Origin: Flavobacterium sp. ENC
Lineage (GTDB): Bacteria > Bacteroidota > Bacteroidia > Flavobacteriales > Flavobacteriaceae
Assembly (NCBI RefSeq): GCF_020991415.1
Contig: NZ_JAJMOY010000008.1
Location: forward strand, 1-64,000
Length of the DNA: 64,000 nucleotides
Direction: 5' to 3'
The position numbers were made by a program, and so were the translations under genes. The first letter of the stretch is position 1. Every line of letters begins with the position of its first letter. Below are positions 1-64,000 of the stretch, in pieces. The notes beneath the pieces were generated by a model that made no database searches, had not been told where the DNA came from, and saw only the letters and a list, made by a program, of their open reading frames with translations.

Positions 1-260
1 TTACTGATAACAGAGTTTTTACAAATTAAACAATTTTTCATTTTGTGGGAAAATTCAGGGTGTCATTGCGCTTTTCCTATTTTAAGCTATTAACAACATA
101 CCATTTTAAAGACTTTATATCTTAAAGAGTCTTTTATCCTTCTTTTACACAGATTCAATGCCTGTACTTTGTTTTGGGTTTGCAGCGGTTTTTTATTGCT
201 GGCCTGCTCTGCAGGACTTAAATTCAGTATATCATGGCAGTTCATGCAGATTTATTAATT

Positions 261-358
261 CACGCAAAGACGCAAAGGCGCTAAGTTTCTTTTCTTACCT
301 ATACATGAAGTAAATCAATTTTAAAAACTACTGCCCTGGCCCCGATGGAAGTGGAAAC
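261..358 (+). repeat. Composite intergenic repeat, copy 1
   Basis: Begins with CACGCAAAGACGCAAAGGCG and ends with the CCCCGATGGAAGTGGAAA motif. A second copy in the same order lies at 418-505. The two ends also occur separately elsewhere in the window, so this is two dispersed families joined in one unit. Confidence 0.6.
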
Positions 359-417
359 CTTTTGCTTTTAGGTGGTTTGCAGAAAAGACACCTTTAAATT
401 CGGTACTCTCATTGGTT

Positions 418-505
418 CACGCAAAGACGCAGAGGCGCTAAGTTTCTCTTGTTACCTAATATCTCTTTTGAAAAATACTGCCCTAGCCCCGATGGAAGTG
501 GAAAT
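418..505 (+). repeat. Composite intergenic repeat, copy 2
   Basis: Same order of motifs as 261-358: CGCAAAGACGCAGAGGCGC, then a TTACCT-containing middle, then CCCCGATGGAAGTGGAAA. The middle is shorter and more diverged, which suggests an old local duplication. Confidence 0.6.
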
Positions 506-595
506 AGCTCCTAATTAAATTCCAAATCTTTAAATTCCAAAGGCTTTGGCTATGCTTAGGTGGACAGGATAATTACCTTATACCTATCAAAAACA

Positions 596-626
596 AACCC
601 GACAGGTTTTGGAAAACTGTCGGGTT
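596..626 (-). terminator. Hairpin terminator of the permease gene
   Basis: Inverted repeat with arms AACCCGACAGGTTTT and its near complement, ending 25 bp from the stop codon of the minus-strand permease. The same arm sequence recurs at several other gene ends in this window. Confidence 0.8.
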
Positions 627-650
627 GTAGATTGAAATCTGAATATTCAA

Positions 651-1886
651 TTAATCAAAACGAATGGCTTTGACCGGTGATATCTTAGTGATTATATAAG
701 ACGGAATGAGAAGCACTACAAAACAGACTGTAATGGTTAGTAAATTTAACAGGACTACATAAACCCAATTAATATACACTGGCGCCTGATTGACATAGTA
801 ATTTTCAGGATTGAGCTGAATAACTCCAAAATACTGTTGCACTAATAATAATGAGATTCCGATTAGGTTACCCCAGAAAAGCCCTCGTATAATGAGATAA
901 AATGCATTATACAGGAATATCTTTCTCACCGCCCAGTTGTTTGCCCCTAACGCTTTTAATATTCCGATCATTTGTGTCCGTTCTAAAATGAGCACTAACA
1001 GGGCTACTACCATATTAATTGTTGCGACTATAATCATGATTGCAAGAATGACAATAATATTAAAATCGAAAAGCTGCAGCCAGTCAAAAATATAGCTGTA
1101 TTTCTCTATCATTGTTTTAGTATCTAAACTGGACGATGTTTGCTCATAGATTTTATCGCCTGTTTCTTTAATTTTATCGAAATCTTTTACAAATACTTCG
1201 AAAGCCCCAACCTGATTCGGATTCCATTTATTAATTTTCTGAATGTGGCGTATATCTCCTATTATATACGTTGCATCAAAACTCTGGAAACCGGAATTGA
1301 AAATTCCAGTTATTTTGAAACGACGGCTGTTCGGCATCTTACCTTGCTCCTCTTTGATAAAAAAGGTATTGAAATTATCCCCAACTTTAAGACCTAAGCG
1401 ATCAGCCAGAAATCTGGAGATTATCACTTCTTCGTTGATACCTTTAGCATAATCCGGTAATTTACCCTCTACCAAATACTCTTTTATCTTATTCCAATCG
1501 TAATCCAGACCAACTCCTTTGAAAATTATACCCTCGAAAGAACTTTCTGTCCTAATGATTCCGGCCTTACTTGCGATTGCCTGTACGTGGGTAACTTCAG
1601 GAACGGATTTGAAATTCGGATAAAAATCCTGTTTTTTAGAAATGGGAATTAATGTTACTTCGGAATTATTGTTATCATAATTCGAAATAACAATCTGACC
1701 GTTGAAAGCAGAAACCTTTTCACGAATTTTTTGCTGCAAACCAATACCTGTAGCAACAGACACCAACATCATAATGATACCAATAGCTATAGCCGAAATG
1801 GCAATTTTTATAATTGGAGCTGAAATACTGCTTTTAAAATCCCTAGCAGTAATAAGTCGTTTAGCAATAAAATATTCTAGATTCAA
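651..1886 (-). CDS. FtsX/LolE-like ABC transporter permease
   Basis: A 411-residue integral membrane protein of the FtsX/MacB/LolC-E permease family. It starts MNLEYFIAKRLITAR and has one membrane helix at about residues 24-46. A large extracytoplasmic domain follows (about 50-270), then three helices near 275-305, 325-355 and 370-400, the usual topology. Proteins of this type work with a LolD-like ATPase, often to move lipoproteins or extrude substrates from the inner membrane. No ATPase gene is adjacent, so the partner must lie elsewhere. The ILERTQMIGILKALGANNWAVRK segment is the cytoplasmic loop typical of the family. The family is clear, the substrate unknown. Confidence 0.85.
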   Translation of the reverse strand: MNLEYFIAKRLITARDFKSSISAPIIKIAISAIAIGIIMMLVSVATGIGLQQKIREKVSAFNGQIVISNYDNNNSEVTLIPISKKQDFYPNFKSVPEVTHVQAIASKAGIIRTESSFEGIIFKGVGLDYDWNKIKEYLVEGKLPDYAKGINEEVIISRFLADRLGLKVGDNFNTFFIKEEQGKMPNSRRFKITGIFNSGFQSFDATYIIGDIRHIQKINKWNPNQVGAFEVFVKDFDKIKETGDKIYEQTSSSLDTKTMIEKYSYIFDWLQLFDFNIIVILAIMIIVATINMVVALLVLILERTQMIGILKALGANNWAVRKIFLYNAFYLIIRGLFWGNLIGISLLLVQQYFGVIQLNPENYYVNQAPVYINWVYVVLLNLLTITVCFVVLLIPSYIITKISPVKAIRFD

Positions 1887-2006
1887 TTTCAGTTATCGTT
1901 TATTAGTGTTTTCCTTTTCGCCTGAGTCAAAAATACATTTAAAAATGCAAACATGAATTGTTCCGGAAAACAATTAAACTATATTTTAACGCAGTGAAGG
2001 GTTTAT

Positions 2007-2501
2007 TTACAATGGAAGTCGTTTCTTCATCTCTTCAACTATATTATATGCTGCCGGGCAAATTGCAACATTTTTTAAAGTCAGATCTGAAATCTGATGA
2101 AACTTTTTACGATCGGTATGCGGAAATTCCCTGCATGCTTTTGGACGCACATCATAAATCATACAATAATTTTCACTATCTAAAAAAGTACAGGGAACAC
2201 TTTTCAATACATAATCTTTATCTTCGTCAACCTGAAGGTATTGCTCGATAAACTGCTGTGGTTTTTGTCTGAAAGATTTCGAAATTCTTTCGATATCAGC
2301 CAGCGTAAATAATGGACCAGTCGTTTTGCAACAATTGGCACATTCCAGACAGTCCGTTTTCTTAAACTCTTTATCATGCAATTCCTGCATAACATAGTCT
2401 AAGTTTTTAGGCTGTTTCTTTTTAAGCTTATCAAAATACTTTTTGTTTTCGATATGCTTATCTTTGGCTAACTTATTTAAGTTATTTAAAATTTGTTTCA
2501 A
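2007..2501 (-). CDS. YkgJ-type cysteine cluster protein (zinc/iron-chelating)
   Basis: A small cytosolic protein with the YkgJ/CxxCxxCC signature: ECANCCKTTGP, then a PCTFL segment, then YCMIYDVRPKACREFP. This cysteine set is predicted in the family to bind zinc or an iron-sulfur centre; the function is not established. No ATG lies before residue 50 of the longest frame, which opens with TTG at 2537. A CAAAATTA (promoter TAATTTTG on the minus strand) at 2525-2532 falls inside that longer frame. The in-frame TTG at 2501 (leading to LKQILNNLNKLAKDK) is therefore the more likely start. It is divergent from the methyltransferase next door. Confidence 0.75.
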   Translation of the reverse strand: MKQILNNLNKLAKDKHIENKKYFDKLKKKQPKNLDYVMQELHDKEFKKTDCLECANCCKTTGPLFTLADIERISKSFRQKPQQFIEQYLQVDEDKDYVLKSVPCTFLDSENYCMIYDVRPKACREFPHTDRKKFHQISDLTLKNVAICPAAYNIVEEMKKRLPL

Positions 2502-2524
2502 GTTTAAAATTTGAAGTTGATGTG

Positions 2525-2532
2525 CAAAATTA
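2525..2532 (-). promoter_or_regulatory. Candidate -7 box (TAATTTTG) for the YkgJ-type gene
   Basis: Exact match to the Bacteroidota TAnnTTTG -7 consensus on the minus strand, about 24 bp upstream of the preferred TTG start. No clear -33 TTG was identified. Confidence 0.35.
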
Positions 2533-2575
2533 AACAACTTTAAACTTGAAACCTTAAACTTTGAACTAAATTAAA

Positions 2576-3289
2576 ATGAAAGATCTTTTTGGAAAGGCAA
2601 TGTTCGACTTTCAAACCAATAATTCGCCTGAAAACATTATTACCGAAACTTCGATTTCTGAGGAAGACGAAATGAGTGTTGATTATTTATTTCGCTCTTA
2701 TAATGAAATGCCAAAAATAGAACAAAAGGCACTACAACTGGCAAACGGAAAAATTCTGGATGTAGGATGCGGAGCCGGAAGCCACAGTTTGTCTCTACAA
2801 AACGACCGTAATCTGAATGTTACTTCTATTGATATTTCTGAAAAAGCGATTGCAACATGTAAACTCAGAGGCGTAAAAAACGCTAGGGTTCAAAACCTGC
2901 TCGATCTCGAAGAAGAAAAATTTGATACCATTGTATTATTGATGAATGGTGTTGGTATTTTTGGCAAGATGGAAAACTGCAATAACTATTTGTCAAAATT
3001 AAAATCGCTCTTAAATCCAGGCGGGCAGATTCTGCTAGACAGCTCGGACATTATTTATATGTTTGATGAAGATGAAGATGAAGATGGTGGAAAATGGATT
3101 CCGTCCAGCGGTGATTATTATGGCGAACTTGTTTTTACTATTTCTTATAAAGGAGAAAAAGAAGAACCTTTCAACTGGCTTTACTTAGATTACAATACGC
3201 TTCAAAATGCCGCTGTTGCGAATGGTTTAAAATGTGAACTTATTTTAGAAGGCGAGCATTATGATTATTTAGCCAGACTTTGTATTTAA
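2576..3289 (+). CDS. Class I SAM-dependent methyltransferase
   Basis: A 237-residue protein with a Rossmann-type methyltransferase core. Motif I is ILDVGCGAGSHSLSL at about residues 60-74. The acidic end of strand 2 is in TSIDISEKAI, and the motif near FDTIVLLMNGVGIF fits strand 4. The N-terminal 55 residues are a helical lid. An unusual run of Asp/Glu (FDEDEDEDGG) sits near residue 165. The substrate cannot be read from the sequence. The gene lies 16 bp before a DinB-family gene on the same strand and may be cotranscribed with it. Confidence 0.85.
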   Translation: MKDLFGKAMFDFQTNNSPENIITETSISEEDEMSVDYLFRSYNEMPKIEQKALQLANGKILDVGCGAGSHSLSLQNDRNLNVTSIDISEKAIATCKLRGVKNARVQNLLDLEEEKFDTIVLLMNGVGIFGKMENCNNYLSKLKSLLNPGGQILLDSSDIIYMFDEDEDEDGGKWIPSSGDYYGELVFTISYKGEKEEPFNWLYLDYNTLQNAAVANGLKCELILEGEHYDYLARLCI

Positions 3290-3305
3290 TATTAGATTTT
3301 AATTT

Positions 3306-3851
3306 ATGGAAAATTCAGATTTAGAAAAATTAAAGTATCCGATAGGAAAATTCATTGCTCCTTCAGCCTATTCAAAAGAATATCTTTCAGGAAAAATTGA
3401 AGAAATTGCACAATTCCCGGAAAAACTAAAACACGAAACAATTTATTTATCAGACGAACAACTTGACACACCCTATCGTCCGGGCGGATGGACGGTAAGA
3501 CAGGTAATTCATCATTGCGCCGAAAGTCATATGAATTGTTTTATAAGGATAAAATGGGCGTTGACAGAAAACAATCCTGTAATAAAAGCTTACGATGAAG
3601 TTTTATGGGCTGCGTTACCTGATAATTTAGAAATGCCGATACAACCTACTTTATCTTTATTGGAAGGATTACACTTTAGATTGGCCTATCTTCTAAAAAG
3701 TTTATCTGAAACTGAACTTGACAGAAGCTTTATACATCCTGAAAACAATTCTGAAATAAAAATAAAACAAATGATAGCCACTTATGCCTGGCATGGAAAG
3801 CATCATTTGGCTCATATCACCACTTTGAAAAAAAATAAAAACTGGAAATAA
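3306..3851 (+). CDS. YfiT/BstA-like DinB-superfamily protein (putative bacillithiol transferase)
   Basis: A 181-residue four-helix-bundle protein of the DinB/YfiT superfamily. The metal-site histidines are visible as VIHHCAESH (His69/70) and AWHGKHHLAH (His163-170), the YfiT pattern. The GGWTVRQVIHH block is typical of YfiT-family thiol S-transferases, several of which use bacillithiol. Assignment to bacillithiol chemistry is by family only. It follows the methyltransferase with a 16-bp gap, and a strong terminator at 3894-3925 closes the pair. Confidence 0.8.
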   Translation: MENSDLEKLKYPIGKFIAPSAYSKEYLSGKIEEIAQFPEKLKHETIYLSDEQLDTPYRPGGWTVRQVIHHCAESHMNCFIRIKWALTENNPVIKAYDEVLWAALPDNLEMPIQPTLSLLEGLHFRLAYLLKSLSETELDRSFIHPENNSEIKIKQMIATYAWHGKHHLAHITTLKKNKNWK

Positions 3852-3893
3852 ACAGAAACCGTTTCATTTTTACACACTGTGTATACACAAATA

Positions 3894-3925
3894 CAAAAGC
3901 ACTTCAATTGAAGTGCTTTTTTGTT
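3894..3925. terminator. Rho-independent terminator between convergent genes
   Basis: Perfect hairpin AAAAGCACTTC/GAAGTGCTTTT with a T-rich tail. It lies between the DinB-family gene (plus) and queE (minus) and can serve both. Confidence 0.85.
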
Positions 3926-3933
3926 TTATAAGA

Positions 3934-4566
3934 TTACGGAATATTCAAATATTTATGTGTCTGAAGTGAAACCCTCCATTTTGGATTATTCATTACATAA
4001 TCTACAATTAGTGGGGTCATTTCTTCTTTTTTACTCCATTCCGGCTGAAGGAATAAAATAGCATTGTCATTTACCAGTTCAGCCTGTTCCTCTGCGAATA
4101 TAAAATCATGTTTATTATAGATAATCACTTTTAACTCATGGGCGTTATCGTATACGGTTTGAGTTGGCAATTTATTCTTTTTAGGAGAAAGACAAATCCA
4201 ATCCCAGGTTCCGGACAATGGATATGCACCAGAAGTTTCAATATGAACTTTTAAATTTCTGTCTTTCAATTGCTGCGTCAACAAAGTCATGTCCCATGTT
4301 AAAGGCTCTCCACCCGTAATTACAACAGTATCTGCGTAGGCCGAAGCATTTTTCACAATTAAATCAACACTTGTTGGCGGGTGCAATTCTGCATTCCAGC
4401 TTTCTTTCACATCACACCAATGACAACCCACATCACATCCTCCAATTCTTATAAAGTAAGCAGCAGTTCCTGTATGAAAACCTTCTCCCTGAATCGTATA
4501 AAACTCTTCCATCAAAGGCAGCATAGCACCTTTATTCACCTCTAATTGTATTTCTTTAGCTAACAT
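3934..4566 (-). CDS. queE: 7-carboxy-7-deazaguanine synthase
   Basis: A 210-residue radical SAM enzyme that converts carboxy-tetrahydropterin to 7-carboxy-7-deazaguanine in preQ0/queuosine synthesis. It carries the QueE opening EEFYTIQGEGFHTGTAAYF, then the radical SAM cysteines Cys44-x3-Cys48-x2-Cys51 (GGCDVGCHWCD) and the SAM motif VVITGGEPL. Length fits the family. The other queuosine gene in the window is queA at 29963-31012. A -7 box lies at 4584-4591. Confidence 0.93.
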   Translation of the reverse strand: MLAKEIQLEVNKGAMLPLMEEFYTIQGEGFHTGTAAYFIRIGGCDVGCHWCDVKESWNAELHPPTSVDLIVKNASAYADTVVITGGEPLTWDMTLLTQQLKDRNLKVHIETSGAYPLSGTWDWICLSPKKNKLPTQTVYDNAHELKVIIYNKHDFIFAEEQAELVNDNAILFLQPEWSKKEEMTPLIVDYVMNNPKWRVSLQTHKYLNIP

Positions 4567-4583
4567 TATTTTATTTTAAAGTG

Positions 4584-4591
4584 CAAAGATA
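4584..4591 (-). promoter_or_regulatory. Candidate queE -7 box (TATCTTTG)
   Basis: TATCTTTG on the minus strand matches TAnnTTTG exactly and lies 18 bp upstream of the queE start codon. No good -33 element was seen at the usual distance. Confidence 0.5.
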
Positions 4592-4611
4592 GTCATTTAA
4601 ATACGGAACAT

Positions 4612-4650
4612 AAAAAAACCGATAGTTCAAAGCGAACTATCGGTTTTTTA
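4612..4650 (-). terminator. Terminator of the TonB/TPR operon
   Basis: Perfect hairpin with arms AACCGATAGTTC and GAACTATCGGTT flanked by A and T runs. It lies just after the TPR protein gene, the last gene of the operon that begins with exbB. Confidence 0.9.
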
Positions 4651-4672
4651 TTTACTATAATAAAAGCTTAGA

Positions 4673-6343
4673 TTATTTTAAAGCTTTTACAGATTGCGCA
4701 GCGTAAGTGTTTGCAGGATCTAAAGCTAAAGTCTTATTGAAATATTCAACTGCTTTAACTTTATCAGTATTAGCATAACTGGCACCAATGCTATTGTAAG
4801 CTTCCACTATTTTCTTAACTGTTGCAGGTTTTGCCAATTCTTCAGCACCTTTTGCAGTTGTTTTAGTTACATACTCTTCGTAATTCTTAATGATTAAATC
4901 ATCTTTTTCAAGCAAGTTATTGATTCTTCCTTTGTATAAGTACGCTTCATCATAAGTAGGAGAAGCAACCAAAACTCTGTCGAAAGCAGCTTCTGCCTTT
5001 CCTAATGCTTCAGCATTGGGAGCAGTACCTGCAGGTTTATTTACATTTGCGTAGTAAAGTGAAATACCATAATAAACATTATCATCTAAATAATTTTTAG
5101 ATTCACTGTTATTAACAGCAAGTTCAAAAATAGTTGCAGCTTGTGCAAACTGTTTTTTACCAAACAATGCTTTTCCTAAATCGGCAAGCTCTTCAACTAC
5201 TAAAGGCTCTAATTCAATTGCTTTCTTGATATCAGCTACACCGGCATCAAAAGCTGCCTGATCAACTACACCTTCAGCATTTGTTCCTTTTTTAATTTTA
5301 GATAAACCTAAGTATAAATAGTCTCTGCCGATTACTTTATTTGAAGGTACTTTTATAAAATCTTCAATAGATTTAATAGCTACATCAACATTTCCGTTTT
5401 CGTAAGCAGCATATCCTAAATATCTGTAAATTCTTGGATTCACTTTATCTTCTGCAATCATTTTATTTGCAACAGTCTCTAAAGTTTTGTAATCTTTCAC
5501 TAAGATTAAGAAATCTGCATGACGCATTTTAGAATCTAAAGAGTAATCTGTAAGACTCAAATATTTCTCATAGTTAGTAATTGCATTTTGCATATTAACT
5601 TTGGCAGTAGACGTTTTATTTCTTCCCCATTTGTAGTATGTTTCAGCTAATTCTCTGTAAACAGGACCATAATTAGGATTTAAAGCAATAACTTCATTGA
5701 AGGCTTTGATTGCTTCTTCATACGATTTAGCACCTTTCAATAAAACTCCTAATTGCATTTTTGCTCTTAAAAGTTTTGGATCTGCTGTAAATGCATCACG
5801 ATACGCTTTATACGCATCATTTTGATTACTTGCTCCATAATAAGCATCTCCGATTGCCAAAAGGGCAGAAGGATTTTGAGGTTCGATCGCTAAAGCTTTT
5901 TGCAAGCTTGTGATAGCGCTTTTATAATCAGGATTTACTGAATTCATGTAAGCTCTACCAATGTAAATAAATTCATTTACATCTTTACGTTTAATATCTT
6001 TTGTTGCTAAAGCAAAATTAGCCTGAGCTCCTGCTGTATTTTTACTATCAAGATCCAATTGTCCTAATCCAATGTAGTTTAGGTTTTTCTTATCAGATGC
6101 TTCTAATCCATTTAGGTAATAGATTTTAGCCGAATCCACAACAGATTGATTTAAATATACATTACCTAGTACAAAATTTGCCTCACCGTCAGATGGTTTT
6201 GCTTTAATAATTGATTTCAGCAACGATTTTGCTTTTTGAAATTGTTCAGCATCAATTGCTTTTTTAGCTTCGTTGATGTCTTGCGCTTTTGCAACAGAAG
6301 CTGATGCAACTAAGGCAAGACTAAAAATTTTAAATTTATTCAT
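4673..6343 (-). CDS. Secreted tetratricopeptide-repeat protein
   Basis: A 556-residue protein with a Sec signal peptide (MNKFKIFSLALVASASVAKA) followed by TPR-type helical repeats along nearly its whole length, for example YKSAITSLQKALAIEPQNPS, NDAYKAYRDAFTADPKLLR and EEAIKAFNEVIALNPNYGP. It is probably a periplasmic scaffold. It is the last gene of the operon with ExbB, two ExbDs, TonB and a PstS-like lipoprotein, separated from the latter by 16 bp, so a role at the TonB complex is plausible but inferred. Confidence 0.85.
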   Translation of the reverse strand: MNKFKIFSLALVASASVAKAQDINEAKKAIDAEQFQKAKSLLKSIIKAKPSDGEANFVLGNVYLNQSVVDSAKIYYLNGLEASDKKNLNYIGLGQLDLDSKNTAGAQANFALATKDIKRKDVNEFIYIGRAYMNSVNPDYKSAITSLQKALAIEPQNPSALLAIGDAYYGASNQNDAYKAYRDAFTADPKLLRAKMQLGVLLKGAKSYEEAIKAFNEVIALNPNYGPVYRELAETYYKWGRNKTSTAKVNMQNAITNYEKYLSLTDYSLDSKMRHADFLILVKDYKTLETVANKMIAEDKVNPRIYRYLGYAAYENGNVDVAIKSIEDFIKVPSNKVIGRDYLYLGLSKIKKGTNAEGVVDQAAFDAGVADIKKAIELEPLVVEELADLGKALFGKKQFAQAATIFELAVNNSESKNYLDDNVYYGISLYYANVNKPAGTAPNAEALGKAEAAFDRVLVASPTYDEAYLYKGRINNLLEKDDLIIKNYEEYVTKTTAKGAEELAKPATVKKIVEAYNSIGASYANTDKVKAVEYFNKTLALDPANTYAAQSVKALK

Positions 6344-6359
6344 CTTTATAGTAATTAAT

Positions 6360-7283
6360 TTATTCTTTATCTTTTATAATTTCTTTCCTAATACTAAGTT
6401 TTCTACCCGGAGTCCTAACAGGCAATAATCCTGATTTTAAGACAATACGTTGTCCAATGTCTCCGGACATAAATGAGGCCAGTCCCATTCCTAAACCTGT
6501 ATATCCCTGACAATTTATAATAAACAAATCGCGTGCCAAAGGGTATTTTAATTCGGCAAGATCATTTTGAGTAGGGCTATAGTACTTATCACTATTCAAT
6601 CCCTTAACGCTCAAAACATTTATATTCTTAACGACATTAACCATATTTGGCGATGGTTGTGAAAGCCAGTTTACTCCCACGACTCCAATCATACCGTCAT
6701 TCTCCGAAACGAATTTAATAACTTCATCATTAGTTTTAAAAGAAAAAACACCTTTTGAAGGCAACTCTTTCACTTTTGCCAATTCCTTCATATAACGTAC
6801 TGTACTAGAATTTGGATTATCAAATACAAGCCCGTCAAATCTGGGATCAGCTTTACCCTGCATGAAATCGATTACTGTCTTCAACGCAATTAATGTATCA
6901 TTATTACTTTTGTTTGAAATAAAAGCAATAGCATCTGTTGCGAAAGGAGTAACTCTGGGTTGAATTTTACTTTTCTTAAATCTTGCCAATTCTTCTTTTG
7001 TAAGATTTCTGGAAGTAACTACAACTTTAGTTCTTTCATTTAATAAATCATTTATTAATTCTGATTCAGATTTAGGTTTTATTGAAATTTTCGAACCATA
7101 GTAAGTTCCCTCAAAAACAGCAACCTGATCTTCAACAATCGGTTTTATTGTCTCATCTACGGTAATATCAATTGACCCTTTTAAAATTGTCTCTTTATCC
7201 GTTTCATTTTTACTTTTTTGGTTGCACATGGCAAACAAAAAAACAAAAACAACCAAACCTGCAACTTTGCTATATTTCAACAT
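6360..7283 (-). CDS. PstS-like substrate-binding lipoprotein
   Basis: A 307-residue lipoprotein (lipobox FAMC, cysteine at residue 20) with a PstS/PBP-like fold. The PstS-style stretches are VVVTSRNLTKEELARF, PFATDAIAFISNKSNND, the strand GLVFDNPNSSTVRY and NDGMIGVVGVNWLS. PstS proteins bind phosphate for an ABC importer. Here there is no pstCAB nearby and the gene sits inside a TonB operon, so its ligand and partner are open. It starts 2 bp after the preceding small gene. Confidence 0.8.
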   Translation of the reverse strand: MLKYSKVAGLVVFVFLFAMCNQKSKNETDKETILKGSIDITVDETIKPIVEDQVAVFEGTYYGSKISIKPKSESELINDLLNERTKVVVTSRNLTKEELARFKKSKIQPRVTPFATDAIAFISNKSNNDTLIALKTVIDFMQGKADPRFDGLVFDNPNSSTVRYMKELAKVKELPSKGVFSFKTNDEVIKFVSENDGMIGVVGVNWLSQPSPNMVNVVKNINVLSVKGLNSDKYYSPTQNDLAELKYPLARDLFIINCQGYTGLGMGLASFMSGDIGQRIVLKSGLLPVRTPGRKLSIRKEIIKDKE

Positions 7284-7285
7284 AA

Positions 7286-7516
7286 TTAGTCTGCATTTGA
7301 ATTAATTAATCTCAAAAAACGAATCCCCGAATAAACGATCAGTAATATTCCAAAAGCATATCTATACTTCGGTTCCATATCCAATGGAAGTTTCTTCCAG
7401 AACATAATCATTAAACCCAGTACAAGATATATTAAAAAAAACAGTATTCCTAAAACAAGAAGAAATCGCTCTTTGAGCGATTTCTTCTGAATATTATTAA
7501 GCATATCTTTTAACAT
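7286..7516 (-). CDS. Small two-helix membrane protein of the TonB operon
   Basis: A 76-residue protein with two hydrophobic helices (about 18-38 and 49-66) and basic, Lys-rich termini. I do not recognise a named family. Its ATG overlaps the tonB stop codon (TAATG), which implies translational coupling. The short basic N-terminus (MLKDMLNNIQKKSLKERFLL) suggests a cytoplasmic end. Confidence 0.7.
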   Translation of the reverse strand: MLKDMLNNIQKKSLKERFLLVLGILFFLIYLVLGLMIMFWKKLPLDMEPKYRYAFGILLIVYSGIRFLRLINSNAD

Positions 7517-8316
7517 TATTCTGCAGATTGAATAGTAATAGGAAGAGAATAAAGTACCCTAACTTTTTTACCATTTTGCTCGCCGGGAGTCCATTTCGGA
7601 CATTTTTTAAGAACACGAATTGCTTCTGCTCCTGTACCGTAACCGATATCCCTTAAAACTTTAATGTCGGTTAATGAACCGTCTTTTTCAACTACAAAAG
7701 TAACATATACTTTACCTTTTAAACCTTCTTCTTCCGGAGTCTTATAATTGTTTCCTACGAATTTGTAGAATTTTTCAATACCTCCGGGGAAATCTGGTTT
7801 TACCTCGATACCAGCGGTATTATAAACATTATTATCTTCCTGAATGATTTCAGTAACCGGTCCTTTACCAACTGGCTCATCAACAGTTAAAACTGCGTCC
7901 GGATCTCCTTTGATAGTTTCGTTACCTACTTTTTTATCCTTAAGATCCACGATTTTTGGCGGGTCTTCAGTAATTTCATTTGCTTTGGCAACCACTGGTT
8001 TCACAAACTTCACCTGATCCACTTTTGGCGGCGGTGGCGGTGGTGGCGGCTGGTTGGGCTTAATTTCCTCTTTTTTAGGAACTATCTTTACAGTCGCAAT
8101 CTTAATATCGTTATTTACCACTTCTTCTTCAGAATCTGGTAACAAGCTTGCAATAAGAGGAGCTGCTACAGCAAAGCTAAAAATAAGCGAACCAATGATA
8201 AGCGCTTTTACAGTCGTCTTACCGTTCGATTTTCTTAACTCATATGCACCATATATCTTATTACGTCCTTCGAATACGATATCAAGCCACTGATTTTTAA
8301 TTATATCTAATTTCAT
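7516..8316 (-). CDS. tonB: Energy transducer TonB
   Basis: A 266-residue TonB protein that transmits the proton motive force from ExbB/ExbD to outer-membrane receptors. It has a short cytoplasmic N-terminus (WLDIVFEGRNKIYGAYELR, typical of Bacteroidota TonB), one membrane helix at about 36-58, and a periplasmic Pro-rich linker with eight consecutive prolines near residue 91. The C-terminal TonB domain (about 175-262) contains PGGIEKFYKFV, GKVYVTFVVEKDGS and GTGAEAIRVLKKCPKWTPGEQNGKKVRV. It lies between exbD and the small membrane protein. Confidence 0.95.
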   Translation of the reverse strand: MKLDIIKNQWLDIVFEGRNKIYGAYELRKSNGKTTVKALIIGSLIFSFAVAAPLIASLLPDSEEEVVNNDIKIATVKIVPKKEEIKPNQPPPPPPPPKVDQVKFVKPVVAKANEITEDPPKIVDLKDKKVGNETIKGDPDAVLTVDEPVGKGPVTEIIQEDNNVYNTAGIEVKPDFPGGIEKFYKFVGNNYKTPEEEGLKGKVYVTFVVEKDGSLTDIKVLRDIGYGTGAEAIRVLKKCPKWTPGEQNGKKVRVLYSLPITIQSAE

Positions 8317-8346
8317 TTTTCTTGAGTATTAAGGATTAAAACAAGA

Positions 8347-8910
8347 TTACTCTGGTTTCTTATCTATCAATTTCGTCTCTTCTGGAGTAAACTCGGGAAC
8401 AATCGCATAAGTATCTACTCCTGAAATAGCCATCTCATCCAAAATATCAACCAAATTACGGTAATTTGATTTTTTAGTGGGCTTGATAATAACTATAATT
8501 CCGTTTTTAGGTTTTCCTAAACCTGCGGAATAAGCTAAAACTGCTTTCTTTTGAGTCAATAATACTTTACGAATTCCTTCTTTACCATAAGTAGCATCCT
8601 TCGGTCCAAGTTTAGGAGTTGCAAGCAAACCCATATAGTAAACCATTTTATTATCTGCACCCAACATAACTGTCATCGTACGGTTCTCATCTACTTTAGT
8701 ATCCTTTGGATCTTTATCATTAGGATCTTTATCTGGCAGAGACAAATCCATCGATTGAGGTTTTGACAACGATGTGGTTAACATAAAGAATGTGATCAAT
8801 AAGAATGCCAAATCCACCATTGCCGTTAAATCGACCTTAGAATTCTGCTTTTTACTTCTTACTTTACCACCTTTTCCGCCACCACCGTCGCCGGTATTTA
8901 ATTCAGCCAT
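8347..8910 (-). CDS. ExbD/TolR biopolymer transport protein (second paralogue)
   Basis: A 187-residue ExbD protein of the proton-channel complex. A Gly/Lys-rich N-terminus is followed by the single membrane helix with the essential aspartate in VDLTAMVDLAFLLITFF. The periplasmic domain ends with the ExbD motif YRNLVDILDEMAISGVDTYAIV. It is the second of two adjacent ExbD genes, 20 bp after the first, and is clearly diverged from it. Confidence 0.92.
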   Translation of the reverse strand: MAELNTGDGGGGKGGKVRSKKQNSKVDLTAMVDLAFLLITFFMLTTSLSKPQSMDLSLPDKDPNDKDPKDTKVDENRTMTVMLGADNKMVYYMGLLATPKLGPKDATYGKEGIRKVLLTQKKAVLAYSAGLGKPKNGIIVIIKPTKKSNYRNLVDILDEMAISGVDTYAIVPEFTPEETKLIDKKPE

Positions 8911-8929
8911 TTTAGTGTATCTTTTTTAA

Positions 8930-9556
8930 TTAAAAGTTTTTATCTCTCATACCTGTAACTAAGTTAAAGGAATTGATTTTCTGATCTTGTAAAATATCCA
9001 TAATCTTTTTGATTTGCGGATATTCTTCTTTAGCATCACCTTTTATTGCAATTTGCAATTCTTTGTTGTCAATATCAATTGCAGCTCTTCTTGAAACCAA
9101 AAGCCAGTCTTTTAATTGATTGTTTAAAGAATCCATTGGAATTCCAGGTTGATTGGCCTTAGTCCTATCAGATGCTTTCATGTCGATGATTTGCTTTAAA
9201 TTTGCTAACGGCACACCAAAGTCATCCATCAAAGCAAATTTAGTTTTATCATCTTCAGAAAAAGTCACACCTAATTTTGCGCCCATTCCTTCAAGAGTTC
9301 TTTTACGGATCTCTCTTCCTTTAATGTCAAAGAACACTTTACTTTTTCCATCAGCACCTTTACCTATTGTAATAATAGCTAAATCCGTATCAGGTAATTT
9401 AGTTTGTGCAACAGAAGAAGGCATATCTACAGGAAGTGCTTCCGGCACTTTAGCAGTAGCCGTCAAAATAAAGAACGTAAGCAAAAGGAACGCAACATCA
9501 CACATCGCAGTCATGTCTGTCGATGTTGACTTTTTTTTCATTTTTAATTTAGCCAT
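8930..9556 (-). CDS. ExbD/TolR biopolymer transport protein (first paralogue)
   Basis: A 208-residue ExbD protein. The membrane helix carries the proton-path aspartate in TDMTAMCDVAFLLLTFFIL. The periplasmic part is longer than in typical ExbD (about 140 residues usual) and has an insertion around residues 75-155 before the C-terminal ELQIAIKGDAKEEYPQIKKIMDILQDQKINSFNL block. It is followed at 20 bp by a second ExbD gene. Confidence 0.92.
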   Translation of the reverse strand: MAKLKMKKKSTSTDMTAMCDVAFLLLTFFILTATAKVPEALPVDMPSSVAQTKLPDTDLAIITIGKGADGKSKVFFDIKGREIRKRTLEGMGAKLGVTFSEDDKTKFALMDDFGVPLANLKQIIDMKASDRTKANQPGIPMDSLNNQLKDWLLVSRRAAIDIDNKELQIAIKGDAKEEYPQIKKIMDILQDQKINSFNLVTGMRDKNF

Positions 9557-9612
9557 TCTCTTTTATTTTATTTTGATATAAATTAATTGTAATTATTAAT
9601 ATCAAAAATTAA

Positions 9613-10437
9613 TTATTGTTTCAAACTTCCTCTGAATCTTCTGTAAGTGTTTACGATTGTAGTACCAGCCTCATCGATAGAGTAAGTTAAATCGTCAATT
9701 TTAGCAGTAAAGAAGTTGTAAGATACAATTGCAAGGATTGAAGTAGAGATACCTGTTGCAGTGTTGATAAGTGCTTCAGAGATACCTGTTGCAAGAGCAG
9801 CCTGGTCTGGAGTTCCAGCAGAAGCTAACGCACCAAACGCTTTAATCATACCAGATACAGTTCCTAATAATCCTCCTAAAGTTCCTAATGATACTAAAGT
9901 AGAGATAATAGTCATATTTTTTTCTAACATTGGCATTTCTAATGAAGTTGCCTCTTCGATTTCTTTGTGGATTACTTCTGAAGCTTCTTCACTGTTGAAA
10001 CCTTCTTTTTTAACATCCTGGTATTTAATTAAAGCAGATTTAATTGCATTTGCAACTGAACCTTGTTGTTTGTCACAAGAAGCGATTGCAGCTTCGATGT
10101 TTCCTTCTTTAATACTTCCCTGAACGCTTTTCATGAATTTATCCAAATTAGCTTTTCCAGCCGCTTTTCCGATAACGATAAATCTTTCAATTGAAAACAC
10201 AACAACCATTAAAAACATACCTAATAATACCGGTACAATGAATCCTCCTTTATATACTTGTCCTAATGTATTGATTGGATGTCCAGTTTCAGGGTTTCCT
10301 CCCTCAAAGTTAGAAGCATCTCCCATTATTACTTTCCAAATAAACACCCCAACTAAAATACACGCAACAATAATGATCCCAGTAATCATTCCTCCTCCAT
10401 TTGAAGTGCTTTCTTTTTTAACTTTAACGTTTGCCAT
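9613..10437 (-). CDS. exbB: ExbB/TolQ/MotA-type proton channel
   Basis: A 274-residue membrane protein that forms the proton channel with ExbD and drives TonB. Helices lie at about 17-36, 68-87, 172-200 and 220-246. The MotA/TolQ/ExbB motif is in the C-terminal half (NMTIISTLVSLGTLGGLLGTVSGMIKAFGALA, then ISEALINTATGISTSILAIVSYNFF). It is the first gene of the operon exbB-exbD-exbD-tonB-small ORF-pstS-like-TPR. A promoter-like TAAATTTG lies at 10502-10509. Confidence 0.93.
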   Translation of the reverse strand: MANVKVKKESTSNGGGMITGIIIVACILVGVFIWKVIMGDASNFEGGNPETGHPINTLGQVYKGGFIVPVLLGMFLMVVVFSIERFIVIGKAAGKANLDKFMKSVQGSIKEGNIEAAIASCDKQQGSVANAIKSALIKYQDVKKEGFNSEEASEVIHKEIEEATSLEMPMLEKNMTIISTLVSLGTLGGLLGTVSGMIKAFGALASAGTPDQAALATGISEALINTATGISTSILAIVSYNFFTAKIDDLTYSIDEAGTTIVNTYRRFRGSLKQ

Positions 10438-10816
10438 TTTTTTAAATTTTAATAGTTTTAAATAATTTTTATTTTTTAGTTATATTTAACTTGTAGAGGA
10501 GCAAATTTATACGTTTAGTTTAAATAAAAAAACTTTTTTTAATTTTATTGAAGGAAATTTAACGTCAATTTAAAAAATATCTCATTAAATTGCCGCCGTT
10601 GTTTTTTAGATAAAACAAAAAACGAGGCTATTAATGGGAAAATTACAACGTTTTAGTAAATATTCAAACATTCCTTTGATATCTTCTTAAAAAGTTGCGA
10701 AATTATTTTTTGTTTTATTTTCAATTGCGAAAAGCTTTTTCCTACTAAAAAAAACTAGGCCAAATTGTTAAAAAACAAAGCAATACTCTTATAATCATCT
10801 AAATTACAAATAAAAC
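10438..10816. other. Divergent promoter region, exbB / HerA-like gene
   Basis: AT-rich spacer of 379 bp between divergent genes. It contains TAAATTTG on the minus strand (10502-10509) for exbB and a weaker TTG (10765) / TACTCTTA (10784) pair for the plus-strand ATPase gene. No other gene or repeat was seen. Confidence 0.5.
10502..10509 (-). promoter_or_regulatory. Candidate exbB -7 box (TAAATTTG)
   Basis: Matches TAnnTTTG on the minus strand, 65 bp upstream of the exbB start. A -33 element is not clear because of the surrounding T-rich sequence. Confidence 0.4.
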
Positions 10817-12334
10817 ATGAATAAAAAAGACAATTTCATTCAGGAGATAAACAATGGATATTCATCAAAAGGGGACAGTATTATTCTGGGAGGCGCCATT
10901 CTTGACGGAGAACCACTTGCTGAAGCACATGTCAAAATCCCCTTAAAAACCTTAAACAGACACGGACTTATAGCAGGTGCAACCGGTACCGGAAAAACGA
11001 AAACGATACAGGTTTTTTCAGAACAATTATCGAATGCCGGAATCCCTGTATTGATGATGGACATAAAAGGTGATTTTAGCGGAATTGCAAAAGAAGGAAA
11101 AGAAGAAGATTTTATTACAGAGCGACACAGCAAAATAAACATACCTTATAATGTATCCGCATTTCCGGTTGAACTGATGTCTTTATCCAGACAAAACGGA
11201 GTTCGTTTACGCGCCACTGTTTCTGAATTTGGACCCGTTTTATTTTCCCGTATTTTAGACCTGAATGACACGCAGGCCGGCGTGGTATCGGTGATCTTCA
11301 AATATTGTGATGACAACCAAATGCCTTTGCTGGACCTGAAAGATATCAAGAAAGTTATCAATTATATTACGGAGGAAGGAAAAGATGAAATTACCGCTTC
11401 TTACGGCAAAATTTCGACGGCTACAACCGGAACTATTTTGAGAAAAATAATCGAATTGGAGCAGCAAGGCGGAGATTTATTTTTTGGAGAATTATCGTTC
11501 GAAATTGATGATTTGATGCGTATTGATGAGAATGGAAAAGGCTACGTAAACATCATTCGTTTAACGGATATTCAGGATAAACCAAAGTTATTCTCTACTT
11601 TTATGCTGAGCTTATTAGCTGAAATTTACCAGCAAATGCCTGAAAAAGGAGATGCCGATCAACCGGAACTGGTTATTTTTATTGATGAAGCCCATTTAAT
11701 TTTCAATGAAGCGAGCAAAGCACTTTTGGAGCAAATTGAAACCATTGTAAAACTGATTCGCTCTAAAGGAGTTGGTGTTTATTTCGTTACCCAAAATCCA
11801 ATGGATGTTCCGAGTGGTGTTCTGGCGCAGTTAGGATTAAAAATCCAGCATGCCTTAAGGGCTTTTACAGCAAATGACAGGCAGGCTATTAAAAAAACAG
11901 CAGACAACTACCCTACTTCTGTTTATTACAAAACAGATGAATTACTGACCAATTTAGGAATTGGGGAAGCGCTTGTCACGGCACTGAATGAAAAAGGAAT
12001 TCCCACACCGCTTGTTGCCACTATGATGCGTGCCCCAACGAGCCGAATGGATGTTTTGACTGCCGACGAAATTGCCGATATCAATAGTAAATCAAAACTG
12101 GTCAAAAAATACAGTGAAGAAATTGACCGTGAGAGCGCTTACGAAATCTTAATTAAAAAAATAGAAACTGCCAGTCAGGCTGCTGCTGAGCAGCAAGAAC
12201 AAGCTCCGGCAAGTTCCTCAAAATCGGAACCAAGTACGGCTAGCGTTGTTACTAAATCTGTTTTAAAAGTGGTTACCAGTGCTACTTTTATCAGGGGTGT
12301 TTTTGGAGTTTTATCCAAATTTCTGAAAAAGTAA
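10817..12334 (+). CDS. HerA-like ATPase, DUF853 family
   Basis: A 505-residue P-loop ATPase of the HerA/FtsK superfamily (DUF853 / COG0433 group). Walker A is GATGTGKTKT at residues 54-63 and Walker B is LVIFIDEAHLIF with Asp290-Glu291. The GVGVYFVTQNPMDVPSGVLAQLG block is the sensor/arginine region typical of DUF853. A low-complexity Ala/Gln/Ser segment precedes the basic C-terminus (about 455-475). No NurA nuclease is adjacent, so this is probably not a classical HerA-NurA resection pair. It converges on the KMO gene with a shared terminator. Confidence 0.85.
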   Translation: MNKKDNFIQEINNGYSSKGDSIILGGAILDGEPLAEAHVKIPLKTLNRHGLIAGATGTGKTKTIQVFSEQLSNAGIPVLMMDIKGDFSGIAKEGKEEDFITERHSKINIPYNVSAFPVELMSLSRQNGVRLRATVSEFGPVLFSRILDLNDTQAGVVSVIFKYCDDNQMPLLDLKDIKKVINYITEEGKDEITASYGKISTATTGTILRKIIELEQQGGDLFFGELSFEIDDLMRIDENGKGYVNIIRLTDIQDKPKLFSTFMLSLLAEIYQQMPEKGDADQPELVIFIDEAHLIFNEASKALLEQIETIVKLIRSKGVGVYFVTQNPMDVPSGVLAQLGLKIQHALRAFTANDRQAIKKTADNYPTSVYYKTDELLTNLGIGEALVTALNEKGIPTPLVATMMRAPTSRMDVLTADEIADINSKSKLVKKYSEEIDRESAYEILIKKIETASQAAAEQQEQAPASSSKSEPSTASVVTKSVLKVVTSATFIRGVFGVLSKFLKK

Positions 12335-12343
12335 TAAAACAAC

Positions 12344-12376
12344 AAACCCGACAGGTTTTAAAAACCTGTCGGGTTT
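12344..12376. terminator. Bidirectional terminator
   Basis: Hairpin with arms AAACCCGACAGGTTTT and its exact complement, between the convergent ATPase and KMO genes. Confidence 0.9.
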
Positions 12377-12387
12377 AGTTAAGAATT

Positions 12388-13731
12388 TTATTTTTCTAAC
12401 AACTCCAGAATCTTATTATCGATTTCAGGAGTGTTCCAGATGTTTTCAATATTGTCGAGTTTTAAAATTTCTTCCATAATCCCATTCTGAAAATCACCAA
12501 TAGCCAAAGCTTCCGCATAAGGACGGTCACTGAAGGTTACGCGACTGTATAGCGGAATCCATTTATCCGGATGTCTGTCTGAAAATGCTTTTTCGATTTT
12601 CTTTTGCAGCAGAAATTTTTCATCTGCCGTTTTCGTGCTCATTTCCATAAAGTTACGATACGAAAGTTCCGCAATTGCATCGGCGTTTGGTTTACGTGAA
12701 ATCTGATATTCGGAGAACACTTTTTTCCAGTCATCGCCGTACTTTTCGATCATTTCATTTAAAACCGTAATATCTTCAAAACCAGCGTTCATTCCCTGTC
12801 CGTAAAACGGAACAATAGCGTGACAGGCATCTCCGATAAGGGCAATTTTATCTTCATAGGTCCACGGGAAACATTTCATGGTAACGAGCGTACTCGTTGG
12901 ATTTTTAAAGAAATCTTCTGCCAGCTCGGGAATCACTTCTATCGAATCCGGGAAGTTTTTCTCGAAGAAATCTTCTACCATTTTACGGTCTGTTAAGGAG
13001 GCAAATGAATTTTCACCCTCAAAAGGCATAAACAGCGTACAGGTAAAACTGCCATCTAAATTTGGAAGCGCGATCAGCATGTATTCGCCGCGCGGCCAGA
13101 TATGAAAAGAGTTTTTATCTAATTTATGTGAAGCATCCGAATTGGCGGGAATATTTAATTCTTTATACCCCATATTCAAAAATTCCTGCGAATAGTTGAA
13201 CATGCTCTGGCGTTGCATTCTGTGCCTGATTCTGGAGAAAGCGCCATCGGCACCAAAAACCATATCAAACTTTTTCTCTTCCCACTCCCCTCTTTCGGTT
13301 TCGCCAATATGCAGTGTTGCATCACTCAGTGTAACATCCCAGATTTTCTGCTCGAAGAAAAACTCTGCTCCCGCTTGTTCTGCCAGGTCAATCATCTTCC
13401 GGTTCAGGGTTCCTCTTGAGATCGAATAAATCGACTCACCTTCCTGACCGTAATTCTGAAAGTTTAATTTATCGACCAGATGTATGGCACGTTTGTCCAT
13501 TGGAATTGCGATTTCGCGAACCGAATCCCCAACACCAACGCCATCCAGCGCTTTCCAGCCTCGGTTGGACATTGCCAGATTGATGGAACGTCCTGAAAAG
13601 TTTATTTGACGAATATCAGGACTACGATCATAAACATGAACGGTGTGACCTGCTTTTTTAAGATAAATTGCCAAAAGTGATCCTACCAATCCAGAACCGA
13701 CAACAGCAATTTTAAGTGGAGTTTGCATCAA
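12388..13731 (-). CDS. kmo: Kynurenine 3-monooxygenase
   Basis: A 447-residue FAD-dependent aromatic hydroxylase that turns L-kynurenine into 3-hydroxykynurenine. The N-terminal dinucleotide-binding motif is IAVVGSGLVGSLLAIYL, followed by GRSINLAMSNRGWKAL. The GD motif is KIALIGDACHAIVPFYGQGMNAGFED, characteristic of KMO. The following pathway enzyme, kynureninase, is encoded separately at 28388-29665. Length and motifs fit the bacterial KMO family closely. Confidence 0.93.
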   Translation of the reverse strand: MMQTPLKIAVVGSGLVGSLLAIYLKKAGHTVHVYDRSPDIRQINFSGRSINLAMSNRGWKALDGVGVGDSVREIAIPMDKRAIHLVDKLNFQNYGQEGESIYSISRGTLNRKMIDLAEQAGAEFFFEQKIWDVTLSDATLHIGETERGEWEEKKFDMVFGADGAFSRIRHRMQRQSMFNYSQEFLNMGYKELNIPANSDASHKLDKNSFHIWPRGEYMLIALPNLDGSFTCTLFMPFEGENSFASLTDRKMVEDFFEKNFPDSIEVIPELAEDFFKNPTSTLVTMKCFPWTYEDKIALIGDACHAIVPFYGQGMNAGFEDITVLNEMIEKYGDDWKKVFSEYQISRKPNADAIAELSYRNFMEMSTKTADEKFLLQKKIEKAFSDRHPDKWIPLYSRVTFSDRPYAEALAIGDFQNGIMEEILKLDNIENIWNTPEIDNKILELLEK

Positions 13732-14131
13732 GAATAATCTAAATAATAAGATCGTAAAAATAAGTAATAATTCTACAAGAGCTTAAAAATAAAGGAAATA
13801 TTTATGATTTATATGGGCATGACCCGCCGAAAAAAGCGGGTCGGGCTATCCACTATATCTTTTGTGGCTAACAATAGCAACGGGCATTGCCACAAAAGGA
13901 TGCCGTTATTATCCCTCATGCAACTCTGTTTTTCATAACAAATTCGAAGTGAATTGGATTTATTTAAAGTTTCAAAAAAGTTATTTTAGCGGAAGAAATA
14001 ATCTCGCAAAGACGCAAAGGCGCAAAGCTTTATATTATCTACAGATTAAAAAAATCTGCCCAATCTGCAAAATCTGCGTGAGACAAAAAAGCTTTTCGTC
14101 TTTACCAAGAAATTCCAACCAAACAAAATTT
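13732..14131. other. Non-coding spacer with dispersed repeats
   Basis: Four hundred bp without a convincing gene. It holds a GACCCGC/GCGGGTC hairpin (13821-13842) and a degenerate copy of the GCTATCC...GGATGCCG repeat (13843-13919). It also has a CGCAAAGACGCAAAGGCGC repeat (14001-14030) and AATCTGC word repeats. The last 130 bp are duplicated near 15743-15875. Confidence 0.6.
13821..13919 (-). repeat. Dispersed repeat, GGATGCCG family, degenerate copy
   Basis: Contains GCTATCCACTATATCTTTT and later CACAAAAGGATGCCGTTATT. Both blocks are found in the same order at 46788-46862. The reverse complement of the second block matches the GATGGAAGTGGAAACC motifs at 331-358 and 479-505. A hairpin GACCCGC/GCGGGTC precedes it. 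Confidence 0.55.
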
Positions 14132-14725
14132 ATGAGACCAGAACTATTACAAACAAATATTATTTTAGAAAACGAGAAAGTCCTGCTGCTTCCTTTTGAA
14201 AACGAAAGAAACACCGAACTCCAAACTATCATTTTTGATGATGAAATATGGAAATACATGGGCATGTATGTCCGCGATGCTGCTGATTTCGAAAATTATA
14301 TTACCAATACCTTAAAGCAAAAAGCAGCCGGAATCTGTTATCCGTTTTTGATTATAGACAAAGCGACCAACAAAGTAGCCGGAAGTACCCGTTACGGATA
14401 TCTAAACCAGGCAAGCGAAAAATGCGAAATTGGCTGGACCTGGTACGGTGCGGCATTTCAGGGAACGGGCTTAAACAAAGCCTGCAAATATGAATTATTG
14501 AATTTTGGTTTCGAAAACATTCAATTCAGAAGAATACAATTTAGTGCCGATCTTGAAAATGAAAGATCCCAAAGCGCAATTGAGAAACTCGGCGCCTTAA
14601 AAGAAGGGATATTCAGAAATAATTATGTCGATTCTGAAGGGAAAAGCAAAGATGATGTTTATTATAGTATTATTTTGGAGGAATGGGAAAATACTAAACA
14701 AGATTATTTTGGTGAATTTATTTAA
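14132..14725 (+). CDS. RimJ/RimL-type GNAT acetyltransferase
   Basis: A 197-residue GNAT N-acetyltransferase. The frame stays open upstream to 13862, but that part is made of intergenic repeats. The ATG at 14132 (MRPELLQTNIILENEKVLL) is the start that matches the duplicated copy at 15876. GNAT features are VAGSTRYGYLNQASEKCEIGWTWYG, the acetyl-CoA loop FQGTGLNKACKYELL and the end motif FSADLENERSQSAIEKLGALKEG. The substrate is unknown. A decayed duplicate of its 5' end lies 1.7 kb downstream. Confidence 0.85.
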   Translation: MRPELLQTNIILENEKVLLLPFENERNTELQTIIFDDEIWKYMGMYVRDAADFENYITNTLKQKAAGICYPFLIIDKATNKVAGSTRYGYLNQASEKCEIGWTWYGAAFQGTGLNKACKYELLNFGFENIQFRRIQFSADLENERSQSAIEKLGALKEGIFRNNYVDSEGKSKDDVYYSIILEEWENTKQDYFGEFI

Positions 14726-14803
14726 ACCTGAATTTTATATGTCTTAAATTGTAACAAAATTAAACCGAATTAGTCTTTTAACTCATTATCATCCTGTTTT
14801 CAA

Positions 14804-14819
14804 AAATCATCAATCAATC
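14804..14819 (+). promoter_or_regulatory. Shared leader motif before the alpha/beta hydrolase gene
   Basis: AAATCATCAATCAATC ends 5 bp before the ATG at 14825. The identical 16 bases precede the gene at 16866, and an 11-base core precedes the gene at 19042. Confidence 0.5.
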
Positions 14820-14824
14820 TAATC

Positions 14825-15655
14825 ATGAAAAAATCAATCCTGTTCTTAATCTGTTTCCTGACAATCGGAACCCTAATTGCGCAAACCAAACTTACCACAC
14901 CTTATGGCGATAATAAGGAAGCCGGAAATTATAAGGAAATCAATGGCATCAAAATGTATTATGAAGTGTACGGAAGCGGAAAACCTTTGGTATTACTTCA
15001 CGGAAATGGCGGATCGATAAAAGGCCACAGTTACCGAATAGAATACTTCAAACAATTTTTTAAAGTAATTGCCATCGACAGCAGAGGGCACGGAAAATCG
15101 GTTGATCCTTCCAACAAACAACTGAATTATGTTGATATGACACGTGATGTGAGTACTTTATTAGATTCCCTGAAAATTGACAGTGCCTACGTTTGGGGGC
15201 AAAGCGATGGCGGTATCTTAGGACTTTTACTGGCTATAAATCATCCTGAAAAAGTGAGTAAACTGGCGACTTTTGGAGCCAACTTATTTCCGGGCAAAAA
15301 GGCGGTTTATGATGAAATAGATACTATGGTAAAGGAAACATTAAAAACAACCAAAGATCCGCATACCGTAAATCTTTATAATTTACTAGAGTATCAGCCA
15401 AATATCACCGACAAGGATCTACACAAAATCAAATGTCCGGTTTTAATTATGTCCGGCGACAGGGATGCGATACGACTGGAACATTCGATTAAGATTTTCG
15501 ATAATATCCCGAACTCAAACTTTTTTGTAATGCCGGGCGCAACGCATTTTGGTTCTTATGAAAAACCGGATCTTTTTAATATGGTACTCTTAAGTTTCTT
15601 TAATGATCCTTTTAAGAAAACCTCAACAGTTGAATTGTTTACAGCTAAAAAATAA
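14825..15655 (+). CDS. Secreted alpha/beta hydrolase
   Basis: A 276-residue alpha/beta-hydrolase-fold enzyme with a Sec signal peptide (MKKSILFLICFLTIGTLIAQ). The oxyanion motif is LLHGNGGS, and the nucleophile elbow is GQSDGG with Ser127. The acid is likely in MSGDRDAIRL and the histidine in GATHFGSYEKP. The substrate is unknown. The GNAT gene and its decayed copy lie on either side. Its untranslated leader shares 16 nt with that of the serine hydrolase at 16866. Confidence 0.87.
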   Translation: MKKSILFLICFLTIGTLIAQTKLTTPYGDNKEAGNYKEINGIKMYYEVYGSGKPLVLLHGNGGSIKGHSYRIEYFKQFFKVIAIDSRGHGKSVDPSNKQLNYVDMTRDVSTLLDSLKIDSAYVWGQSDGGILGLLLAINHPEKVSKLATFGANLFPGKKAVYDEIDTMVKETLKTTKDPHTVNLYNLLEYQPNITDKDLHKIKCPVLIMSGDRDAIRLEHSIKIFDNIPNSNFFVMPGATHFGSYEKPDLFNMVLLSFFNDPFKKTSTVELFTAKK

Positions 15656-15875
15656 GTTTTTTCGATGTTCATTTTCATGAAAAATTCAAGATTTAATGAA
15701 TTTATTTAGAGACTCAAAAGAGCTGTTTTTCTCTGTCGATATAATCTCGCAAAGGCGCAAAGACGTAAAGTTTTTATATCAATCTACTGATTAAAAAAAA
15801 TCTGTTCAATCTGCAAAATCTGCGCGAAGCAAAAAAACTAAGCCTTTCCGATGAAATGCCAACCAAACAAAACTT

Positions 15876-15944
15876 ATGAGAACAGAACTATTACAAACAA
15901 CTATTATTTTAGAAAATAAGAAAGTCCTAATTAGTTTCTTTTAA
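15876..15944 (+). pseudogene. Remnant of a duplicated GNAT acetyltransferase start
   Basis: An ATG opens a frame reading MRTELLQTTIILENKKVL, nearly identical to the first 18 residues of the acetyltransferase at 14132 (MRPELLQTNIILENEKVL). It stops after 22 codons at 15944. The upstream 130 bp are also duplicated. The rest of the acetyltransferase is absent. Confidence 0.7.
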
Positions 15945-15962
15945 AAAATCTCTGCACCTTTG

Positions 15963-15970
15963 TACCTTTG
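15963..15970 (+). promoter_or_regulatory. Candidate -7 box (TACCTTTG) of the AraC gene
   Basis: Exact TAnnTTTG match 20 bp before the AraC-type start codon. A second CACCTTTG sits directly upstream, so a low-complexity repeat is an alternative reading. Confidence 0.35.
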
Positions 15971-15990
15971 ACACTCTGAACCTCAAAAAA

Positions 15991-16797
15991 ATGACCCTAT
16001 ACTCAGAACATTATGTGAGTGAAAAGTGCGAAAGATTCGTCAATAAAATCTGGTGTCTGGATAATAGCACAGGTCAGACATTAATCGAAAATAAGCTGGT
16101 TTTACCCAATGGCTGTTTTAATCTGGCGATTGTTACCGGAAATTTCATAGAAGTTCATACCAGTAAAAAGAAGTACGAAATGAGCGAAGGATTTTATTTC
16201 TGCTCGCAAATGACGAATAAGGTTTTAGTCAATATACAGCCTGAAACTAAAGTTACGATTATTCAATTGCACGCCTGGACACTTTCGATGTTTCCGAATT
16301 ATGATTTAAGTAATTTTTCTGATTCGATCCTTACGCTAAATCAGACCGATCTTCCTTTCGATATTAAAATCGAATATGATTTCAGGAACTCCATCTCAGA
16401 ATTATTACAGGCCGTAAACTCTTATTTTGAGGAGTTGGCCTCTTTACATCCCGCCAAAAACCTTATCGAAAAAATCTGCGAAATCATCAAACTTCACGAG
16501 GAAGAAATTACGGTTTCGGAAATTGGAAAAATCTTAGCGCTCTCTCAGCGGTTATTGCAGATTAAGTTTAAAACGGCAACGGGACTTACCATCAAAAAAT
16601 ACATTCAGATTCTGAAATTCAGGAAATCGGTAGATCAGATGCTCACGATGAGCCAGGAAAAACTAAGCCTGACCGATGTAGCGCTTTACAACAAATACTT
16701 TGACCAGTCGCATTTTATAAAGAAGTTTAAAGATGTGACGAAAACAACTCCCAAAATGTTCAATTCAAGTTTGTATTTTCTTTCCCAAAAAAGATAA
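15991..16797 (+). CDS. AraC-family transcriptional regulator
   Basis: A 268-residue regulator. The N-terminal half resembles DUF6597-type ligand-binding domains (CERFVNKIWCLDNSTGQ, LVLPNGCFNLAIVTGNFIEV). The C-terminal AraC double helix-turn-helix spans about 160-262 (VSEIGKILALSQRLLQIKFKTATGLTIKKYIQILKFRKSV, then LTDVALYNKYFDQSHFIKKFKDVTKTTPKMF). It precedes the serine hydrolase/NTF2 genes on the same strand and may regulate them; this is inferred from position only. Confidence 0.88.
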   Translation: MTLYSEHYVSEKCERFVNKIWCLDNSTGQTLIENKLVLPNGCFNLAIVTGNFIEVHTSKKKYEMSEGFYFCSQMTNKVLVNIQPETKVTIIQLHAWTLSMFPNYDLSNFSDSILTLNQTDLPFDIKIEYDFRNSISELLQAVNSYFEELASLHPAKNLIEKICEIIKLHEEEITVSEIGKILALSQRLLQIKFKTATGLTIKKYIQILKFRKSVDQMLTMSQEKLSLTDVALYNKYFDQSHFIKKFKDVTKTTPKMFNSSLYFLSQKR

Positions 16798-16815
16798 TAT
16801 TCGCATTTGTACAAT

Positions 16816-16843
16816 TTTGTAAACTTTGATAGTGGTATTTTTG
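16816..16843 (+). promoter_or_regulatory. Candidate promoter of the serine hydrolase gene
   Basis: TTTG at 16816-16819 and TATTTTTG at 16836-16843, 16 bp apart, about 22 bp upstream of the ATG. The pair resembles the Bacteroidota -33/-7 signal but the spacing is slightly short. Confidence 0.4.
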
Positions 16844-16844
16844 T

Positions 16845-16860
16845 AAATCATCAATCAATC
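16845..16860 (+). promoter_or_regulatory. Shared leader motif before the NTF2-serine hydrolase gene
   Basis: AAATCATCAATCAATC, identical to the 16 bases at 14804-14819, ending 5 bp before the ATG at 16866. It lies just after the candidate -7 box, so it would be the start of the transcript. Confidence 0.5.
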
Positions 16861-16865
16861 ACAAA

Positions 16866-18395
16866 ATGAAAATCAACAAATCAACTTTCCTGTTAAAAGC
16901 AATTTTAACGGGAATACTACTTTTCCAATTCCATATTGGATTTTCGCAGGAAGAAAAAAACACTGAATTGTACAAAACAATTATGTCCAGGGACAGCCTG
17001 CTCTTTAACATTGGCTTCAATACTTGCGACATTTCACAATTTGAAAACCTTTTGAGTGACAACTTTGAGTTTTATCACGATAAAGACAGTATTTCCGACA
17101 AGGCTTTGTTCCTGAAAAATCTCAGAAAGGGTTTATGCGGCTCCGCCGGAACTTATCAATCCAGAAGATATTTGGTACCCAACAGTACAGAAGTTTATCC
17201 ACTGTACAAAAAAGGCGTTTTGTATGGTGCTTTACAAAACGGAATTCATCAGTTTTATGAAAAATCAGCAGCGAAAAATGAATCCCTTGCCAATGCAAAA
17301 GAAAATTTTGGCAGTACTTCCCGATTTACGCACGTTTGGTTATTGGAAAACGGTGTCTGGAAACTGAAACGTTCTTTTAGTTACGATCATCAGAGCGAAA
17401 ATACGGCAGGAACTAAAGCAAGCATTTTTGACAATGATCCCGAAATTGAAAAATGGCTGAAACAAAATAATATTCCAACGCTTGGAATTGGCGTTATCAA
17501 CAACGGAAAACTGCAGGAAATAAAAGTATACGGTGAACTCAAAAAAGGAGTTACAGCACCCTACAACACCATTTGGAATGTCGCTTCGTTAACCAAGCCC
17601 ATAACCGCAATAGTGGCTTTAAAACTGGTCAGTTCAGGAAAATGGGATTTAGACGAACCTGTGTACAAATACTGGACAGATCCGGATATTGCCCATGATC
17701 CGAACAACAAATTACTCACGACACGTATTATTTTAAGCCACCAGACTGGTTTTCCGAACTGGAGATTTATGAACGAATCGGGTAAGCTGGATTTTAAATT
17801 CAAACCCGGAACTAAATATCAATATTCAGGAGAAGGTTTGGAATATTTGAGAAAAGCGCTCGAAAGTAAATTTCATAAGACATTAAATCAGTTGGCTTCC
17901 GAACTGATATTCGATCCTCTAAAAATGACCGATACCCAATATTTCTGGGACAAAAAAACCGATGAATCAAGGTTTGCAACCGGATACGACAATAAGGGAA
18001 ATGCCTATGAAACCCATAAAAACACAACGGCAAATGCTGCCGACGATTTACTGACTACGATAGGAGATTACGGAACCTTTTTATGCAGTGTCCTGAACGG
18101 TGACGGTTTAACCAAAAAAGTTTTTGACGAGATGACTTCCAATCAGGTGGAGTCGGAAAAAGGCAAACATTTCGGCTTGGGTTTTGAAAAATATGATCTC
18201 GGAAACGGGGAGTATGCGTTATCGCACGGCGGTTCTGACCAAGGCGTTCAGACTCTTTTTTTCCTATTGCCGAAAACCAAACAAGGCCTGCTTATTTTCA
18301 CGAATGTGGATGATGGTTACAAAGTGTACGAGAAGTTACTTTTACACTACCTAGGTAAAAACGGAAAAAGACTGATTGATATTGAAACCAAATAA
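16866..18395 (+). CDS. NTF2-like domain fused to beta-lactamase-fold serine hydrolase
   Basis: A 509-residue secreted protein (signal peptide about 1-27). Residues about 30-175 form a DUF4440/NTF2-like domain (RDSLLFNIGFNTCDISQFENLL, then FTHVWLLENGVWKLKRSFSYDH). Residues about 190-500 form a class C beta-lactamase-like serine hydrolase with Ser241-Leu-Thr-Lys244 (ASLTKPIT) and the HGGS motif at His454. The second catalytic motif reads Tyr320-Ser-Gly322 where the family usually has Tyr-x-Asn. The downstream 160-residue gene is a stand-alone copy of the N-terminal domain. Confidence 0.85.
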   Translation: MKINKSTFLLKAILTGILLFQFHIGFSQEEKNTELYKTIMSRDSLLFNIGFNTCDISQFENLLSDNFEFYHDKDSISDKALFLKNLRKGLCGSAGTYQSRRYLVPNSTEVYPLYKKGVLYGALQNGIHQFYEKSAAKNESLANAKENFGSTSRFTHVWLLENGVWKLKRSFSYDHQSENTAGTKASIFDNDPEIEKWLKQNNIPTLGIGVINNGKLQEIKVYGELKKGVTAPYNTIWNVASLTKPITAIVALKLVSSGKWDLDEPVYKYWTDPDIAHDPNNKLLTTRIILSHQTGFPNWRFMNESGKLDFKFKPGTKYQYSGEGLEYLRKALESKFHKTLNQLASELIFDPLKMTDTQYFWDKKTDESRFATGYDNKGNAYETHKNTTANAADDLLTTIGDYGTFLCSVLNGDGLTKKVFDEMTSNQVESEKGKHFGLGFEKYDLGNGEYALSHGGSDQGVQTLFFLLPKTKQGLLIFTNVDDGYKVYEKLLLHYLGKNGKRLIDIETK

Positions 18396-18417
18396 TTGAA
18401 GTCTTAAAAATTTAAAT

Positions 18418-18900
18418 ATGCTACCGATGATAAACATACTAGTTCTCTTTATGCTATTTTTAAGCAGAGAAGCATTAGCCCAGACAAAGAGTGAAGATCT
18501 AAAAACAGATCAGCTGAAAACTGAAATTATCAAAATGGACAGCCTGCTTTTTGATGTGGCATTCAATCAGTGCGATGCTGCTCTTTTTAAAAAAATAATA
18601 GGTGATGATGTCGAATTTTATGATGACCGATACGGATTTAACATCCCTTATGGCAACGAAATAAAAGCGTTGTCCGAAAATTACACCAGGGCGGAAAACA
18701 TAAAACGAAAATTAGACTTCTGCACCATCGATAAATTAGGAGATTTTGGCGCTGTACAAGTTGGCGAACATACTTTTTTTACGAATGATATTCCCGAAGG
18801 AACCGGAAAATTTATTCATATCTGGGAACGAAAGGGAAAAGAATGGAAATTGAAACGAATCGTTACTTACGGACACAAACCTTTCGAAAAAAACGCTTAG
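18418..18900 (+). CDS. Secreted NTF2-like (DUF4440) protein
   Basis: A 160-residue protein with a signal peptide ending near LSREALAQ. The rest is an NTF2-like domain closely following the N-terminal domain of the preceding gene: KMDSLLFDVAFNQCDAALFKKIIGDDVEFYDD against SRDSLLFNIGFNTCDISQFENLLSDNFEFYHD, and IHIWERKGKEWKLKRIVTYGHK against THVWLLENGVWKLKRSFSYDHQ. It starts 22 bp after that gene, probably in one transcript. The function is unknown; many such domains bind small ligands. Confidence 0.8.
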   Translation: MLPMINILVLFMLFLSREALAQTKSEDLKTDQLKTEIIKMDSLLFDVAFNQCDAALFKKIIGDDVEFYDDRYGFNIPYGNEIKALSENYTRAENIKRKLDFCTIDKLGDFGAVQVGEHTFFTNDIPEGTGKFIHIWERKGKEWKLKRIVTYGHKPFEKNA

Positions 18901-19027
18901 TAAGACTCTTATTCTTATTCCTTTAAAATTAAATAAGAAAAAAAGGACCAACATTGAAACTAAATAAAAAATTAGTCGTCTAACAGATTAGCATACAAGA
19001 ATATATTTTTTTATTATCTTTAAAACT

Positions 19028-19038
19028 AATCATCAATC
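19028..19038 (+). promoter_or_regulatory. Shared leader motif, short copy, before the serine hydrolase-TPR gene
   Basis: AATCATCAATC, the core of the 16-base motif at 14804 and 16845, ending 3 bp before the ATG at 19042. A TATCTTTA close to the -7 consensus is at 19015-19022. Confidence 0.4.
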
Positions 19039-19041
19039 CTT

Positions 19042-20508
19042 ATGAAAAAACAATCAAACCGCTCTTTCTTAAAATCAATTACACTTTGTGCAATTGCATT
19101 TTTTACCATCAACCTGTCGTTTGCTCAGGACAAAGCAAAGCAAATCGACCAATTAATGAGCCGATATTCTGAATACGGACAACTTAACGGGTCGGTACTT
19201 GTTTCGGAACATGGAAAAGTAATCTTCAAAAAAGGATATGGTCTCGCGAATATGGAATGGAATATTCCGAACCAGCCGGATACCAAATTCAGGCTGGGTT
19301 CTATCAGTAAACAATTTACGGCGCTTTTAATTGTAAAGTTAGCGGAAGAAGGCAAATTAAAATTAGATGTGCCGATTACCACTTATTTACCGGAGTACCC
19401 AAAAGCAACCGGTGACAAAATTACCATTCATCATTTGCTGACACATACTTCGGGCATACCAAATTATACTTCGTTTCCTGATTTTTTCAAAGATAAGAGC
19501 CGAAACCCTTTTACACCGCAGGATTTTGTAAAGACATTTCAGGACTTACCACTTGAATTTACACCGGGTGAAAAATTTAATTACAGCAATTCCGGGTATT
19601 TTTTGCTGGGTTATATTATTGAAAAAATCACAGCTAAATCGTACGAGCAATACCTGCAGGAGACGATTCTGAATCCGTTGAAAATGACCAACACTGGCTA
19701 CGACCACAGCGATGTGATACTAAAAAACAGGGCTGCCGGTTATGAAAAAAGAGGGAAAGCCATTAGTAATGCTTCTTATATCGATATGAGTATTCCGTAT
19801 GCAGCAGGATCTTTGTACAGTACTGTTGAGGATTTATACCTTTGGGATCAGGCCTTGTATACGAATAAATTACTTTCACCAGCCTCTATGGATTTGCTCT
19901 ACAAACCTTATATCCGCACGGGTGATGAGGCTTATGGATACGGATGGTTTCTGGGAGAGTTTGCCAACGGTAAGGACAAACTAAAAGTGATCGAACATGG
20001 CGGCGGTATCAACGGTTTTAATACTATAATATCCCGCCTTCCGGCAGATAAAAACCTGGTTGTGATATTAAACAACACCGGAGGAACTGTTTTAGGAGAA
20101 ATGAATGAGGCAATCAGAGCTATTTTATACAACCAGCCCTATCAGCAACCAAAAAGATCCATTGCTTTAGAATTGCTGGATGTTTTTACGACAAAAGGAC
20201 TGAAGAGCGGGATTGATACCTATCAAAAATTAAAAAATGATCCGACTTACGGCATCAAAGAAGGGGACATCAATAGCGCGGGTTATCAATTGTTGCAAAC
20301 CGGAAAAACGAAAGAAGCTATAGAAGTATTTAAAATTAATGTTGCTGCTTTTCCTAAATCCGGAAATGTATATGACAGTTTGGGAGAAGCCTACCTGAAA
20401 GATGGCAACACCACACTCGCCATCGAAAATTATAAAAAATCTATAGAATTGGATCCGAAAAATGAAAGCGGAAAAAAAGTGCTGGAAGAAATTTCCAAAA
20501 AACAATAA
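19042..20508 (+). CDS. Serine hydrolase (beta-lactamase family) with C-terminal TPR
   Basis: A 488-residue secreted protein (signal peptide ending near LSFAQ). The class C beta-lactamase/penicillin-binding-like domain has Ser87-Ile-Ser-Lys90, Tyr181-Ser-Asn183 and HGGG at His319, so all three catalytic motifs are intact. From about 410 to 480 it carries TPR repeats (GKTKEAIEVFKINVAAFPKSGNVYDSLGEAYLKDGNTTLAIENYKKSIELDPKN). Likely an esterase or peptidase acting in the periplasm; the substrate is unknown. A terminator follows at 20529-20572. Confidence 0.88.
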   Translation: MKKQSNRSFLKSITLCAIAFFTINLSFAQDKAKQIDQLMSRYSEYGQLNGSVLVSEHGKVIFKKGYGLANMEWNIPNQPDTKFRLGSISKQFTALLIVKLAEEGKLKLDVPITTYLPEYPKATGDKITIHHLLTHTSGIPNYTSFPDFFKDKSRNPFTPQDFVKTFQDLPLEFTPGEKFNYSNSGYFLLGYIIEKITAKSYEQYLQETILNPLKMTNTGYDHSDVILKNRAAGYEKRGKAISNASYIDMSIPYAAGSLYSTVEDLYLWDQALYTNKLLSPASMDLLYKPYIRTGDEAYGYGWFLGEFANGKDKLKVIEHGGGINGFNTIISRLPADKNLVVILNNTGGTVLGEMNEAIRAILYNQPYQQPKRSIALELLDVFTTKGLKSGIDTYQKLKNDPTYGIKEGDINSAGYQLLQTGKTKEAIEVFKINVAAFPKSGNVYDSLGEAYLKDGNTTLAIENYKKSIELDPKNESGKKVLEEISKKQ

Positions 20509-20528
20509 AAATAATCGTTAGTTGGTAA

Positions 20529-20572
20529 ACTCCGATAGCAGAGATTCAAACCTCTGTTATCGGAGTTTTTTT
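20529..20572 (+). terminator. Rho-independent terminator
   Basis: Hairpin ACTCCGATAGCAGAG / CTCTGTTATCGGAGT with one G-T pair and a T-run, 20 bp after the serine hydrolase-TPR gene. Confidence 0.85.
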
Positions 20573-20625
20573 ATTTGAAAATCATTATTTTAGCATCATT
20601 CTATTTTTACTTATAACGAAATACG

Positions 20626-21042
20626 ATGAAAGTTCACACCACCAACTACGAAAACACTTTTATTGAAGTGGCAGAAGATTGTCCTGCTGTGAGCGGGGAA
20701 ATCCCAAAACAGAAAGCAGAAGTCAGGACGATTGCGGCTATTGAATTTGAAATGATCAGCAAGCATCCTTATCAATACACCTCCGATGATGTTTTGTTTC
20801 AGGTTTTTGCAGACAAAAATGATCTGACAAAATCGGAATATGAGGAAGCCCGCGAAAAATTCTTTTCCAAAGGCCAGGCGTGCCTGCGTGCCTCTCCCTT
20901 AACCAAACGTTATGGCTGGGGTGTTCATCATAATGAAAAAGGGAAAATTGCCCTTTTCGGAAGGGAAACCGAAGACTATCAAAAGCTGCTAAACGATAAA
21001 AATCTGAAAGTGGTAAAGGCAATGCGGTCTTCGAGAAAATAA
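20626..21042 (+). CDS. DUF6157-like conserved protein
   Basis: A 138-residue cytosolic protein that I place in a family of small conserved proteins (DUF6157-like) from the opening HTTNYENTFIEVAEDCPAVSGEIP and the closing CLRASPLTKRYGWGVHHNEKGKIALFGRETEDYQKL. No catalytic motif is obvious and the function is unknown. It is a single gene between two terminators. Confidence 0.75.
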   Translation: MKVHTTNYENTFIEVAEDCPAVSGEIPKQKAEVRTIAAIEFEMISKHPYQYTSDDVLFQVFADKNDLTKSEYEEAREKFFSKGQACLRASPLTKRYGWGVHHNEKGKIALFGRETEDYQKLLNDKNLKVVKAMRSSRK

Positions 21043-21085
21043 TACAAAAAAGCAATATTCAAATACAGGTAATCGTAATCTTACG

Positions 21086-21131
21086 AACTCTGACAGTACA
21101 AATTAAAAATGTATTTGTCGGAGTTTTTTTT
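21086..21131 (+). terminator. Terminator of the DUF6157-like gene
   Basis: Imperfect hairpin (ACTCTGACAGTACA against TGTATTTGTCGGAGT) followed by eight T residues. Confidence 0.7.
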
Positions 21132-21264
21132 GTCTGAAAGTCATTTTTCAATTGAGCGTTTACAATAAAAAATACTATTTTAGCCGTGCCCGAAAAAACA
21201 ATTTTATAATCCCGGATCAACCCGATTTACAGCCATAAAAGCTGTAAGTAATTTCGAAAAACCT

Positions 21265-21717
21265 ATGAAAAATTTACAAAAACTTTCCTTTTTGATTTTA
21301 ATCTTAGTGCTCTTTGTGCCGTCTGTTTGTCTTTCTCAGACTTCTTCTGCAAATGTGCCGCTGCCTTCCCAACAAAACACAATCATAGTCAACAAAATTA
21401 TTGAAGCCACCAATTACAAAACTTATTTTGTTGATTATTGTTTAGGTAAAATAAACGAAACTGCTTCTAAAGAAAAATGGAACGACCAGAAAACCACGGC
21501 CATTACAGAAACCATTAATTTTAAAAACTTTAGGGAAGCCGTTTATAATATGTTTGCTTTTTATAATGAAGTCGAATTAGAGACGTTATTAAAAACATAC
21601 GAAAAAGACAGCGCCTATCAAACGACAAATGCCATGACAACCAACAAAGTCCTTCTTAATAACCTGGATATTTATGCCAGGGATGTTGCTAAGGGAAAAT
21701 ATTTGCTTTCTAAGTAA
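21265..21717 (+). CDS. Secreted hypothetical protein
   Basis: A 150-residue protein with a signal peptide (MKNLQKLSFLILILVLFVPS, cleavage near LSQT). The mature part is helical, with KTYFVDYCLGKINETASKEKWND and NFREAVYNMFAFYNEVELETLL. I do not recognise the family. It is a lone plus-strand gene ending at a bidirectional terminator. Confidence 0.65.
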   Translation: MKNLQKLSFLILILVLFVPSVCLSQTSSANVPLPSQQNTIIVNKIIEATNYKTYFVDYCLGKINETASKEKWNDQKTTAITETINFKNFREAVYNMFAFYNEVELETLLKTYEKDSAYQTTNAMTTNKVLLNNLDIYARDVAKGKYLLSK

Positions 21718-21718
21718 A

Positions 21719-21762
21719 AAAAAGCGGGAAGAAAAGTTTGGCACTTTTCTTCCCGCTTTTTT
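21719..21762. terminator. Bidirectional terminator
   Basis: Strong perfect hairpin AAAAGCGGGAAGAAAAGT / ACTTTTCTTCCCGCTTTT between the secreted hypothetical protein and the converging penicillin acylase gene. Confidence 0.9.
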
Positions 21763-21843
21763 AAGGTTCTAAGGAGCAAAGGCACATAGGTTCTAAGGTT
21801 TTTAAACTTGGAATTTGGAATTTAAACCTTGGAATTTCAAACC

Positions 21844-24237
21844 TTATTTCCCCGGTTTCAATACCAGTTTGGTTGACGTTTTTATGATTTCCTCTTTGTT
21901 CATTTTCATTTTTCTGAATTTGCCGGCGTTATACATTTCGGCCTGATCGTTATAATGTTTGCTGAACTGATTTCCGGATTGTCCTGTTGGCAAAATGCTC
22001 CAGCTGTTTTCAATATCAGAGAAATCGACAATTCTTCTGGTGGAAGGTCCGCCTTTTACATAATATTTCCCTTCAGCCGTATAACCAAAAAACTGATTGT
22101 TGATTACCTCATTGGATCCCGGATCTGCAAAAGGTCCGACATTAAAGAGTTTGCGCAGAGCGGCTATTTTTCCTAACGGATGTTCATGTTCTACAGTATG
22201 TACTTTTCCCCAGTTCCAACCTGAAACCTGATTACCCAACTGTTTTTGAAGCGCCGAAATGGCCTCATGAAATGATTTTGTAACAATCTCATTTCTGGTT
22301 TCTTTTTTGTTTTTTGTTTTAATATTATCCCACCACACTGAATTTTCATCGGTGATCTGTTTCGCAATAATTTGCTTTCCTAAATGAGTCCCCAGGAACA
22401 CATTGAAACTATCCTCTCCTATTTCGTCTTCAAAGGTATTTTTGAGATACAGATAAATCCATTTATTGTAAATTGTTGGTGCAATGTCTTCGGTATTGTG
22501 GCTTCCATTCCAGGATTTCAGCGCTGTAATGGCCTGTTTTTCTTCTGCAGAAATAGAATTACTATTTAAACAGGAAATCAGACTTGCAACCGTCACGGGA
22601 ACAACAGCAGAGGTATTATCGTAGATCATTTTACTAATAGCTTCCTTGTCCCAATCTGATTTTGGTTCTAATAATCCGGAAATTCTTTTCGCACGATCCT
22701 CCGGCAGGTAATATCCGGGATACAAATACCCGTCAACTGCTTCCGGCTGATTATTGGCCGAATACACATATCCCCATTTTGGGTTTTCTGCTGATGGATT
22801 TTTCGAAAAATCTAAGTATTCGGTGATATCATCTTTACCACTCGCACCATCTAAGATGAAGAATGAGTTCACGCCTTTATTGTGCTTATACAATTTGCCT
22901 GTTGCCCACCATGCTACATTTCCTTTGGCATCGCCATACATCACATTCAGTCCCGGAGCGGCAACCAATTGAACCGATTTTCTAAAATCAGCTTTGCTTT
23001 TAGCATGAGAAAGTCCATAGATAGCATCCAGAATCTGAATCGGCTGCTGTGTATAAATCCATGACATTGCAATCGGATTTTTGCGGTCTAAATTTTCCAG
23101 TACATCATTCATGATTGGTCCGTGGCGGCTTGATTTAAACGTCACCACCACATCTGATGTGTCTTTTACTTTTATGGTTTTTTTTATGGTCTCGTAGGTA
23201 TTAAAACCCGTTGGCGTCTGATATTGACCGGGGTCTCCCTGTTTGTTTGTTTCTTTATAAAAATCGATATCATCATTTTCGAACATTGTCAGTCCATACG
23301 CATAATCGCGGTTGTGTGCCAATAACGGAAACGGCGTTCCGGCAAGATAGCAGCCATATATTTCATATTTTGGCGTTACCAGATGGGCTTCATACCAGGT
23401 TCCCGGCTGCGAAAATCCGATATGCGGATCATTGGCAAAAATAACTTTTCCGCTTTTTGTTTTATGAGGTCCTACCACCCAGCTGTTACTGCCCACAAAT
23501 GGAGGAATCGGAGATTTATCTAACAAGGACGCTACCGATTTTGCAATCGTGTTGTATTCTTCTAAATTTTCTTTCGAACTCTTAATCTGTGTGGTATTAA
23601 ATTCACCTTCAATTCCCAGATCTTTCAGGTATGCTGCACCATATTTGTTGCGGATGTCCGTCAATAACGGATCCGTTTTTTGAGCCATTGCAAAACTAAA
23701 AGACATATATCCGAAAATATTATAAACATCTTTTATAGTGAATTTTTCTTTTTTCACCCCCACCAATGTAAATTCAAGCGGTGTTGTCCCTTCTTCTAAA
23801 TATTGGTTAATCCCATCTAAATAGGCCATTGTCAACTGATAACTCTGGCTTGTCTTGTCTAATTTGGCAATGGCTTTATCGGATGCTTCTTCAATCCCAA
23901 TTCCGGAGAAAAGCAAATCATTTTTAAGCGCTACCGATCCGAAAATCTCAGACAATCTTCCCGGGGCAATTCGGCGCAGCAATTCCATTTGCCATAATCT
24001 TTCCTGTGCGTGTACATATCCCAAAGCCGTCATCGCATCTTTTTCTGAATCTGCATAAATGTGGGGAACTCCAAAGTCATCGAAGTAGACTGTTGTTTCC
24101 TTCTGCAGGTTTTTCAGTTCCAGTTCTCCACCATATTTGGGCTTCAGGTGGAATATATAACCACACAAGCCAATTCCGAGAGCAACAATTAAGATCAATA
24201 AAACCAACAGGATTTTTTTAATTTTTCTCATATTCAA
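21844..24237 (-). CDS. Penicillin acylase family protein
   Basis: A 797-residue N-terminal-nucleophile hydrolase. It has an N-terminal membrane helix/signal at about 7-29, then the alpha chain (DDFGVPHIYADSEKDAMTALGYVHAQERLWQMELLRR). The autoprocessing site precedes Ser250 in FVGSNSWVVGPHKTKSGK, followed by ANDPHIG. The spacer-beta chain ends with the family motif near GPSTRRIVDF and LPTGQSGN. Such enzymes cleave amides such as penicillin or acyl-homoserine lactones; the substrate here cannot be told. It is a single gene. Confidence 0.92.
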   Translation of the reverse strand: MNMRKIKKILLVLLILIVALGIGLCGYIFHLKPKYGGELELKNLQKETTVYFDDFGVPHIYADSEKDAMTALGYVHAQERLWQMELLRRIAPGRLSEIFGSVALKNDLLFSGIGIEEASDKAIAKLDKTSQSYQLTMAYLDGINQYLEEGTTPLEFTLVGVKKEKFTIKDVYNIFGYMSFSFAMAQKTDPLLTDIRNKYGAAYLKDLGIEGEFNTTQIKSSKENLEEYNTIAKSVASLLDKSPIPPFVGSNSWVVGPHKTKSGKVIFANDPHIGFSQPGTWYEAHLVTPKYEIYGCYLAGTPFPLLAHNRDYAYGLTMFENDDIDFYKETNKQGDPGQYQTPTGFNTYETIKKTIKVKDTSDVVVTFKSSRHGPIMNDVLENLDRKNPIAMSWIYTQQPIQILDAIYGLSHAKSKADFRKSVQLVAAPGLNVMYGDAKGNVAWWATGKLYKHNKGVNSFFILDGASGKDDITEYLDFSKNPSAENPKWGYVYSANNQPEAVDGYLYPGYYLPEDRAKRISGLLEPKSDWDKEAISKMIYDNTSAVVPVTVASLISCLNSNSISAEEKQAITALKSWNGSHNTEDIAPTIYNKWIYLYLKNTFEDEIGEDSFNVFLGTHLGKQIIAKQITDENSVWWDNIKTKNKKETRNEIVTKSFHEAISALQKQLGNQVSGWNWGKVHTVEHEHPLGKIAALRKLFNVGPFADPGSNEVINNQFFGYTAEGKYYVKGGPSTRRIVDFSDIENSWSILPTGQSGNQFSKHYNDQAEMYNAGKFRKMKMNKEEIIKTSTKLVLKPGK

Positions 24238-24345
24238 AAAAGTATAGACAATGACATTTAATAATGATGTAACTAAAAGGAAGAATCATGTAAGAAACCT
24301 TTCTTTTAAAATCCTAAATTTATGTATTAAAACCAATACTTTACA

Positions 24346-25902
24346 ATGTCAATCTATAAAAAAATAATAATCGGTGTAATTTCGGTCTTCCTTTTTGTGA
24401 TTTTCCTCAATATTGGTCTCAATTATTGGATAAAAAAACAATTACCCGTAATTATTGATGAGAAAAACAACACGGCCTATAACATCAATTATGAGAAAAT
24501 TGAAGTCTCACTGATGTCCCGAAATATTTATGCAACGACCTTATTAGTACATCCTAAAAATCAGCCGAAAGACAGTAAAAACGGACTCTATGCCAAAATC
24601 GAATCGGTTACTATCAAACATTTTAATATTTGGGACCTGGTCTTCCGTGATATTATCCAGGCCGAAAGTATTGTCATAGATCAGCCCCGTGTCATCTTAT
24701 ATAAAAAAGGGGAAAAATTGCTGAATAACAACAAAAGTATTCAGACCCAAATTATTGAACCTTTTCGAAAAATAATAGCTGTAAGGAATATTTATCTTAA
24801 CGACGGCACTGTAGATGTGGTTTCTTTAAACACCAACAAACCGATTTTTAATGTCAAAAAAATTATCCTGAAACTGGAAGGTATTTTGATTACCGACGCT
24901 ACCTTAAAAGAAAAGATTCCAATTCAATACGAAAAATACACCTTGGTCTGTGATAGCCTGTATTACAAACCGAGTTCTTTTTACCGAATCGATATTGGCA
25001 AAATTATCACCGAAAACAACTTTGTGAAAATCAATAAATTTTCGCTTCTGCCCGAATATTCCAGAAAGGTTTTTGTTCAGAAACTGGAAAAGGAAAAAGA
25101 CATCTATACCTTAAAAGTAGATTCCGCCAACATCAACAATCTGAAATGGGGCTTCAAAAACGATCGTTTTTTCTTTAATGCTTCTTCGGTTGTTATGGAT
25201 CATTTTGATGCTAATATTTACCGCAGTAAAATCCCCAAAGATGATTTAAGCAAAAAATACCTGTATAACAATTTATTGAGAAAAATCAAATTCCCAATGA
25301 AGATTGATTCTTTGCTGATTCGAAAATCAAAATTGGTTTATGAGGAAGAAATTGATTTTTCCAAAGGTCCGGGGATTTTGACTTTTGATCATTTTAATCT
25401 TCAGGCAAATAATCTTCAAAGCGGTTTCGGACTAAAAAAGGCCGCTGATGTAAAAATTGCTATTGACTGCAGGTTTATGAAAACCTCCCCTTTTCATGTG
25501 AACTGGAATTTTAATGTCCTGGATGTAAAAGACAGTTTTCATATTCGGGGAAAGATCTCCAATTTTGATGTGGCTGCCATGGCCCAATTTACCAGACCCT
25601 ATATCAATACTTCTTTCACCGGAACTTTTAAAACGTACAGTTTTGATTTTTACGGAAATGATGTGGCGGCAAAAGGAAATGCATCATTGGTTTATGACGA
25701 CCTGAAAGTCAAACTTTACAAAAAGAAAAACCCGGAAAAGGAAGCAAAATTAAAAAGTGCTATTGCCAATTTACTGGTGAAAAACGATTCGGATCATAAA
25801 GCGAAGAAAGCTGATGTTGAATTAAAACGAATTCCCGAAAAGTCATTTTACAACTTTCTATGGCGCAGTGTAGCCGAATCTCTCAAGAAAATTTTGATCT
25901 AA
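24346..25902 (+). CDS. AsmA-like (DUF748-type) membrane-anchored protein
   Basis: A 518-residue protein with one N-terminal membrane helix (about 5-28) and a long beta-rich extracytoplasmic part of the AsmA/DUF748 kind: NIYATTLLVHPKNQPKDSKN, SIVIDQPRVILYKKGEKL, VRNIYLNDGTVDVV, DVKDSFHIRGKISNFDVAAMAQFTRPYINTSFTGTFKTY. Such proteins are thought to act in envelope lipid transport or assembly. The call rests on fold-like patterns, not on a clear motif. A terminator at 25915-25945 follows, then the cysteine-rich barrel protein. Confidence 0.65.
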   Translation: MSIYKKIIIGVISVFLFVIFLNIGLNYWIKKQLPVIIDEKNNTAYNINYEKIEVSLMSRNIYATTLLVHPKNQPKDSKNGLYAKIESVTIKHFNIWDLVFRDIIQAESIVIDQPRVILYKKGEKLLNNNKSIQTQIIEPFRKIIAVRNIYLNDGTVDVVSLNTNKPIFNVKKIILKLEGILITDATLKEKIPIQYEKYTLVCDSLYYKPSSFYRIDIGKIITENNFVKINKFSLLPEYSRKVFVQKLEKEKDIYTLKVDSANINNLKWGFKNDRFFFNASSVVMDHFDANIYRSKIPKDDLSKKYLYNNLLRKIKFPMKIDSLLIRKSKLVYEEEIDFSKGPGILTFDHFNLQANNLQSGFGLKKAADVKIAIDCRFMKTSPFHVNWNFNVLDVKDSFHIRGKISNFDVAAMAQFTRPYINTSFTGTFKTYSFDFYGNDVAAKGNASLVYDDLKVKLYKKKNPEKEAKLKSAIANLLVKNDSDHKAKKADVELKRIPEKSFYNFLWRSVAESLKKILI

Positions 25903-25914
25903 AATTTTAAATCA

Positions 25915-25945
25915 CTCAAAAACCTGATATATGTCAGGTTTTGAG
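25915..25945 (+). terminator. Terminator after the AsmA-like gene
   Basis: Hairpin CTCAAAAACCTGAT / GTCAGGTTTTGAG with a nearby T-run (CTTTTTT). Confidence 0.8.
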
Positions 25946-25988
25946 ACAATCTTTTTTACAACATTTGCTCTTTTAACTCAAAAAGCAA

Positions 25989-27794
25989 ATGTCAAAAAAT
26001 AATTTACACACTTTTCATATTCCCGTAATGGGACTTGCTTATACCATTGACAGCCCGATTCGGGTGGCACAATATGGCATTTCCTCCGTAATTTCTATTG
26101 CTGATGATGAGTTAATTGAAAAAATGAGACTTTTTTACAGTACAAAATTCAATGAGCCTTATCATGAAATCAGTCAGAAAATACAGGATTACCGTGCGGA
26201 ACGGATTACTTCTTATCTGAATTTAGTCGATAAAATTGTAAAGCAAAAGTTTGAAAGCTTTAAAATGGAACTGGCCGAAAGCAAAACCGCATTGGAAAAT
26301 TTCATGGCCATGTTACCCAATACTTCCGATATCAAAAAAGGTTTCCAGAATTTGCTGGATGACGGAATCTCTTTCAGGGATAACATTCAAAATTATATCG
26401 AATCCCATCTCTCACCCGGCGCTATCGATGTCAATATCATGACGAAACTTGACAAGGATAATTTTGATAAAAAAACGCCGCTTCCTATTGAATTTAATGA
26501 TGCCCATGCCGCCTTAAGAGGTTTTGCAAAGAGCAACCTTGATTCATCGGTGGTACTTTCTGCCGGAATGAATCCAAGGCTTTACAGTTATTTTGAAAAC
26601 TTCAGTGATTTTTACCCGGATGAAAACAATGTATTGAAAAAGAAAATTATTCTAAAAGTAAGTGATTTTCGTTCTGCCATGATCCAGGGAAACTTTTTGG
26701 CCAAGAAAGGGCTTTGGGTTTCAGAATACCGAATAGAATCCGGACTGAACTGCGGCGGACATGCCTTTGCCACAGAAGGATTGCTTCTGGGTACCATTTT
26801 GGAGGAATTCAGACAAAAAAAAGAACAACTGGTACAATCGTCGCATGAAATGATGATTAAGGTCTTACAGCAAAAAAACATGTTCTTTCCTAAAAAACCC
26901 CTGGCCACAAGAATTACGGTTCAGGGAGGAGTCGGAACTGCAGAAGAACATGAATTTCTGTTAGAGACGTACAAAGTAGATTCAGTAGGTTGGGGAACTC
27001 CCTTTTTACTGGTTCCGGAAGCAACTTCTGTAGACCGCGAAACGAGGAAATTATTGATAGATGCCAAAGAAGAGGATTTATATCTAAGCCATATTTCACC
27101 TCTTGGAGTGCCTTTTAATTCTTTGAGAGGCACCTCGAATGAAATTTTAAAACAAAAACGAATTCAGGAAAACAAAGCGGGAAGTTCCTGTCCGAAACGC
27201 TTTCTGGCATTAAGCAAAGAATACGGCCCCGAGGGAATTTGTACTGCCGCAAAAAAATATCAGGATTTAAAACTCGAAGCATTAGAAAACGTAAAACAAA
27301 CACTTTCTGATTCCGAGTACAGGAAAGCAAAAGATTCCATTACGGAGAAATCGTGTTTATGTGTCGGTTTGGCCAATGCCGCTTACTTAGAAAATAATAT
27401 CAAAATAAAAGGACAGGCACAGGGCGTGGTTATCTGTCCGGGACCTAACATGGCTTATTTTGATCAGGAGGTTTCGCTGAAGGAAATGGTACAGCACATC
27501 TATGGCAACAATTCTGTATTAAGAACTTTAAACCGTCCGAATATATTTGTCAAGGAATTAAAAATGTACCTGGAGTATTTCGGGAATGAAATTGAAAATA
27601 GCGCAGGAGAAGTCACATCCAATCAGCTAAAAAAATGGAATACTTTTAAATCCAATCTTTTTGAAGGTATTGACTATTATCAGAATTTATTTGAGTCAAC
27701 TTCTTATTTTAAACCCGATTTGGAGAATATCAAAGAACAATTCAATCGCTGCAAACTGGAATTGACAGCAATTAAAGTCCCTGAATACTGCTAA
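25989..27794 (+). CDS. Nitronate-monooxygenase-like FMN barrel protein with Cys-rich tail (unknown function)
   Basis: A 601-residue cytosolic protein. Parts resemble the FMN TIM barrel of nitronate monooxygenase/PfaD-type enzymes. A first strand at 11-36 reads VMGLAYTIDSPIRVAQYGIS. GLNCGGHAFATEG at 253-265 recalls the GGH loop. The FMN-phosphate-like turn is VQGGVGTAEEHEFLLETYKV (311-330) and WGTPFLLVPEATSVD (335-349), then ISPLGVPFNSLRG. A helical insert of about 140 residues (40-180) and a C-terminal part with Cys401, Cys418, Cys456, Cys458 and Cys483 are not usual for that family and could bind a metal cluster. The cofactor and reaction are inferred. Confidence 0.6.
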   Translation: MSKNNLHTFHIPVMGLAYTIDSPIRVAQYGISSVISIADDELIEKMRLFYSTKFNEPYHEISQKIQDYRAERITSYLNLVDKIVKQKFESFKMELAESKTALENFMAMLPNTSDIKKGFQNLLDDGISFRDNIQNYIESHLSPGAIDVNIMTKLDKDNFDKKTPLPIEFNDAHAALRGFAKSNLDSSVVLSAGMNPRLYSYFENFSDFYPDENNVLKKKIILKVSDFRSAMIQGNFLAKKGLWVSEYRIESGLNCGGHAFATEGLLLGTILEEFRQKKEQLVQSSHEMMIKVLQQKNMFFPKKPLATRITVQGGVGTAEEHEFLLETYKVDSVGWGTPFLLVPEATSVDRETRKLLIDAKEEDLYLSHISPLGVPFNSLRGTSNEILKQKRIQENKAGSSCPKRFLALSKEYGPEGICTAAKKYQDLKLEALENVKQTLSDSEYRKAKDSITEKSCLCVGLANAAYLENNIKIKGQAQGVVICPGPNMAYFDQEVSLKEMVQHIYGNNSVLRTLNRPNIFVKELKMYLEYFGNEIENSAGEVTSNQLKKWNTFKSNLFEGIDYYQNLFESTSYFKPDLENIKEQFNRCKLELTAIKVPEYC

Positions 27795-27800
27795 AAACGA

Positions 27801-27835
27801 AAAACCCCGGATTGAATTTCAATCCGGGGTTTTAT
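27801..27835. terminator. Bidirectional terminator
   Basis: Hairpin AAAACCCCGGATTGAA / TTCAATCCGGGGTTTT between the barrel protein and the converging Gly-zipper lipoprotein gene. Confidence 0.9.
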
Positions 27836-27848
27836 ATTTAAACTACTT

Positions 27849-28289
27849 CTAGTTATTTTTATTCTTTTTGGAGTCTATAATTGCTCCTGTTCCGGCACCC
27901 ACTCCGGCTCCGGCCAATCCGCCTATTATAGCGCCTTCACCTTTTTTCTTGCTGACAGCAGCTCCCGTAATGGCTCCGACTCCGGCACCAATTACAGCAC
28001 CTTTAGCAGCAGAACTCCAGCCTTTCTTTTTGGCTGGTGCAGCAGCGGTCGATGTTCCATCAGCCTGATGATTTACTACCACTACTTTCTGAGCTTCTTT
28101 TTGAGCTTCCTCTTTTTCTTTTTCCACTTTAGCCATTTCCACGTTCATTGAATCAATAACTTTTTGTTTATTGATTTCAACTTTCATCGAATCTATGCTA
28201 GCTTGTTTCGCTTTGCTGATATCCATCTTATCCTGATTCTGACAAGAAACGATACTCAAGGCTGCTATTATTACAACTATTGCTTTCAT
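27849..28289 (-). CDS. Gly-zipper lipoprotein (YMGG-like)
   Basis: A 146-residue lipoprotein with lipobox IVSC (Cys16). The central part is a charged coiled-coil-like segment of Glu/Lys/Val (SMNVEMAKVEKEKEEAQKEA). The C-terminal half is a glycine zipper: AAKGAVIGAGVGAITGAAVS and GAIIGGLAGAGVGAGTGAII. Such zippers insert in or line membranes. The gene is single; the function is unknown. Confidence 0.8.
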   Translation of the reverse strand: MKAIVVIIAALSIVSCQNQDKMDISKAKQASIDSMKVEINKQKVIDSMNVEMAKVEKEKEEAQKEAQKVVVVNHQADGTSTAAAPAKKKGWSSAAKGAVIGAGVGAITGAAVSKKKGEGAIIGGLAGAGVGAGTGAIIDSKKNKNN

Positions 28290-28387
28290 GATTTTGGCAT
28301 TTAAATTATACTGTACAAATTAAAGCGTAATCCAACAAGCATGTGTTACATAATTTCATTGAAACATTACAGAATTCGCTAATTTTT

Positions 28388-29665
28388 CTATTTTCCGAGA
28401 ATTCCTTTTTTGAGGATTTGCCCGAAATCATACATGTCTTCATACGAACAATACAATGGAACCGGGGCAAGACGAATTACATTAGGTTCACGCCAGTCGG
28501 TAATAACTCCGTTTTTCATTAAATAATCAAATAAACTTCTTCCTTCCCCATGTAAAAAAACAGATAACTGAGACGCTCTTTCTTCCGGATTTGAAGGGGT
28601 AATAATTTCGAAATTGCCCTTAACTTCTTTGTCTATTTCATGTAAAATAAATTCCAAATAAGAAGTAATATGATCTCTTTTTGCAATTAGGGCATCCATT
28701 CCAACTTCAGCAAACATTTCTACAGAAGCCAGATAGGGTGCTAATGAAAGTACCGGTAAATTACTGATTTGCCATCCTCCCGCTCCGTGAACCGGATCAA
28801 ACACTGGTTCCATTTTAAAACGGCGTTCTTTATTGTGTCCCCACCAACCTGCAAAACGCGGCAAAGCGGAATCGTTGTGATGCTTTTCGTGAACAAAACA
28901 ACCCGAGGCATTGCCCGGTCCTGAGTTCATATATTTATAACTGCACCAGGCTGCGAAATCTACATTCCAGTCGTGCAGCTGTAATTTGATGTTTCCGGCT
29001 GCGTGTGCCAAATCCCATCCTACTTTTGCACCGGCTTTTTGTCCTGCTGCCGTAATTGTTTTAATATCAAAAACCTGTCCCGTATAGTAGTTTACACCTC
29101 CAATTAAAACGAGCGCCAGTTCATCTCCAACTTCCTCGATTTTAGCCAGGACATCTTCCAGGCGAATATTGTGTTCACCTTCACGGCGTTTAATTTCCAC
29201 AATAGCATCTTCCGGTTTATAGCCATGAAAATCAACCTGACTCTGAAACATGTACTGATCAGAAGGAAATGCTTTCTCTTCGCAGATAATTTTGTAACGT
29301 GTTGCTGTTGGCTGATAAAATGAAACCATCAGCAAATGGAGATTTACAGTTAAAGTATTCATCACCGTAACTTCTGAAGGCAAAGCCCCCACAATTTTGC
29401 TCAAGGGTTCAGCAAATCTTTCCTGATAATCCCACCATGGTTTCTGAGCATAAAAATGACCTTCAACGGCAAGTTCTGCCCAGTCATTCATTACTTCATC
29501 AATATAGGCCTTGGTACGCTTTGGCTGTAATCCTAAAGAGTTTCCTGTGAAATAAATTACACGTTTGTCATTTACTTTAGGAAAAATAAACTGATCCTGA
29601 TAGTGATTTAATGTGTCTTGCGAATCAAGCTCTCGTGCGAACTCGCGTGTATTTAGAAAAGTCAT
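28388..29665 (-). CDS. kynU: Kynureninase
   Basis: A 425-residue PLP enzyme that cleaves kynurenine or 3-hydroxykynurenine to (hydroxy)anthranilate and alanine. Kynureninase motifs are VIYFTGNSLGLQPKRT, VMNTLTVNLHLLMVSFYQPT, GWDLAHAAGN and the PLP lysine Lys244 in WCSYKYMNSGPG. Its length fits the family. The preceding pathway enzyme, KMO, is 15 kb away in the window. A 70-bp tandem repeat lies upstream. Confidence 0.94.
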   Translation of the reverse strand: MTFLNTREFARELDSQDTLNHYQDQFIFPKVNDKRVIYFTGNSLGLQPKRTKAYIDEVMNDWAELAVEGHFYAQKPWWDYQERFAEPLSKIVGALPSEVTVMNTLTVNLHLLMVSFYQPTATRYKIICEEKAFPSDQYMFQSQVDFHGYKPEDAIVEIKRREGEHNIRLEDVLAKIEEVGDELALVLIGGVNYYTGQVFDIKTITAAGQKAGAKVGWDLAHAAGNIKLQLHDWNVDFAAWCSYKYMNSGPGNASGCFVHEKHHNDSALPRFAGWWGHNKERRFKMEPVFDPVHGAGGWQISNLPVLSLAPYLASVEMFAEVGMDALIAKRDHITSYLEFILHEIDKEVKGNFEIITPSNPEERASQLSVFLHGEGRSLFDYLMKNGVITDWREPNVIRLAPVPLYCSYEDMYDFGQILKKGILGK

Positions 29666-29722
29666 TGTTTTTGTTTTTGAAGCGTAAAAATAGGGAAATG
29701 TTCTTGAAAGTTGTTGTTTTTG

Positions 29723-29792
29723 TTTCAGGTTTCAGGTTTCAGGTTTCAGGTTTCAGGTTTCAGGTTTCAGGTTTCAGGTTTCAGGTTTCAGG
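29723..29792 (+). repeat. Heptanucleotide tandem array (TTTCAGG)10
   Basis: Ten perfect copies of TTTCAGG, 58 bp upstream of the kynureninase start codon (minus gene). Two to three complementary CCTGAAA units at 29864-29882 could pair with it. The number of units is likely to vary by slippage. Confidence 0.95.
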
Positions 29793-29910
29793 TTTATCCC
29801 GGCGCGGAATAGCTTTGCGAACTTTGCGTTTAAATACACAAACTGCATCTACCCTCATTTCCAACCTGAAACCTGAAACCTGGAACAAAAAAACCATTTA
29901 TAAAACAGAA

Positions 29911-29940
29911 AACCCGACAGCTTTTAAAAAACTGTCGGGT
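29911..29940 (-). terminator. queA terminator
   Basis: Hairpin AACCCGACAGCTTTT / AAAAACTGTCGGGT just after the queA stop codon, with one mismatch in the stem. Same family as at 596-626. Confidence 0.85.
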
Positions 29941-29962
29941 CTGTTTCTGAGATCAACCCAGA

Positions 29963-31012
29963 TTATAGAATTAACATCGCATCTCCGTAAGAATAGAATT
30001 TATATTCTTCTTTGATTGCTTCTTCGTAGGCTCTTTTCATTAAATCGTGACCACAGAAAGCAGAAATCATCATTAACAATGTTGACTTTGGTGTGTGGAA
30101 ATTTGTGATCATACAATTTGCAATACTAAAATCGTGAGGAGGGAAAATAAACTTATTTGTCCATCCTTCGTAAGGATTTAAAGTATTTTGAGAGGAAACT
30201 GAACTTTCGATCGCACGCATGGAAGTTGTTCCCACTGCACAAATACGTTTTTTGTTCGCTTTTGCTGTATTTACGATATCACAGGCTTCCTGTTTGATAA
30301 TCAATTCCTCTGAATCCATTTTATGTTTAGATAAATCTTCCACCTCAACCGGGTTGAAAGTTCCTAAACCAACGTGTAAAGTCACTTCGGCAAAATTTAC
30401 GCCTTTGATTTCTAATTTTTTCAAAAGGTGTTTTGAAAAGTGTAAACCAGCAGTTGGTGCCGCTACAGCTCCTTCTTCTTTGGCATAAATAGTCTGGTAT
30501 CTTTCAGCATCTTCAGCCGTTACTTCTCTGTTGATGTATTTTGGAATTGGAGTTTCTCCAAGTTCTGTTAATTTGTTTCTGAATTCTTCGTATGATCCAT
30601 CGTATAAGAAACGTAAAGTTCTTCCACGGGAAGTCGTATTGTCAATTACCTCAGCAACCAACGAATCGTCATCACCAAAATAAAGTTTGTTACCAATTCT
30701 GATTTTACGGGCCGGATCAACCAAAACGTCCCAAAGACGTTGCTCTGAATTTAATTCTCTTAATAAGAAAACCTCAATTCTTGCTCCTGTTTTTTCTTTG
30801 TTTCCGTACAAACGTGCAGGGAAAACTTTAGTATTGTTAAGAATTAAAACGTCTCCGTCATCAAAATAATTGATAACATCTTTAAACATTTTGTGCTCTA
30901 TAGTTTGTTTTTGACGATCGATTACCATTAAACGGGATTCGTCTCTGTTTTCTGCCGGGAATTCCGCTAAAAGTTCTTTCGGTAAATTAAATTGAAAATG
31001 TGATAATTTCAT
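29963..31012 (-). CDS. queA: tRNA preQ1(34) S-adenosylmethionine ribosyltransferase-isomerase
   Basis: A 349-residue enzyme that transfers the ribosyl part of SAM to preQ1 at position 34 of tRNA, giving epoxyqueuosine. QueA signatures: [56 protein letters not shown] and [26 protein letters not shown], then TTSMRAIES and [18 protein letters not shown]. Promoter TTG-21-TATATTTG at 31078-31109. With queE this indicates queuosine synthesis. Confidence 0.96.
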
Positions 31013-31077
31013 TTGAGAAAGTTATGAGTTATAGATTTCGATCAGGATTATTTGGATACCTGATTTTTAATCGTGTG

Positions 31078-31109
31078 CAAATATACGACTGTGAGATAGG
31101 CGTTGTCAA
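31078..31109 (-). promoter_or_regulatory. Candidate queA promoter
   Basis: On the minus strand, TTG (31107-31109) is followed after 21 bp by TATATTTG (31078-31085), an exact -7 match. It lies 66 bp upstream of the queA start. Confidence 0.6.
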
Positions 31110-31262
31110 GTGTTTTGCTGTTTATTTTCAAAAGCCGTTGATTTGCTGCGGTTTGGAGTCACTTAAAAAAATGAATTTCACTACTTTTTTTACCATATCA
31201 GAACTATAAGTTCATTTAATCCGGATTTCCTGTTTTTCAAAAATCGAAAAACTCAACTATTT

Positions 31263-31295
31263 AAACCCGACAGGTTTTTAAAACCTGTCGGGTTT
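31263..31295 (-). terminator. aroA terminator, distal hairpin
   Basis: Perfect hairpin AAACCCGACAGGTTTT / AAAACCTGTCGGGTTT, the same sequence as that at 12344-12376. Confidence 0.85.
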
Positions 31296-31318
31296 CCTTC
31301 ATCGTTTGCATAAAAAAA

Positions 31319-31338
31319 CCTCCGGTTAAAACCGGAGA
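31319..31338 (-). terminator. aroA terminator, proximal hairpin
   Basis: Hairpin CCTCCGGTT / AACCGGAG flanked by a T-run on the minus strand, 66 bp after the aroA stop codon. Confidence 0.8.
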
Positions 31339-31360
31339 TTTTGCAAATTATGCTCAATTC

Positions 31361-31392
31361 CCTTAAATGAACTTACATCACTTATATGGTTT
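31361..31392 (-). repeat. ATATAAGTGAT motif, copy 1
   Basis: Minus strand reads AAACCATATAAGTGATGTAA then GTTCATTTAAGG. Related copies occur at 44470-44497 and 44724-44741. It sits directly after the aroA stop codon. Confidence 0.4.
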
Positions 31393-31403
31393 ATTTTTTT
31401 TTC

Positions 31404-32627
31404 CTACAATTCTGAAATTTCGAAATTCAGTTGTTTCAGATCCTCCCAGAAATCAGGATATGATTTGGAGACCACTTCGGCATTTTCGATTATAATGGGC
31501 ACTTTTAAAGCTAAAGGCGCGAAGGCCATTGCCATACGGTGATCGTTGTAAGTCGCAATTTTTACATTGTGATTGATCTTATCGGAAGCCACCAAGGTCA
31601 GGCTATCGTTAGTAACTGAGATATTAGCGCCTAATTTGGTCAGTTCTATTCTTAACGCTTCCAGTCGGTCTGTTTCTTTAATTTTTAACGTATGAAGCCC
31701 TGTCAGATGGCAGCCAATTCCCAAACCTAAGCAAGTCACTACAATGGTTTGTGCAATGTCCGGTGTATTGTTTAATTCAAAATTTACTGTTTCGAATTTA
31801 AAGTTCTGCTGTTTTACCAAAGTCATTTTGTTGTCCTGAAACGTAGTCTGAACTCCCAATTTTTCATAAAGTGATACTAATTCAGAATCTCCCTGTAAAC
31901 TGTTTTCTTTATAACTGCTTAATGTGATTGAAGCCTTATCAGCCAAAGCCACCAAACTAAAAAAGTAAGATGCGGAACTCCAGTCTGATTCTACCACCAT
32001 TTCTTTAGTTACAACCTCTGCTTTCGGATATACTTTGATTACGTTTCCTTCAAAACTGGTCTGAATGTCCAAATCTTTCAGCAAAGCTAAGGTCATTTTG
32101 ATATACGGAACCGACGTAATTTCGCCTTCTAAACTCAGTTCCAACCCATTTTCGAGTTTTGAAGCTACTAATAAAAGTGCCGAAATATACTGACTGCTTA
32201 CATTGGCCGCCAGAGTAACTTTTGAAGCCGTTACTTTTTTTCCCTTGATTCGTATTGGCGGATATCCTTCTTCTTTCTGATAGGAGATTTCAACACCTAA
32301 TTGTGCCAAAGCTTCTACCAAAATCTTTATCGGACGTTCCTGCATTCTGGATGAACCTGTCATTACAACTTCCCGTCCTTCGTTAACAGCAAAATAAGCG
32401 GTTAAAAAGCGCATTGCTGTTCCGGCATGGTGAATGTCCACGATTTCATCATTTCCAATCAGGGCTTTTTGCATTACTTCGCTGTCATCTGAGTTTGAAG
32501 TATTGGCTAAAGTGATATTTGGAAACAATGCTTTGAGCAATAATAAACGATTCGTTTCGCTTTTTGATCCTGTTACTGCAATTTGTCCTTCTAAATTATG
32601 TTGAGTGGTCTGAAGTAGTAAATTCAT
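31404..32627 (-). CDS. aroA: 3-phosphoshikimate 1-carboxyvinyltransferase (EPSP synthase)
   Basis: A 407-residue enzyme of the shikimate pathway that joins shikimate-3-phosphate and phosphoenolpyruvate. Motifs: TGSKSETNRLLLLKALF at the N-terminus, HHAGTAMRFLTAYFA, the SSQYISALLLVASKLENG block, KIKETDRLEALRIELTKLGA and TYNDHRMAMAFAPLAL. It is somewhat shorter than typical EPSPS (about 425-430). It is upstream of queA and separated from it by terminators, so it may be a single-gene unit. Confidence 0.94.
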   Translation of the reverse strand: MNLLLQTTQHNLEGQIAVTGSKSETNRLLLLKALFPNITLANTSNSDDSEVMQKALIGNDEIVDIHHAGTAMRFLTAYFAVNEGREVVMTGSSRMQERPIKILVEALAQLGVEISYQKEEGYPPIRIKGKKVTASKVTLAANVSSQYISALLLVASKLENGLELSLEGEITSVPYIKMTLALLKDLDIQTSFEGNVIKVYPKAEVVTKEMVVESDWSSASYFFSLVALADKASITLSSYKENSLQGDSELVSLYEKLGVQTTFQDNKMTLVKQQNFKFETVNFELNNTPDIAQTIVVTCLGLGIGCHLTGLHTLKIKETDRLEALRIELTKLGANISVTNDSLTLVASDKINHNVKIATYNDHRMAMAFAPLALKVPIIIENAEVVSKSYPDFWEDLKQLNFEISEL

Positions 32628-32761
32628 TATTTTAATTGTAAGTTGTAAATTATGAATTACGAAGGATTAGAAACGTAATTCAGTCCCGCAATTTACCACT
32701 CCCCGTTCATAATTCAAAATGCAGCACTCATAATTCAAACCTTATGAGTGATATTTCACAA

Positions 32762-33088
32762 TTATTTTAATTTATCGTTGTTTTTGTGACGATCTTTATC
32801 CCTCACTGATTTTAAATCCATTTTTTTATCGAAAGCTGCCTGCAAATCAATTCCGGTCTGATTGGCCAGGCATAGAACCACAAACACCACATCTGCCAGT
32901 TCCTCTCCTAAATCTTTGTTTTTATCGCTTTCTTTTTCCGATTGTTCGCCATAACGCCTGGCAATAATGCGGGCTACTTCACCCACTTCTTCGGTAAGCT
33001 GCGCCATATTGGTAAGTTCATTAAAATAACGGACTCCGTGTTCTTTTATCCAGTTATCTACGTCTAATTGTGCGTTTTTCAAATCCAT
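32762..33088 (-). CDS. MazG-like nucleotide pyrophosphohydrolase
   Basis: A 108-residue all-alpha NTP pyrophosphohydrolase. The metal-binding motif is EEVGEVARIIARRYGEQSEKESDK...LGEELADVVFVVLCLAN, with the EExxE and ExxD acidic pairs. Single-domain MazG proteins hydrolyse NTP/dNTP to the monophosphate. It follows the third DUF3857 gene by 2 bp and is likely part of that operon. Confidence 0.88.
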   Translation of the reverse strand: MDLKNAQLDVDNWIKEHGVRYFNELTNMAQLTEEVGEVARIIARRYGEQSEKESDKNKDLGEELADVVFVVLCLANQTGIDLQAAFDKKMDLKSVRDKDRHKNNDKLK

Positions 33089-33090
33089 TT

Positions 33091-35082
33091 TTATATTTTT
33101 TTAAGAACAATTTTTTCATTTTGACTCACGATCATCTTCTGGAACAGCTCTTTCAATACATTATACTGATCTGCTGCAAAATTACTATTGTTGATTTCTT
33201 TTGAACCACTTATCTGGATTTTGTTTCCCTGACTGGCAATATTTAAAAAATAAACAATGTCTTTGTCTTCAGATGTTATTTTAACGGGAGTTGGTAACGA
33301 TTCTACTGCATATCCTTCGGGGATTTCCAGGCTTAGATTGAATTTTTCCTGGGTCGGATAACTAAAACAAACTGGCATCTGCCTTATTTCCTGATTAAAT
33401 GGATTCTTAGTTCTGGTAAAAAACAATAAAGGATTGATGAAAATTCTGTCCCCGATAATCTCTATCCTGTTTGTTGAAACTAAAGAGAACACTTCGACAA
33501 CCGGTTCTGAAGCATTCGCTTTTTTATTCTCCACGGTATAATTTGAAATTTTAATATCCCCGAATTTTTCCTCTAATTTTTCAAGATAATTTTCCTGACT
33601 CCTGTTGGCATTTTCTGTTCTAAATACAAATGCGTTATAATCTGTTCTTTGCACTTTAACTTTACCTTCAATTTTACCCAGATTATCGATTTTAGCCAAA
33701 ATATTCCAAATCTCCTTTGATGTTGTAGTGGGCACGAGATTTATTTCCTTCGAAGTTCCGTCGTTTTTAATCAGTCTTCCTTTCCAGTTCAGCACATTCA
33801 ATGGCAAAATTCCCGGAGTGGTAAATTTATTTGAAGCATCTAATAAAATTTGATTCCCATCGATTTCAGCAGCTGCAATTACATAATTAAATCCTGTTCT
33901 TGTGGGATAAACCGGGACTCCGTTTCCTGCTGTACTGACCAAAACCGGGTTTGCTTCTATTCCGGCCAATTTCAACATATTGATTAAAATAAAATTGATT
34001 TCTGCCACATTTCCGGTTTGATCGGCATACGCTTTTACTACACCCTGGTCTGTATAATAATCATTCTTTTCATTCCAGTTCATTTTACTCTGAACGAACT
34101 TAAAAATAATTTTTAATTTTTCGGTCGGTGATTCGACACCAGTCAGGATACGTCTGGCGTCTTCCAGCAAAAAGTTTTTTTCACTCAGCTCTTTTCCGAA
34201 ATTTTTATCTTTAAAAATAGTTGTGGCGACACCTTCCCATGTTATCGCATAATCTTTTACAGGCTGATCGGGATAACGGACTCTTTCTAATTCATGCTGA
34301 ATGGAACCTTTGTAATTATCCAGATTATCTACATAGGGCTCATTTACTAAAGCAGGAATATCTTTTCCGGTGTAAAAAGCGCTAATTTGTCTGTACGAAA
34401 TTGTCTTTGACCTATTGTATTCATCTTCGAAACTTTGGCTTTTATCCGTAAACTTTGAATCTGTTTCAATTTTATGACTCCCTATTAAAAGTGTTTTATA
34501 AATATAATATTCCGGAATATCGGTTTTATACTCAAAATAGCTGACCGGAATTTCATATTGAAAATCAAAATCCGGCAGTTTTACAATATTCTCCGATTTC
34601 AGAATGTACTTGTATTCAATAACAGAACCCACTTTTACGTTGGGCATTGTGATCATTTTCTCATTCCAGAATTTATTTACTTTTTTCTTAAAGGTCCCCT
34701 GGTTGTCTAATTTCGTTTTTACAATTGCCCCGTTTTCCAGATTGTATGTTACCGCATTTGAAAACTCTAAACGATCTTCTCCCAAAGTTTCATAACCGAT
34801 ATAAAACCGCACTTTCTGATCGGCCCATCTTAATCCTTCTTTCTTATAAATCTTGATTTTAAATTCATAAACATGATTGGCAATAAACCCTTTATCTTTA
34901 TTATAGGTAAAAGATGTCTTTGCCTTTTTAAACAAAATGGCAGCCGGTGCTGTTGTATCTTTGGGATTCGATTTTTCTTTTAATTCTGCAATAGTTACTT
35001 TTCCAAGCTCATAGCTTTGAGCTGTGGCTTTTGAAAATCCACAAAACAAAAAAGCAACTATTAAGAAATTCTGAAACCTCAT
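33091..35082 (-). CDS. DUF3857/transglutaminase-like protein C (degenerate active site)
   Basis: A 663-residue secreted protein (signal peptide to about TAQS). DUF3857 fills about 50-240, a transglutaminase-like core about 300-420 and a DUF3858-like tail the rest. The core lacks the catalytic cysteine and histidine: the cysteine position is Val359 in TGNVAEINFILINMLKLAG and the histidine position is Tyr400 in GFNYVIAA, while Asp415 (LLDASNKF) is kept. It abuts the second paralogue with no gap. It probably works as a binding protein, not as an enzyme (inferred). Confidence 0.85.
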   Translation of the reverse strand: MRFQNFLIVAFLFCGFSKATAQSYELGKVTIAELKEKSNPKDTTAPAAILFKKAKTSFTYNKDKGFIANHVYEFKIKIYKKEGLRWADQKVRFYIGYETLGEDRLEFSNAVTYNLENGAIVKTKLDNQGTFKKKVNKFWNEKMITMPNVKVGSVIEYKYILKSENIVKLPDFDFQYEIPVSYFEYKTDIPEYYIYKTLLIGSHKIETDSKFTDKSQSFEDEYNRSKTISYRQISAFYTGKDIPALVNEPYVDNLDNYKGSIQHELERVRYPDQPVKDYAITWEGVATTIFKDKNFGKELSEKNFLLEDARRILTGVESPTEKLKIIFKFVQSKMNWNEKNDYYTDQGVVKAYADQTGNVAEINFILINMLKLAGIEANPVLVSTAGNGVPVYPTRTGFNYVIAAAEIDGNQILLDASNKFTTPGILPLNVLNWKGRLIKNDGTSKEINLVPTTTSKEIWNILAKIDNLGKIEGKVKVQRTDYNAFVFRTENANRSQENYLEKLEEKFGDIKISNYTVENKKANASEPVVEVFSLVSTNRIEIIGDRIFINPLLFFTRTKNPFNQEIRQMPVCFSYPTQEKFNLSLEIPEGYAVESLPTPVKITSEDKDIVYFLNIASQGNKIQISGSKEINNSNFAADQYNVLKELFQKMIVSQNEKIVLKKI

Positions 35083-37098
35083 TTATATTCTTTTTAAAAC
35101 TATTTTTTCAGTTTCTTTAGCAATCATCTTTTGATAGTATTCTTTTAGCATTTCGTATTTTTCAACTGACACAATTGCTTCGTTTATCTGATGAAGGATC
35201 GATAATTGCAATGAATTTCCGCTTTGAGCAATATTAAATTTAAAAGTTCCCAAATTATCCTCCATGGCTAATATTGCCGGAGCAGGCAATGTTTCTACAG
35301 CAAATCCCTCAGGAATTTTAATGGTAATATTGAATCTGTCTGTAAAAGGGAATCCGAAATCTACCGGATATTCGCGGACTTCCTGCTTGAAGGAATTTTC
35401 AGTGTTTGTGTAAAACAACATTGGATCGATATAGATTTTACCTCCAATTACTTCCGCTAAATTGTCTCCTTTAAAAGAATAACTTTCTATTGTTGGCAGT
35501 AAAATTTCTTTTTCGTTTGTTCTGCTGTACTCGCTAATTTCTATTTTATTATTATCGTTTTCAAGTTTTTCAAGGTATACATCCTCTTTAACTCCGTCTA
35601 CCTCATTTCTGTAAGACATGGCATTATAGTCTGTATATTGTCTTCTTACCTTTCCATTTACTTTACCTTCGGCATCAATTTCATAATTAATGAAAACATT
35701 ATCATTGGATGCTTTTTTAGGCATTAAATCAATCGCTTCAGAAGTTCCGTCCTTACGGATCAGTCTTCCCTGCCAGTTCAGAGCTCTGAAAGGCAAAATA
35801 TTAGGAGATGAATATTTACTTGTGGCATCTACTAAAATAATCCCATTTGGCGTTTCCACGGCAGCAATCACATAATTAAAGGCTGTTCGGTTAGGAAATA
35901 AAGCAATCCCGTTAGAACGTGTACTTACTAAAACCGGATTGGCAGTAAGGCCTGCGTTGCGCAACATGGCCGTTAACATCAGATTAATATCGGCAGAATT
36001 TCCTGTTTTTTCTTTATAGGCTTTACGCACACCAACATCACAGCCATAGCTGCTGTTACCATCCCATTTAACCGTTGATTTTACATAGTTCAAGACAGTC
36101 AGGATTATTTCATCAGTGTTTGTAATTCCGGTCAGGAGTTTTTTTAAATCATCCTCGAAGTAACCTGTTTTGTTCAGTTCCGGTCCAAAATCATCATAAT
36201 CGTAAATTGTTTTCACCACTGAATTCCAATCTGATGAAAACGATTTAACAGGACTATTGGGCCATTTAACAGCAGACAGTTCAAAAGACAGGCTCGAGGT
36301 ATAATTATCGATATTATTTACAAAAGATTCGTCTTTTATTGCCGGTAAATCTTCAATAGAATAGGTTGTTTTAACTTCAAAATAATCTGTTTTGTCTGTC
36401 GAAAAACTAGTCTGGGTTACTCTGCCTTCGCTTCGTTCTTTCGTTGTCGATATAATCGTTTTTGACTTGGTCTCAACAGTTTTCTTAGGAAAAACATATC
36501 CTTTTTGCATTACGTTATACACATAATATTCCGGAATAGAGGTTGCAAATTCTGATTTATTTACCGGAATACTATATTGAAATCTCCAGTCTCTCATCCA
36601 GCTCACGAAAGGAGCTCTTACTGTATATTTGAATTCAATAACAGAACCTTCTTTTACATTCGGCAATGAGATTTTCTTCTTCCCGTAAAACTTACTTACC
36701 GGCTCATCAAATATTCCGTCACTTTTTAATTTTGTTTTTTCAACTTTCCCCCCAACAAGGTTAAAGGTATTGGCATCGGATATCTGAACACTTTCTTTTG
36801 AGTTTCCTGAAATGGAATAACCGATAGTCTGATTCGCAAAATCATATCCTTCTTTTTTGTATATTTTGATACGTGTTTCAACTTCAGTGGTTAAAACAAA
36901 ACCATTAATTTCATTATAGTCAAAGTAGGAGATTCCTTTTTTGTACAAAATGGCAGCAACTGCAGCGGTATCTTTAGGATGTTTTTTTTCCTCTAATTCG
37001 GCAACTGACACTTTTCCAAGTTTAAATTCCTGAGCCGTAAGCTGAAGAAAGGAAAAAAGGAAAAAGAATAAAATAATGGGTAGTTGTTTGATTTTCAT
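35083..37098 (-). CDS. DUF3857/transglutaminase-like protein B (degenerate active site)
   Basis: A 671-residue secreted paralogue of the next gene (FKLGKVSVAELEEKKHPKDTAAVAAILYKKG against YELGKVTIAELKEKSNPKDTTAPAAILFKKA). The order is signal peptide, DUF3857, transglutaminase-like core and tail. The core has Ser368 in GNSADINLMLTAMLRNAG where Cys is expected, Tyr409 (FNYVIAA) where His is expected, and Asp424 (VDATSKY). It is thus very probably not a transglutaminase. It starts 8 bp after the first paralogue's stop. Confidence 0.85.
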   Translation of the reverse strand: MKIKQLPIILFFFLFSFLQLTAQEFKLGKVSVAELEEKKHPKDTAAVAAILYKKGISYFDYNEINGFVLTTEVETRIKIYKKEGYDFANQTIGYSISGNSKESVQISDANTFNLVGGKVEKTKLKSDGIFDEPVSKFYGKKKISLPNVKEGSVIEFKYTVRAPFVSWMRDWRFQYSIPVNKSEFATSIPEYYVYNVMQKGYVFPKKTVETKSKTIISTTKERSEGRVTQTSFSTDKTDYFEVKTTYSIEDLPAIKDESFVNNIDNYTSSLSFELSAVKWPNSPVKSFSSDWNSVVKTIYDYDDFGPELNKTGYFEDDLKKLLTGITNTDEIILTVLNYVKSTVKWDGNSSYGCDVGVRKAYKEKTGNSADINLMLTAMLRNAGLTANPVLVSTRSNGIALFPNRTAFNYVIAAVETPNGIILVDATSKYSSPNILPFRALNWQGRLIRKDGTSEAIDLMPKKASNDNVFINYEIDAEGKVNGKVRRQYTDYNAMSYRNEVDGVKEDVYLEKLENDNNKIEISEYSRTNEKEILLPTIESYSFKGDNLAEVIGGKIYIDPMLFYTNTENSFKQEVREYPVDFGFPFTDRFNITIKIPEGFAVETLPAPAILAMEDNLGTFKFNIAQSGNSLQLSILHQINEAIVSVEKYEMLKEYYQKMIAKETEKIVLKRI

Positions 37099-37106
37099 TC
37101 GTGTGA

Positions 37107-39014
37107 TTAATTCTTTGTTAGTATAATTTTGGCGTTATCATTTTTTGACACCTGTTCCATGAAGAGACGGTATTCATCGTATTCTTTATTCGAATATTTT
37201 CCCTTGTTTAAAAACATCGAACGCTTATAAGTCAGTTTGTTGTTTTCTTTTTTGATGATTTCGGTTTTGTATTCCCCGAACTTTCCTTTCAATTCGAAAT
37301 TTCCCGGAAGAAACTCCACAGTAAAACCTGCCGGAAGGTTAATTTCGATTTCATCAGAATCCAGATAGCCACGCTGAATCTGAAACGGATTTTTCCTGTT
37401 TCGGATTCGTTTTACATTCCCATTGCTCCTATTGAATGCATCAACGGCAAAGATCATCTTATTGGCAGAAATAGTCGCATAATTTATGGCACTGATTTCA
37501 ACATTCTCCGTAAAACGAATATTTTCCTTATCGTTTGTAAAAGTTATTTTTCCTAATTTCAAATTATTGATATTATCCCAGTATTCTTTGTAATGCGCTT
37601 CTTTTTCCGTGGGCTGTAAATGCTCCACTCTTGCTTTTGAGTTATATTGAGATCCGCCGGACACTATTGAAACTGAACCTGAAAAATTACCATTTTCATC
37701 TATCGTATAGTGGCCTTTATCGGTTTGATCATTGCCTTTATCTTCGTATATTTTAGTTCGTACAATTACACCGCCTTCAGGCTTCACCACCAGTACATCC
37801 CTGTCATCTGTAAATGTTCCCTGATAACCAAAAGGATCGTCCTGGCTTGTACATTCAAGCCATGTGTAATTATCCCCTGTCGGAATTGCCAATATCATGT
37901 GGTTTCCCTGCATCGAAACAAAATCAGACTGGATATTTCTTTTATAACTATCACCATATAAAATAGTGTTGTATGAAGGAACATCGACAGCTTCCAGAAG
38001 GGCTTTTGTATAATTGGTCAGGGCTTTACAATCACCATAACCCAAACGGTCTACATCAGTGGCAAGCATTGGTTTCCATCCTCCGATACCAATCGCAATA
38101 TTTACATATCTTGATTTTTTCTGAACATAATCATAGATGATTTTTGCTTTTTTAACGGGATCTTTTTCATTACCGACCAGAGCTTTTATTTTTGTTTTGG
38201 TTTCTTCCGGCAAAATAGTAGTTCCGGTTAGAATTTTATCACCGTACCATTTACCGAATGCTTCCCATGTTTTTGCTGTTCCATCTACACCTTCCAGATG
38301 AAAATTTTCCAGACCCATCATTACTCTTGGAAAAAGATCTGAGAAAGAAGGGCTGTAATCTTCCGGTTTCTGCGCTAAAATGTTAGTTCCGACATAAGAT
38401 AGCCTGGTATCCGTATCTATTGTTTTTTTGATATTAAGACCGGCAAATTGAAATTCTTTCTTTTTAAATCCGAGGTTGTTCGGGTAAGTAACATTTAAAA
38501 TGCATTTCTCGACACTCAGATTATAACCGCCCAAAAAGTACCATTGCGGTATAAAGGCCGTATTTGAAGTTTCAGTTTCACTGGTATAAACTACCGTAAA
38601 GGGATAGGATATCGGGGTATATTCCAGAAAAAGAATCCGACTGTCTGAAAAAAGAGTGCTTCCTCCTACCGTGCTTTGATCCTTAAAATCTTTTCTTTTG
38701 ATTTTTTTTAGTTCCTTACCAAAAGCATCATACACTACAGCTTCAATATTTTTTACAGAAGTTGTTTTATCGTAGTTCTGATAGGCATCAATGTCGCTTA
38801 GTCCTTTCTCATTAAAAACAGATACGACTCTTTGCGTTTTAATGTTCATGCTGCGTTGCGATTCAATGGTAATATCCATCTGATCTAAACGAACAACTGC
38901 ATCCGCATTTTCTTTGAGACTGTCAGAAATAGAAATGGTAGTATATTCAGTCTTTTGAGCAAAAGAAATGAAGGAAAATAAGAAAAAAAACAACGCGCAA
39001 TATGGCTTTTTCAT
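37107..39014 (-). CDS. DUF3857/transglutaminase-like protein A (active-site residues present)
   Basis: A 635-residue secreted protein. The start MKKPYCALFFFLFSF at 39014 is preferred to an in-frame ATG at 39044, because the -7 box TATATTTG (39031-39038) lies between them. DUF3857 at about 30-210, then a transglutaminase core with Cys329 (LGYGDCKALTNYTKALL), His372 (QGNHMILA) and an acidic Glu387 in WLECTS. It is more diverged than the two downstream paralogues. Role unknown; likely envelope. Confidence 0.87.
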   Translation of the reverse strand: MKKPYCALFFFLFSFISFAQKTEYTTISISDSLKENADAVVRLDQMDITIESQRSMNIKTQRVVSVFNEKGLSDIDAYQNYDKTTSVKNIEAVVYDAFGKELKKIKRKDFKDQSTVGGSTLFSDSRILFLEYTPISYPFTVVYTSETETSNTAFIPQWYFLGGYNLSVEKCILNVTYPNNLGFKKKEFQFAGLNIKKTIDTDTRLSYVGTNILAQKPEDYSPSFSDLFPRVMMGLENFHLEGVDGTAKTWEAFGKWYGDKILTGTTILPEETKTKIKALVGNEKDPVKKAKIIYDYVQKKSRYVNIAIGIGGWKPMLATDVDRLGYGDCKALTNYTKALLEAVDVPSYNTILYGDSYKRNIQSDFVSMQGNHMILAIPTGDNYTWLECTSQDDPFGYQGTFTDDRDVLVVKPEGGVIVRTKIYEDKGNDQTDKGHYTIDENGNFSGSVSIVSGGSQYNSKARVEHLQPTEKEAHYKEYWDNINNLKLGKITFTNDKENIRFTENVEISAINYATISANKMIFAVDAFNRSNGNVKRIRNRKNPFQIQRGYLDSDEIEINLPAGFTVEFLPGNFELKGKFGEYKTEIIKKENNKLTYKRSMFLNKGKYSNKEYDEYRLFMEQVSKNDNAKIILTKN

Positions 39015-39030
39015 TAACAGGGAATTTCGC

Positions 39031-39038
39031 CAAATATA
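39031..39038 (-). promoter_or_regulatory. Candidate -7 box (TATATTTG) of the DUF3857 operon
   Basis: Exact match to TAnnTTTG on the minus strand, 17 bp upstream of the chosen start at 39014. It argues against the longer reading frame. Confidence 0.5.
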
Positions 39039-39077
39039 TACCAATTTTAGAAATCCTTAACATATCTTTAAGAATAT

Positions 39078-39530
39078 TTACACTCTGTTTTTGCTGTCTA
39101 TTAAAATGGTAACCGGACCGTCATTTAAAAGCCTGACTTTCATGTCCGCACCAAAGATTCCTGCCTGTACTTTTTTATTAAACTCCTTCTCCAGAGTGGT
39201 TATGAAGTTCTCGTACATTGGAATAGCAAATTCCGGTTTTGCTGCTTTTATATACGAAGGACGATTTCCTTTTTTGGTAGCTGCATGTAAGGTAAACTGG
39301 CTTACAACAATAATGTCACCATCGACATCCTCAACAGAACAATTCATGACCTCGTTTTCATCACCGAAAATCCTCATTTTTATGATTTTCCCAGCCAGCC
39401 AGTCGATGTCTTCCTGCGTATCGGCGTCTTCGATTCCGACTAAAACCAGTAAACCTTTTTGAATATCAGCTGTTTTATTTCCGTCAACTGTAACTGATGC
39501 TTCTGAAACTCTTTGAAGAACAACTCTCAT
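39078..39530 (-). CDS. dtd: D-aminoacyl-tRNA deacylase
   Basis: A 150-residue enzyme that removes D-amino acids (and glycine from tRNA-Ala) from mischarged tRNA. Signatures: MRVVLQRVSEASVTVDG at the start, VVSQFTLHAATKKGNRPSY (the SQxTL motif) and the NxPVT-type motif LNDGPVTILID. Length is normal for the family. It lies between rsgA/the four-helix-bundle gene and the DUF3857 genes on the same strand. Confidence 0.95.
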   Translation of the reverse strand: MRVVLQRVSEASVTVDGNKTADIQKGLLVLVGIEDADTQEDIDWLAGKIIKMRIFGDENEVMNCSVEDVDGDIIVVSQFTLHAATKKGNRPSYIKAAKPEFAIPMYENFITTLEKEFNKKVQAGIFGADMKVRLLNDGPVTILIDSKNRV

Positions 39531-39564
39531 ACTAATTGTGAATTTTGAATGGTAAATTGTGAAT

Positions 39565-39927
39565 TTATTTTGCAGTTAGTTTTTGTTTAGATGTAATAAT
39601 AATTGACGCTAAAATTTTATTTATTTCAATAATATCCGATTTTATGGATTGGAATTGAGCATCATTCAAATAACCAGACTGAAACAACAATTCTAACCAA
39701 TAATCTGTTTCATTGGCTTCTTTTTGTGCGATTGCAAGTTTATGAATGAAATCTTTTTTACTTTCTGCTTGTTCAGACTCGCGAACTAAAGCCCCTATTG
39801 CTGTTCCACTTCGAAGCAATTGTTTACTTAAAATAAATTCTTTTTTTTCTTCATTCAAAAATTGAAATAATTTAATAATCCTTAAAGCAAAATTAAAAGA
39901 CTTTGTTTTTATTACATTATCTGCCAT
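39565..39927 (-). CDS. Four-helix-bundle (S23/IVS-type) protein
   Basis: A 120-residue all-helical protein of the 23S rRNA intervening-sequence/four-helix-bundle family (KSFNFALRIIKLFQFLNEEKKEFILSKQLLRSGTAIGALVRES then the EQAESKKDFIHKLAIAQKEANETDYWLELL block). Function unknown in general. It is not inside an rRNA here but between rsgA and dtd, and AATTTACAATTTACA-type repeats flank its 5' side (39928-39968). Confidence 0.88.
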   Translation of the reverse strand: MADNVIKTKSFNFALRIIKLFQFLNEEKKEFILSKQLLRSGTAIGALVRESEQAESKKDFIHKLAIAQKEANETDYWLELLFQSGYLNDAQFQSIKSDIIEINKILASIIITSKQKLTAK

Positions 39928-39971
39928 AATTCACATTTCACCATTTACAATTTACAATTTACAATTTATCA

Positions 39972-40949
39972 CTATTTCCTCAACTCATCACTTGCTTTTC
40001 GGTCTTCGTCATAAGAGTCGGTACGATAATTTTCATCATCGCCTTCGAGGATTTTTAAATAACTATTGTAACGGGACCAAGCGATCTCGTCTCTTTCCAA
40101 TGCGGCTTTTATGGCGCAATGCGGTTCTTCTTTATGCAGACAGTTATTAAACTTGCATTGGTCTTTTAGTTTAAAAAACTCAGGAAAGTAACCACTGATT
40201 TCTTCTTTTTCCATGTCTACGATCCCAAAACCTTTAATTCCGGGTGTATCAATGATTTTGGCATTAAAAGACAAGTCGTACATCTCCGCAAAGGTGGTCG
40301 TGTGCTGTCCTTGTTTACTGGCTTCAGAAATGGTTTTGGTTTTAAGATGCAGGGAAGGTTCCATCGCATTAACCAGAGTGGATTTTCCGACACCTGAATG
40401 TCCGGAGAACATACTTACCTTACCAATCATCATTTCTTTTAATTCCTCAACCCCTTTCATTTCTGTAGAAGAAACACGAAGGCATTTATACCCGATCTGC
40501 TGATACACGTATTGCATGTACAATTGATCTTCCAGCGTTGGTTCGTCAAAAGTATCTATTTTATTAAAAACCAGAATCGTTTCAATATTGTATGCTTCGG
40601 CAGTTACCAGAAAACGGTCTATAAAATTGAAGGTTGTCGGCGGATTATTAATGGTAATCAATAAAAACACACGATCAATATTCGACGCAATAATATGCAT
40701 CTGATGCGATAAATTAACCGATTTACGAACGATGTAATTCTTTCTTTCGTGAATATTAAAAATCGTTCCCGTTACGGCATCAGAAGTTTCTTCGAGTTCA
40801 TAATCGACAATATCGCCTACAGCAATAGGATTGGTACTTTTGATCCCTTTCATCCTGAACTTTCCTTTCATACGGCATTCTATAAAATCACCTTTTTCAG
40901 ATTTTACGGTGTACCAGCTTCCTGTAGATTTATAAACGAGTCCTGTCAT
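39972..40949 (-). CDS. rsgA: Ribosome small-subunit-dependent GTPase A
   Basis: A 325-residue circularly permuted GTPase for late 30S ribosome maturation. An OB-fold (1-70) is followed by G4 VFNKID, the P-loop FSGHSGVGKSTLVNAM (about 183-196) and G3 IDTPGIKGFG. The zinc-binding knuckle is CKFNNCLHKEEPHCAIKAAL. The order of motifs (G4 before G1) is diagnostic. Promoter elements TTG and TAATTTTG lie at 41015-41046. Confidence 0.95.
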   Translation of the reverse strand: MTGLVYKSTGSWYTVKSEKGDFIECRMKGKFRMKGIKSTNPIAVGDIVDYELEETSDAVTGTIFNIHERKNYIVRKSVNLSHQMHIIASNIDRVFLLITINNPPTTFNFIDRFLVTAEAYNIETILVFNKIDTFDEPTLEDQLYMQYVYQQIGYKCLRVSSTEMKGVEELKEMMIGKVSMFSGHSGVGKSTLVNAMEPSLHLKTKTISEASKQGQHTTTFAEMYDLSFNAKIIDTPGIKGFGIVDMEKEEISGYFPEFFKLKDQCKFNNCLHKEEPHCAIKAALERDEIAWSRYNSYLKILEGDDENYRTDSYDEDRKASDELRK

Positions 40950-41014
40950 TCAAATTGTAGATTTCAGATTTTAGATTTTAGATGTATTCTTAAAAACTAA
41001 AAAATATTAAAAGG

Positions 41015-41046
41015 CAAAATTACGTTTTTAGAATTGAACAACGCAA
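41015..41046 (-). promoter_or_regulatory. Candidate rsgA promoter
   Basis: TAATTTTG on the minus strand (41015-41022), with TTG at 41039-41041 (16-bp gap) or 41044-41046 (21-bp gap), 66 bp upstream of the rsgA start. Confidence 0.5.
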
Positions 41047-41090
41047 CTTCGCCTTTTAAAATTAAAAAACAGCTCCTAAAACGGACTCAT

Positions 41091-44000
41091 TTACCAAATA
41101 ATTTCGGCCAGAATTTCATTTTCTTTGATTTTCCCTAACTGAATTGTTTTTAAAGTTTTGGAAGTTTTTCCGGCTCTGGTCGTATAAATTTCTACCATAA
41201 CAGTTGCCGGGCCGCTTTCGGTTAATTCTCTTTCGCCAAAATAATTGGTTTTAATCTGATATTTGCCTTTTATCGCATTTCGGATTAAATATTGTTCCGG
41301 CCCGTAGCCTTGTGTAAAATCTTTAGAAAATCGCGCTCCGGCTTGTGTACTTCTGTGTCCGTAAAAACATTCTTCGCCATTAGGTTCAATAATATGCAAA
41401 TCCAAATCGACATCCATCAGGTTCCAGTTCATAATAATTCGGATATCAACCGGCATTTTATCCAGGTACTTTTTATCCAGCTTACCCGTTTTCAGATTTT
41501 TGTGTTCGATCATCAGCCGATTAATATCCATAAGGATGATATCTTCTACACCTTCGTATTGCCCGCTCATTTCTCCGTAATAATTCACTTCCAGTGCTTT
41601 AATCAATTGGTCGAAAGCTTCCTGATATTTTCCTGCATCTTCCAGGGCCAAAGCATAATCCCTAAGGCTCTGTGGTTCATGTGCTCTCCATTTTGCAATT
41701 TTTCCTGCCGTAAACAAAGCATCATCAAAATCCTTCCATTGACGCAGCGTATAGGTTAAGGTTTTATAAAGCTGATGGTTTTCGAGTCCTAAATCGGCAA
41801 TGTTGCTAATGATCTGCAATGCTTTTCTGACATCACCCTGGTTGTAAAAAAAGTGCGCCACATCAAAATAAAAAGCAGGGTTTCTTTCCTGTGCATTTCT
41901 TAATTCAAAATACAGAGCATATTGTTTTTCTTTCGGCGCAGAAGCCAGCGCTTTTAAATACAAGCGATCCGGATTCCAGGTTTTAGGTTCATTTTCGATT
42001 TCATTTGATTCTGCATATTCCACGTCTTCATCTTCGACATCTGAATCTTTTTTAGCATCAGAAATGGCTTCGTTCTCACTGCTGATCATTTGATCACTGG
42101 TTACTGATGGCGCTATTTGAACTCCGGCCACTTTACCGGCAAGCGCTACTGGCATACTGGCATTATTAGAAATACTTTCTTGTGAAACCACCTGAGTAGA
42201 ATACCCAACTGATTTACGTGCTCTGGTAGTGCCCAATGCCGTTACGACCACTTCTTGTAAGTGTTGTGAACTCTCTCGTAACTGAACCCTGATCTGATTG
42301 TTTCTGCCCACATTCACCTGAGAAGATTCATAGCCAATGAAGCCCACATTCAGATTACTGTTTTCGGGAGCCTGTATCGTAAATTTACCCTCAAAATCAG
42401 TATTCACTCCTCCTCTTTCCCCATTTATACGAACCACAGCTCCGGGTAACGGCAAGCCCTGAGCATCGACAATAACGCCCGAAATAAATCCTGCCGGAAC
42501 TCTTGTACTTCTGCTGGAACTCACATTTGAACCACTGTTATTCGGTCTTCGGGGATGTCTAACTTTTACCTTTGGCTGCTGTTTTGGAGCTGTATATTTA
42601 AGATCTTGCTTCCACCAGGAATTTAATGTGGCAAAATAATCTTCAATACTTTCCCAATTATTTTTTTGTGCGGCCAAATTAGTATCCTGTTCCTGTTTCT
42701 TCATTCGATCAAATTCGGCACGCAATTCTGCAGGCGGTACGATATCGTAAGCGATATAATCGCGGATATCTTCCAGAACAATCAGGGAGGTGTTTTTGGT
42801 TATAATTCCGTATTTCTTGCCCAGAAGTTCGATTTCATCTGCATTTTTCTCATATTGCAAATCGAGATTGGCTATTTTTTTCTGGGCCCAGAGTTTTTCA
42901 ATATTGACATCTGCTGTATTTTGAGCAACAGCATCCAGAGAGATTTTTCGCTCCACAACCACAGTATTATTATAACCAAACAACAAGATGATTTCACTTT
43001 TCGGATTGAGGGAAATACCGGAAAAACTAAAACTCCCCGAAACCGAAGTACCTTTCATTGGAAATAAATCCGTGATGGTGTAATTTTCCTTTATTCCTAA
43101 AAATTTCAAATTATTGTTTACCAGCTTATCTAAAGCATTTGTCTCATTCAATTGATTCAGATTGATAAAATTACCGCCGGTTTTCATGGCAGCAAAATTC
43201 AGGAAAGCAAAATCAGAAGAAACAGAAGACGTAATCGTATAAACCGGAATACTTGTTTTCGGCAAAACATTTTCGCTCAAAGAAGATAATCCATCCGAAA
43301 AAAACAAAAATTCATCATGGACTGGAAAATTTATTTGTGAAAAACGGGTGCCGCCGTCGTATTTTGTATTTTGTAAAACGGATTTTAATTCCGTCCAGTT
43401 ACCGTCTGAAATCACAAATTCCTTTTGTTTTTCGAATGTATAATTTAAAAAATATAAGGTTACTTTGGTATTTTTTATTTTTTGAAAATAGGCATCAAGT
43501 AAATTCAGTTCCTTTTTTAAATCGCGTGTTTTACAGCTCAAAGAATTATCCCAGACCAAACCAATCGAGGCTGGCGCTTTTTTAGCAACTTTATTTCCTT
43601 CTACAAACGTATTTCCGTAAAAATAATATTGACCTCCCAAATTCTGCATCAGTACACTTGGCGCATTTTCCTGTATCGGAATATTAAAAAGTAATTTTTC
43701 GGAAGGCTGATAATTTTCTTTTTTGAAAGAAGTCTGAAAAGACTGATTCCATTTTGAAAAAACAATCTGCTCACCAGAGTTTTCATTCACCGTCGGCGAA
43801 GCGGCAGTTCCCAAAACGGAAACATTAATTTCAAATTTATCCAGCTTTTTTGGGTAACGGCTCACCAGCTGATACGCAAGATTGTTTTTATCGAAAGCAG
43901 AAAGTTCTTCTTCGTAGCCAATAATAACGATTCGTTCGCCATTTGGCATTAAGGGATAAATTCTCGTTCTAAAATTATTTCCATCTACCTTTTCCAACAA

Positions 44001-44393
44001 TCCCGGATCAACGCGACGATGTTCGATCGCTTCGAAAACCTGTTTTCCTTTGTTTTTATTTACCGGAACGGCTTCACGCATTTTCCCGTTGATATCAATG
44101 GCATATCTGGAAACCGAAACATTTTCCGGCAACGGAAAAATAAGCTCCGCTTCCATCTGACGGCTGCCCGAATTAAAAAAATGCATCTCAGCAGTGGTGT
44201 AAGCAATATTCCCAACCACTTTTACATTGACAATAAGCTGACTCATTCTGACACTTTCCGCGGCATCACCTTTTACAGTCAATTCAGGGCTCTGTGCAAA
44301 AGTTTTCGTTCCTGCGAACAATAAAACAAAAAGGAATAATTTCAGGATTCCCTGAAAAATTTCGGGCTTCGATAAACAGATTTTCGATTTCAT
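41091..44393 (-). CDS. VIT/vWA protein with SusC-like plug fragment, TPR and DUF2135 parts
   Basis: A 1100-residue secreted protein (signal peptide to about FAQS). Order: VIT domain (about 37-165; VDPGLLEKVDGNNFRTRIYPL), vWA-like domain (about 262-420) with a DxSxS MIDAS-type motif in WDNSLSCKT, then a carboxypeptidase D regulatory-like repeat (about 632-705; ISGVIVDAQGLPLPGAVVRI). There follows a piece of SusC/RagA plug (EVVVTALGTTRARKSVGYST, then ALAGKVAGVQIAPSV), acidic linker (about 770-800), TPR region (about 800-960) and DUF2135 at the C-terminus (MDVDLDLHIIEPNGEECFYG). There is no beta barrel. The function is unknown; the fusion is unusual. Confidence 0.85.
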   Translation of the reverse strand: MKSKICLSKPEIFQGILKLFLFVLLFAGTKTFAQSPELTVKGDAAESVRMSQLIVNVKVVGNIAYTTAEMHFFNSGSRQMEAELIFPLPENVSVSRYAIDINGKMREAVPVNKNKGKQVFEAIEHRRVDPGLLEKVDGNNFRTRIYPLMPNGERIVIIGYEEELSAFDKNNLAYQLVSRYPKKLDKFEINVSVLGTAASPTVNENSGEQIVFSKWNQSFQTSFKKENYQPSEKLLFNIPIQENAPSVLMQNLGGQYYFYGNTFVEGNKVAKKAPASIGLVWDNSLSCKTRDLKKELNLLDAYFQKIKNTKVTLYFLNYTFEKQKEFVISDGNWTELKSVLQNTKYDGGTRFSQINFPVHDEFLFFSDGLSSLSENVLPKTSIPVYTITSSVSSDFAFLNFAAMKTGGNFINLNQLNETNALDKLVNNNLKFLGIKENYTITDLFPMKGTSVSGSFSFSGISLNPKSEIILLFGYNNTVVVERKISLDAVAQNTADVNIEKLWAQKKIANLDLQYEKNADEIELLGKKYGIITKNTSLIVLEDIRDYIAYDIVPPAELRAEFDRMKKQEQDTNLAAQKNNWESIEDYFATLNSWWKQDLKYTAPKQQPKVKVRHPRRPNNSGSNVSSSRSTRVPAGFISGVIVDAQGLPLPGAVVRINGERGGVNTDFEGKFTIQAPENSNLNVGFIGYESSQVNVGRNNQIRVQLRESSQHLQEVVVTALGTTRARKSVGYSTQVVSQESISNNASMPVALAGKVAGVQIAPSVTSDQMISSENEAISDAKKDSDVEDEDVEYAESNEIENEPKTWNPDRLYLKALASAPKEKQYALYFELRNAQERNPAFYFDVAHFFYNQGDVRKALQIISNIADLGLENHQLYKTLTYTLRQWKDFDDALFTAGKIAKWRAHEPQSLRDYALALEDAGKYQEAFDQLIKALEVNYYGEMSGQYEGVEDIILMDINRLMIEHKNLKTGKLDKKYLDKMPVDIRIIMNWNLMDVDLDLHIIEPNGEECFYGHRSTQAGARFSKDFTQGYGPEQYLIRNAIKGKYQIKTNYFGERELTESGPATVMVEIYTTRAGKTSKTLKTIQLGKIKENEILAEIIW

Positions 44394-44530
44394 AACATAG
44401 AAGTTAAGGTTGTATATAACTATAGAGTATATAAAATCTAAAAAGGTTGGAATAGATTATAAAAAAAATTAAACCATATAAGGTATATAAGAAATATTAG
44501 TTCAGAATTGAAATTAAAAGCCTTGAAAAA

Positions 44531-44624
44531 CATAGCCCAAGGTTTTAACCTTGGGGACAAAGATTCGCGATTCAAAAAGATTGCGAACATTGATTGCATC
44601 CCAAGGTTAAAACCTTGGGCTATG
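44531..44624. repeat. Compound inverted repeat, CCCAAGGTTTTAACCTTGGG
   Basis: Arm 1 (44531-44555) and arm 2 (44600-44624) are perfect complements over 25 bp (CATAG plus CCCAAGGTTTTAACCTTGGG). Each arm is itself a palindrome, so small hairpins or one long hairpin may form. Confidence 0.85.
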
Positions 44625-44726
44625 TGTATATAGAAAATTCTATTTAACCTTCTATAACCTATATCCTTTAAAACCAAAAAAAATCTCCAAAGCCTTACAG
44701 CAATAGAGATTTTAAAATTTTTACCA

Positions 44727-44792
44727 TATAAGTGATATAATAAAATTTATGCGAAACGTTTATAAAACGCAAATAAAATTATATCACTTATA
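44727..44792. repeat. 15-bp inverted repeat after the DAHPS/CM gene
   Basis: TATAAGTGATATAAT (44727-44741) and its perfect complement (44778-44792), 15 bp downstream of the DAHP synthase stop codon. A GCGAAACGTTTATAAAACGC part in the middle can add base pairs. It may act as an RNA 3' end structure. Confidence 0.7.
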
Positions 44793-44806
44793 GGATTTAG
44801 AAGAAA

Positions 44807-45889
44807 TTAGGCATTGAAAATTTTTTCCTGGTGCCCAATACTTTCCTGGTGAATGGCTTTGAACATTCTCAAAACGAACTCTTCCGTAAGTCCTTTTTTC
44901 TCGCCTTCCAAAATCATTTTTCCTAAGATTTCGTTCCAACGGTTGTTTTGAAGAATGGCAACGTTGGCGTCTTTTTTCACCTGACCAATTTCGTCCGCTA
45001 CCTTCATACGTTTTCCTAATAACTCTAATAAGTTAGCATCCAAAACATCGATGTTAGCTCTTAGTTTCGTCATTTTAGAAGTGTACTGATCTGTCGTATC
45101 ATCCGTTTTTCTGATCGTCAGATCTTTGATGATTTGTTTAAGGGCATCCGGAGTAACTTGTTGCGCAGCATCCGACCAGGCGTTGTCCGGATCGTAATGT
45201 GTTTCGATGATCATACCATCGTAGTTCAAATCCAAAGCTTCCTGCGTTACTTCGAAAATCATTTTACGATCTCCTGTAATATGGGAAGGATCTATGATTA
45301 ATGGTAAATCAGGGAATTTATTCTGCAATTCGATTGCAATCTGCCATTCCGGGATATTTCTGTATTTTGTTTTTTCGTAAGTAGAGAAACCTCTGTGAAT
45401 AACTCCCAATTTCTCGATTCCGGCCATGTGTAAACGTTCTACACCACCTAACCATAAAGCCAAATCAGGGTTTACAGGGTTTTTAACCAAAACGATTTTA
45501 TCTGTTCCTTTCAAAGTATCCGCAATTTCCTGAACGGCGAACGGGTTTGCAGTCGTACGCGCACCCACCCATAAAACGTCGATATCATGTTCTAAAGCCA
45601 GTTTACAGTGTGCTGCAGTCGCAACTTCAGTACCCATCAATAAACCAGTTTCTTTTTTAGCTTTTTGTAACCATTTCAAACCAATTTCTCCAACACCTTC
45701 AAATCCTCCCGGACGCGTTCTTGGTTTCCATATTCCGGCTCTGAACACACTTACTTTTGAATCTTTCAACTCATGAGCGATTTTCAAAACCTGATCTTCC
45801 GTTTCTGCACTACATGGTCCGGCTATCACAAGTGGGTGATTTAAATTGAAATCCTCTAACCACTTTCTCATTTCTTTCTTATTTTCCAT
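44807..45889 (-). CDS. Bifunctional DAHP synthase / chorismate mutase
   Basis: A 360-residue fusion acting at both the entry to the shikimate pathway and the branch to phenylalanine and tyrosine. Residues 1-260 form a KDO8P-like DAHP synthase: LVIAGPCSAETEDQVLKIA, FRAGIWKPRTRPGGFEG, VLWVGARTTANPFAVQEIAD, LVKNPVNPDL and IIDPSHITGDR. Residues about 268-350 form an AroQ-type chorismate mutase (LRANIDVLDANLLELLGKRMKVADEIGQVKK). Last gene of the pheA operon. Confidence 0.95.
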   Translation of the reverse strand: MENKKEMRKWLEDFNLNHPLVIAGPCSAETEDQVLKIAHELKDSKVSVFRAGIWKPRTRPGGFEGVGEIGLKWLQKAKKETGLLMGTEVATAAHCKLALEHDIDVLWVGARTTANPFAVQEIADTLKGTDKIVLVKNPVNPDLALWLGGVERLHMAGIEKLGVIHRGFSTYEKTKYRNIPEWQIAIELQNKFPDLPLIIDPSHITGDRKMIFEVTQEALDLNYDGMIIETHYDPDNAWSDAAQQVTPDALKQIIKDLTIRKTDDTTDQYTSKMTKLRANIDVLDANLLELLGKRMKVADEIGQVKKDANVAILQNNRWNEILGKMILEGEKKGLTEEFVLRMFKAIHQESIGHQEKIFNA

Positions 45890-45907
45890 CTTTTTTTTAG
45901 TTTATTT

Positions 45908-46765
45908 TTATTTTTTAATTGTTAATCCGTTTAATATCTCTTTAATTTTATTCGTGCTTTCCATTTCTTCAAAAATGGCATTGTAATTTTCTTCTTTTAA
46001 CAAATCCCTAAACCGACTGAGGTTTGAAATATATTCTTCTAATGTTTCAATGACATGTTCTTTGTTTTGCTTAAAAATCGGTGTCCACATGGCTGGCGAA
46101 CTCTTTGCTAAACGAACGGTGCTTTCGAAACCACTTCCCGCCATATCAAAAATATCCTGTTCGTCTTTTTCTTTGTTCATTACCGTTTTTCCGAGCATAA
46201 AGGAACTAATGTGCGACAAATGCGAAACGTAAGCAATGTGTTTGTCGTGTGAAGTCGGATCCATATATCGAATCCGCATTCCGATTTCGCTAAAAAGCTT
46301 CAATGCCTTTTCCTGCAATTTGAAAGTGGTTTTTTCCACCTCACAAATAATATTCGTTTTCCCCTGAAACAATCCTTTTATCGCTGCCGATGGTCCGGAA
46401 AATTCTGTTCCTGCAATGGGATGCGTTGCGATAAAATTTCTTCTTTTCGGGTGACCCGCCACTGCATCACAAATCGGTTTTTTAGTAGATCCCACTTCAA
46501 AAACAATGGTTTTATCACCTACCGAATCCAGTACTTTTGGCAAAATGGTCAGGGCAACATCTACGGGAACCGAAACAATCACAAAATCAGCTTCAGCCAA
46601 TGCTTCGAAACTTCCAGCCTGATCAATAACACCTAAATCAATCGCTTCCTGCAAATGTTTTTCGTTACTGTCTATTCCAAAAATAGTCGCGTCCGGATGT
46701 TTTTCTTTGATGTCCAGCACCATCGATCCGCCTATTAACCCTATTCCTATTACGTATACTTTCAT
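45908..46765 (-). CDS. tyrA: Prephenate dehydrogenase
   Basis: A 285-residue NAD(P)-dependent enzyme that converts prephenate to hydroxyphenylpyruvate for tyrosine. The Rossmann motif is VIGIGLIGGSMVLDI. The conserved THPIAGTEFSGPSAA block and the helical C-terminal dimer part are present, with the HVSH-type motif seen as YVSHLSHISSFMLG. There is no ACT domain. It overlaps neither neighbour and follows the aminotransferase gene in the operon. Confidence 0.93.
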   Translation of the reverse strand: MKVYVIGIGLIGGSMVLDIKEKHPDATIFGIDSNEKHLQEAIDLGVIDQAGSFEALAEADFVIVSVPVDVALTILPKVLDSVGDKTIVFEVGSTKKPICDAVAGHPKRRNFIATHPIAGTEFSGPSAAIKGLFQGKTNIICEVEKTTFKLQEKALKLFSEIGMRIRYMDPTSHDKHIAYVSHLSHISSFMLGKTVMNKEKDEQDIFDMAGSGFESTVRLAKSSPAMWTPIFKQNKEHVIETLEEYISNLSRFRDLLKEENYNAIFEEMESTNKIKEILNGLTIKK

Positions 46766-46787
46766 ATTTATTTTTATTAGAAGCTAT

Positions 46788-46862
46788 TTCCTGCTATCCG
46801 CTATATCTTTTCCGCCGAAACCCGGCACAAAAGGATGCCGCTTCTATCAGGGCTAGGGCTTC
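46788..46862 (-). repeat. Dispersed repeat, GGATGCCG family
   Basis: Contains GCTATCCGCTATATCTTTT and CACAAAAGGATGCCGCTTCT, then CAGGGCTAGGGC. Related copies are at 13821-13919 and, as the second block reversed, at 331-358 and 479-505. Confidence 0.6.
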
Positions 46863-46892
46863 TCGTTTTTTCCAAGACCTTTTTGATTTAAG

Positions 46893-46958
46893 TGTCACCC
46901 TGAGCGAAGTCGAAGGCTTATAAAACCAGAACGGGCTTCGACTTCGCTCAGCCTGACA
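46893..46958. repeat. TGAGCGAAGTCGAAGGC palindromic element, copy A
   Basis: Starts TGTCACCCTGAGCGAAGTCG and ends GACTTCGCTCAGCCTGACA; the two arms are complementary, with a short variable loop. Copies B and C are at 48214-48278 and 56216-56280 in the same orientation. Confidence 0.85.
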
Positions 46959-46994
46959 GTCCATATCAAAAATCTTTATTCTTTATTCTTTATT

Positions 46995-48140
46995 CTAAAA
47001 CCTATCTATCGCTTCCTGTACTTTTTCTTCTTTCACACACAACGAGAATCTGATGTATCCTTCCCCATTGCTTCCGAAGATGGTTCCCGGTGTAATGAAA
47101 ATATGTTTCTCGTATAATATTTCGTCAATGAACTTTTCTGCCGATTCGATTCCTTCCGGCAATTTCGCCCAGACAAAAAGTCCTACTCCCTCTTTATACA
47201 CTTTGCAGCCTAATTTTTCGGCTAATTTTTCTGTTAATTCTCTACGGCGTCTGTAAATTTTGTTTTGGTCTTCGAACCAGGATTTGTCACAATTCAAAGC
47301 CGCGATTGCCCCTTTCTGAATTCCGTAGAACATGCCGCTGTCCATATTGCTTTTTACTTTCAGGACTGCATCGATAATTTCAGGTTTCCCTAAAACCATT
47401 CCGACTCTCCAGCCGGCCATGTTGAACGTTTTGCTTAATGAATTCAGTTCTAAAGCCACTTCTTTTGCCCCTTCCACCTGCAATAAACTCATCGGATTAT
47501 CATTCAGAACAAAACTATACGGATTATCATTTACCAGTAATATGTTGTGTTTTTTAGCAAAGGCAACCAATTTTTCAAATAACGCTAAACTTCCTCTGGC
47601 TCCTGTTGGCATGTGCGGATAACCCAGCCACATGATTTTTACTTTCGATAGATCCAGTTTTTCCAAAGCTTCGAAATCCGGTTCCCAGGCATTGGCTTCT
47701 TTCAGATCATAATAAACCGGAACCGCTCCTACCAGATTAGTTACCGAAGTATAGGTCGGATAACCCGGATTCGGAATTAAAACGTGATCATCTTCATTTA
47801 GAAATGCCAGTGAAATGTGCATAATTCCTTCTTTCGAACCCATCAGCGGCAAAATCTCATTATTCGGATTCAACACAACACCAAACTGATCCTGATAAAA
47901 ATCGGCCATTCCCTTTCTCAATTCCGGTAATCCCTGATAACTCTGATACCCATGCCCGTTTTCATCCAGAATTGCCGCAGCTACTGCTTCAATTACTGCT
48001 TTTGACGGACTCAAATCAGGGCTTCCGATTCCCATGTTGATGATCGATTTTCCTTCAGACTGCAGTTGACGCACTTCTCTCAATTTCGAGGAGAAGTAAT
48101 ATTCTTCAACTGTATCTAATCTTTTTGCTGTTGTAATCAT
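46995..48140 (-). CDS. PLP-dependent aminotransferase (class I/II, aromatic operon)
   Basis: A 381-residue fold-type I aminotransferase. The PLP lysine is Lys237 in ELNSLSKTFNMAGWRVG, with the NPGYPTYTSV block and the final YIRFSLCV arginine motif. It lies between pheA and tyrA, so it is probably the phenylalanine/tyrosine (or prephenate) aminotransferase of this operon; the sequence alone does not fix substrate. Palindromic elements lie on both sides. Confidence 0.88.
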   Translation of the reverse strand: MITTAKRLDTVEEYYFSSKLREVRQLQSEGKSIINMGIGSPDLSPSKAVIEAVAAAILDENGHGYQSYQGLPELRKGMADFYQDQFGVVLNPNNEILPLMGSKEGIMHISLAFLNEDDHVLIPNPGYPTYTSVTNLVGAVPVYYDLKEANAWEPDFEALEKLDLSKVKIMWLGYPHMPTGARGSLALFEKLVAFAKKHNILLVNDNPYSFVLNDNPMSLLQVEGAKEVALELNSLSKTFNMAGWRVGMVLGKPEIIDAVLKVKSNMDSGMFYGIQKGAIAALNCDKSWFEDQNKIYRRRRELTEKLAEKLGCKVYKEGVGLFVWAKLPEGIESAEKFIDEILYEKHIFITPGTIFGSNGEGYIRFSLCVKEEKVQEAIDRF

Positions 48141-48331
48141 TTGTATTTTTTTATTAAAAATGCTTTAGGCTTTAGGCTATATGCTGTATGCTTTTTTTTA
48201 CCTCTAAACTTCTTTCACCCTGAGCGAAGTCGAAGGCTTTTGAAAACTAAGGGGGCTTCGACTTCGCTCAGCCTGACAATCATTATTTTAAACCTTTGGA
48301 ATTTGGAATTTCAAAAAATTGGAATTTCACT
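48141..48331. other. Spacer with palindromic element, between aminotransferase and pheA
   Basis: Holds TGAGCGAAGTCG copy B (48214-48278), a TTAGGCTATATGCTGTATGC-like stretch and GGAATTTGGAATTTC-type words. A longer plus-strand frame over this spacer is antisense to pheA and is not considered a gene. Confidence 0.65.
48214..48278. repeat. TGAGCGAAGTCGAAGGC palindromic element, copy B
   Basis: Starts CACCCTGAGCGAAGTCGAAG and ends CTTCGACTTCGCTCAGCCTG plus ACA, with a variable loop. Same orientation as copies A and C. Confidence 0.85.
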
Positions 48332-49159
48332 CTACGGTTTTGTATTCTTATATTCTCCCAGAACTTTTAAATATTCTGCCATAATATTCAGTAATGCTTT
48401 GGCTTTTGCAAAGTCTTCGTATTTCTCGAATGTTACATCTACGAAAAACGAATATTTCCAGGGGGTCTCAATTTTTGGAAGCGACTGGATTTTTGTTAAA
48501 TTCAGTTTGCAATCGCTCATGACATTGAGGACCGCCGCTAAACTTCCTCTTTTATGGTCCAGTTCAAACTTGATCGAAGCCCTGTTGATTTCGGTTTCAG
48601 GTAAAAATGAATTCTGTTTTTTAATAATCACGAAACGGGTCATGTTATTTTTGATCGTCTGAATTTCCGGTGCCAGAATTTCCAAATCATACATTTCAGA
48701 AGCCGTTTTACTCGCAATGGCAGCGATTCCGGTTAACTGTTTTTCCTGGATTCTTCTGGCGGTTTCGGCTGTATCTTTATCTTCAACCAATTTGATGTTT
48801 GGATATTTTTTTAAGAAATCCATACATTGCAACAGTGCCATCGGATGCGAATGAACTTCTTTTATATCCTCCATTTTCTGACCTTTCAGGGCCATTAAAT
48901 TTTGGTGAATGCTAAGGTAATGTTCTCCGATAATGTGCAGATTATTCTTGTCGATCAACGCATAATTCGGGATAATTGGCCCTGCAATCGAGTTTTCAAT
49001 TGCCATTACCGCCTGATCCGATTTTCCGGAAAGCAGGCTGTCAATTAATTCTTCAAAGGACAAACACTCATCAATAGCCACATTTTCAGAGAAATACTCC
49101 TTTACGACCTGATGGTGGAAAGAACCTTTTATACCTTGTATTGCAATTTTCGTTGTCAT
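48332..49159 (-). CDS. pheA: Prephenate dehydratase
   Basis: A 275-residue enzyme that converts prephenate to phenylpyruvate for phenylalanine. The opening is IAIQGIKGSFHHQVVKEYF. The conserved region includes SIAGPIIPNYALI and the TRF motif in NNMTRFVIIKK. An ACT regulatory domain spans about 193-270, starting KFELDHKRGSLAAVLNVM. Its ligand motif reads QSLP where many homologues have ESRP. It is the first gene of the operon and directly preceded by a terminator-like hairpin that may be an attenuator. Confidence 0.94.
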   Translation of the reverse strand: MTTKIAIQGIKGSFHHQVVKEYFSENVAIDECLSFEELIDSLLSGKSDQAVMAIENSIAGPIIPNYALIDKNNLHIIGEHYLSIHQNLMALKGQKMEDIKEVHSHPMALLQCMDFLKKYPNIKLVEDKDTAETARRIQEKQLTGIAAIASKTASEMYDLEILAPEIQTIKNNMTRFVIIKKQNSFLPETEINRASIKFELDHKRGSLAAVLNVMSDCKLNLTKIQSLPKIETPWKYSFFVDVTFEKYEDFAKAKALLNIMAEYLKVLGEYKNTKP

Positions 49160-49165
49160 ATATTC

Positions 49166-49196
49166 AAAAAAAAATCCTGATTTTCATCAGGATTGT
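49166..49196 (-). terminator. Terminator-like hairpin abutting the pheA start codon
   Basis: On the minus strand: AATCCTGA, loop TGAAAA, TCAGGATT, then seven more T, ending 6 bp before the pheA ATG at 49159. Its 5' arm (ACAATCCT) is perfectly complementary to AGGATTGT at 49243-49250, a possible antiterminator. See the attenuator finding. Confidence 0.8.
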
Positions 49197-49297
49197 ATAT
49201 TAGTTTTATTTGTCTTTTTTAATTTTCTCAAATAACCATAGCACAATCCTTACTTCTACTAAAGAAGAAATAAAAAGAGTTGCTAAAATAAAAACGG

Positions 49298-49381
49298 TTA
49301 TTGGACATTTTGTTTGTGTTTTTCAATAAATTCTCTGCGAATGTATAAATTATTTTCACTGCACCAAAAAAAATATTGCAT
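49298..49381 (-). CDS. Candidate aromatic leader peptide (Tyr-Phe-Phe-Trp)
   Basis: A 27-codon frame, ATG at 49379-49381, beginning MQYFFWC and ending at TAA 49298-49300, located upstream of pheA. Four consecutive aromatic residues (Tyr, Phe, Phe, Trp) right after the start are what a leader peptide for aromatic amino acid control would show. A terminator hairpin lies just before pheA. The same frame is open further upstream to 49504, so the short start is a choice, and no promoter is certain. An alternative is a broken small membrane protein gene whose 3' part lies in another frame. Confidence 0.4.
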   Translation of the reverse strand: MQYFFWCSENNLYIRREFIEKHKQNVQ

Positions 49382-49665
49382 TTTATGAAACAAAAAAGAA
49401 TTTCTTAACAAATTACCTGCCTTTTGTAGGATATATGAATAAATCGGCCTTAAAATGCGATTTAGGCAATTGGCTTTGAAGGAGCTGCTTAGATTCTGAG
49501 GCACTAAGGTTATGAGAGCCTAACTATATGCTTACTCTTTTGGACCAATTTTTAGGAGAGCGGGAAGTATGAAAAAACAAAAAAAGCAGCTATCATTACA
49601 ATAACTGCTTTTACTTTAAGAATAAATCTATTCTCTATAATCTATTTTCTTTATTCTAAAAAGAA

Positions 49666-52068
49666 TTAAGACCCACACATTTCACAATCCTCAGGATCAG
49701 CTGCTTGTGCTTTTAGCAACATTGCTTTGTAATCCTCAACACTGATTGGTTCTGTTTCCGGAACTAAAGTTGCTGATGCTGGTGTTGCTTCTTCTTTTTT
49801 ATCGTTGTTTAAGGTGAATTTGATTGCATCTACCGCAGATTTTGTTCTTAGGTAGTACATTCCTGTTTTTAAACCGGATTGCCATGCGTAGAAGTGCATA
49901 GACGTTAGTTTAGAGAAATTAGCATCCTGCATAAACAAATTCAATGATTGCGACTGGTCAATAAAATAACCTCTCTGACGTGACATATCCAAAATATCTT
50001 TCATAGACATTTCCCAAACTGTTTTATACAATTCTTTGATATCGTCCGGAATTCCGTTAATGTTCTGAACAGATCCGTTATGACGCATAATTTCCTGTTT
50101 CAATGATTCATTCCAGATTCCTAATTTCACTAAGTCTTCCAGTAAATGTTTGTTTACCACGATGAATTCTCCTGAAAGCGTTCTTCTTGTGTAGATGTTA
50201 GAAGTATAAGGCTCGAAAGCTTCATTGTTTCCTAAAATCTGAGAAGTGGATGCAGTTGGCATCGGCGCTACTAGTAAAGAGTTACGAACTCCGTGCTCTA
50301 CTACTTCCTTACGTAAGGAAGCCCAGTCCCAGCGTCCTGACAATTCTTCATCTTTCATTCCCCACATATTGTATTGGAATTCTCCTTTTGACATTGGAGA
50401 TCCTTCAAATGTAGAGTATGGCCCTTCTACTTTTGCCAGTTCCATAGAAGCGGTAACAGCAGCAAAGTATAACGTTTCGAAAATTTCATGGTTCAGCTGT
50501 TTTGCTTCGTCACTTGTAAAAGGCATTCTTAACATGATAAAAGCATCTGCAAGACCCTGAACTCCCAAACCAATTGGTCTGTGACGTACATTGGAGTTTT
50601 CAGCTTCTTTTACCGGGTAATAGTTTCTGTCAATTACTTTATTTAAGTTGAATGTCACACGTTTGGTAACATCAAATAATTTTTGGTGATCAAATTTCCC
50701 GTTCTCCACAAACATTGGCAATGAAATCGAAGCCAGGTTACAAACCGCAACTTCATCCGGAGACGTGTACTCGATAATTTCAGTACATAAATTGGACGAA
50801 CGGATTGTTCCTAAATTCTTTTGGTTCGATTTACGGTTAGCCGCATCTTTGTACAACATGTACGGAAGTCCTGTTTCTACCTGAGATTCCAGGATTTTTT
50901 CCCAGATTTCTCTCGCTTTAATCGTTTTTCTTCCTTTTCCTTCTGCTTCATAACGTAAATACAAAGCATCAAATTCTTCACTGTGTACTTCTGATAATCC
51001 AGGGCATTCGTTAGGACACATTAAAGTCCATGTTGAATCTTCCTGAACTCTTTTCATGAATAAATCCGGAATCCACATTCCAAGAAATAAATCACGGGTT
51101 CTCATTTCTTCCTTACCGTGGTTTTTTCTCAAATCAAGGAAATCAAAAATATCAGCATGCCACGGCTCGATGTACATGGCGAAACTTCCTTTACGTTTTC
51201 CTCCGCCCTGATCTACATAACGGGCTGTCATGTCGTATACACGAAGCATTGGAACAATTCCGTTTGAAGTTCCGTTAGTTCCGCTGATATAAGAACCGGT
51301 AGCTCTAATATTGTGAATTGCCAAACCGATTCCTCCCGCTGATTGCGAAATTTTGGCCGTTTGTTTTAGAGTATCATAAATACCATCAATACTGTCATCT
51401 TTCATGGTTAACAAGAAACAAGATGACATTTGAGGTTTTGGTGTTCCGGCATTAAATAATGTTGGTGTAGCGTGCGTAAAGAATTTTTTAGACATCAATT
51501 CATACGTTTCAATCGCAGAAGCAATATCATCTTTGTGAATTCCGATAGAAACACGCATCAGCATGTGCTGTGGTCGCTCTACAATCTTTCCGTTTAATTT
51601 TAACAGATAAGAACGCTCTAATGTCTTGAATCCAAAATAATCGTAGTTAAAATCACGATTATAAATAATAGTGGAATCCAGAACCTGAGAGTTATTCTTA
51701 ATTACTTCGTAAACATCATCTGCCAATAGAGGAGCTTCTTTTCCTGTTCTTGGATTAACATAATGATACATATCCGACATCGTTTCCGAGAACGATTTTG
51801 TAGTATTAGAATGTAAGTTAGAGATAGCAATACGCGCGGCTAACTGGGCATAATCAGGATGGGCAATAGTCATAGAAGCAGCTGTTTCGGCAGCAAGATT
51901 ATCCAATTCTGAAGTAGAAACACCATCATACAATCCTTCAATAACCCGCATGGCGACTTTTACAGGATCTACAAGTTCATTAAAACCGTAACACAATTTT
52001 TTGATTCTGTCTGTAATCTTATCAAACATTACCGGCTCTTTGCGTCCATCTCTTTTTATTACATACAT
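49666..52068 (-). CDS. nrdA: Ribonucleoside-diphosphate reductase, alpha subunit
   Basis: An 800-residue class Ia reductase large subunit. It has an N-terminal ATP-cone ([22 protein letters not shown]). The catalytic cysteines are Cys217 ([12 protein letters not shown]), Cys428 in the NLCTEI motif (with Asn426 and Glu430) and Cys443. The redox-shuttle cysteines Cys795 and Cys798 (CEMCGS) are at the C-terminus. nrdB lies upstream on the same strand, 266 bp away. Confidence 0.97.
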
Positions 52069-52334
52069 AAGCTTACTTTTTTATTGTTATTGAAAAAATG
52101 AAAGACACTGGAATAACGGATTCCAGTACTTAAACATTGTGTGTTTTATTGTTTTTATTTTGAGAATTACAGGATTCTCAATAGTTACCCGGTTCCAGTT
52201 TGAAAAACAAATTGAAAATGAATTAAAATAATTGAATCCGCGATTTGGGATGAGATTCAATCTGAAAATATTGTGTTATAAATTGTATTCTTTTTAGTGC
52301 TTTTTGGGGCAATCACTAAAATATTCCTACTGCG
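52069..52334. other. nrdB-nrdA spacer with two hairpins
   Basis: 266 bp between nrdB and nrdA. It contains two short hairpins: CTGGAAT/ATTCCAG (52108-52126) and GAGAAT/ATTCTC (52162-52179). Neither has a proper T-run. No NrdR box or other gene was recognised. Confidence 0.5.
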
Positions 52335-53324
52335 CTAAAAATCGGCATCAAAGCTAATTTTCTGAGAATCGCTGTCTCCGCCTGAGCCACTGTTCATTAC
52401 TCCGGCTTTTTGATATTCTGAAACTCTTTTTTCAAAGAAATTGGTTTTTCCCTGTAAAGATATCATATCCATAAAGTCAAATGGATTTGCAGATCCGTAA
52501 ACACGGTCACATCCTAACTCTACCAATAATCTGTCTGCCACAAACTCCAGGTACTGAGTCATTAAAACAGCATTCATACCGATTAAACTTACCGGAAGAG
52601 ATTCCGTCACAAATTCTCTTTCAATATTTAAGGCATCAACGATGATTTCTTTAATTCTCTCCTTCGGAACTTTGTTTACTAAATGATGATTGTGCAAATG
52701 CACTGCAAAATCACAATGTACCCCTTCATCACGGGAAATTAATTCATTAGAAAATGTTAAACCTGGCATTAGTCCACGTTTTTTCAACCAGAAAATTGAA
52801 CAGAAAGCACCTGAGAAAAATATACCTTCAACAGCCGCAAAAGCAATAAGTCTTTCAGCAAACGAATCAGAATCAATCCACTTCAAAGCCCATTCTGCTT
52901 TTTTACCGATAGCAGGAAAAACTTCCAGTGCATTAAACAGTTCCGCTTTTTCCGCTTCATCTTTAACATAGGTATCAATAAGAAGGGAATACGTTTCACT
53001 GTGAATATTTTCCATCATGATCTGAAAACCATAGAAAAATTTCGCTTCGGCATACTGAACTTCGTTTACAAAGTTTTCTGCAAGGTTTTCATTTACAATT
53101 CCGTCAGAAGCAGCAAAAAAAGCTAAAATGTGTTTTACGAAATAACGTTCGTCATCTGACAGCTTATTATTCCAGTCATTTAAGTCCTGGTGCAAATCAA
53201 TTTCTTCTGCAGTCCAAAAGCTCGCTTCCATCTTCTTGTACCAATCCCAAATATCATGGTGTTTGATAGGAAAAATTACGAAACGATTCTTATTTTCTTG
53301 TAAAATTGGCTCGACTTGTGACAT
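52335..53324 (-). CDS. nrdB: Ribonucleoside-diphosphate reductase, beta subunit
   Basis: A 329-residue class Ia small subunit housing the diiron-tyrosyl radical. It has the typical [20 protein letters not shown] segment, the metal ligands in [19 protein letters not shown] and [18 protein letters not shown], and a C-terminus ending KISFDADF, the tail that docks into NrdA. nrdA follows. Confidence 0.96.
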
Positions 53325-53660
53325 GGCTTTTATGTTTATTTTTTGTATTGAATTTTTGCTGATTCAGTAGAGTACAAAGATTGTCATTTGTTGGCGAAAA
53401 TAAAAGCCAAACTTATTCACAATTGGTCGTAGTTTTTAACAACGGACAAAAAGTATGATATTTTTCAGACAATAATTAAATATTTGTAAATGAGTACTTT
53501 AATATTGTCATTACTACCTTAACCCCCCGTAAAATATAGACTTTTTACAATAAAAAGCAAGAAATTTTTAATTGTTTTTAAAAGTTTTTTTTTTGAGTTA
53601 AAACTTTATTTTTTGAGTTAAAATATACCCTTTTAAAGTCGTAACTAGAGGCTCCGGATT
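53325..53660. other. Upstream region of nrdB with a duplicated TTTTTTGAGTTAAAA motif
   Basis: 336 bp between the DUF3109 gene end and nrdB. It contains two copies of TTTTTTGAGTTAAAA (53589-53603 and 53609-53623) 20 bp apart. No gene was seen. It probably contains the nrdB promoter. Confidence 0.55.
53589..53623. repeat. Two direct repeats of TTTTTTGAGTTAAAA, period 20
   Basis: Identical 15-mers at 53589-53603 and 53609-53623. The 20-bp period is about two helical turns, which would put both on the same DNA face, as in a dimer-binding operator. Confidence 0.6.
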
Positions 53661-54230
53661 TTACGATTTTTTGAGTTCTTCGGCTACTTTTTCAAGTTCC
53701 ATATACCAGTCCTGACCGAAACGGCGAATCAGGGCTTCTTTGACAAATTTATATACCGGAACTTCTAATTCTTTACCCAAAGAACAGGCATCATCACAGA
53801 TATCCCATTTATCATAATTGACTGCCGCAAACTCCGTGAAGTCTTTTACACGAATTGGATACAAATGACAGGAAACTGGTTTTTTCCAGTCCACGATGCC
53901 TTGGTTGTAAGCCTGCTCGATTCCGCAAAGTGCTGTTTTCCCGTCAAAAATAACGTAAGCACAATCTTTATTGTCTATTAATGGTGTTTCAAGATCACCA
54001 TCTGTTCCTTTTACCCAGGTGCCCTGCGCTTCAATAGCGGCAATTCCCTCTTTTCTTAAAAAAGGTTTGACCTTTGGATAAATTTCTTCCATGATTTTAG
54101 TTTCTGCTTCACTCAAAGGTGCACCGGCATCTCCGTCAACACAGCAGGCTCCTTTACAAGCTGACAAGTTGCACACAAATTCTTTTTCAAGAATATCTTC
54201 TGAAATAATGGTTTTTCCTAGTTGAAACAT
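53661..54230 (-). CDS. DUF3109 cysteine-rich protein
   Basis: A 189-residue protein of the DUF3109 family (conserved in Bacteroidota). The cysteine pattern is [18 protein letters not shown], then [19 protein letters not shown] and [13 protein letters not shown], with Cys again near [11 protein letters not shown]. It likely binds a metal. The start at 54230 ([20 protein letters not shown]) is preferred to the ATG at 54272, because a TATCTTTG box lies between them at 54260. Confidence 0.87.
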
Positions 54231-54259
54231 GATATTAAAATACTGAAATTTATAAAGTG

Positions 54260-54267
54260 CAAAGATA
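54260..54267 (-). promoter_or_regulatory. Candidate DUF3109 gene -7 box (TATCTTTG)
   Basis: Exact TAnnTTTG match on the minus strand, 30 bp upstream of the preferred start codon. Confidence 0.5.
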
Positions 54268-54568
54268 GGCAAAGAAAACAGATGAAAGGAGATTAAATTC
54301 TAACCACATCATCGTTGGAGTCTAACCGCAAAGAGCGCAAAGTTTCCCGCAAGGATCGCGAAGTTTTATCATCAACAAGAAACTAATCTTTATAGCGCTA
54401 CAAACTATTTGATTCTAAGCCGGTGCCCTTTGCGAAAAATCTTTGCGAATCTTTGTGGTGAGAATATCATTTTGTTATAAAAATCATTATTTTAATCTGT
54501 ATTACATGTTTTTATAACAAAAATACAAGACGGCTGATTTTATCAAAAAAAGGCCTGACTTTATTATC

Positions 54569-54576
54569 TACCTTTG
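54569..54576 (+). promoter_or_regulatory. Candidate marC-type gene -7 box (TACCTTTG)
   Basis: Exact TAnnTTTG match 31 bp upstream of the ATG at 54607. A -33 element is not clear. Confidence 0.5.
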
Positions 54577-54606
54577 CATATCTTTAAACACTAAATAGAA
54601 AAAAGT

Positions 54607-55185
54607 ATGTTAGAAATTGATTTTAAGGAAATTATCACTGTTGGAATGGTACTTTTTGCAGTAATTGATATCGTTGGATCTATTCCGATCATTGTAAACC
54701 TAAGAGCAAAAGTGGGCCACATCGAATCTGAAAAAGCTTCTATTGTAGCCGGACTGATCATGATCGTTTTTCTTTTCGTTGGAGAAGGTTTTTTAAGTCT
54801 TATCGGTATCGATGTGCATTCGTTTGCCGTTGCAGGTTCTTTTGTATTGTTTTTTCTGGCTTTGGAGATGATTCTGGGAATCCGGATTTATCGTGATGAA
54901 GAACCTGGATCCGCTTCTATAGTTCCGTTAGCATTTCCGTTAATTGCCGGAGCGGGAACTATGACTACTTTACTTTCCCTTCGTTCTCAATTTCATACTA
55001 TTAATATTATTATCGCCATATTATTAAATATCATTCTGGTTTATGTAGTTTTGAAATCCTCAAAAAAAATCGAAACTTTATTAGGAGAAAACGGACTTGG
55101 CGTGGTGCGCAAGACATTTGGAGTAATACTTTTAGCAATTGCTGTTAAATTATTCGCTGCTAATGTTAAAGGTTTGTTCGTCTAA
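54607..55185 (+). CDS. MarC-family membrane protein
   Basis: A 192-residue protein with six predicted helices, of the MarC (UPF0056) family of inner-membrane proteins. Motifs: FAVIDIVGSIPIIV, the loop GIRIYRDEEPGSASIVPLAFPLIAGAGTMTTLLSL, and VVLKSSKKIETLLGENGLGVVRKTFGVILLAIAVK. The biochemical role is not established; the family is not the drug pump it was first named for. A lone promoter precedes it. Confidence 0.92.
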   Translation: MLEIDFKEIITVGMVLFAVIDIVGSIPIIVNLRAKVGHIESEKASIVAGLIMIVFLFVGEGFLSLIGIDVHSFAVAGSFVLFFLALEMILGIRIYRDEEPGSASIVPLAFPLIAGAGTMTTLLSLRSQFHTINIIIAILLNIILVYVVLKSSKKIETLLGENGLGVVRKTFGVILLAIAVKLFAANVKGLFV

Positions 55186-55291
55186 CGGATATTTTTATAA
55201 ATTTACCCCATAAAATTTAAAAAATACAATTTTGCGGCAATCCCTGCCGGAAGAATTTTACTTTACTATTTTAGACAAACAAACAGCCATT

Positions 55292-55492
55292 ATGAAAATT
55301 TTCACTTCAATCTTAGTGCTTTTAGCATTAGCTTTAATTGTTTTTAATATTACGTTGCTTGACTTTAAAAACCCTTTCCAGGGTGACAGTGCAGTAGCTT
55401 TTATTGGAATAGCAGCTTCCTTTTGCGCCGTTTTGATTCTATTGATTTTTAGAATTTCCAAAAAAATAGAAGAAAAAACAAACGGCAGATAA
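55292..55492 (+). CDS. Small two-helix membrane protein
   Basis: A 66-residue protein (start MKIFTSILVLLALALIVFN at 55292; a longer frame would need a TTG start at 55232). It has two hydrophobic segments (about 3-20 and 38-56) and a basic C-terminus (RISKKIEEKTNGR). No family recognised. It ends one base before the next gene, so they are coupled. Confidence 0.7.
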   Translation: MKIFTSILVLLALALIVFNITLLDFKNPFQGDSAVAFIGIAASFCAVLILLIFRISKKIEEKTNGR

Positions 55493-55493
55493 T

Positions 55494-56099
55494 ATGTTTG
55501 ACATTTTAATTATCGGCGGAGGCGTTTCGGGCATGTCTTGTGCTCTTGTTTTAGGTTCGGCCAAAAACAAAGCTTTTGCAAGCGATAAAAAAATCGGAAT
55601 TTTTACGCATCAGAAAAATTCTTCTTTACAGGAAGCAATTTTCTACAATGCTTATGGCATAACGCCAGGCAAACTGGGTTCGGAATTACTTTCTGAAAGC
55701 ACACAGGATCTGGCAGTAACGTATCCGCATATTACGCAGATTGCGAATGAAAAAGTAATGAAAGTAGAAGGCTCTTTTCCTGAATTTACGGTTACGACTA
55801 ATAAAAACTCCTATAAAACAAAAAGCATCGTCATTGGAATTGGCTCTGCGAATACTTTTGACATTGAAGGTTTGATGCAATATATTGAACCTCATAAAAA
55901 AGCACTACCGGAAAAGCAACGAATTCAGCTGAAAAATGACGATCATAAAGTAGCAGAGGGCATTTATGTAATCGGAACCCTAGCAGGCTGGAGAAGCCAA
56001 CTGGCTATTGCTGCCGGAAGTGGTGCTGCTGTAGCAACAGATATTCTTACTTTATGGAACAACGGTGTGCAGACTCATTCACATGACAGTATTCGATAA
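55494..56099 (+). CDS. Short FAD-dependent (thioredoxin reductase-like) protein
   Basis: A 201-residue flavoprotein-like protein: FAD-binding DILIIGGGVSGMSCALVLG, a second dinucleotide-related segment and the C-terminal FAD motif GIYVIGTLAGWRSQLAIAAGSGAAVATDIL. It resembles thioredoxin reductases but has neither a CxxC redox pair nor the NADPH-binding domain (about 110 residues shorter). It may be a minimal flavoprotein with a separate reductant. It is coupled to the small membrane protein gene before it. Confidence 0.8.
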   Translation: MFDILIIGGGVSGMSCALVLGSAKNKAFASDKKIGIFTHQKNSSLQEAIFYNAYGITPGKLGSELLSESTQDLAVTYPHITQIANEKVMKVEGSFPEFTVTTNKNSYKTKSIVIGIGSANTFDIEGLMQYIEPHKKALPEKQRIQLKNDDHKVAEGIYVIGTLAGWRSQLAIAAGSGAAVATDILTLWNNGVQTHSHDSIR

Positions 56100-56215
56100 T
56101 AAAAAAAACATATAACCCATTATTGGGTATAATTCCCTGCAACTCCTATTTATATAAAAACAGATAGCTAAAAGTATAAACTTGAGTAAAATGTCTTTAT
56201 TCTTTTAGAAATCAT

Positions 56216-56280
56216 TGTCATCCTGAGCGAAGTCGAAGGCTTTTTACGTGGAAAGAGCTTCGACTTCGCTCAGCCTGACA
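56216..56280. repeat. TGAGCGAAGTCGAAGGC palindromic element, copy C
   Basis: Starts TGTCATCCTGAGCGAAGTCG and ends CTTCGCTCAGCCTGACA, with a variable loop. Same orientation as copies A (46893) and B (48214). Confidence 0.85.
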
Positions 56281-56319
56281 TCATTTGAATTACACCCAAC
56301 GTCGTAGTTTTATATAATT

Positions 56320-56387
56320 AAAAACCATTAAAAGAGTAAGGCCGTTAAGTTTTGAAGCTTAATTTTCTTAATCTTTTAATGGTTTTT
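56320..56387. terminator. Bidirectional terminator with long stem
   Basis: AAAAACCATTAAAAGA (56320-56335) and its perfect complement (56372-56387), 36-nt loop with extra partial pairing, A/T runs on both sides. Between the converging TrxR-like and lipoprotein genes. Confidence 0.75.
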
Positions 56388-56404
56388 TTAATTCCCTTAA
56401 GTTG

Positions 56405-56716
56405 TTACTTCACCGAAACAATCTCTTTTACCTTGATATGTTTCTCTGTATCTGTTTTCCAGAGTTCCCCTTTTAAAGAAACCTCATCGCCTTGTTTTAA
56501 TACTTTATAATTTTGCGGACCACCCACATTAACAATACTGATCGTTGCAAAATAAACTTCATTCTTGTCTGTATTAATTTTAGCGGTATAACCATCCTTA
56601 CCGAATTCAACAGATTCTACTTTTCCTGAAACCGTGTTTTTATCTTTCATACAAGCACAAGAGATTACAAAAGTCATCAAAACAATCAGAGCACTTATTC
56701 TTTTTAAATTTTTCAT
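56405..56716 (-). CDS. Small lipoprotein, beta-rich
   Basis: A 103-residue lipoprotein; lipobox VISC (Cys20). The mature part is short and beta-rich (VSGKVESVEFGKDGYTAKIN, GDEVSLKGELWKTDTEKHIKV) and may be an OB-like fold. No family recognised. It is followed in the 5' direction by an NTF2-type gene, 93 bp away. Confidence 0.7.
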   Translation of the reverse strand: MKNLKRISALIVLMTFVISCACMKDKNTVSGKVESVEFGKDGYTAKINTDKNEVYFATISIVNVGGPQNYKVLKQGDEVSLKGELWKTDTEKHIKVKEIVSVK

Positions 56717-56809
56717 ATTATAATTATTATTTTACTGTAAAGTTCGCTACTGTGTAAGCGAAATCCGTTACATCCTGTTTTAAAAAATTATTATTATTTA
56801 CTGTAGTTT

Positions 56810-57175
56810 TTACCTCAGTTCCGCACAGCTGCCTGCAATCACTTTGAGGTCTTCGCCAAATTGTTTCCAAACCCGGATATAACGGAGTGTTGTGTCTATC
56901 GGATTATTGTCGTAGTTGCCTTTTAATGAAACCGCAACACTAACAATGGCTGTATCTCCGATACAATTGATGATTTGATCTGAAGCTTCAAGGAAATCAA
57001 TCTTCATTTTACCGGAACGATATGTATTCAGATCAAATTCTTTGGTGATCGTTTGTCCGTCGGGTAAGTTAAAAAGTAAATCATCATGCAGCATTTTTTC
57101 CAATACTGAAACATCCGCATATTTAATTGCAGTAAGAAGTTCTATTTCTGCATTTACAACACTGCTTTTTTCCAT
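56810..57175 (-). CDS. NTF2-like (SnoaL/DUF4440-type) protein
   Basis: A 121-residue protein of the NTF2-like superfamily: EIELLTAIKYADVSVLEKMLHDDLLFNLPDGQTITKEF and IVSVAVSLKGNYDNNPIDTTLRYIRVWKQFGEDLKVIAGS. No signal peptide, so it is cytosolic, unlike those at 16866 and 18418. The ligand is unknown. It starts 16 bp after the S41 protease stop codon. Confidence 0.8.
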   Translation of the reverse strand: MEKSSVVNAEIELLTAIKYADVSVLEKMLHDDLLFNLPDGQTITKEFDLNTYRSGKMKIDFLEASDQIINCIGDTAIVSVAVSLKGNYDNNPIDTTLRYIRVWKQFGEDLKVIAGSCAELR

Positions 57176-57191
57176 GATAAAAAAGTTAAAA

Positions 57192-58769
57192 TTATTTTTT
57201 AGGATTCAAAATTGCTTTAACCATCGCATCATCTTTCAGAATTACATCGTAATAATACAATTCACCATACAACTGTCTGGCAAACTCAGCATTAATATAG
57301 CGATTAACCAAAGCTTTGGTTTTATCCAGTTTCAGGTCTAAACCGGTCATTAAAATATAGTTCCTGAACTTTTTGAAATACACATCCGAATTTTTCATCC
57401 TGGCCTGAAATTCACTAAAATTGAGACCATCAAATGCGTCCCGGTTTTTATCGAGTTCTTCAAAAACAAAATGGCCCACTATTCCGGTCTGCATCAGATA
57501 AGCAACATTTTCATTTCCGTGTTCCGCTTCCATTGGCACAAAAACATCCGGAACAATTCCGCCTCCGCCGTAGACGATTTTCCCTTTTGGTGTTTTAAAT
57601 TTTAGAGAATCTGCTACTTTTATGCTGTCTTTCGCATAAAGTTCGCCTGATTTAATGCGGTCTTCGGATTCTTTATAATATTCTTCGTTTCCTTTTTTAT
57701 ACGGTTTCTGGATTGACCTTCCGGTTGGCGTGTAATATCTCGCCACAGTAAGTCTTACCGCTGATCCGTCGTTGAAATCCATTTCACGCTGCACCAGTCC
57801 TTTTCCAAAAGAACGACGGCCTACAATAGTGCCGCGATCATTATCCTGAAGGGCTCCGGCCAGGATTTCACTTGCCGATGCACTGTTTTCATTAATCAGG
57901 ACATATACTTTTCCGTTTTCAAAACTTCCTCCCTTATTGGCATACGTTTTATCGGTTGTTCCGTTTTTGCTTTTGGTAAAGACAATGAGTTGTTTGTCTT
58001 TTAGGAATTCATCGGCAATCGCAACCGCTTCTTCCATATAACCGCCTCCGTTATCACGAAGGTCGATAATCAAGGACTGGATTCCTTTATTTTGTAAACG
58101 GGTCAAGCCTGTTTTGAATTCCTTATAAGTGGTTTCCGCAAAACGGTTTATCTTGATATAACCTGTCTTATTTCCCAAGAACAAAGCAGCATCAACACTT
58201 TTTATCGGGATAATATCTCTTTTGATTTTAAATTTAAGTTTCTTCTGTTCCGATTTTCTAAAAACAGTGAGTTCTATTTCAGAACCTTTAATTCCTTTTA
58301 ATTGTGAAAAAAGACTGTCGGAAGGTAATTTCCTGCCGAACAATTTGGTTTTTCCTGCAAATAATATGCGGTCGCCGGATTTCAATCCTGCTTTCGCCGA
58401 CGGGCCATTTTCGACCGGCCTGATGATGGCAACCGAATCTTTATACATATAAAAATTAATCCCGATCCCGACAAAATCACCTTTCATGCTTTCGGCAACT
58501 TCTGCCTGTTCTGTGGGTGGAATGTAAACGGAATGCGGATCTAATTTAGACAGTATATTGTCAACTGTCAGATTTACAATCGAATCGGTATTGACGCTAT
58601 CGACATATTCTGTATTGATAAAGTCAATAAGTTTGTTCAGTTTTGTTTTGGAGTAATTTTTTGCCAAAAGCTGATCATCAACGGGAGCATTCATCAGGCT
58701 TCCGAGGACTGTGCCAAGAGCAAAGACAGCTCCTATGACAATGGGTAGATATTTTGAGTTGAATTTCAT
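57192..58769 (-). CDS. S41-family carboxyl-terminal processing protease
   Basis: A 525-residue membrane-anchored protease (helix about 8-28). A PDZ domain spans about 80-185 (YMYKDSVAIIRPVENGPSAKAGLKSGDRIL). The S41 catalytic part has the serine in VLINENSASASEILAGALQDNDRGTIVG (about residue 296) and the lysine in GRRSFGKGLVQRE (about residue 322). This enzyme class cleaves proteins from their C-terminus in the periplasm. It abuts the dCMP deaminase gene without a gap. Confidence 0.93.
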   Translation of the reverse strand: MKFNSKYLPIVIGAVFALGTVLGSLMNAPVDDQLLAKNYSKTKLNKLIDFINTEYVDSVNTDSIVNLTVDNILSKLDPHSVYIPPTEQAEVAESMKGDFVGIGINFYMYKDSVAIIRPVENGPSAKAGLKSGDRILFAGKTKLFGRKLPSDSLFSQLKGIKGSEIELTVFRKSEQKKLKFKIKRDIIPIKSVDAALFLGNKTGYIKINRFAETTYKEFKTGLTRLQNKGIQSLIIDLRDNGGGYMEEAVAIADEFLKDKQLIVFTKSKNGTTDKTYANKGGSFENGKVYVLINENSASASEILAGALQDNDRGTIVGRRSFGKGLVQREMDFNDGSAVRLTVARYYTPTGRSIQKPYKKGNEEYYKESEDRIKSGELYAKDSIKVADSLKFKTPKGKIVYGGGGIVPDVFVPMEAEHGNENVAYLMQTGIVGHFVFEELDKNRDAFDGLNFSEFQARMKNSDVYFKKFRNYILMTGLDLKLDKTKALVNRYINAEFARQLYGELYYYDVILKDDAMVKAILNPKK

Positions 58770-59201
58770 TTACTCTTCTAAATCGGGAATATGTGATACT
58801 TCGATGCCTGCTTTTATTAAAAACTGAATTCCCGAATCGTCTCTGTATCCATTCTGATACACGACTCTCTTTATGCCTGACTGATGTATTAATTTACTGC
58901 ACTCTTTACAGGGTGAAAGTGTAATATACAAAGTCGCCCCTTCACAGGATTGTGTTGATCTTGCTACTTTCAGGATGGCATTGGCCTCGGCATGCAAAAC
59001 GTCCCAACGTGTTAATCCGTCCTCATCTTCGCAGCAATTCTCGAAACCGGAGGGTGTTCCGTTATAACCGTCAGAAATGATCATCCGGTCTTTTACGATA
59101 ATGGCACCAACCTGTTTACGTTTACAATACGAAAGCAAACTCCATTCTTTGGCAATTCGCAAATACGCTTTATCGTATTTATTTATTTTATTTAATTCCA
59201 T
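58770..59201 (-). CDS. Deoxycytidylate deaminase
   Basis: A 143-residue zinc enzyme that deaminates dCMP to dUMP, the precursor of dTMP. The zinc site is His70-x-Glu72 (LHAEANAIL) and Cys98-x2-Cys101 (SPCKEC). Conserved GTPSGFENC loop. It directly precedes the S41 protease gene (no gap), and starts 6 bp after the HupE-like gene. Confidence 0.92.
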   Translation of the reverse strand: MELNKINKYDKAYLRIAKEWSLLSYCKRKQVGAIIVKDRMIISDGYNGTPSGFENCCEDEDGLTRWDVLHAEANAILKVARSTQSCEGATLYITLSPCKECSKLIHQSGIKRVVYQNGYRDDSGIQFLIKAGIEVSHIPDLEE

Positions 59202-59206
59202 TTATT

Positions 59207-59800
59207 TTATCTGTTCCAAATAGGACTTTCAATAATCATAGGAATGACAACTCCTATAATAAAGGCTGACATTACCAATGCCCAGTCCCGTTTCGAAAAA
59301 CGAAAAACTGTCTGCACTATATAGGATAACAACAAAGCCACAAAGACTACCACGAGCTGCGCTACTTCAATTCCTAATGCAAATTCTCCCAAAGGTAGTA
59401 ATTTTGAGGTTGCAGTCCCTCCTAATATTGTCTTGAAATAATTTGAAAATCCAAGTCCGTGTATAATACCAAAAAACAAGGTCACAAAAAAGATCAGATT
59501 CACCCCATCATTTTTAGAAGCTTTTCCTGCTGTAAACAAATGATACAAGGCCGTTATTAAAATCGTAATCGGAATTAAAAACTCCACAATATTCACTTTT
59601 ACAGCTATAATTCCAAAAACAGAAAGCACCAGAGCCACAGTATGACCAATTGTAAAAACAGAAACCAGAAGCAAAATACGTTTCCAGTCTTTAAACGTAT
59701 AGGGAACTGTTAGTGCGATTAGAAAAAGAACGTGATCGTAGGCATGAATATCTAAAACATGCTTTAATCCTATTTGAAAATAAATCCAAAATTGTGACAT
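59207..59800 (-). CDS. HupE/UreJ-family membrane protein
   Basis: A 197-residue protein with six predicted helices and the HupE/UreJ_2 signature (GLKHVLDIHAYDHVLFLIALTVPY and FFGIIHGLGFSNYFKTILG). This family is linked to nickel or cobalt uptake. No hydrogenase or urease gene is near, so its metal is open. It leads an operon with the dCMP deaminase and S41 protease genes. Confidence 0.87.
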   Translation of the reverse strand: MSQFWIYFQIGLKHVLDIHAYDHVLFLIALTVPYTFKDWKRILLLVSVFTIGHTVALVLSVFGIIAVKVNIVEFLIPITILITALYHLFTAGKASKNDGVNLIFFVTLFFGIIHGLGFSNYFKTILGGTATSKLLPLGEFALGIEVAQLVVVFVALLLSYIVQTVFRFSKRDWALVMSAFIIGVVIPMIIESPIWNR

Positions 59801-59919
59801 AGCGGTAATAGTATTAATTGATTATGGGGTTGTAAACTTACGATTAATTTTGAAAATTCAAGAAAACCCTGCATTAAAACAACGTAGAAAAATAAGTTAA
59901 ATTTTATGAGAAATTTAAA

Positions 59920-59949
59920 TTTGTTAAATTAAAATAAGATTTATCTTTG
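59920..59949 (+). promoter_or_regulatory. Promoter of the TerB-like gene
   Basis: TTTG (59920-59923), 18 bp, then TATCTTTG (59942-59949): a full match to the Bacteroidota -33/-7 promoter, 20 bp upstream of the ATG at 59970. Confidence 0.75.
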
Positions 59950-59969
59950 CACCATAAAAAAACATAATT

Positions 59970-60401
59970 ATGTCATTTTCAGATTTATTTGATAGCGAAT
60001 TTAAACAAAGAAACAAAGGTCACTTTTCAGCTATTGTTCGCGTAGCATTAGCCGATGGAATTGTACATCCTGAGGAAAAAAAATTCTTAGATAAATTAGC
60101 TGCACGTTTAGAGATTTCAGAAACTGAATACGAAGAAATCCTTAACGACCCATTAAAATATCCTATTAACCCACCTTATTTACACGTACAGCGTTTAGAG
60201 CGTTTATATGATCTGACAAGAATGGTACACGTTGATCATCATCTGGAAGACCAACAAGAAGTAATGTTAAGAAAATTAGGTATTGCTTTAGGTTTTACAC
60301 CAAGCAACGTAAACTATATCATTGCAAAAGCATTATCGCTAGTTGATAAAAAAGTAGACGGCGATACTTTTGTTTACGAAATGCAACATATGCATAAATA
60401 G
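59970..60401 (+). CDS. TerB-like (tellurite-resistance fold) protein
   Basis: A 143-residue helical protein of the TerB family: AIVRVALADGIVHPEEKKFLDKLAARLEISETEYEEIL (metal-binding acidic residues Asp/Glu in DGIVHPEE) and HVDHHLEDQQEVMLRKLGIALGF. TerB-fold proteins are not always linked to tellurite and no ter genes are near. It has the best-looking promoter in the window and is closed by a terminator pair (60463-60542). Confidence 0.85.
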   Translation: MSFSDLFDSEFKQRNKGHFSAIVRVALADGIVHPEEKKFLDKLAARLEISETEYEEILNDPLKYPINPPYLHVQRLERLYDLTRMVHVDHHLEDQQEVMLRKLGIALGFTPSNVNYIIAKALSLVDKKVDGDTFVYEMQHMHK

Positions 60402-60462
60402 AAGTAGTCAGATTATAGTCGCAGTTTACAGTTGCAGACTGACACAGAGATATTGAAATAAA

Positions 60463-60496
60463 AAAACCCGACAGATCTAAGATTTGTCGGGTTTTT
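60463..60496. terminator. Terminator 1 between the TerB-like gene and fbp
   Basis: AAACCCGACAGATCT / AGATTTGTCGGGTTT with one imperfect pair, followed by a T-run. Confidence 0.85.
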
Positions 60497-60509
60497 TATT
60501 TATATCGCT

Positions 60510-60542
60510 AAACCGGACAGGTTTTAAAAACCTGTCCGGTTT
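60510..60542. terminator. Terminator 2 between the TerB-like gene and fbp
   Basis: Perfect hairpin AAACCGGACAGGTTTT / AAAACCTGTCCGGTTT. Different loop base from the CCCGACAGG copies (CCGGACAGG). Confidence 0.85.
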
Positions 60543-60594
60543 GGTAACTGTGACTGAAAACTGAGACTGAGACTGAGACTAAAAACTAAGACTT

Positions 60595-61602
60595 TTACTC
60601 CGCCTCTGCCATAAACTGTTCGGCTTTTTCCACCATGTTATAACTTCCGCAGAAGAAAGGAACTCTTTGGTGCAGTTCGGTGGGCTGGATTTCCATAATT
60701 CGTCCGAAACCATCTGTTGCTTTTCCTCCCGCCTGTTCGGCGATAAACGCCATTGGATTACATTCATAAAGTAAACGTAATTTCCCTTTTGGTGCTTTTG
60801 AACTGGTTGGATATAAATAAATTCCGCCCTTGATCATGTTTCGATGAAAATCAGACACCAGACTTCCGATATACCTCGAAGTATACGGTCTGTCTTCTTC
60901 TTCACGTTGGCAATATTTTATGTAGTTTTTTACACCCTGCGGAAAATGCACATAATTCCCTTCGTTTACCGAATAGATATTTCCGTTAACCGGGAATTTC
61001 ATATTAGGATGTGACAGGTAAAATGTTCCGATAGCCGGATTTAAAGTAAATCCGTTTACACCGTGGCCTGTAGTATAAACCAACATTGTTGATGTTCCGT
61101 AAATGACATATCCGGCAGCCACCTGGTTTACACCCGGCTGCAGAAAATCTTCGCTGGTCACCGGAGTTCCAATTGGCGTAATTCTTCTGAAAACAGAAAA
61201 GATAGTTCCCAAAGAAACATTGACATCGATGTTTGATGATCCGTCTAAAGGATCCATTAAGATCACGTACTTATTATTATGACTGTTGTCGCTCCCCTGA
61301 ACAGTAATAAAATCGTCGTTTTCTTCAGAAGCAATACCACAGACAATCTCACGGTTTATTAACGTCTGGATAAATACTTCGTTTGCATAGACATCTAGTT
61401 TTTGCTGGTCTTCTCCCTGAATATTCTGCTCGCCTGCTGCGCCAATAATATCCACTAATCCTGCTTTGTTTACTTTATAGTTGACCACTTTCGCCGCCAA
61501 ACGTATAGAGTTGATAATTCGGGATAACTCCCCCGATGAGTATTGAAATGCTTTTTGGTTCTCAATAATAAACTCTCCCAGTGTTTTATTGCGTTCTTCC
61601 AT
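60595..61602 (-). CDS. fbp: Fructose-1,6-bisphosphatase, class I
   Basis: A 335-residue gluconeogenic enzyme that hydrolyses fructose-1,6-bisphosphate. The class I metal-site motif is [26 protein letters not shown], and the sugar-binding region has [24 protein letters not shown] and [20 protein letters not shown]. Length fits. It is single and preceded by a weak GATATTTG box near 61652. Confidence 0.96.
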
Positions 61603-61773
61603 TACTATATCGTTGTAGTTTTAATTTTAAGTCACAAATATCGTTTTTTTTGTGAGAATGGTTTAAAAATTATTTCGTTAGTTTGCTACTATTGTATATT
61701 TGGTAACCAAAAGCAAAAATTGAGTACTAAAACCATACTATTTTAGCTAATAAACGCGTAATAATAAGAATAT

Positions 61774-62244
61774 ATGAATATTAGAAAAGGAAATCCGGAA
61801 GACATGGAATCGGTTTTAGGATTAATACAGGAGTTGGCAATATTCGAAAAAGAACCCGATGCAGTTGTAATAACAACAGATGATTTGGTACGTGACGGCT
61901 TTGGCGAAAACCCGTTGTTTCATGTATTTGTGGCAGAGGTTGAAGAGGAAATTGTTGGAATAGCATTATATTATTACCGTTACTCTACCTGGAAAGGAAA
62001 AACAATTCATCTGGAAGATTTAATTGTAAAGGATAAAATGCGCGGTACAGGTCTGGGATCTGCCCTTTATGCCGAAATCATGAAACAGGGAAAGAAAGAC
62101 AACGTAAGAAGAATCGAATGGAATGTACTGGACTGGAATACACCTGCCGTGAAATTCTACGAGAATTCCGGTGCAAAAATTCTTGAAGAATGGAGGGTGG
62201 TTCAAATGAGCGAAGCAGGAATTAATTCTTTCCTGGAAAAATAA
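61774..62244 (+). CDS. SSAT-like GNAT acetyltransferase
   Basis: A 156-residue acetyltransferase of the diamine/thialysine type (SSAT-like): the start MNIRKGNPEDMESVLGLIQE, EEEIVGIALYYYRYSTWKGKTIHLEDLIVKDKMRGTGLGSALY (acetyl-CoA loop RGTGLGSA) and WNVLDWNTPAVKFYENSGAKILEEW. The substrate is likely a polyamine, diamine or lysine analogue. It is followed 256 bp later by aspartate kinase. Confidence 0.9.
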   Translation: MNIRKGNPEDMESVLGLIQELAIFEKEPDAVVITTDDLVRDGFGENPLFHVFVAEVEEEIVGIALYYYRYSTWKGKTIHLEDLIVKDKMRGTGLGSALYAEIMKQGKKDNVRRIEWNVLDWNTPAVKFYENSGAKILEEWRVVQMSEAGINSFLEK

Positions 62245-62500
62245 TCAAAAAAAAACGTTTGCCTGTCCCTATAGCAGAGGGAATGAAGATTAACGTTAGT
62301 TAATAAAAAAGTGTTTTTTTGCCACGAATTTCACGAATTAGCACGAATTAATTAGCGTAAATTAGTGACTCGGGCGACAACAGACGAAGTAAATTCGTTT
62401 CAAAAAAACTATGAAAATCATTTTATTCTCTAGCAGAAAAATATAAAGTATCCGATTTCATTTCAATATGAAGTCTAAAATTAAAAATCTAAAATTAAGA
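62245..62500. other. Spacer with CACGAATT word repeats
   Basis: Contains the triplet GCCACGAATTTCACGAATTA then GCACGAATTA (62320-62350), a dispersed word repeat. No terminator was identified. Nothing else seen. Confidence 0.5.
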
Positions 62501-63760
62501 ATGAGAGTATTTAAATTTGGAGGAGCGTCCGTAAAAGATGCCGAAGGAATTAAAAACGTATATGACGTTTTGCAAAAAGTGGGTTATGAGGATGTGATTC
62601 TGGTTGTCTCGGCAATGGGAAAAACAACAAATGCACTTGAAGTGGTGATTAAAAATTACTTTGATAAGTCGGAGGAATTGAATTCGTCTGTAGAAGAAAT
62701 AAAACAATACCATAATCAAATATTGTCAGGTCTGTTTAATGATGAAAACCACGCAGTTTTTGCAGCGGTAACAGCACAATTTTCGGATCTGGAATATTTT
62801 CTGGCACATAATAAATCCCCTAATTATAATTTCGTTTATGATCAGGTGGTAAGTTTCGGGGAATTGATTTCGACTACAATTCTGAGTCATTTTATGAATT
62901 TCATGGGCATTAAAACACAATGGCTGGATGTGCGTGAATTCATAAAAACCGATTCCAACTACCGTGATGCTGAAGTAGACTGGGAAGCAACTGAAAAAAA
63001 TATCAGCAAAAACGTGCCCCGAAAAATATTAAACATCACTCAGGGATTTTTGGGTGCTGACGAAAATAATTTCACTACCACTTTAGGTCGTGAAGGTTCA
63101 GATTACACCGCAGGAATTTTTGCTTATTGCCTGAATGCGGAAAGCGTTACGATCTGGAAAGATGTTCCCGGCGTTATGAATGCCGATCCGCGTTATTTCG
63201 AAAATGCCAGCCTGCTCAACCAGATTTCGTATCGTGAAGCCATCGAACTGGCCTTTTACGGCGCAACGGTTATACATCCAAAAACGTTACAGCCTTTACA
63301 GAAAAAAGAAATTCCGCTGTATGTAAAATCGTTTATCAATCCTTTGCTAAAAGGAACCTGCGTATCAAAAGGAGTCGATTTAGAACCGCAATACCCTTGT
63401 TTTATTGTAAAGAGAAATCAGCTTCTGATTTCGCTTTCGTCTATTGATTTCTCTTTTATTATGGAGGAAAACATCAGCGAAATTTTTGCTCTTTTCCACG
63501 AATTCAAAATCAAGGTAAACCTGATTCAGAATTCCGCGATTAGTTTTTCTGTTTGTGTCGAAGATAAATTTGAGAATTTTAATGACCTGAATGCGATTCT
63601 CTCCAGGAAATTCAAAGTAGATTACAACGAGAATGTGACTTTATACACGATTCGCCATTTCACCGAACAGGCAGCTCAAACTGTTGAAGAAAACAAAGCG
63701 GTTTTACTGAAACAGGTAAGCCGTGAGACGATGCAGATTGTGACTAAAGAGATCAATTAA
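62501..63760 (+). CDS. Aspartate kinase (monofunctional)
   Basis: A 419-residue enzyme that phosphorylates aspartate, the first step to lysine, threonine and methionine. The start MRVFKFGGASVKDAEG at 62501 is preferred to an ATG at 62468, which would add eleven basic residues not usual in the family. Motifs are the kinase FKFGGAS, TTLGREGSDYTAGI and KDVPGVMNADPRY. C-terminal regulatory (ACT-type) part about 300-390. No fused homoserine dehydrogenase. Confidence 0.94.
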   Translation: MRVFKFGGASVKDAEGIKNVYDVLQKVGYEDVILVVSAMGKTTNALEVVIKNYFDKSEELNSSVEEIKQYHNQILSGLFNDENHAVFAAVTAQFSDLEYFLAHNKSPNYNFVYDQVVSFGELISTTILSHFMNFMGIKTQWLDVREFIKTDSNYRDAEVDWEATEKNISKNVPRKILNITQGFLGADENNFTTTLGREGSDYTAGIFAYCLNAESVTIWKDVPGVMNADPRYFENASLLNQISYREAIELAFYGATVIHPKTLQPLQKKEIPLYVKSFINPLLKGTCVSKGVDLEPQYPCFIVKRNQLLISLSSIDFSFIMEENISEIFALFHEFKIKVNLIQNSAISFSVCVEDKFENFNDLNAILSRKFKVDYNENVTLYTIRHFTEQAAQTVEENKAVLLKQVSRETMQIVTKEIN

Positions 63761-63806
63761 TTTTTTCTGCCTTTTACCGTTAATTATAGAATTCAAAAAT
63801 ACCCAA

Positions 63807-63842
63807 AAGACTTCATTTCAAAAATGAGGTCTTTCTTTTTTA
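63807..63842. terminator. Terminator after the aspartate kinase gene
   Basis: Hairpin AAAGACTTCATTT / AAATGAGGTCTTT with T-run, between aspartate kinase and the converging partial gene. Confidence 0.8.
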
Positions 63843-63844
63843 TA

Positions 63845-64000
63845 TTATTCTTGTGTATTACTTTTTAGATCTTCAATGATTGCTTTGAGTACAAGAATTT
63901 CTCCTTCACGCATCATTATTATGTTCGCATAGACATTAAGCAATGCATTTAGCGTTTTATTTTCCTTTATCAGATCATTGTTTTTGGCAATTGGTTCTTC
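63845..64000 (-). CDS. Partial gene at the window edge (C-terminus only)
   Basis: The last 51 codons of a minus-strand gene that continues beyond 64000, ending at TAA 63845-63847. The peptide is helical and charged (EEPIAKNNDLIKENKTLNAL, then MMREGEILVLKAIIEDLKS). It looks like a C-terminal coiled-coil segment. The family cannot be determined from the fragment. Confidence 0.6.
   Translation of the reverse strand, partial: EEPIAKNNDLIKENKTLNALLNVYANIIMMREGEILVLKAIIEDLKSNTQE

Follow-up and report, generated by a model that had tools for sequence, protein, structure and literature searches.

The window analyzed here is a stretch of 64,000 nucleotides of Flavobacterium sp. ENC (contig NZ_JAJMOY010000008.1, positions 1 to 64,000), and all the window features described below are on its minus strand. 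Following nrdA, this strand carries, in order, pheA, which encodes prephenate dehydratase (48332-49159; PF00800, PDT, E = 9.6e-59, with the ACT domain of the product scoring below its cut-off in the domain search), a gene for a class I/II aminotransferase (46995-48140), tyrA, which encodes prephenate dehydrogenase (45908-46765), and a gene for DAHP synthase fused to chorismate mutase (DAHPS/CM; 44807-45889). The four genes are presumed to form an operon for phenylalanine and tyrosine synthesis, with pheA as the first gene and the aminotransferase gene as the second. Because nrdA has its own terminator-like hairpin (49612-49582), the pheA leader looks like a separate unit. The window also contains two matches to the Flavo-1 RNA (RF01705), at 46783-46858 (73.4 bits) and 13835-13926 (49.6 bits), the former of which separates the aminotransferase gene from tyrA and thus sits among the Phe/Tyr genes. 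The genome holds a second gene of the DAHP synthase family, which could encode KDO8P synthase.

Two small reading frames upstream of pheA

The putative leader peptide gene at 49308-49228 consists of 26 codons, starting with ATG, and a TGA stop codon. The encoded peptide, MSNNRFYFSNSFYFFFSRSKDCAMVI, has eight Phe/Tyr codons within eleven, namely Phe-Tyr-Phe at codons 6-8 (49293-49285) and Phe-Tyr-Phe-Phe-Phe at codons 12-16 (49275-49261); there is no Trp codon in the window copy. A sequence-only reading of this DNA had missed this ATG frame and proposed an attenuator in which the leader is a different frame of 27 codons, MQYFFWC..., that starts upstream, at 49381, and ends at 49298. That frame exists (MQYFFWCSENNLYIRREFIEKHKQNVQ), and the attenuator-like arrangement in front of pheA, with its terminator and antiterminator, stands as well; by the evidence given below, MQYFFWC is not the leader.

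Among the named relatives, almost all of them labelled Flavobacterium (the best 80 of 316), the same leader frame, MxxNRFYFSN(S/N)FYFFFSRS..., is present in 80 of 80 loci. To span identities, we hand-picked a further 120 distant loci: 60 belong to the same genus (drawn from 143 genomes matching) and 60 to other genera in the family (drawn from 138). With any common start codon allowed, an aromatic-rich leader is found in 55 of the 60 loci from the genus; with ATG as the only start and at least six aromatic residues required within 10 codons upstream of pheA, 113 of the 120 distant loci qualify, compared to 4.2% of 12,000 dinucleotide shuffles. The five genus loci that lack the leader in the 500 nt scanned before the match (L163-L167) encode pheA proteins only 42-49% identical to that of the window, and this low identity, combined with the lack of an aromatic leader, suggests that pheA was replaced or relocated in these genomes. 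Overall, the leader screen detected a leader in 207 of 230 loci, and 16 of the 23 misses come from L082-L110, where 17 of the 29 loci were mis-oriented; the 207 loci, and the counts derived from them, include mis-oriented L088, the leader of which is spurious and which is absent from the set of 82 non-redundant representatives used below.

The peptides of distant relatives differ in sequence, as exemplified by MTKQYFWNGFYFYFFFKRSTGLF and MKTTNFTYYNWFYFFFSGRNETLYV, with the aromatic cluster kept. Both Phe and Tyr codons are found in all 82 non-redundant loci, and Trp codons are present as well in 55 of the 82. Synonymous codons are in use across the family (TTT 275, TTC 179, TAT 204 and TAC 54 in the 82 representatives), and one aligned leader codon reads TGG in 8, TAT in 5, TTT in 4 and TTC in 1 of 18 alignable loci (Trp 8, Tyr 5, Phe 5); at this swapping codon the aromatic class is retained though the letters differ. 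In the NRFYFSN type (112 loci, 29 distinct sequences), the Phe/Tyr codons are almost constant at every codon position. Because these codons hardly vary, selection on the peptide and selection on the RNA are inseparable inside the genus, and the argument for selection on the peptide therefore rests on the wider family.

The near invariance of the leader nucleotides within the genus would also fit a structured RNA that senses some other signal, such as a riboswitch, a protein-binding attenuator or a T-box, with the Phe/Tyr frame being incidental. We consider this improbable: the window has no T-box or riboswitch match that attains its Rfam gathering score, and 49100-49450 has none even at E <= 1, the only matches there at this E-value being to patAB and Phe_leader, both far below the cut-off; moreover, across the family, the aromatic residues are retained while codons, peptide sequences and peptide lengths differ.

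The evidence on the MQYFFWC frame comes from its distribution and from the DNA that it covers. Two elements 18 nt apart, TTTTTTTTGG (49373-49364) and TACATTCG (49345-49338), which the sequence-only reading had also missed, resemble the flavobacterial -33 and -7 promoter elements and overlap the YFFW codons of this frame. The putative -33 element is a block conserved at a fixed spacing in 56 distinct sequences of the NRFYFSN type (type A). The putative -7 element is similar to TAnnTTTG, the flavobacterial consensus located at -12 to -5 according to the parts of PMC9723704 that were covered. In these 56 close sequences, the T-run and TATACATTCG blocks are strongly conserved and the stretch immediately upstream of the MQYFFWC ATG is also well conserved; the ATG itself and the Tyr codon vary more. 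In the best 80 of the 316 named relatives, a TAnnTT(T/C)G box precedes pheA by 182-198 nt, and a wider scan for the -7 box, which was lenient (five of six fixed positions, no null), carries supportive weight only. Transcription would start near 49333, and, given the overlap of the MQYFFWC frame with a promoter of the flavobacterial type, the YFFW codons probably precede the transcription start.

It is thus extremely unlikely that MQYFFWC is the sensing leader, with stalling far upstream of the pairing region. Many close relatives retain the frame: in 86 of the 117 type A loci, three or more of its early codons encode aromatic residues, and the DNA surrounding its start shows good conservation within the genus; however, such a frame is found in just 4 of the 90 loci of other types, and a ribosome on the YFFW codons, more than 100 nt away from the antiterminator arm (strand 2, below), would leave hairpin 1:2 untouched. 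The likely sensor is, instead, the small gene at 49308-49228. The concern, raised along with the original proposal, that the geometry is not classical disappears with this correction because the last Phe codon of the 49308-49228 leader ends 10 nt before the antiterminator arm.

Alternative RNA helices and compensatory changes

In agreement with the sequence-only reading, a hairpin followed by a T-run precedes pheA, with the stem at 49194-49173 and the T-run at 49172-49166, ending 6 nt ahead of the pheA ATG (49159), and two competing segments are located at 49250-49243 (AGGATTGT) and 49196-49189 (ACAATCCT). The first of these, inside the leader codons KDC, is strand 2, the 5' arm of the antiterminator (2:3); the second, strand 3, is both the 3' arm of the antiterminator and the 5' arm of the intrinsic terminator (3:4). 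Farther upstream, a hairpin 1:2 (49276-49247) is predicted to form between UUUUUAUUUCU (49276-49266), which consists of Phe/Tyr codons, and AGAAGUAAGGA (49257-49247), with a predicted energy of -12.6 kcal/mol including the lower stem. A further complementarity that had been noticed in the window, AATAACC (49302-49296) with GGTTATT (49237-49231), is indeed present there but is not kept across the family alignment, and it was rejected as a core part of the switch.

Of the 207 loci, 205 have a terminator downstream of the leader, with one of the misses being mis-oriented L088 and with the wrong hairpin taken by the finder in at least one locus (L181). In the alignment of the 82 non-redundant representatives (A1), 8 of the 9 terminator pairs have changed on both sides, 95.7% of the cells are paired, and the covariation score is 0.408 vs 0.212 for shuffled alignments. 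The antiterminator shows changes on both sides at 7 of 8 pairs; its covariation score of 0.272, compared to 0.216 for shuffled alignments, was reached in none of the 500 shuffles, two of five covariation measures are within the range of the shuffles (139 and 83 of 500), and 76.6% of the cells are paired vs 73.0% in the shuffles. Sliding the 3' arm of the antiterminator by +1 yields a similar score (0.256 vs 0.272 in register), which we attribute to the alignment of the CGAGAC class, in which MAFFT places strand 2 one base out of register; this shift blurs the counts for 2:3. An alignment-free test in which the arms are swapped between species sidesteps this shift: the score of the 2:3 helix is 17.3 with the strand 3 of the same species and 12.4 with that of other species, with a maximum of 13.8 in 2000 permutations. 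Of the 82 representatives, 80 have a 2:3 helix that scores high enough to pass the threshold, compared to 11% of the shuffles. The arms change together, being GGGATT/AATCCC or AGGATT/AATCCT in most Flavobacterium, and GGGACT/AGTCCC and CGAGAC/GTCTCG in other genera; strand 4 changes as well. The consensus fold of the 82-row alignment recovers the terminator alone, which is the usual outcome for alternating structures.

Two further explanations are that the hairpin does no more than terminate an upstream unit, or that the leader acts on pheA via translational reinitiation. We regard this pair of explanations as very unlikely. The first is at odds with the separate hairpin of nrdA. The second is compatible with a leader that is short and located near pheA, and, in the parts of PMC4833913 that were covered, reinitiation at leader genes is proposed for many bacteria, including Bacteroidetes; however, the gap between the stop codon and the pheA start is 68 nt here, compared to the Bacteroidetes peak at 11-14 bp in that source, and reinitiation leaves the concerted changes of the 2:3 helix unexplained.

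The pairing of strand 2 with the leader codons in hairpin 1:2 is predicted with a mean probability above 0.5 in 71 of the 80 scored representatives. The average is 0.74, compared to 0.50 when the codon region is shuffled, so that base composition accounts for much of the predicted 1:2 pairing.

A model of ribosome-mediated attenuation

The distance from the last aromatic codon to the strand 2 that follows it ranges from 4 to 16 nt in the 80 scored representatives; in 60 of them it is 10 or 11 nt, which places the start of strand 2 about where a stalled ribosome would end. Given the assumed footprint, a ribosome at the stop codon would overlap strand 2 in 74 of the 80. To model stalling, we placed a ribosome of assumed footprint size at each codon in turn and folded only the RNA beyond it, at a stage when strand 4 has yet to be synthesized. 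For the window, the predicted probability of 2:3 pairing is 0.93-0.98 through the fourth codon of FYFFF and 0.87 at the last Phe; it is 0.44 at the Ser that follows and then falls to 0.02 and to 0, the zero at the stop codon being by construction because only the RNA ahead of the ribosome is folded. With the ribosome on the aromatic codons, the average over the 80 representatives is 0.97. In the model without a ribosome, the probability is 0.47 for the window and 0.66 on average and is below 0.5 in 25 of the 80, that is, the antiterminator is not well suppressed. In the folding model, the switch thus occurs at the last Phe codon, as in classical attenuation.

Natural variants of the leader separate the peptide from the RNA element. 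In 11 of 11 inspected relatives in which the peptide ends right after the aromatic residues (FYFFFRK followed by the stop codon, and similar), strand 2 is still present, either at the stop codon or just past it; these leaders that stop after the aromatic cluster (L116, L118, L122-L124, L126, L128, L130-L132 and L134) amount to a natural experiment.

The locus possesses the components of the known class of attenuators, namely, an open reading frame with codons for the end products, an intrinsic terminator before the first gene, an antiterminator just past these codons and, by prediction, a protector hairpin (1:2). Considering the observed anatomy, conservation, compensatory changes and spacing, the element is very probably a ribosome-mediated (leader peptide) transcription attenuator of the Phe/Tyr biosynthesis operon. 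We infer the following course of events. RNA polymerase would start near 49333, and a ribosome would begin translating the leader, 26 codons long, at 49308. Under a shortage of charged Phe- or Tyr-tRNA, this ribosome would stall in FYF-SNS-FYFFF and open hairpin 1:2, leaving strand 2 free directly ahead; strand 2 would then pair with strand 3, the terminator would not form, and pheA, the aminotransferase gene, tyrA and DAHPS/CM would be transcribed. When both Phe and Tyr are plentiful, the ribosome would reach the stop codon and cover strand 2, so that strand 3 would pair with strand 4 and transcription would end 6 nt ahead of pheA. The locus offers a natural test of close coupling between the ribosome and RNA polymerase in Bacteroidota; no study that tests transcription-translation coupling in Flavobacterium came up in a limited literature search.

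Spread in Bacteroidia and relation to known systems

Similar switches occur in many related bacteria. A PDT protein is encoded in 33 of 119 sampled genomes of the class Bacteroidia; 30 of these loci were read and 27 placed, 23 of them outside the family of the window. An aromatic-rich leader is found near pheA in 14 of these 23 loci; 2 of the other nine (G427 and G452) have an aromatic leader in front of a DAHP synthase gene, some 3.5 kb ahead of pheA, and in the remaining seven no aromatic leader was found.

We also searched with a covariance model (R1) in which the terminator is the sole structure. In the genome of the window, R1 scores 99.3 bits at pheA, followed by the next match at 39.3 bits. 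Many of the weak matches at the class level are partial, to the 3' part of the model, that is, terminator-like, and for this reason we read chiefly the matches of at least 43.8 bits, a cut chosen after inspection of the list, and identified the genes by eye, using the first residues of each product. At this cut, 19 of the 22 class-level matches are aromatic leaders before pheA (17) or DAHP synthase (2), of which 15 are outside the family and four are in the window's own family, in or near the training set. The other three were rejected, as L285 has no such leader, L302 is a terminator only, and L301 has a Thr/Ile leader. This last leader, MIFNTSIITTIIITTGINQRG, on the minus strand of G414, a genome from another family of the class, is followed by a hairpin with a T-run and precedes what appears, by eye, to be an aspartokinase-like gene. 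Below the cut, L298 (41.5 bits) has an aromatic leader before pheA, and L269, L291-L293, L296 and L297 were discarded as not being aromatic leaders before pheA.

Taken further, the chances are about even that a single leader senses all three aromatic amino acids jointly, is ancient in Bacteroidia, follows the first gene of the operon upon rearrangement and needs close coupling of transcription and translation. Joint sensing of Phe, Tyr and Trp would fit the Trp codons in 55 of the 82 representatives, the leader codon that swaps among the three, and the gene set, in which DAHP synthase is the entry step for all three.

The general principle of the switch is not new, and the pheA attenuator itself is perhaps partly known already. 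A 2010 survey of attenuation of amino acid operons by Lopatovskaya and colleagues may list such cases. A transcriptome study of Flavobacterium psychrophilum (PMC9723704, 2021) describes structured 5' elements before pheA (left unnamed) and before hisG, both also present in other genera (of Flavobacteriaceae, in the case of pheA) and both without an Rfam match; the parts of this study that were covered give strong clues for leader peptide attenuation before amino acid operons and give no peptide, pairing scheme or mechanism for pheA itself. The F. psychrophilum element is probably the same as the one analyzed here, and the present model supplies a testable mechanism for an element that, in those parts of the study, is listed without one. 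As far as the parts covered go, PMC7366714 mentions that Bacteroides has short ORFs resembling leader peptides, with the word pheA absent, and PMC2864571 lists Bacteroid-trp and an Actinobacteria pheA motif.

By its anatomy, the element would work in the same way as the pheL-pheA leader of Escherichia coli (RF01859, Phe_leader), with which it shares a leader with aromatic codons, a terminator and an antiterminator before pheA; against this Rfam model, the window leader scores 18.9 bits (E = 0.94), below the gathering threshold of 55 bits. The E. coli pheA leader is Phe-rich, without Tyr or Trp, whereas leaders of the window type combine Phe and Tyr codons, in 55 of the 82 representatives along with Trp codons, and precede genes for Phe, Tyr and DAHP synthesis. 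The Bacteroid-trp RNA (RF01692) is a leader peptide RNA from the same phylum, but one with Trp codons and associated with the trp operon; it has no match in the window (gathering threshold, 49 bits).

Other leaders are encoded elsewhere in the same genome. The Trp leader MRTILNNTWWWKNLRQTS precedes a trpE-like gene (contig C23) and matches Bacteroid-trp at 76.9 bits. On contig C12, the His-rich leader MISIQLHHHHFHYCSQAMC precedes hisG and the Ile/Val leader MMQISIIITSVVVVNVFSTSASGMV precedes ilvD; a hairpin and T-run come after each of the two. At three homoserine dehydrogenase loci, no leader was seen in sequence flanks that may stop short of the gene starts. The hisG and ilvD leaders resemble the pheA leader in the combination of a peptide with a hairpin and T-run, and differ in the amino acids and the operons. 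Together with the pheA element, the Trp, His and Ile/Val leaders suggest that textbook attenuation is common for the amino acid operons of these bacteria.
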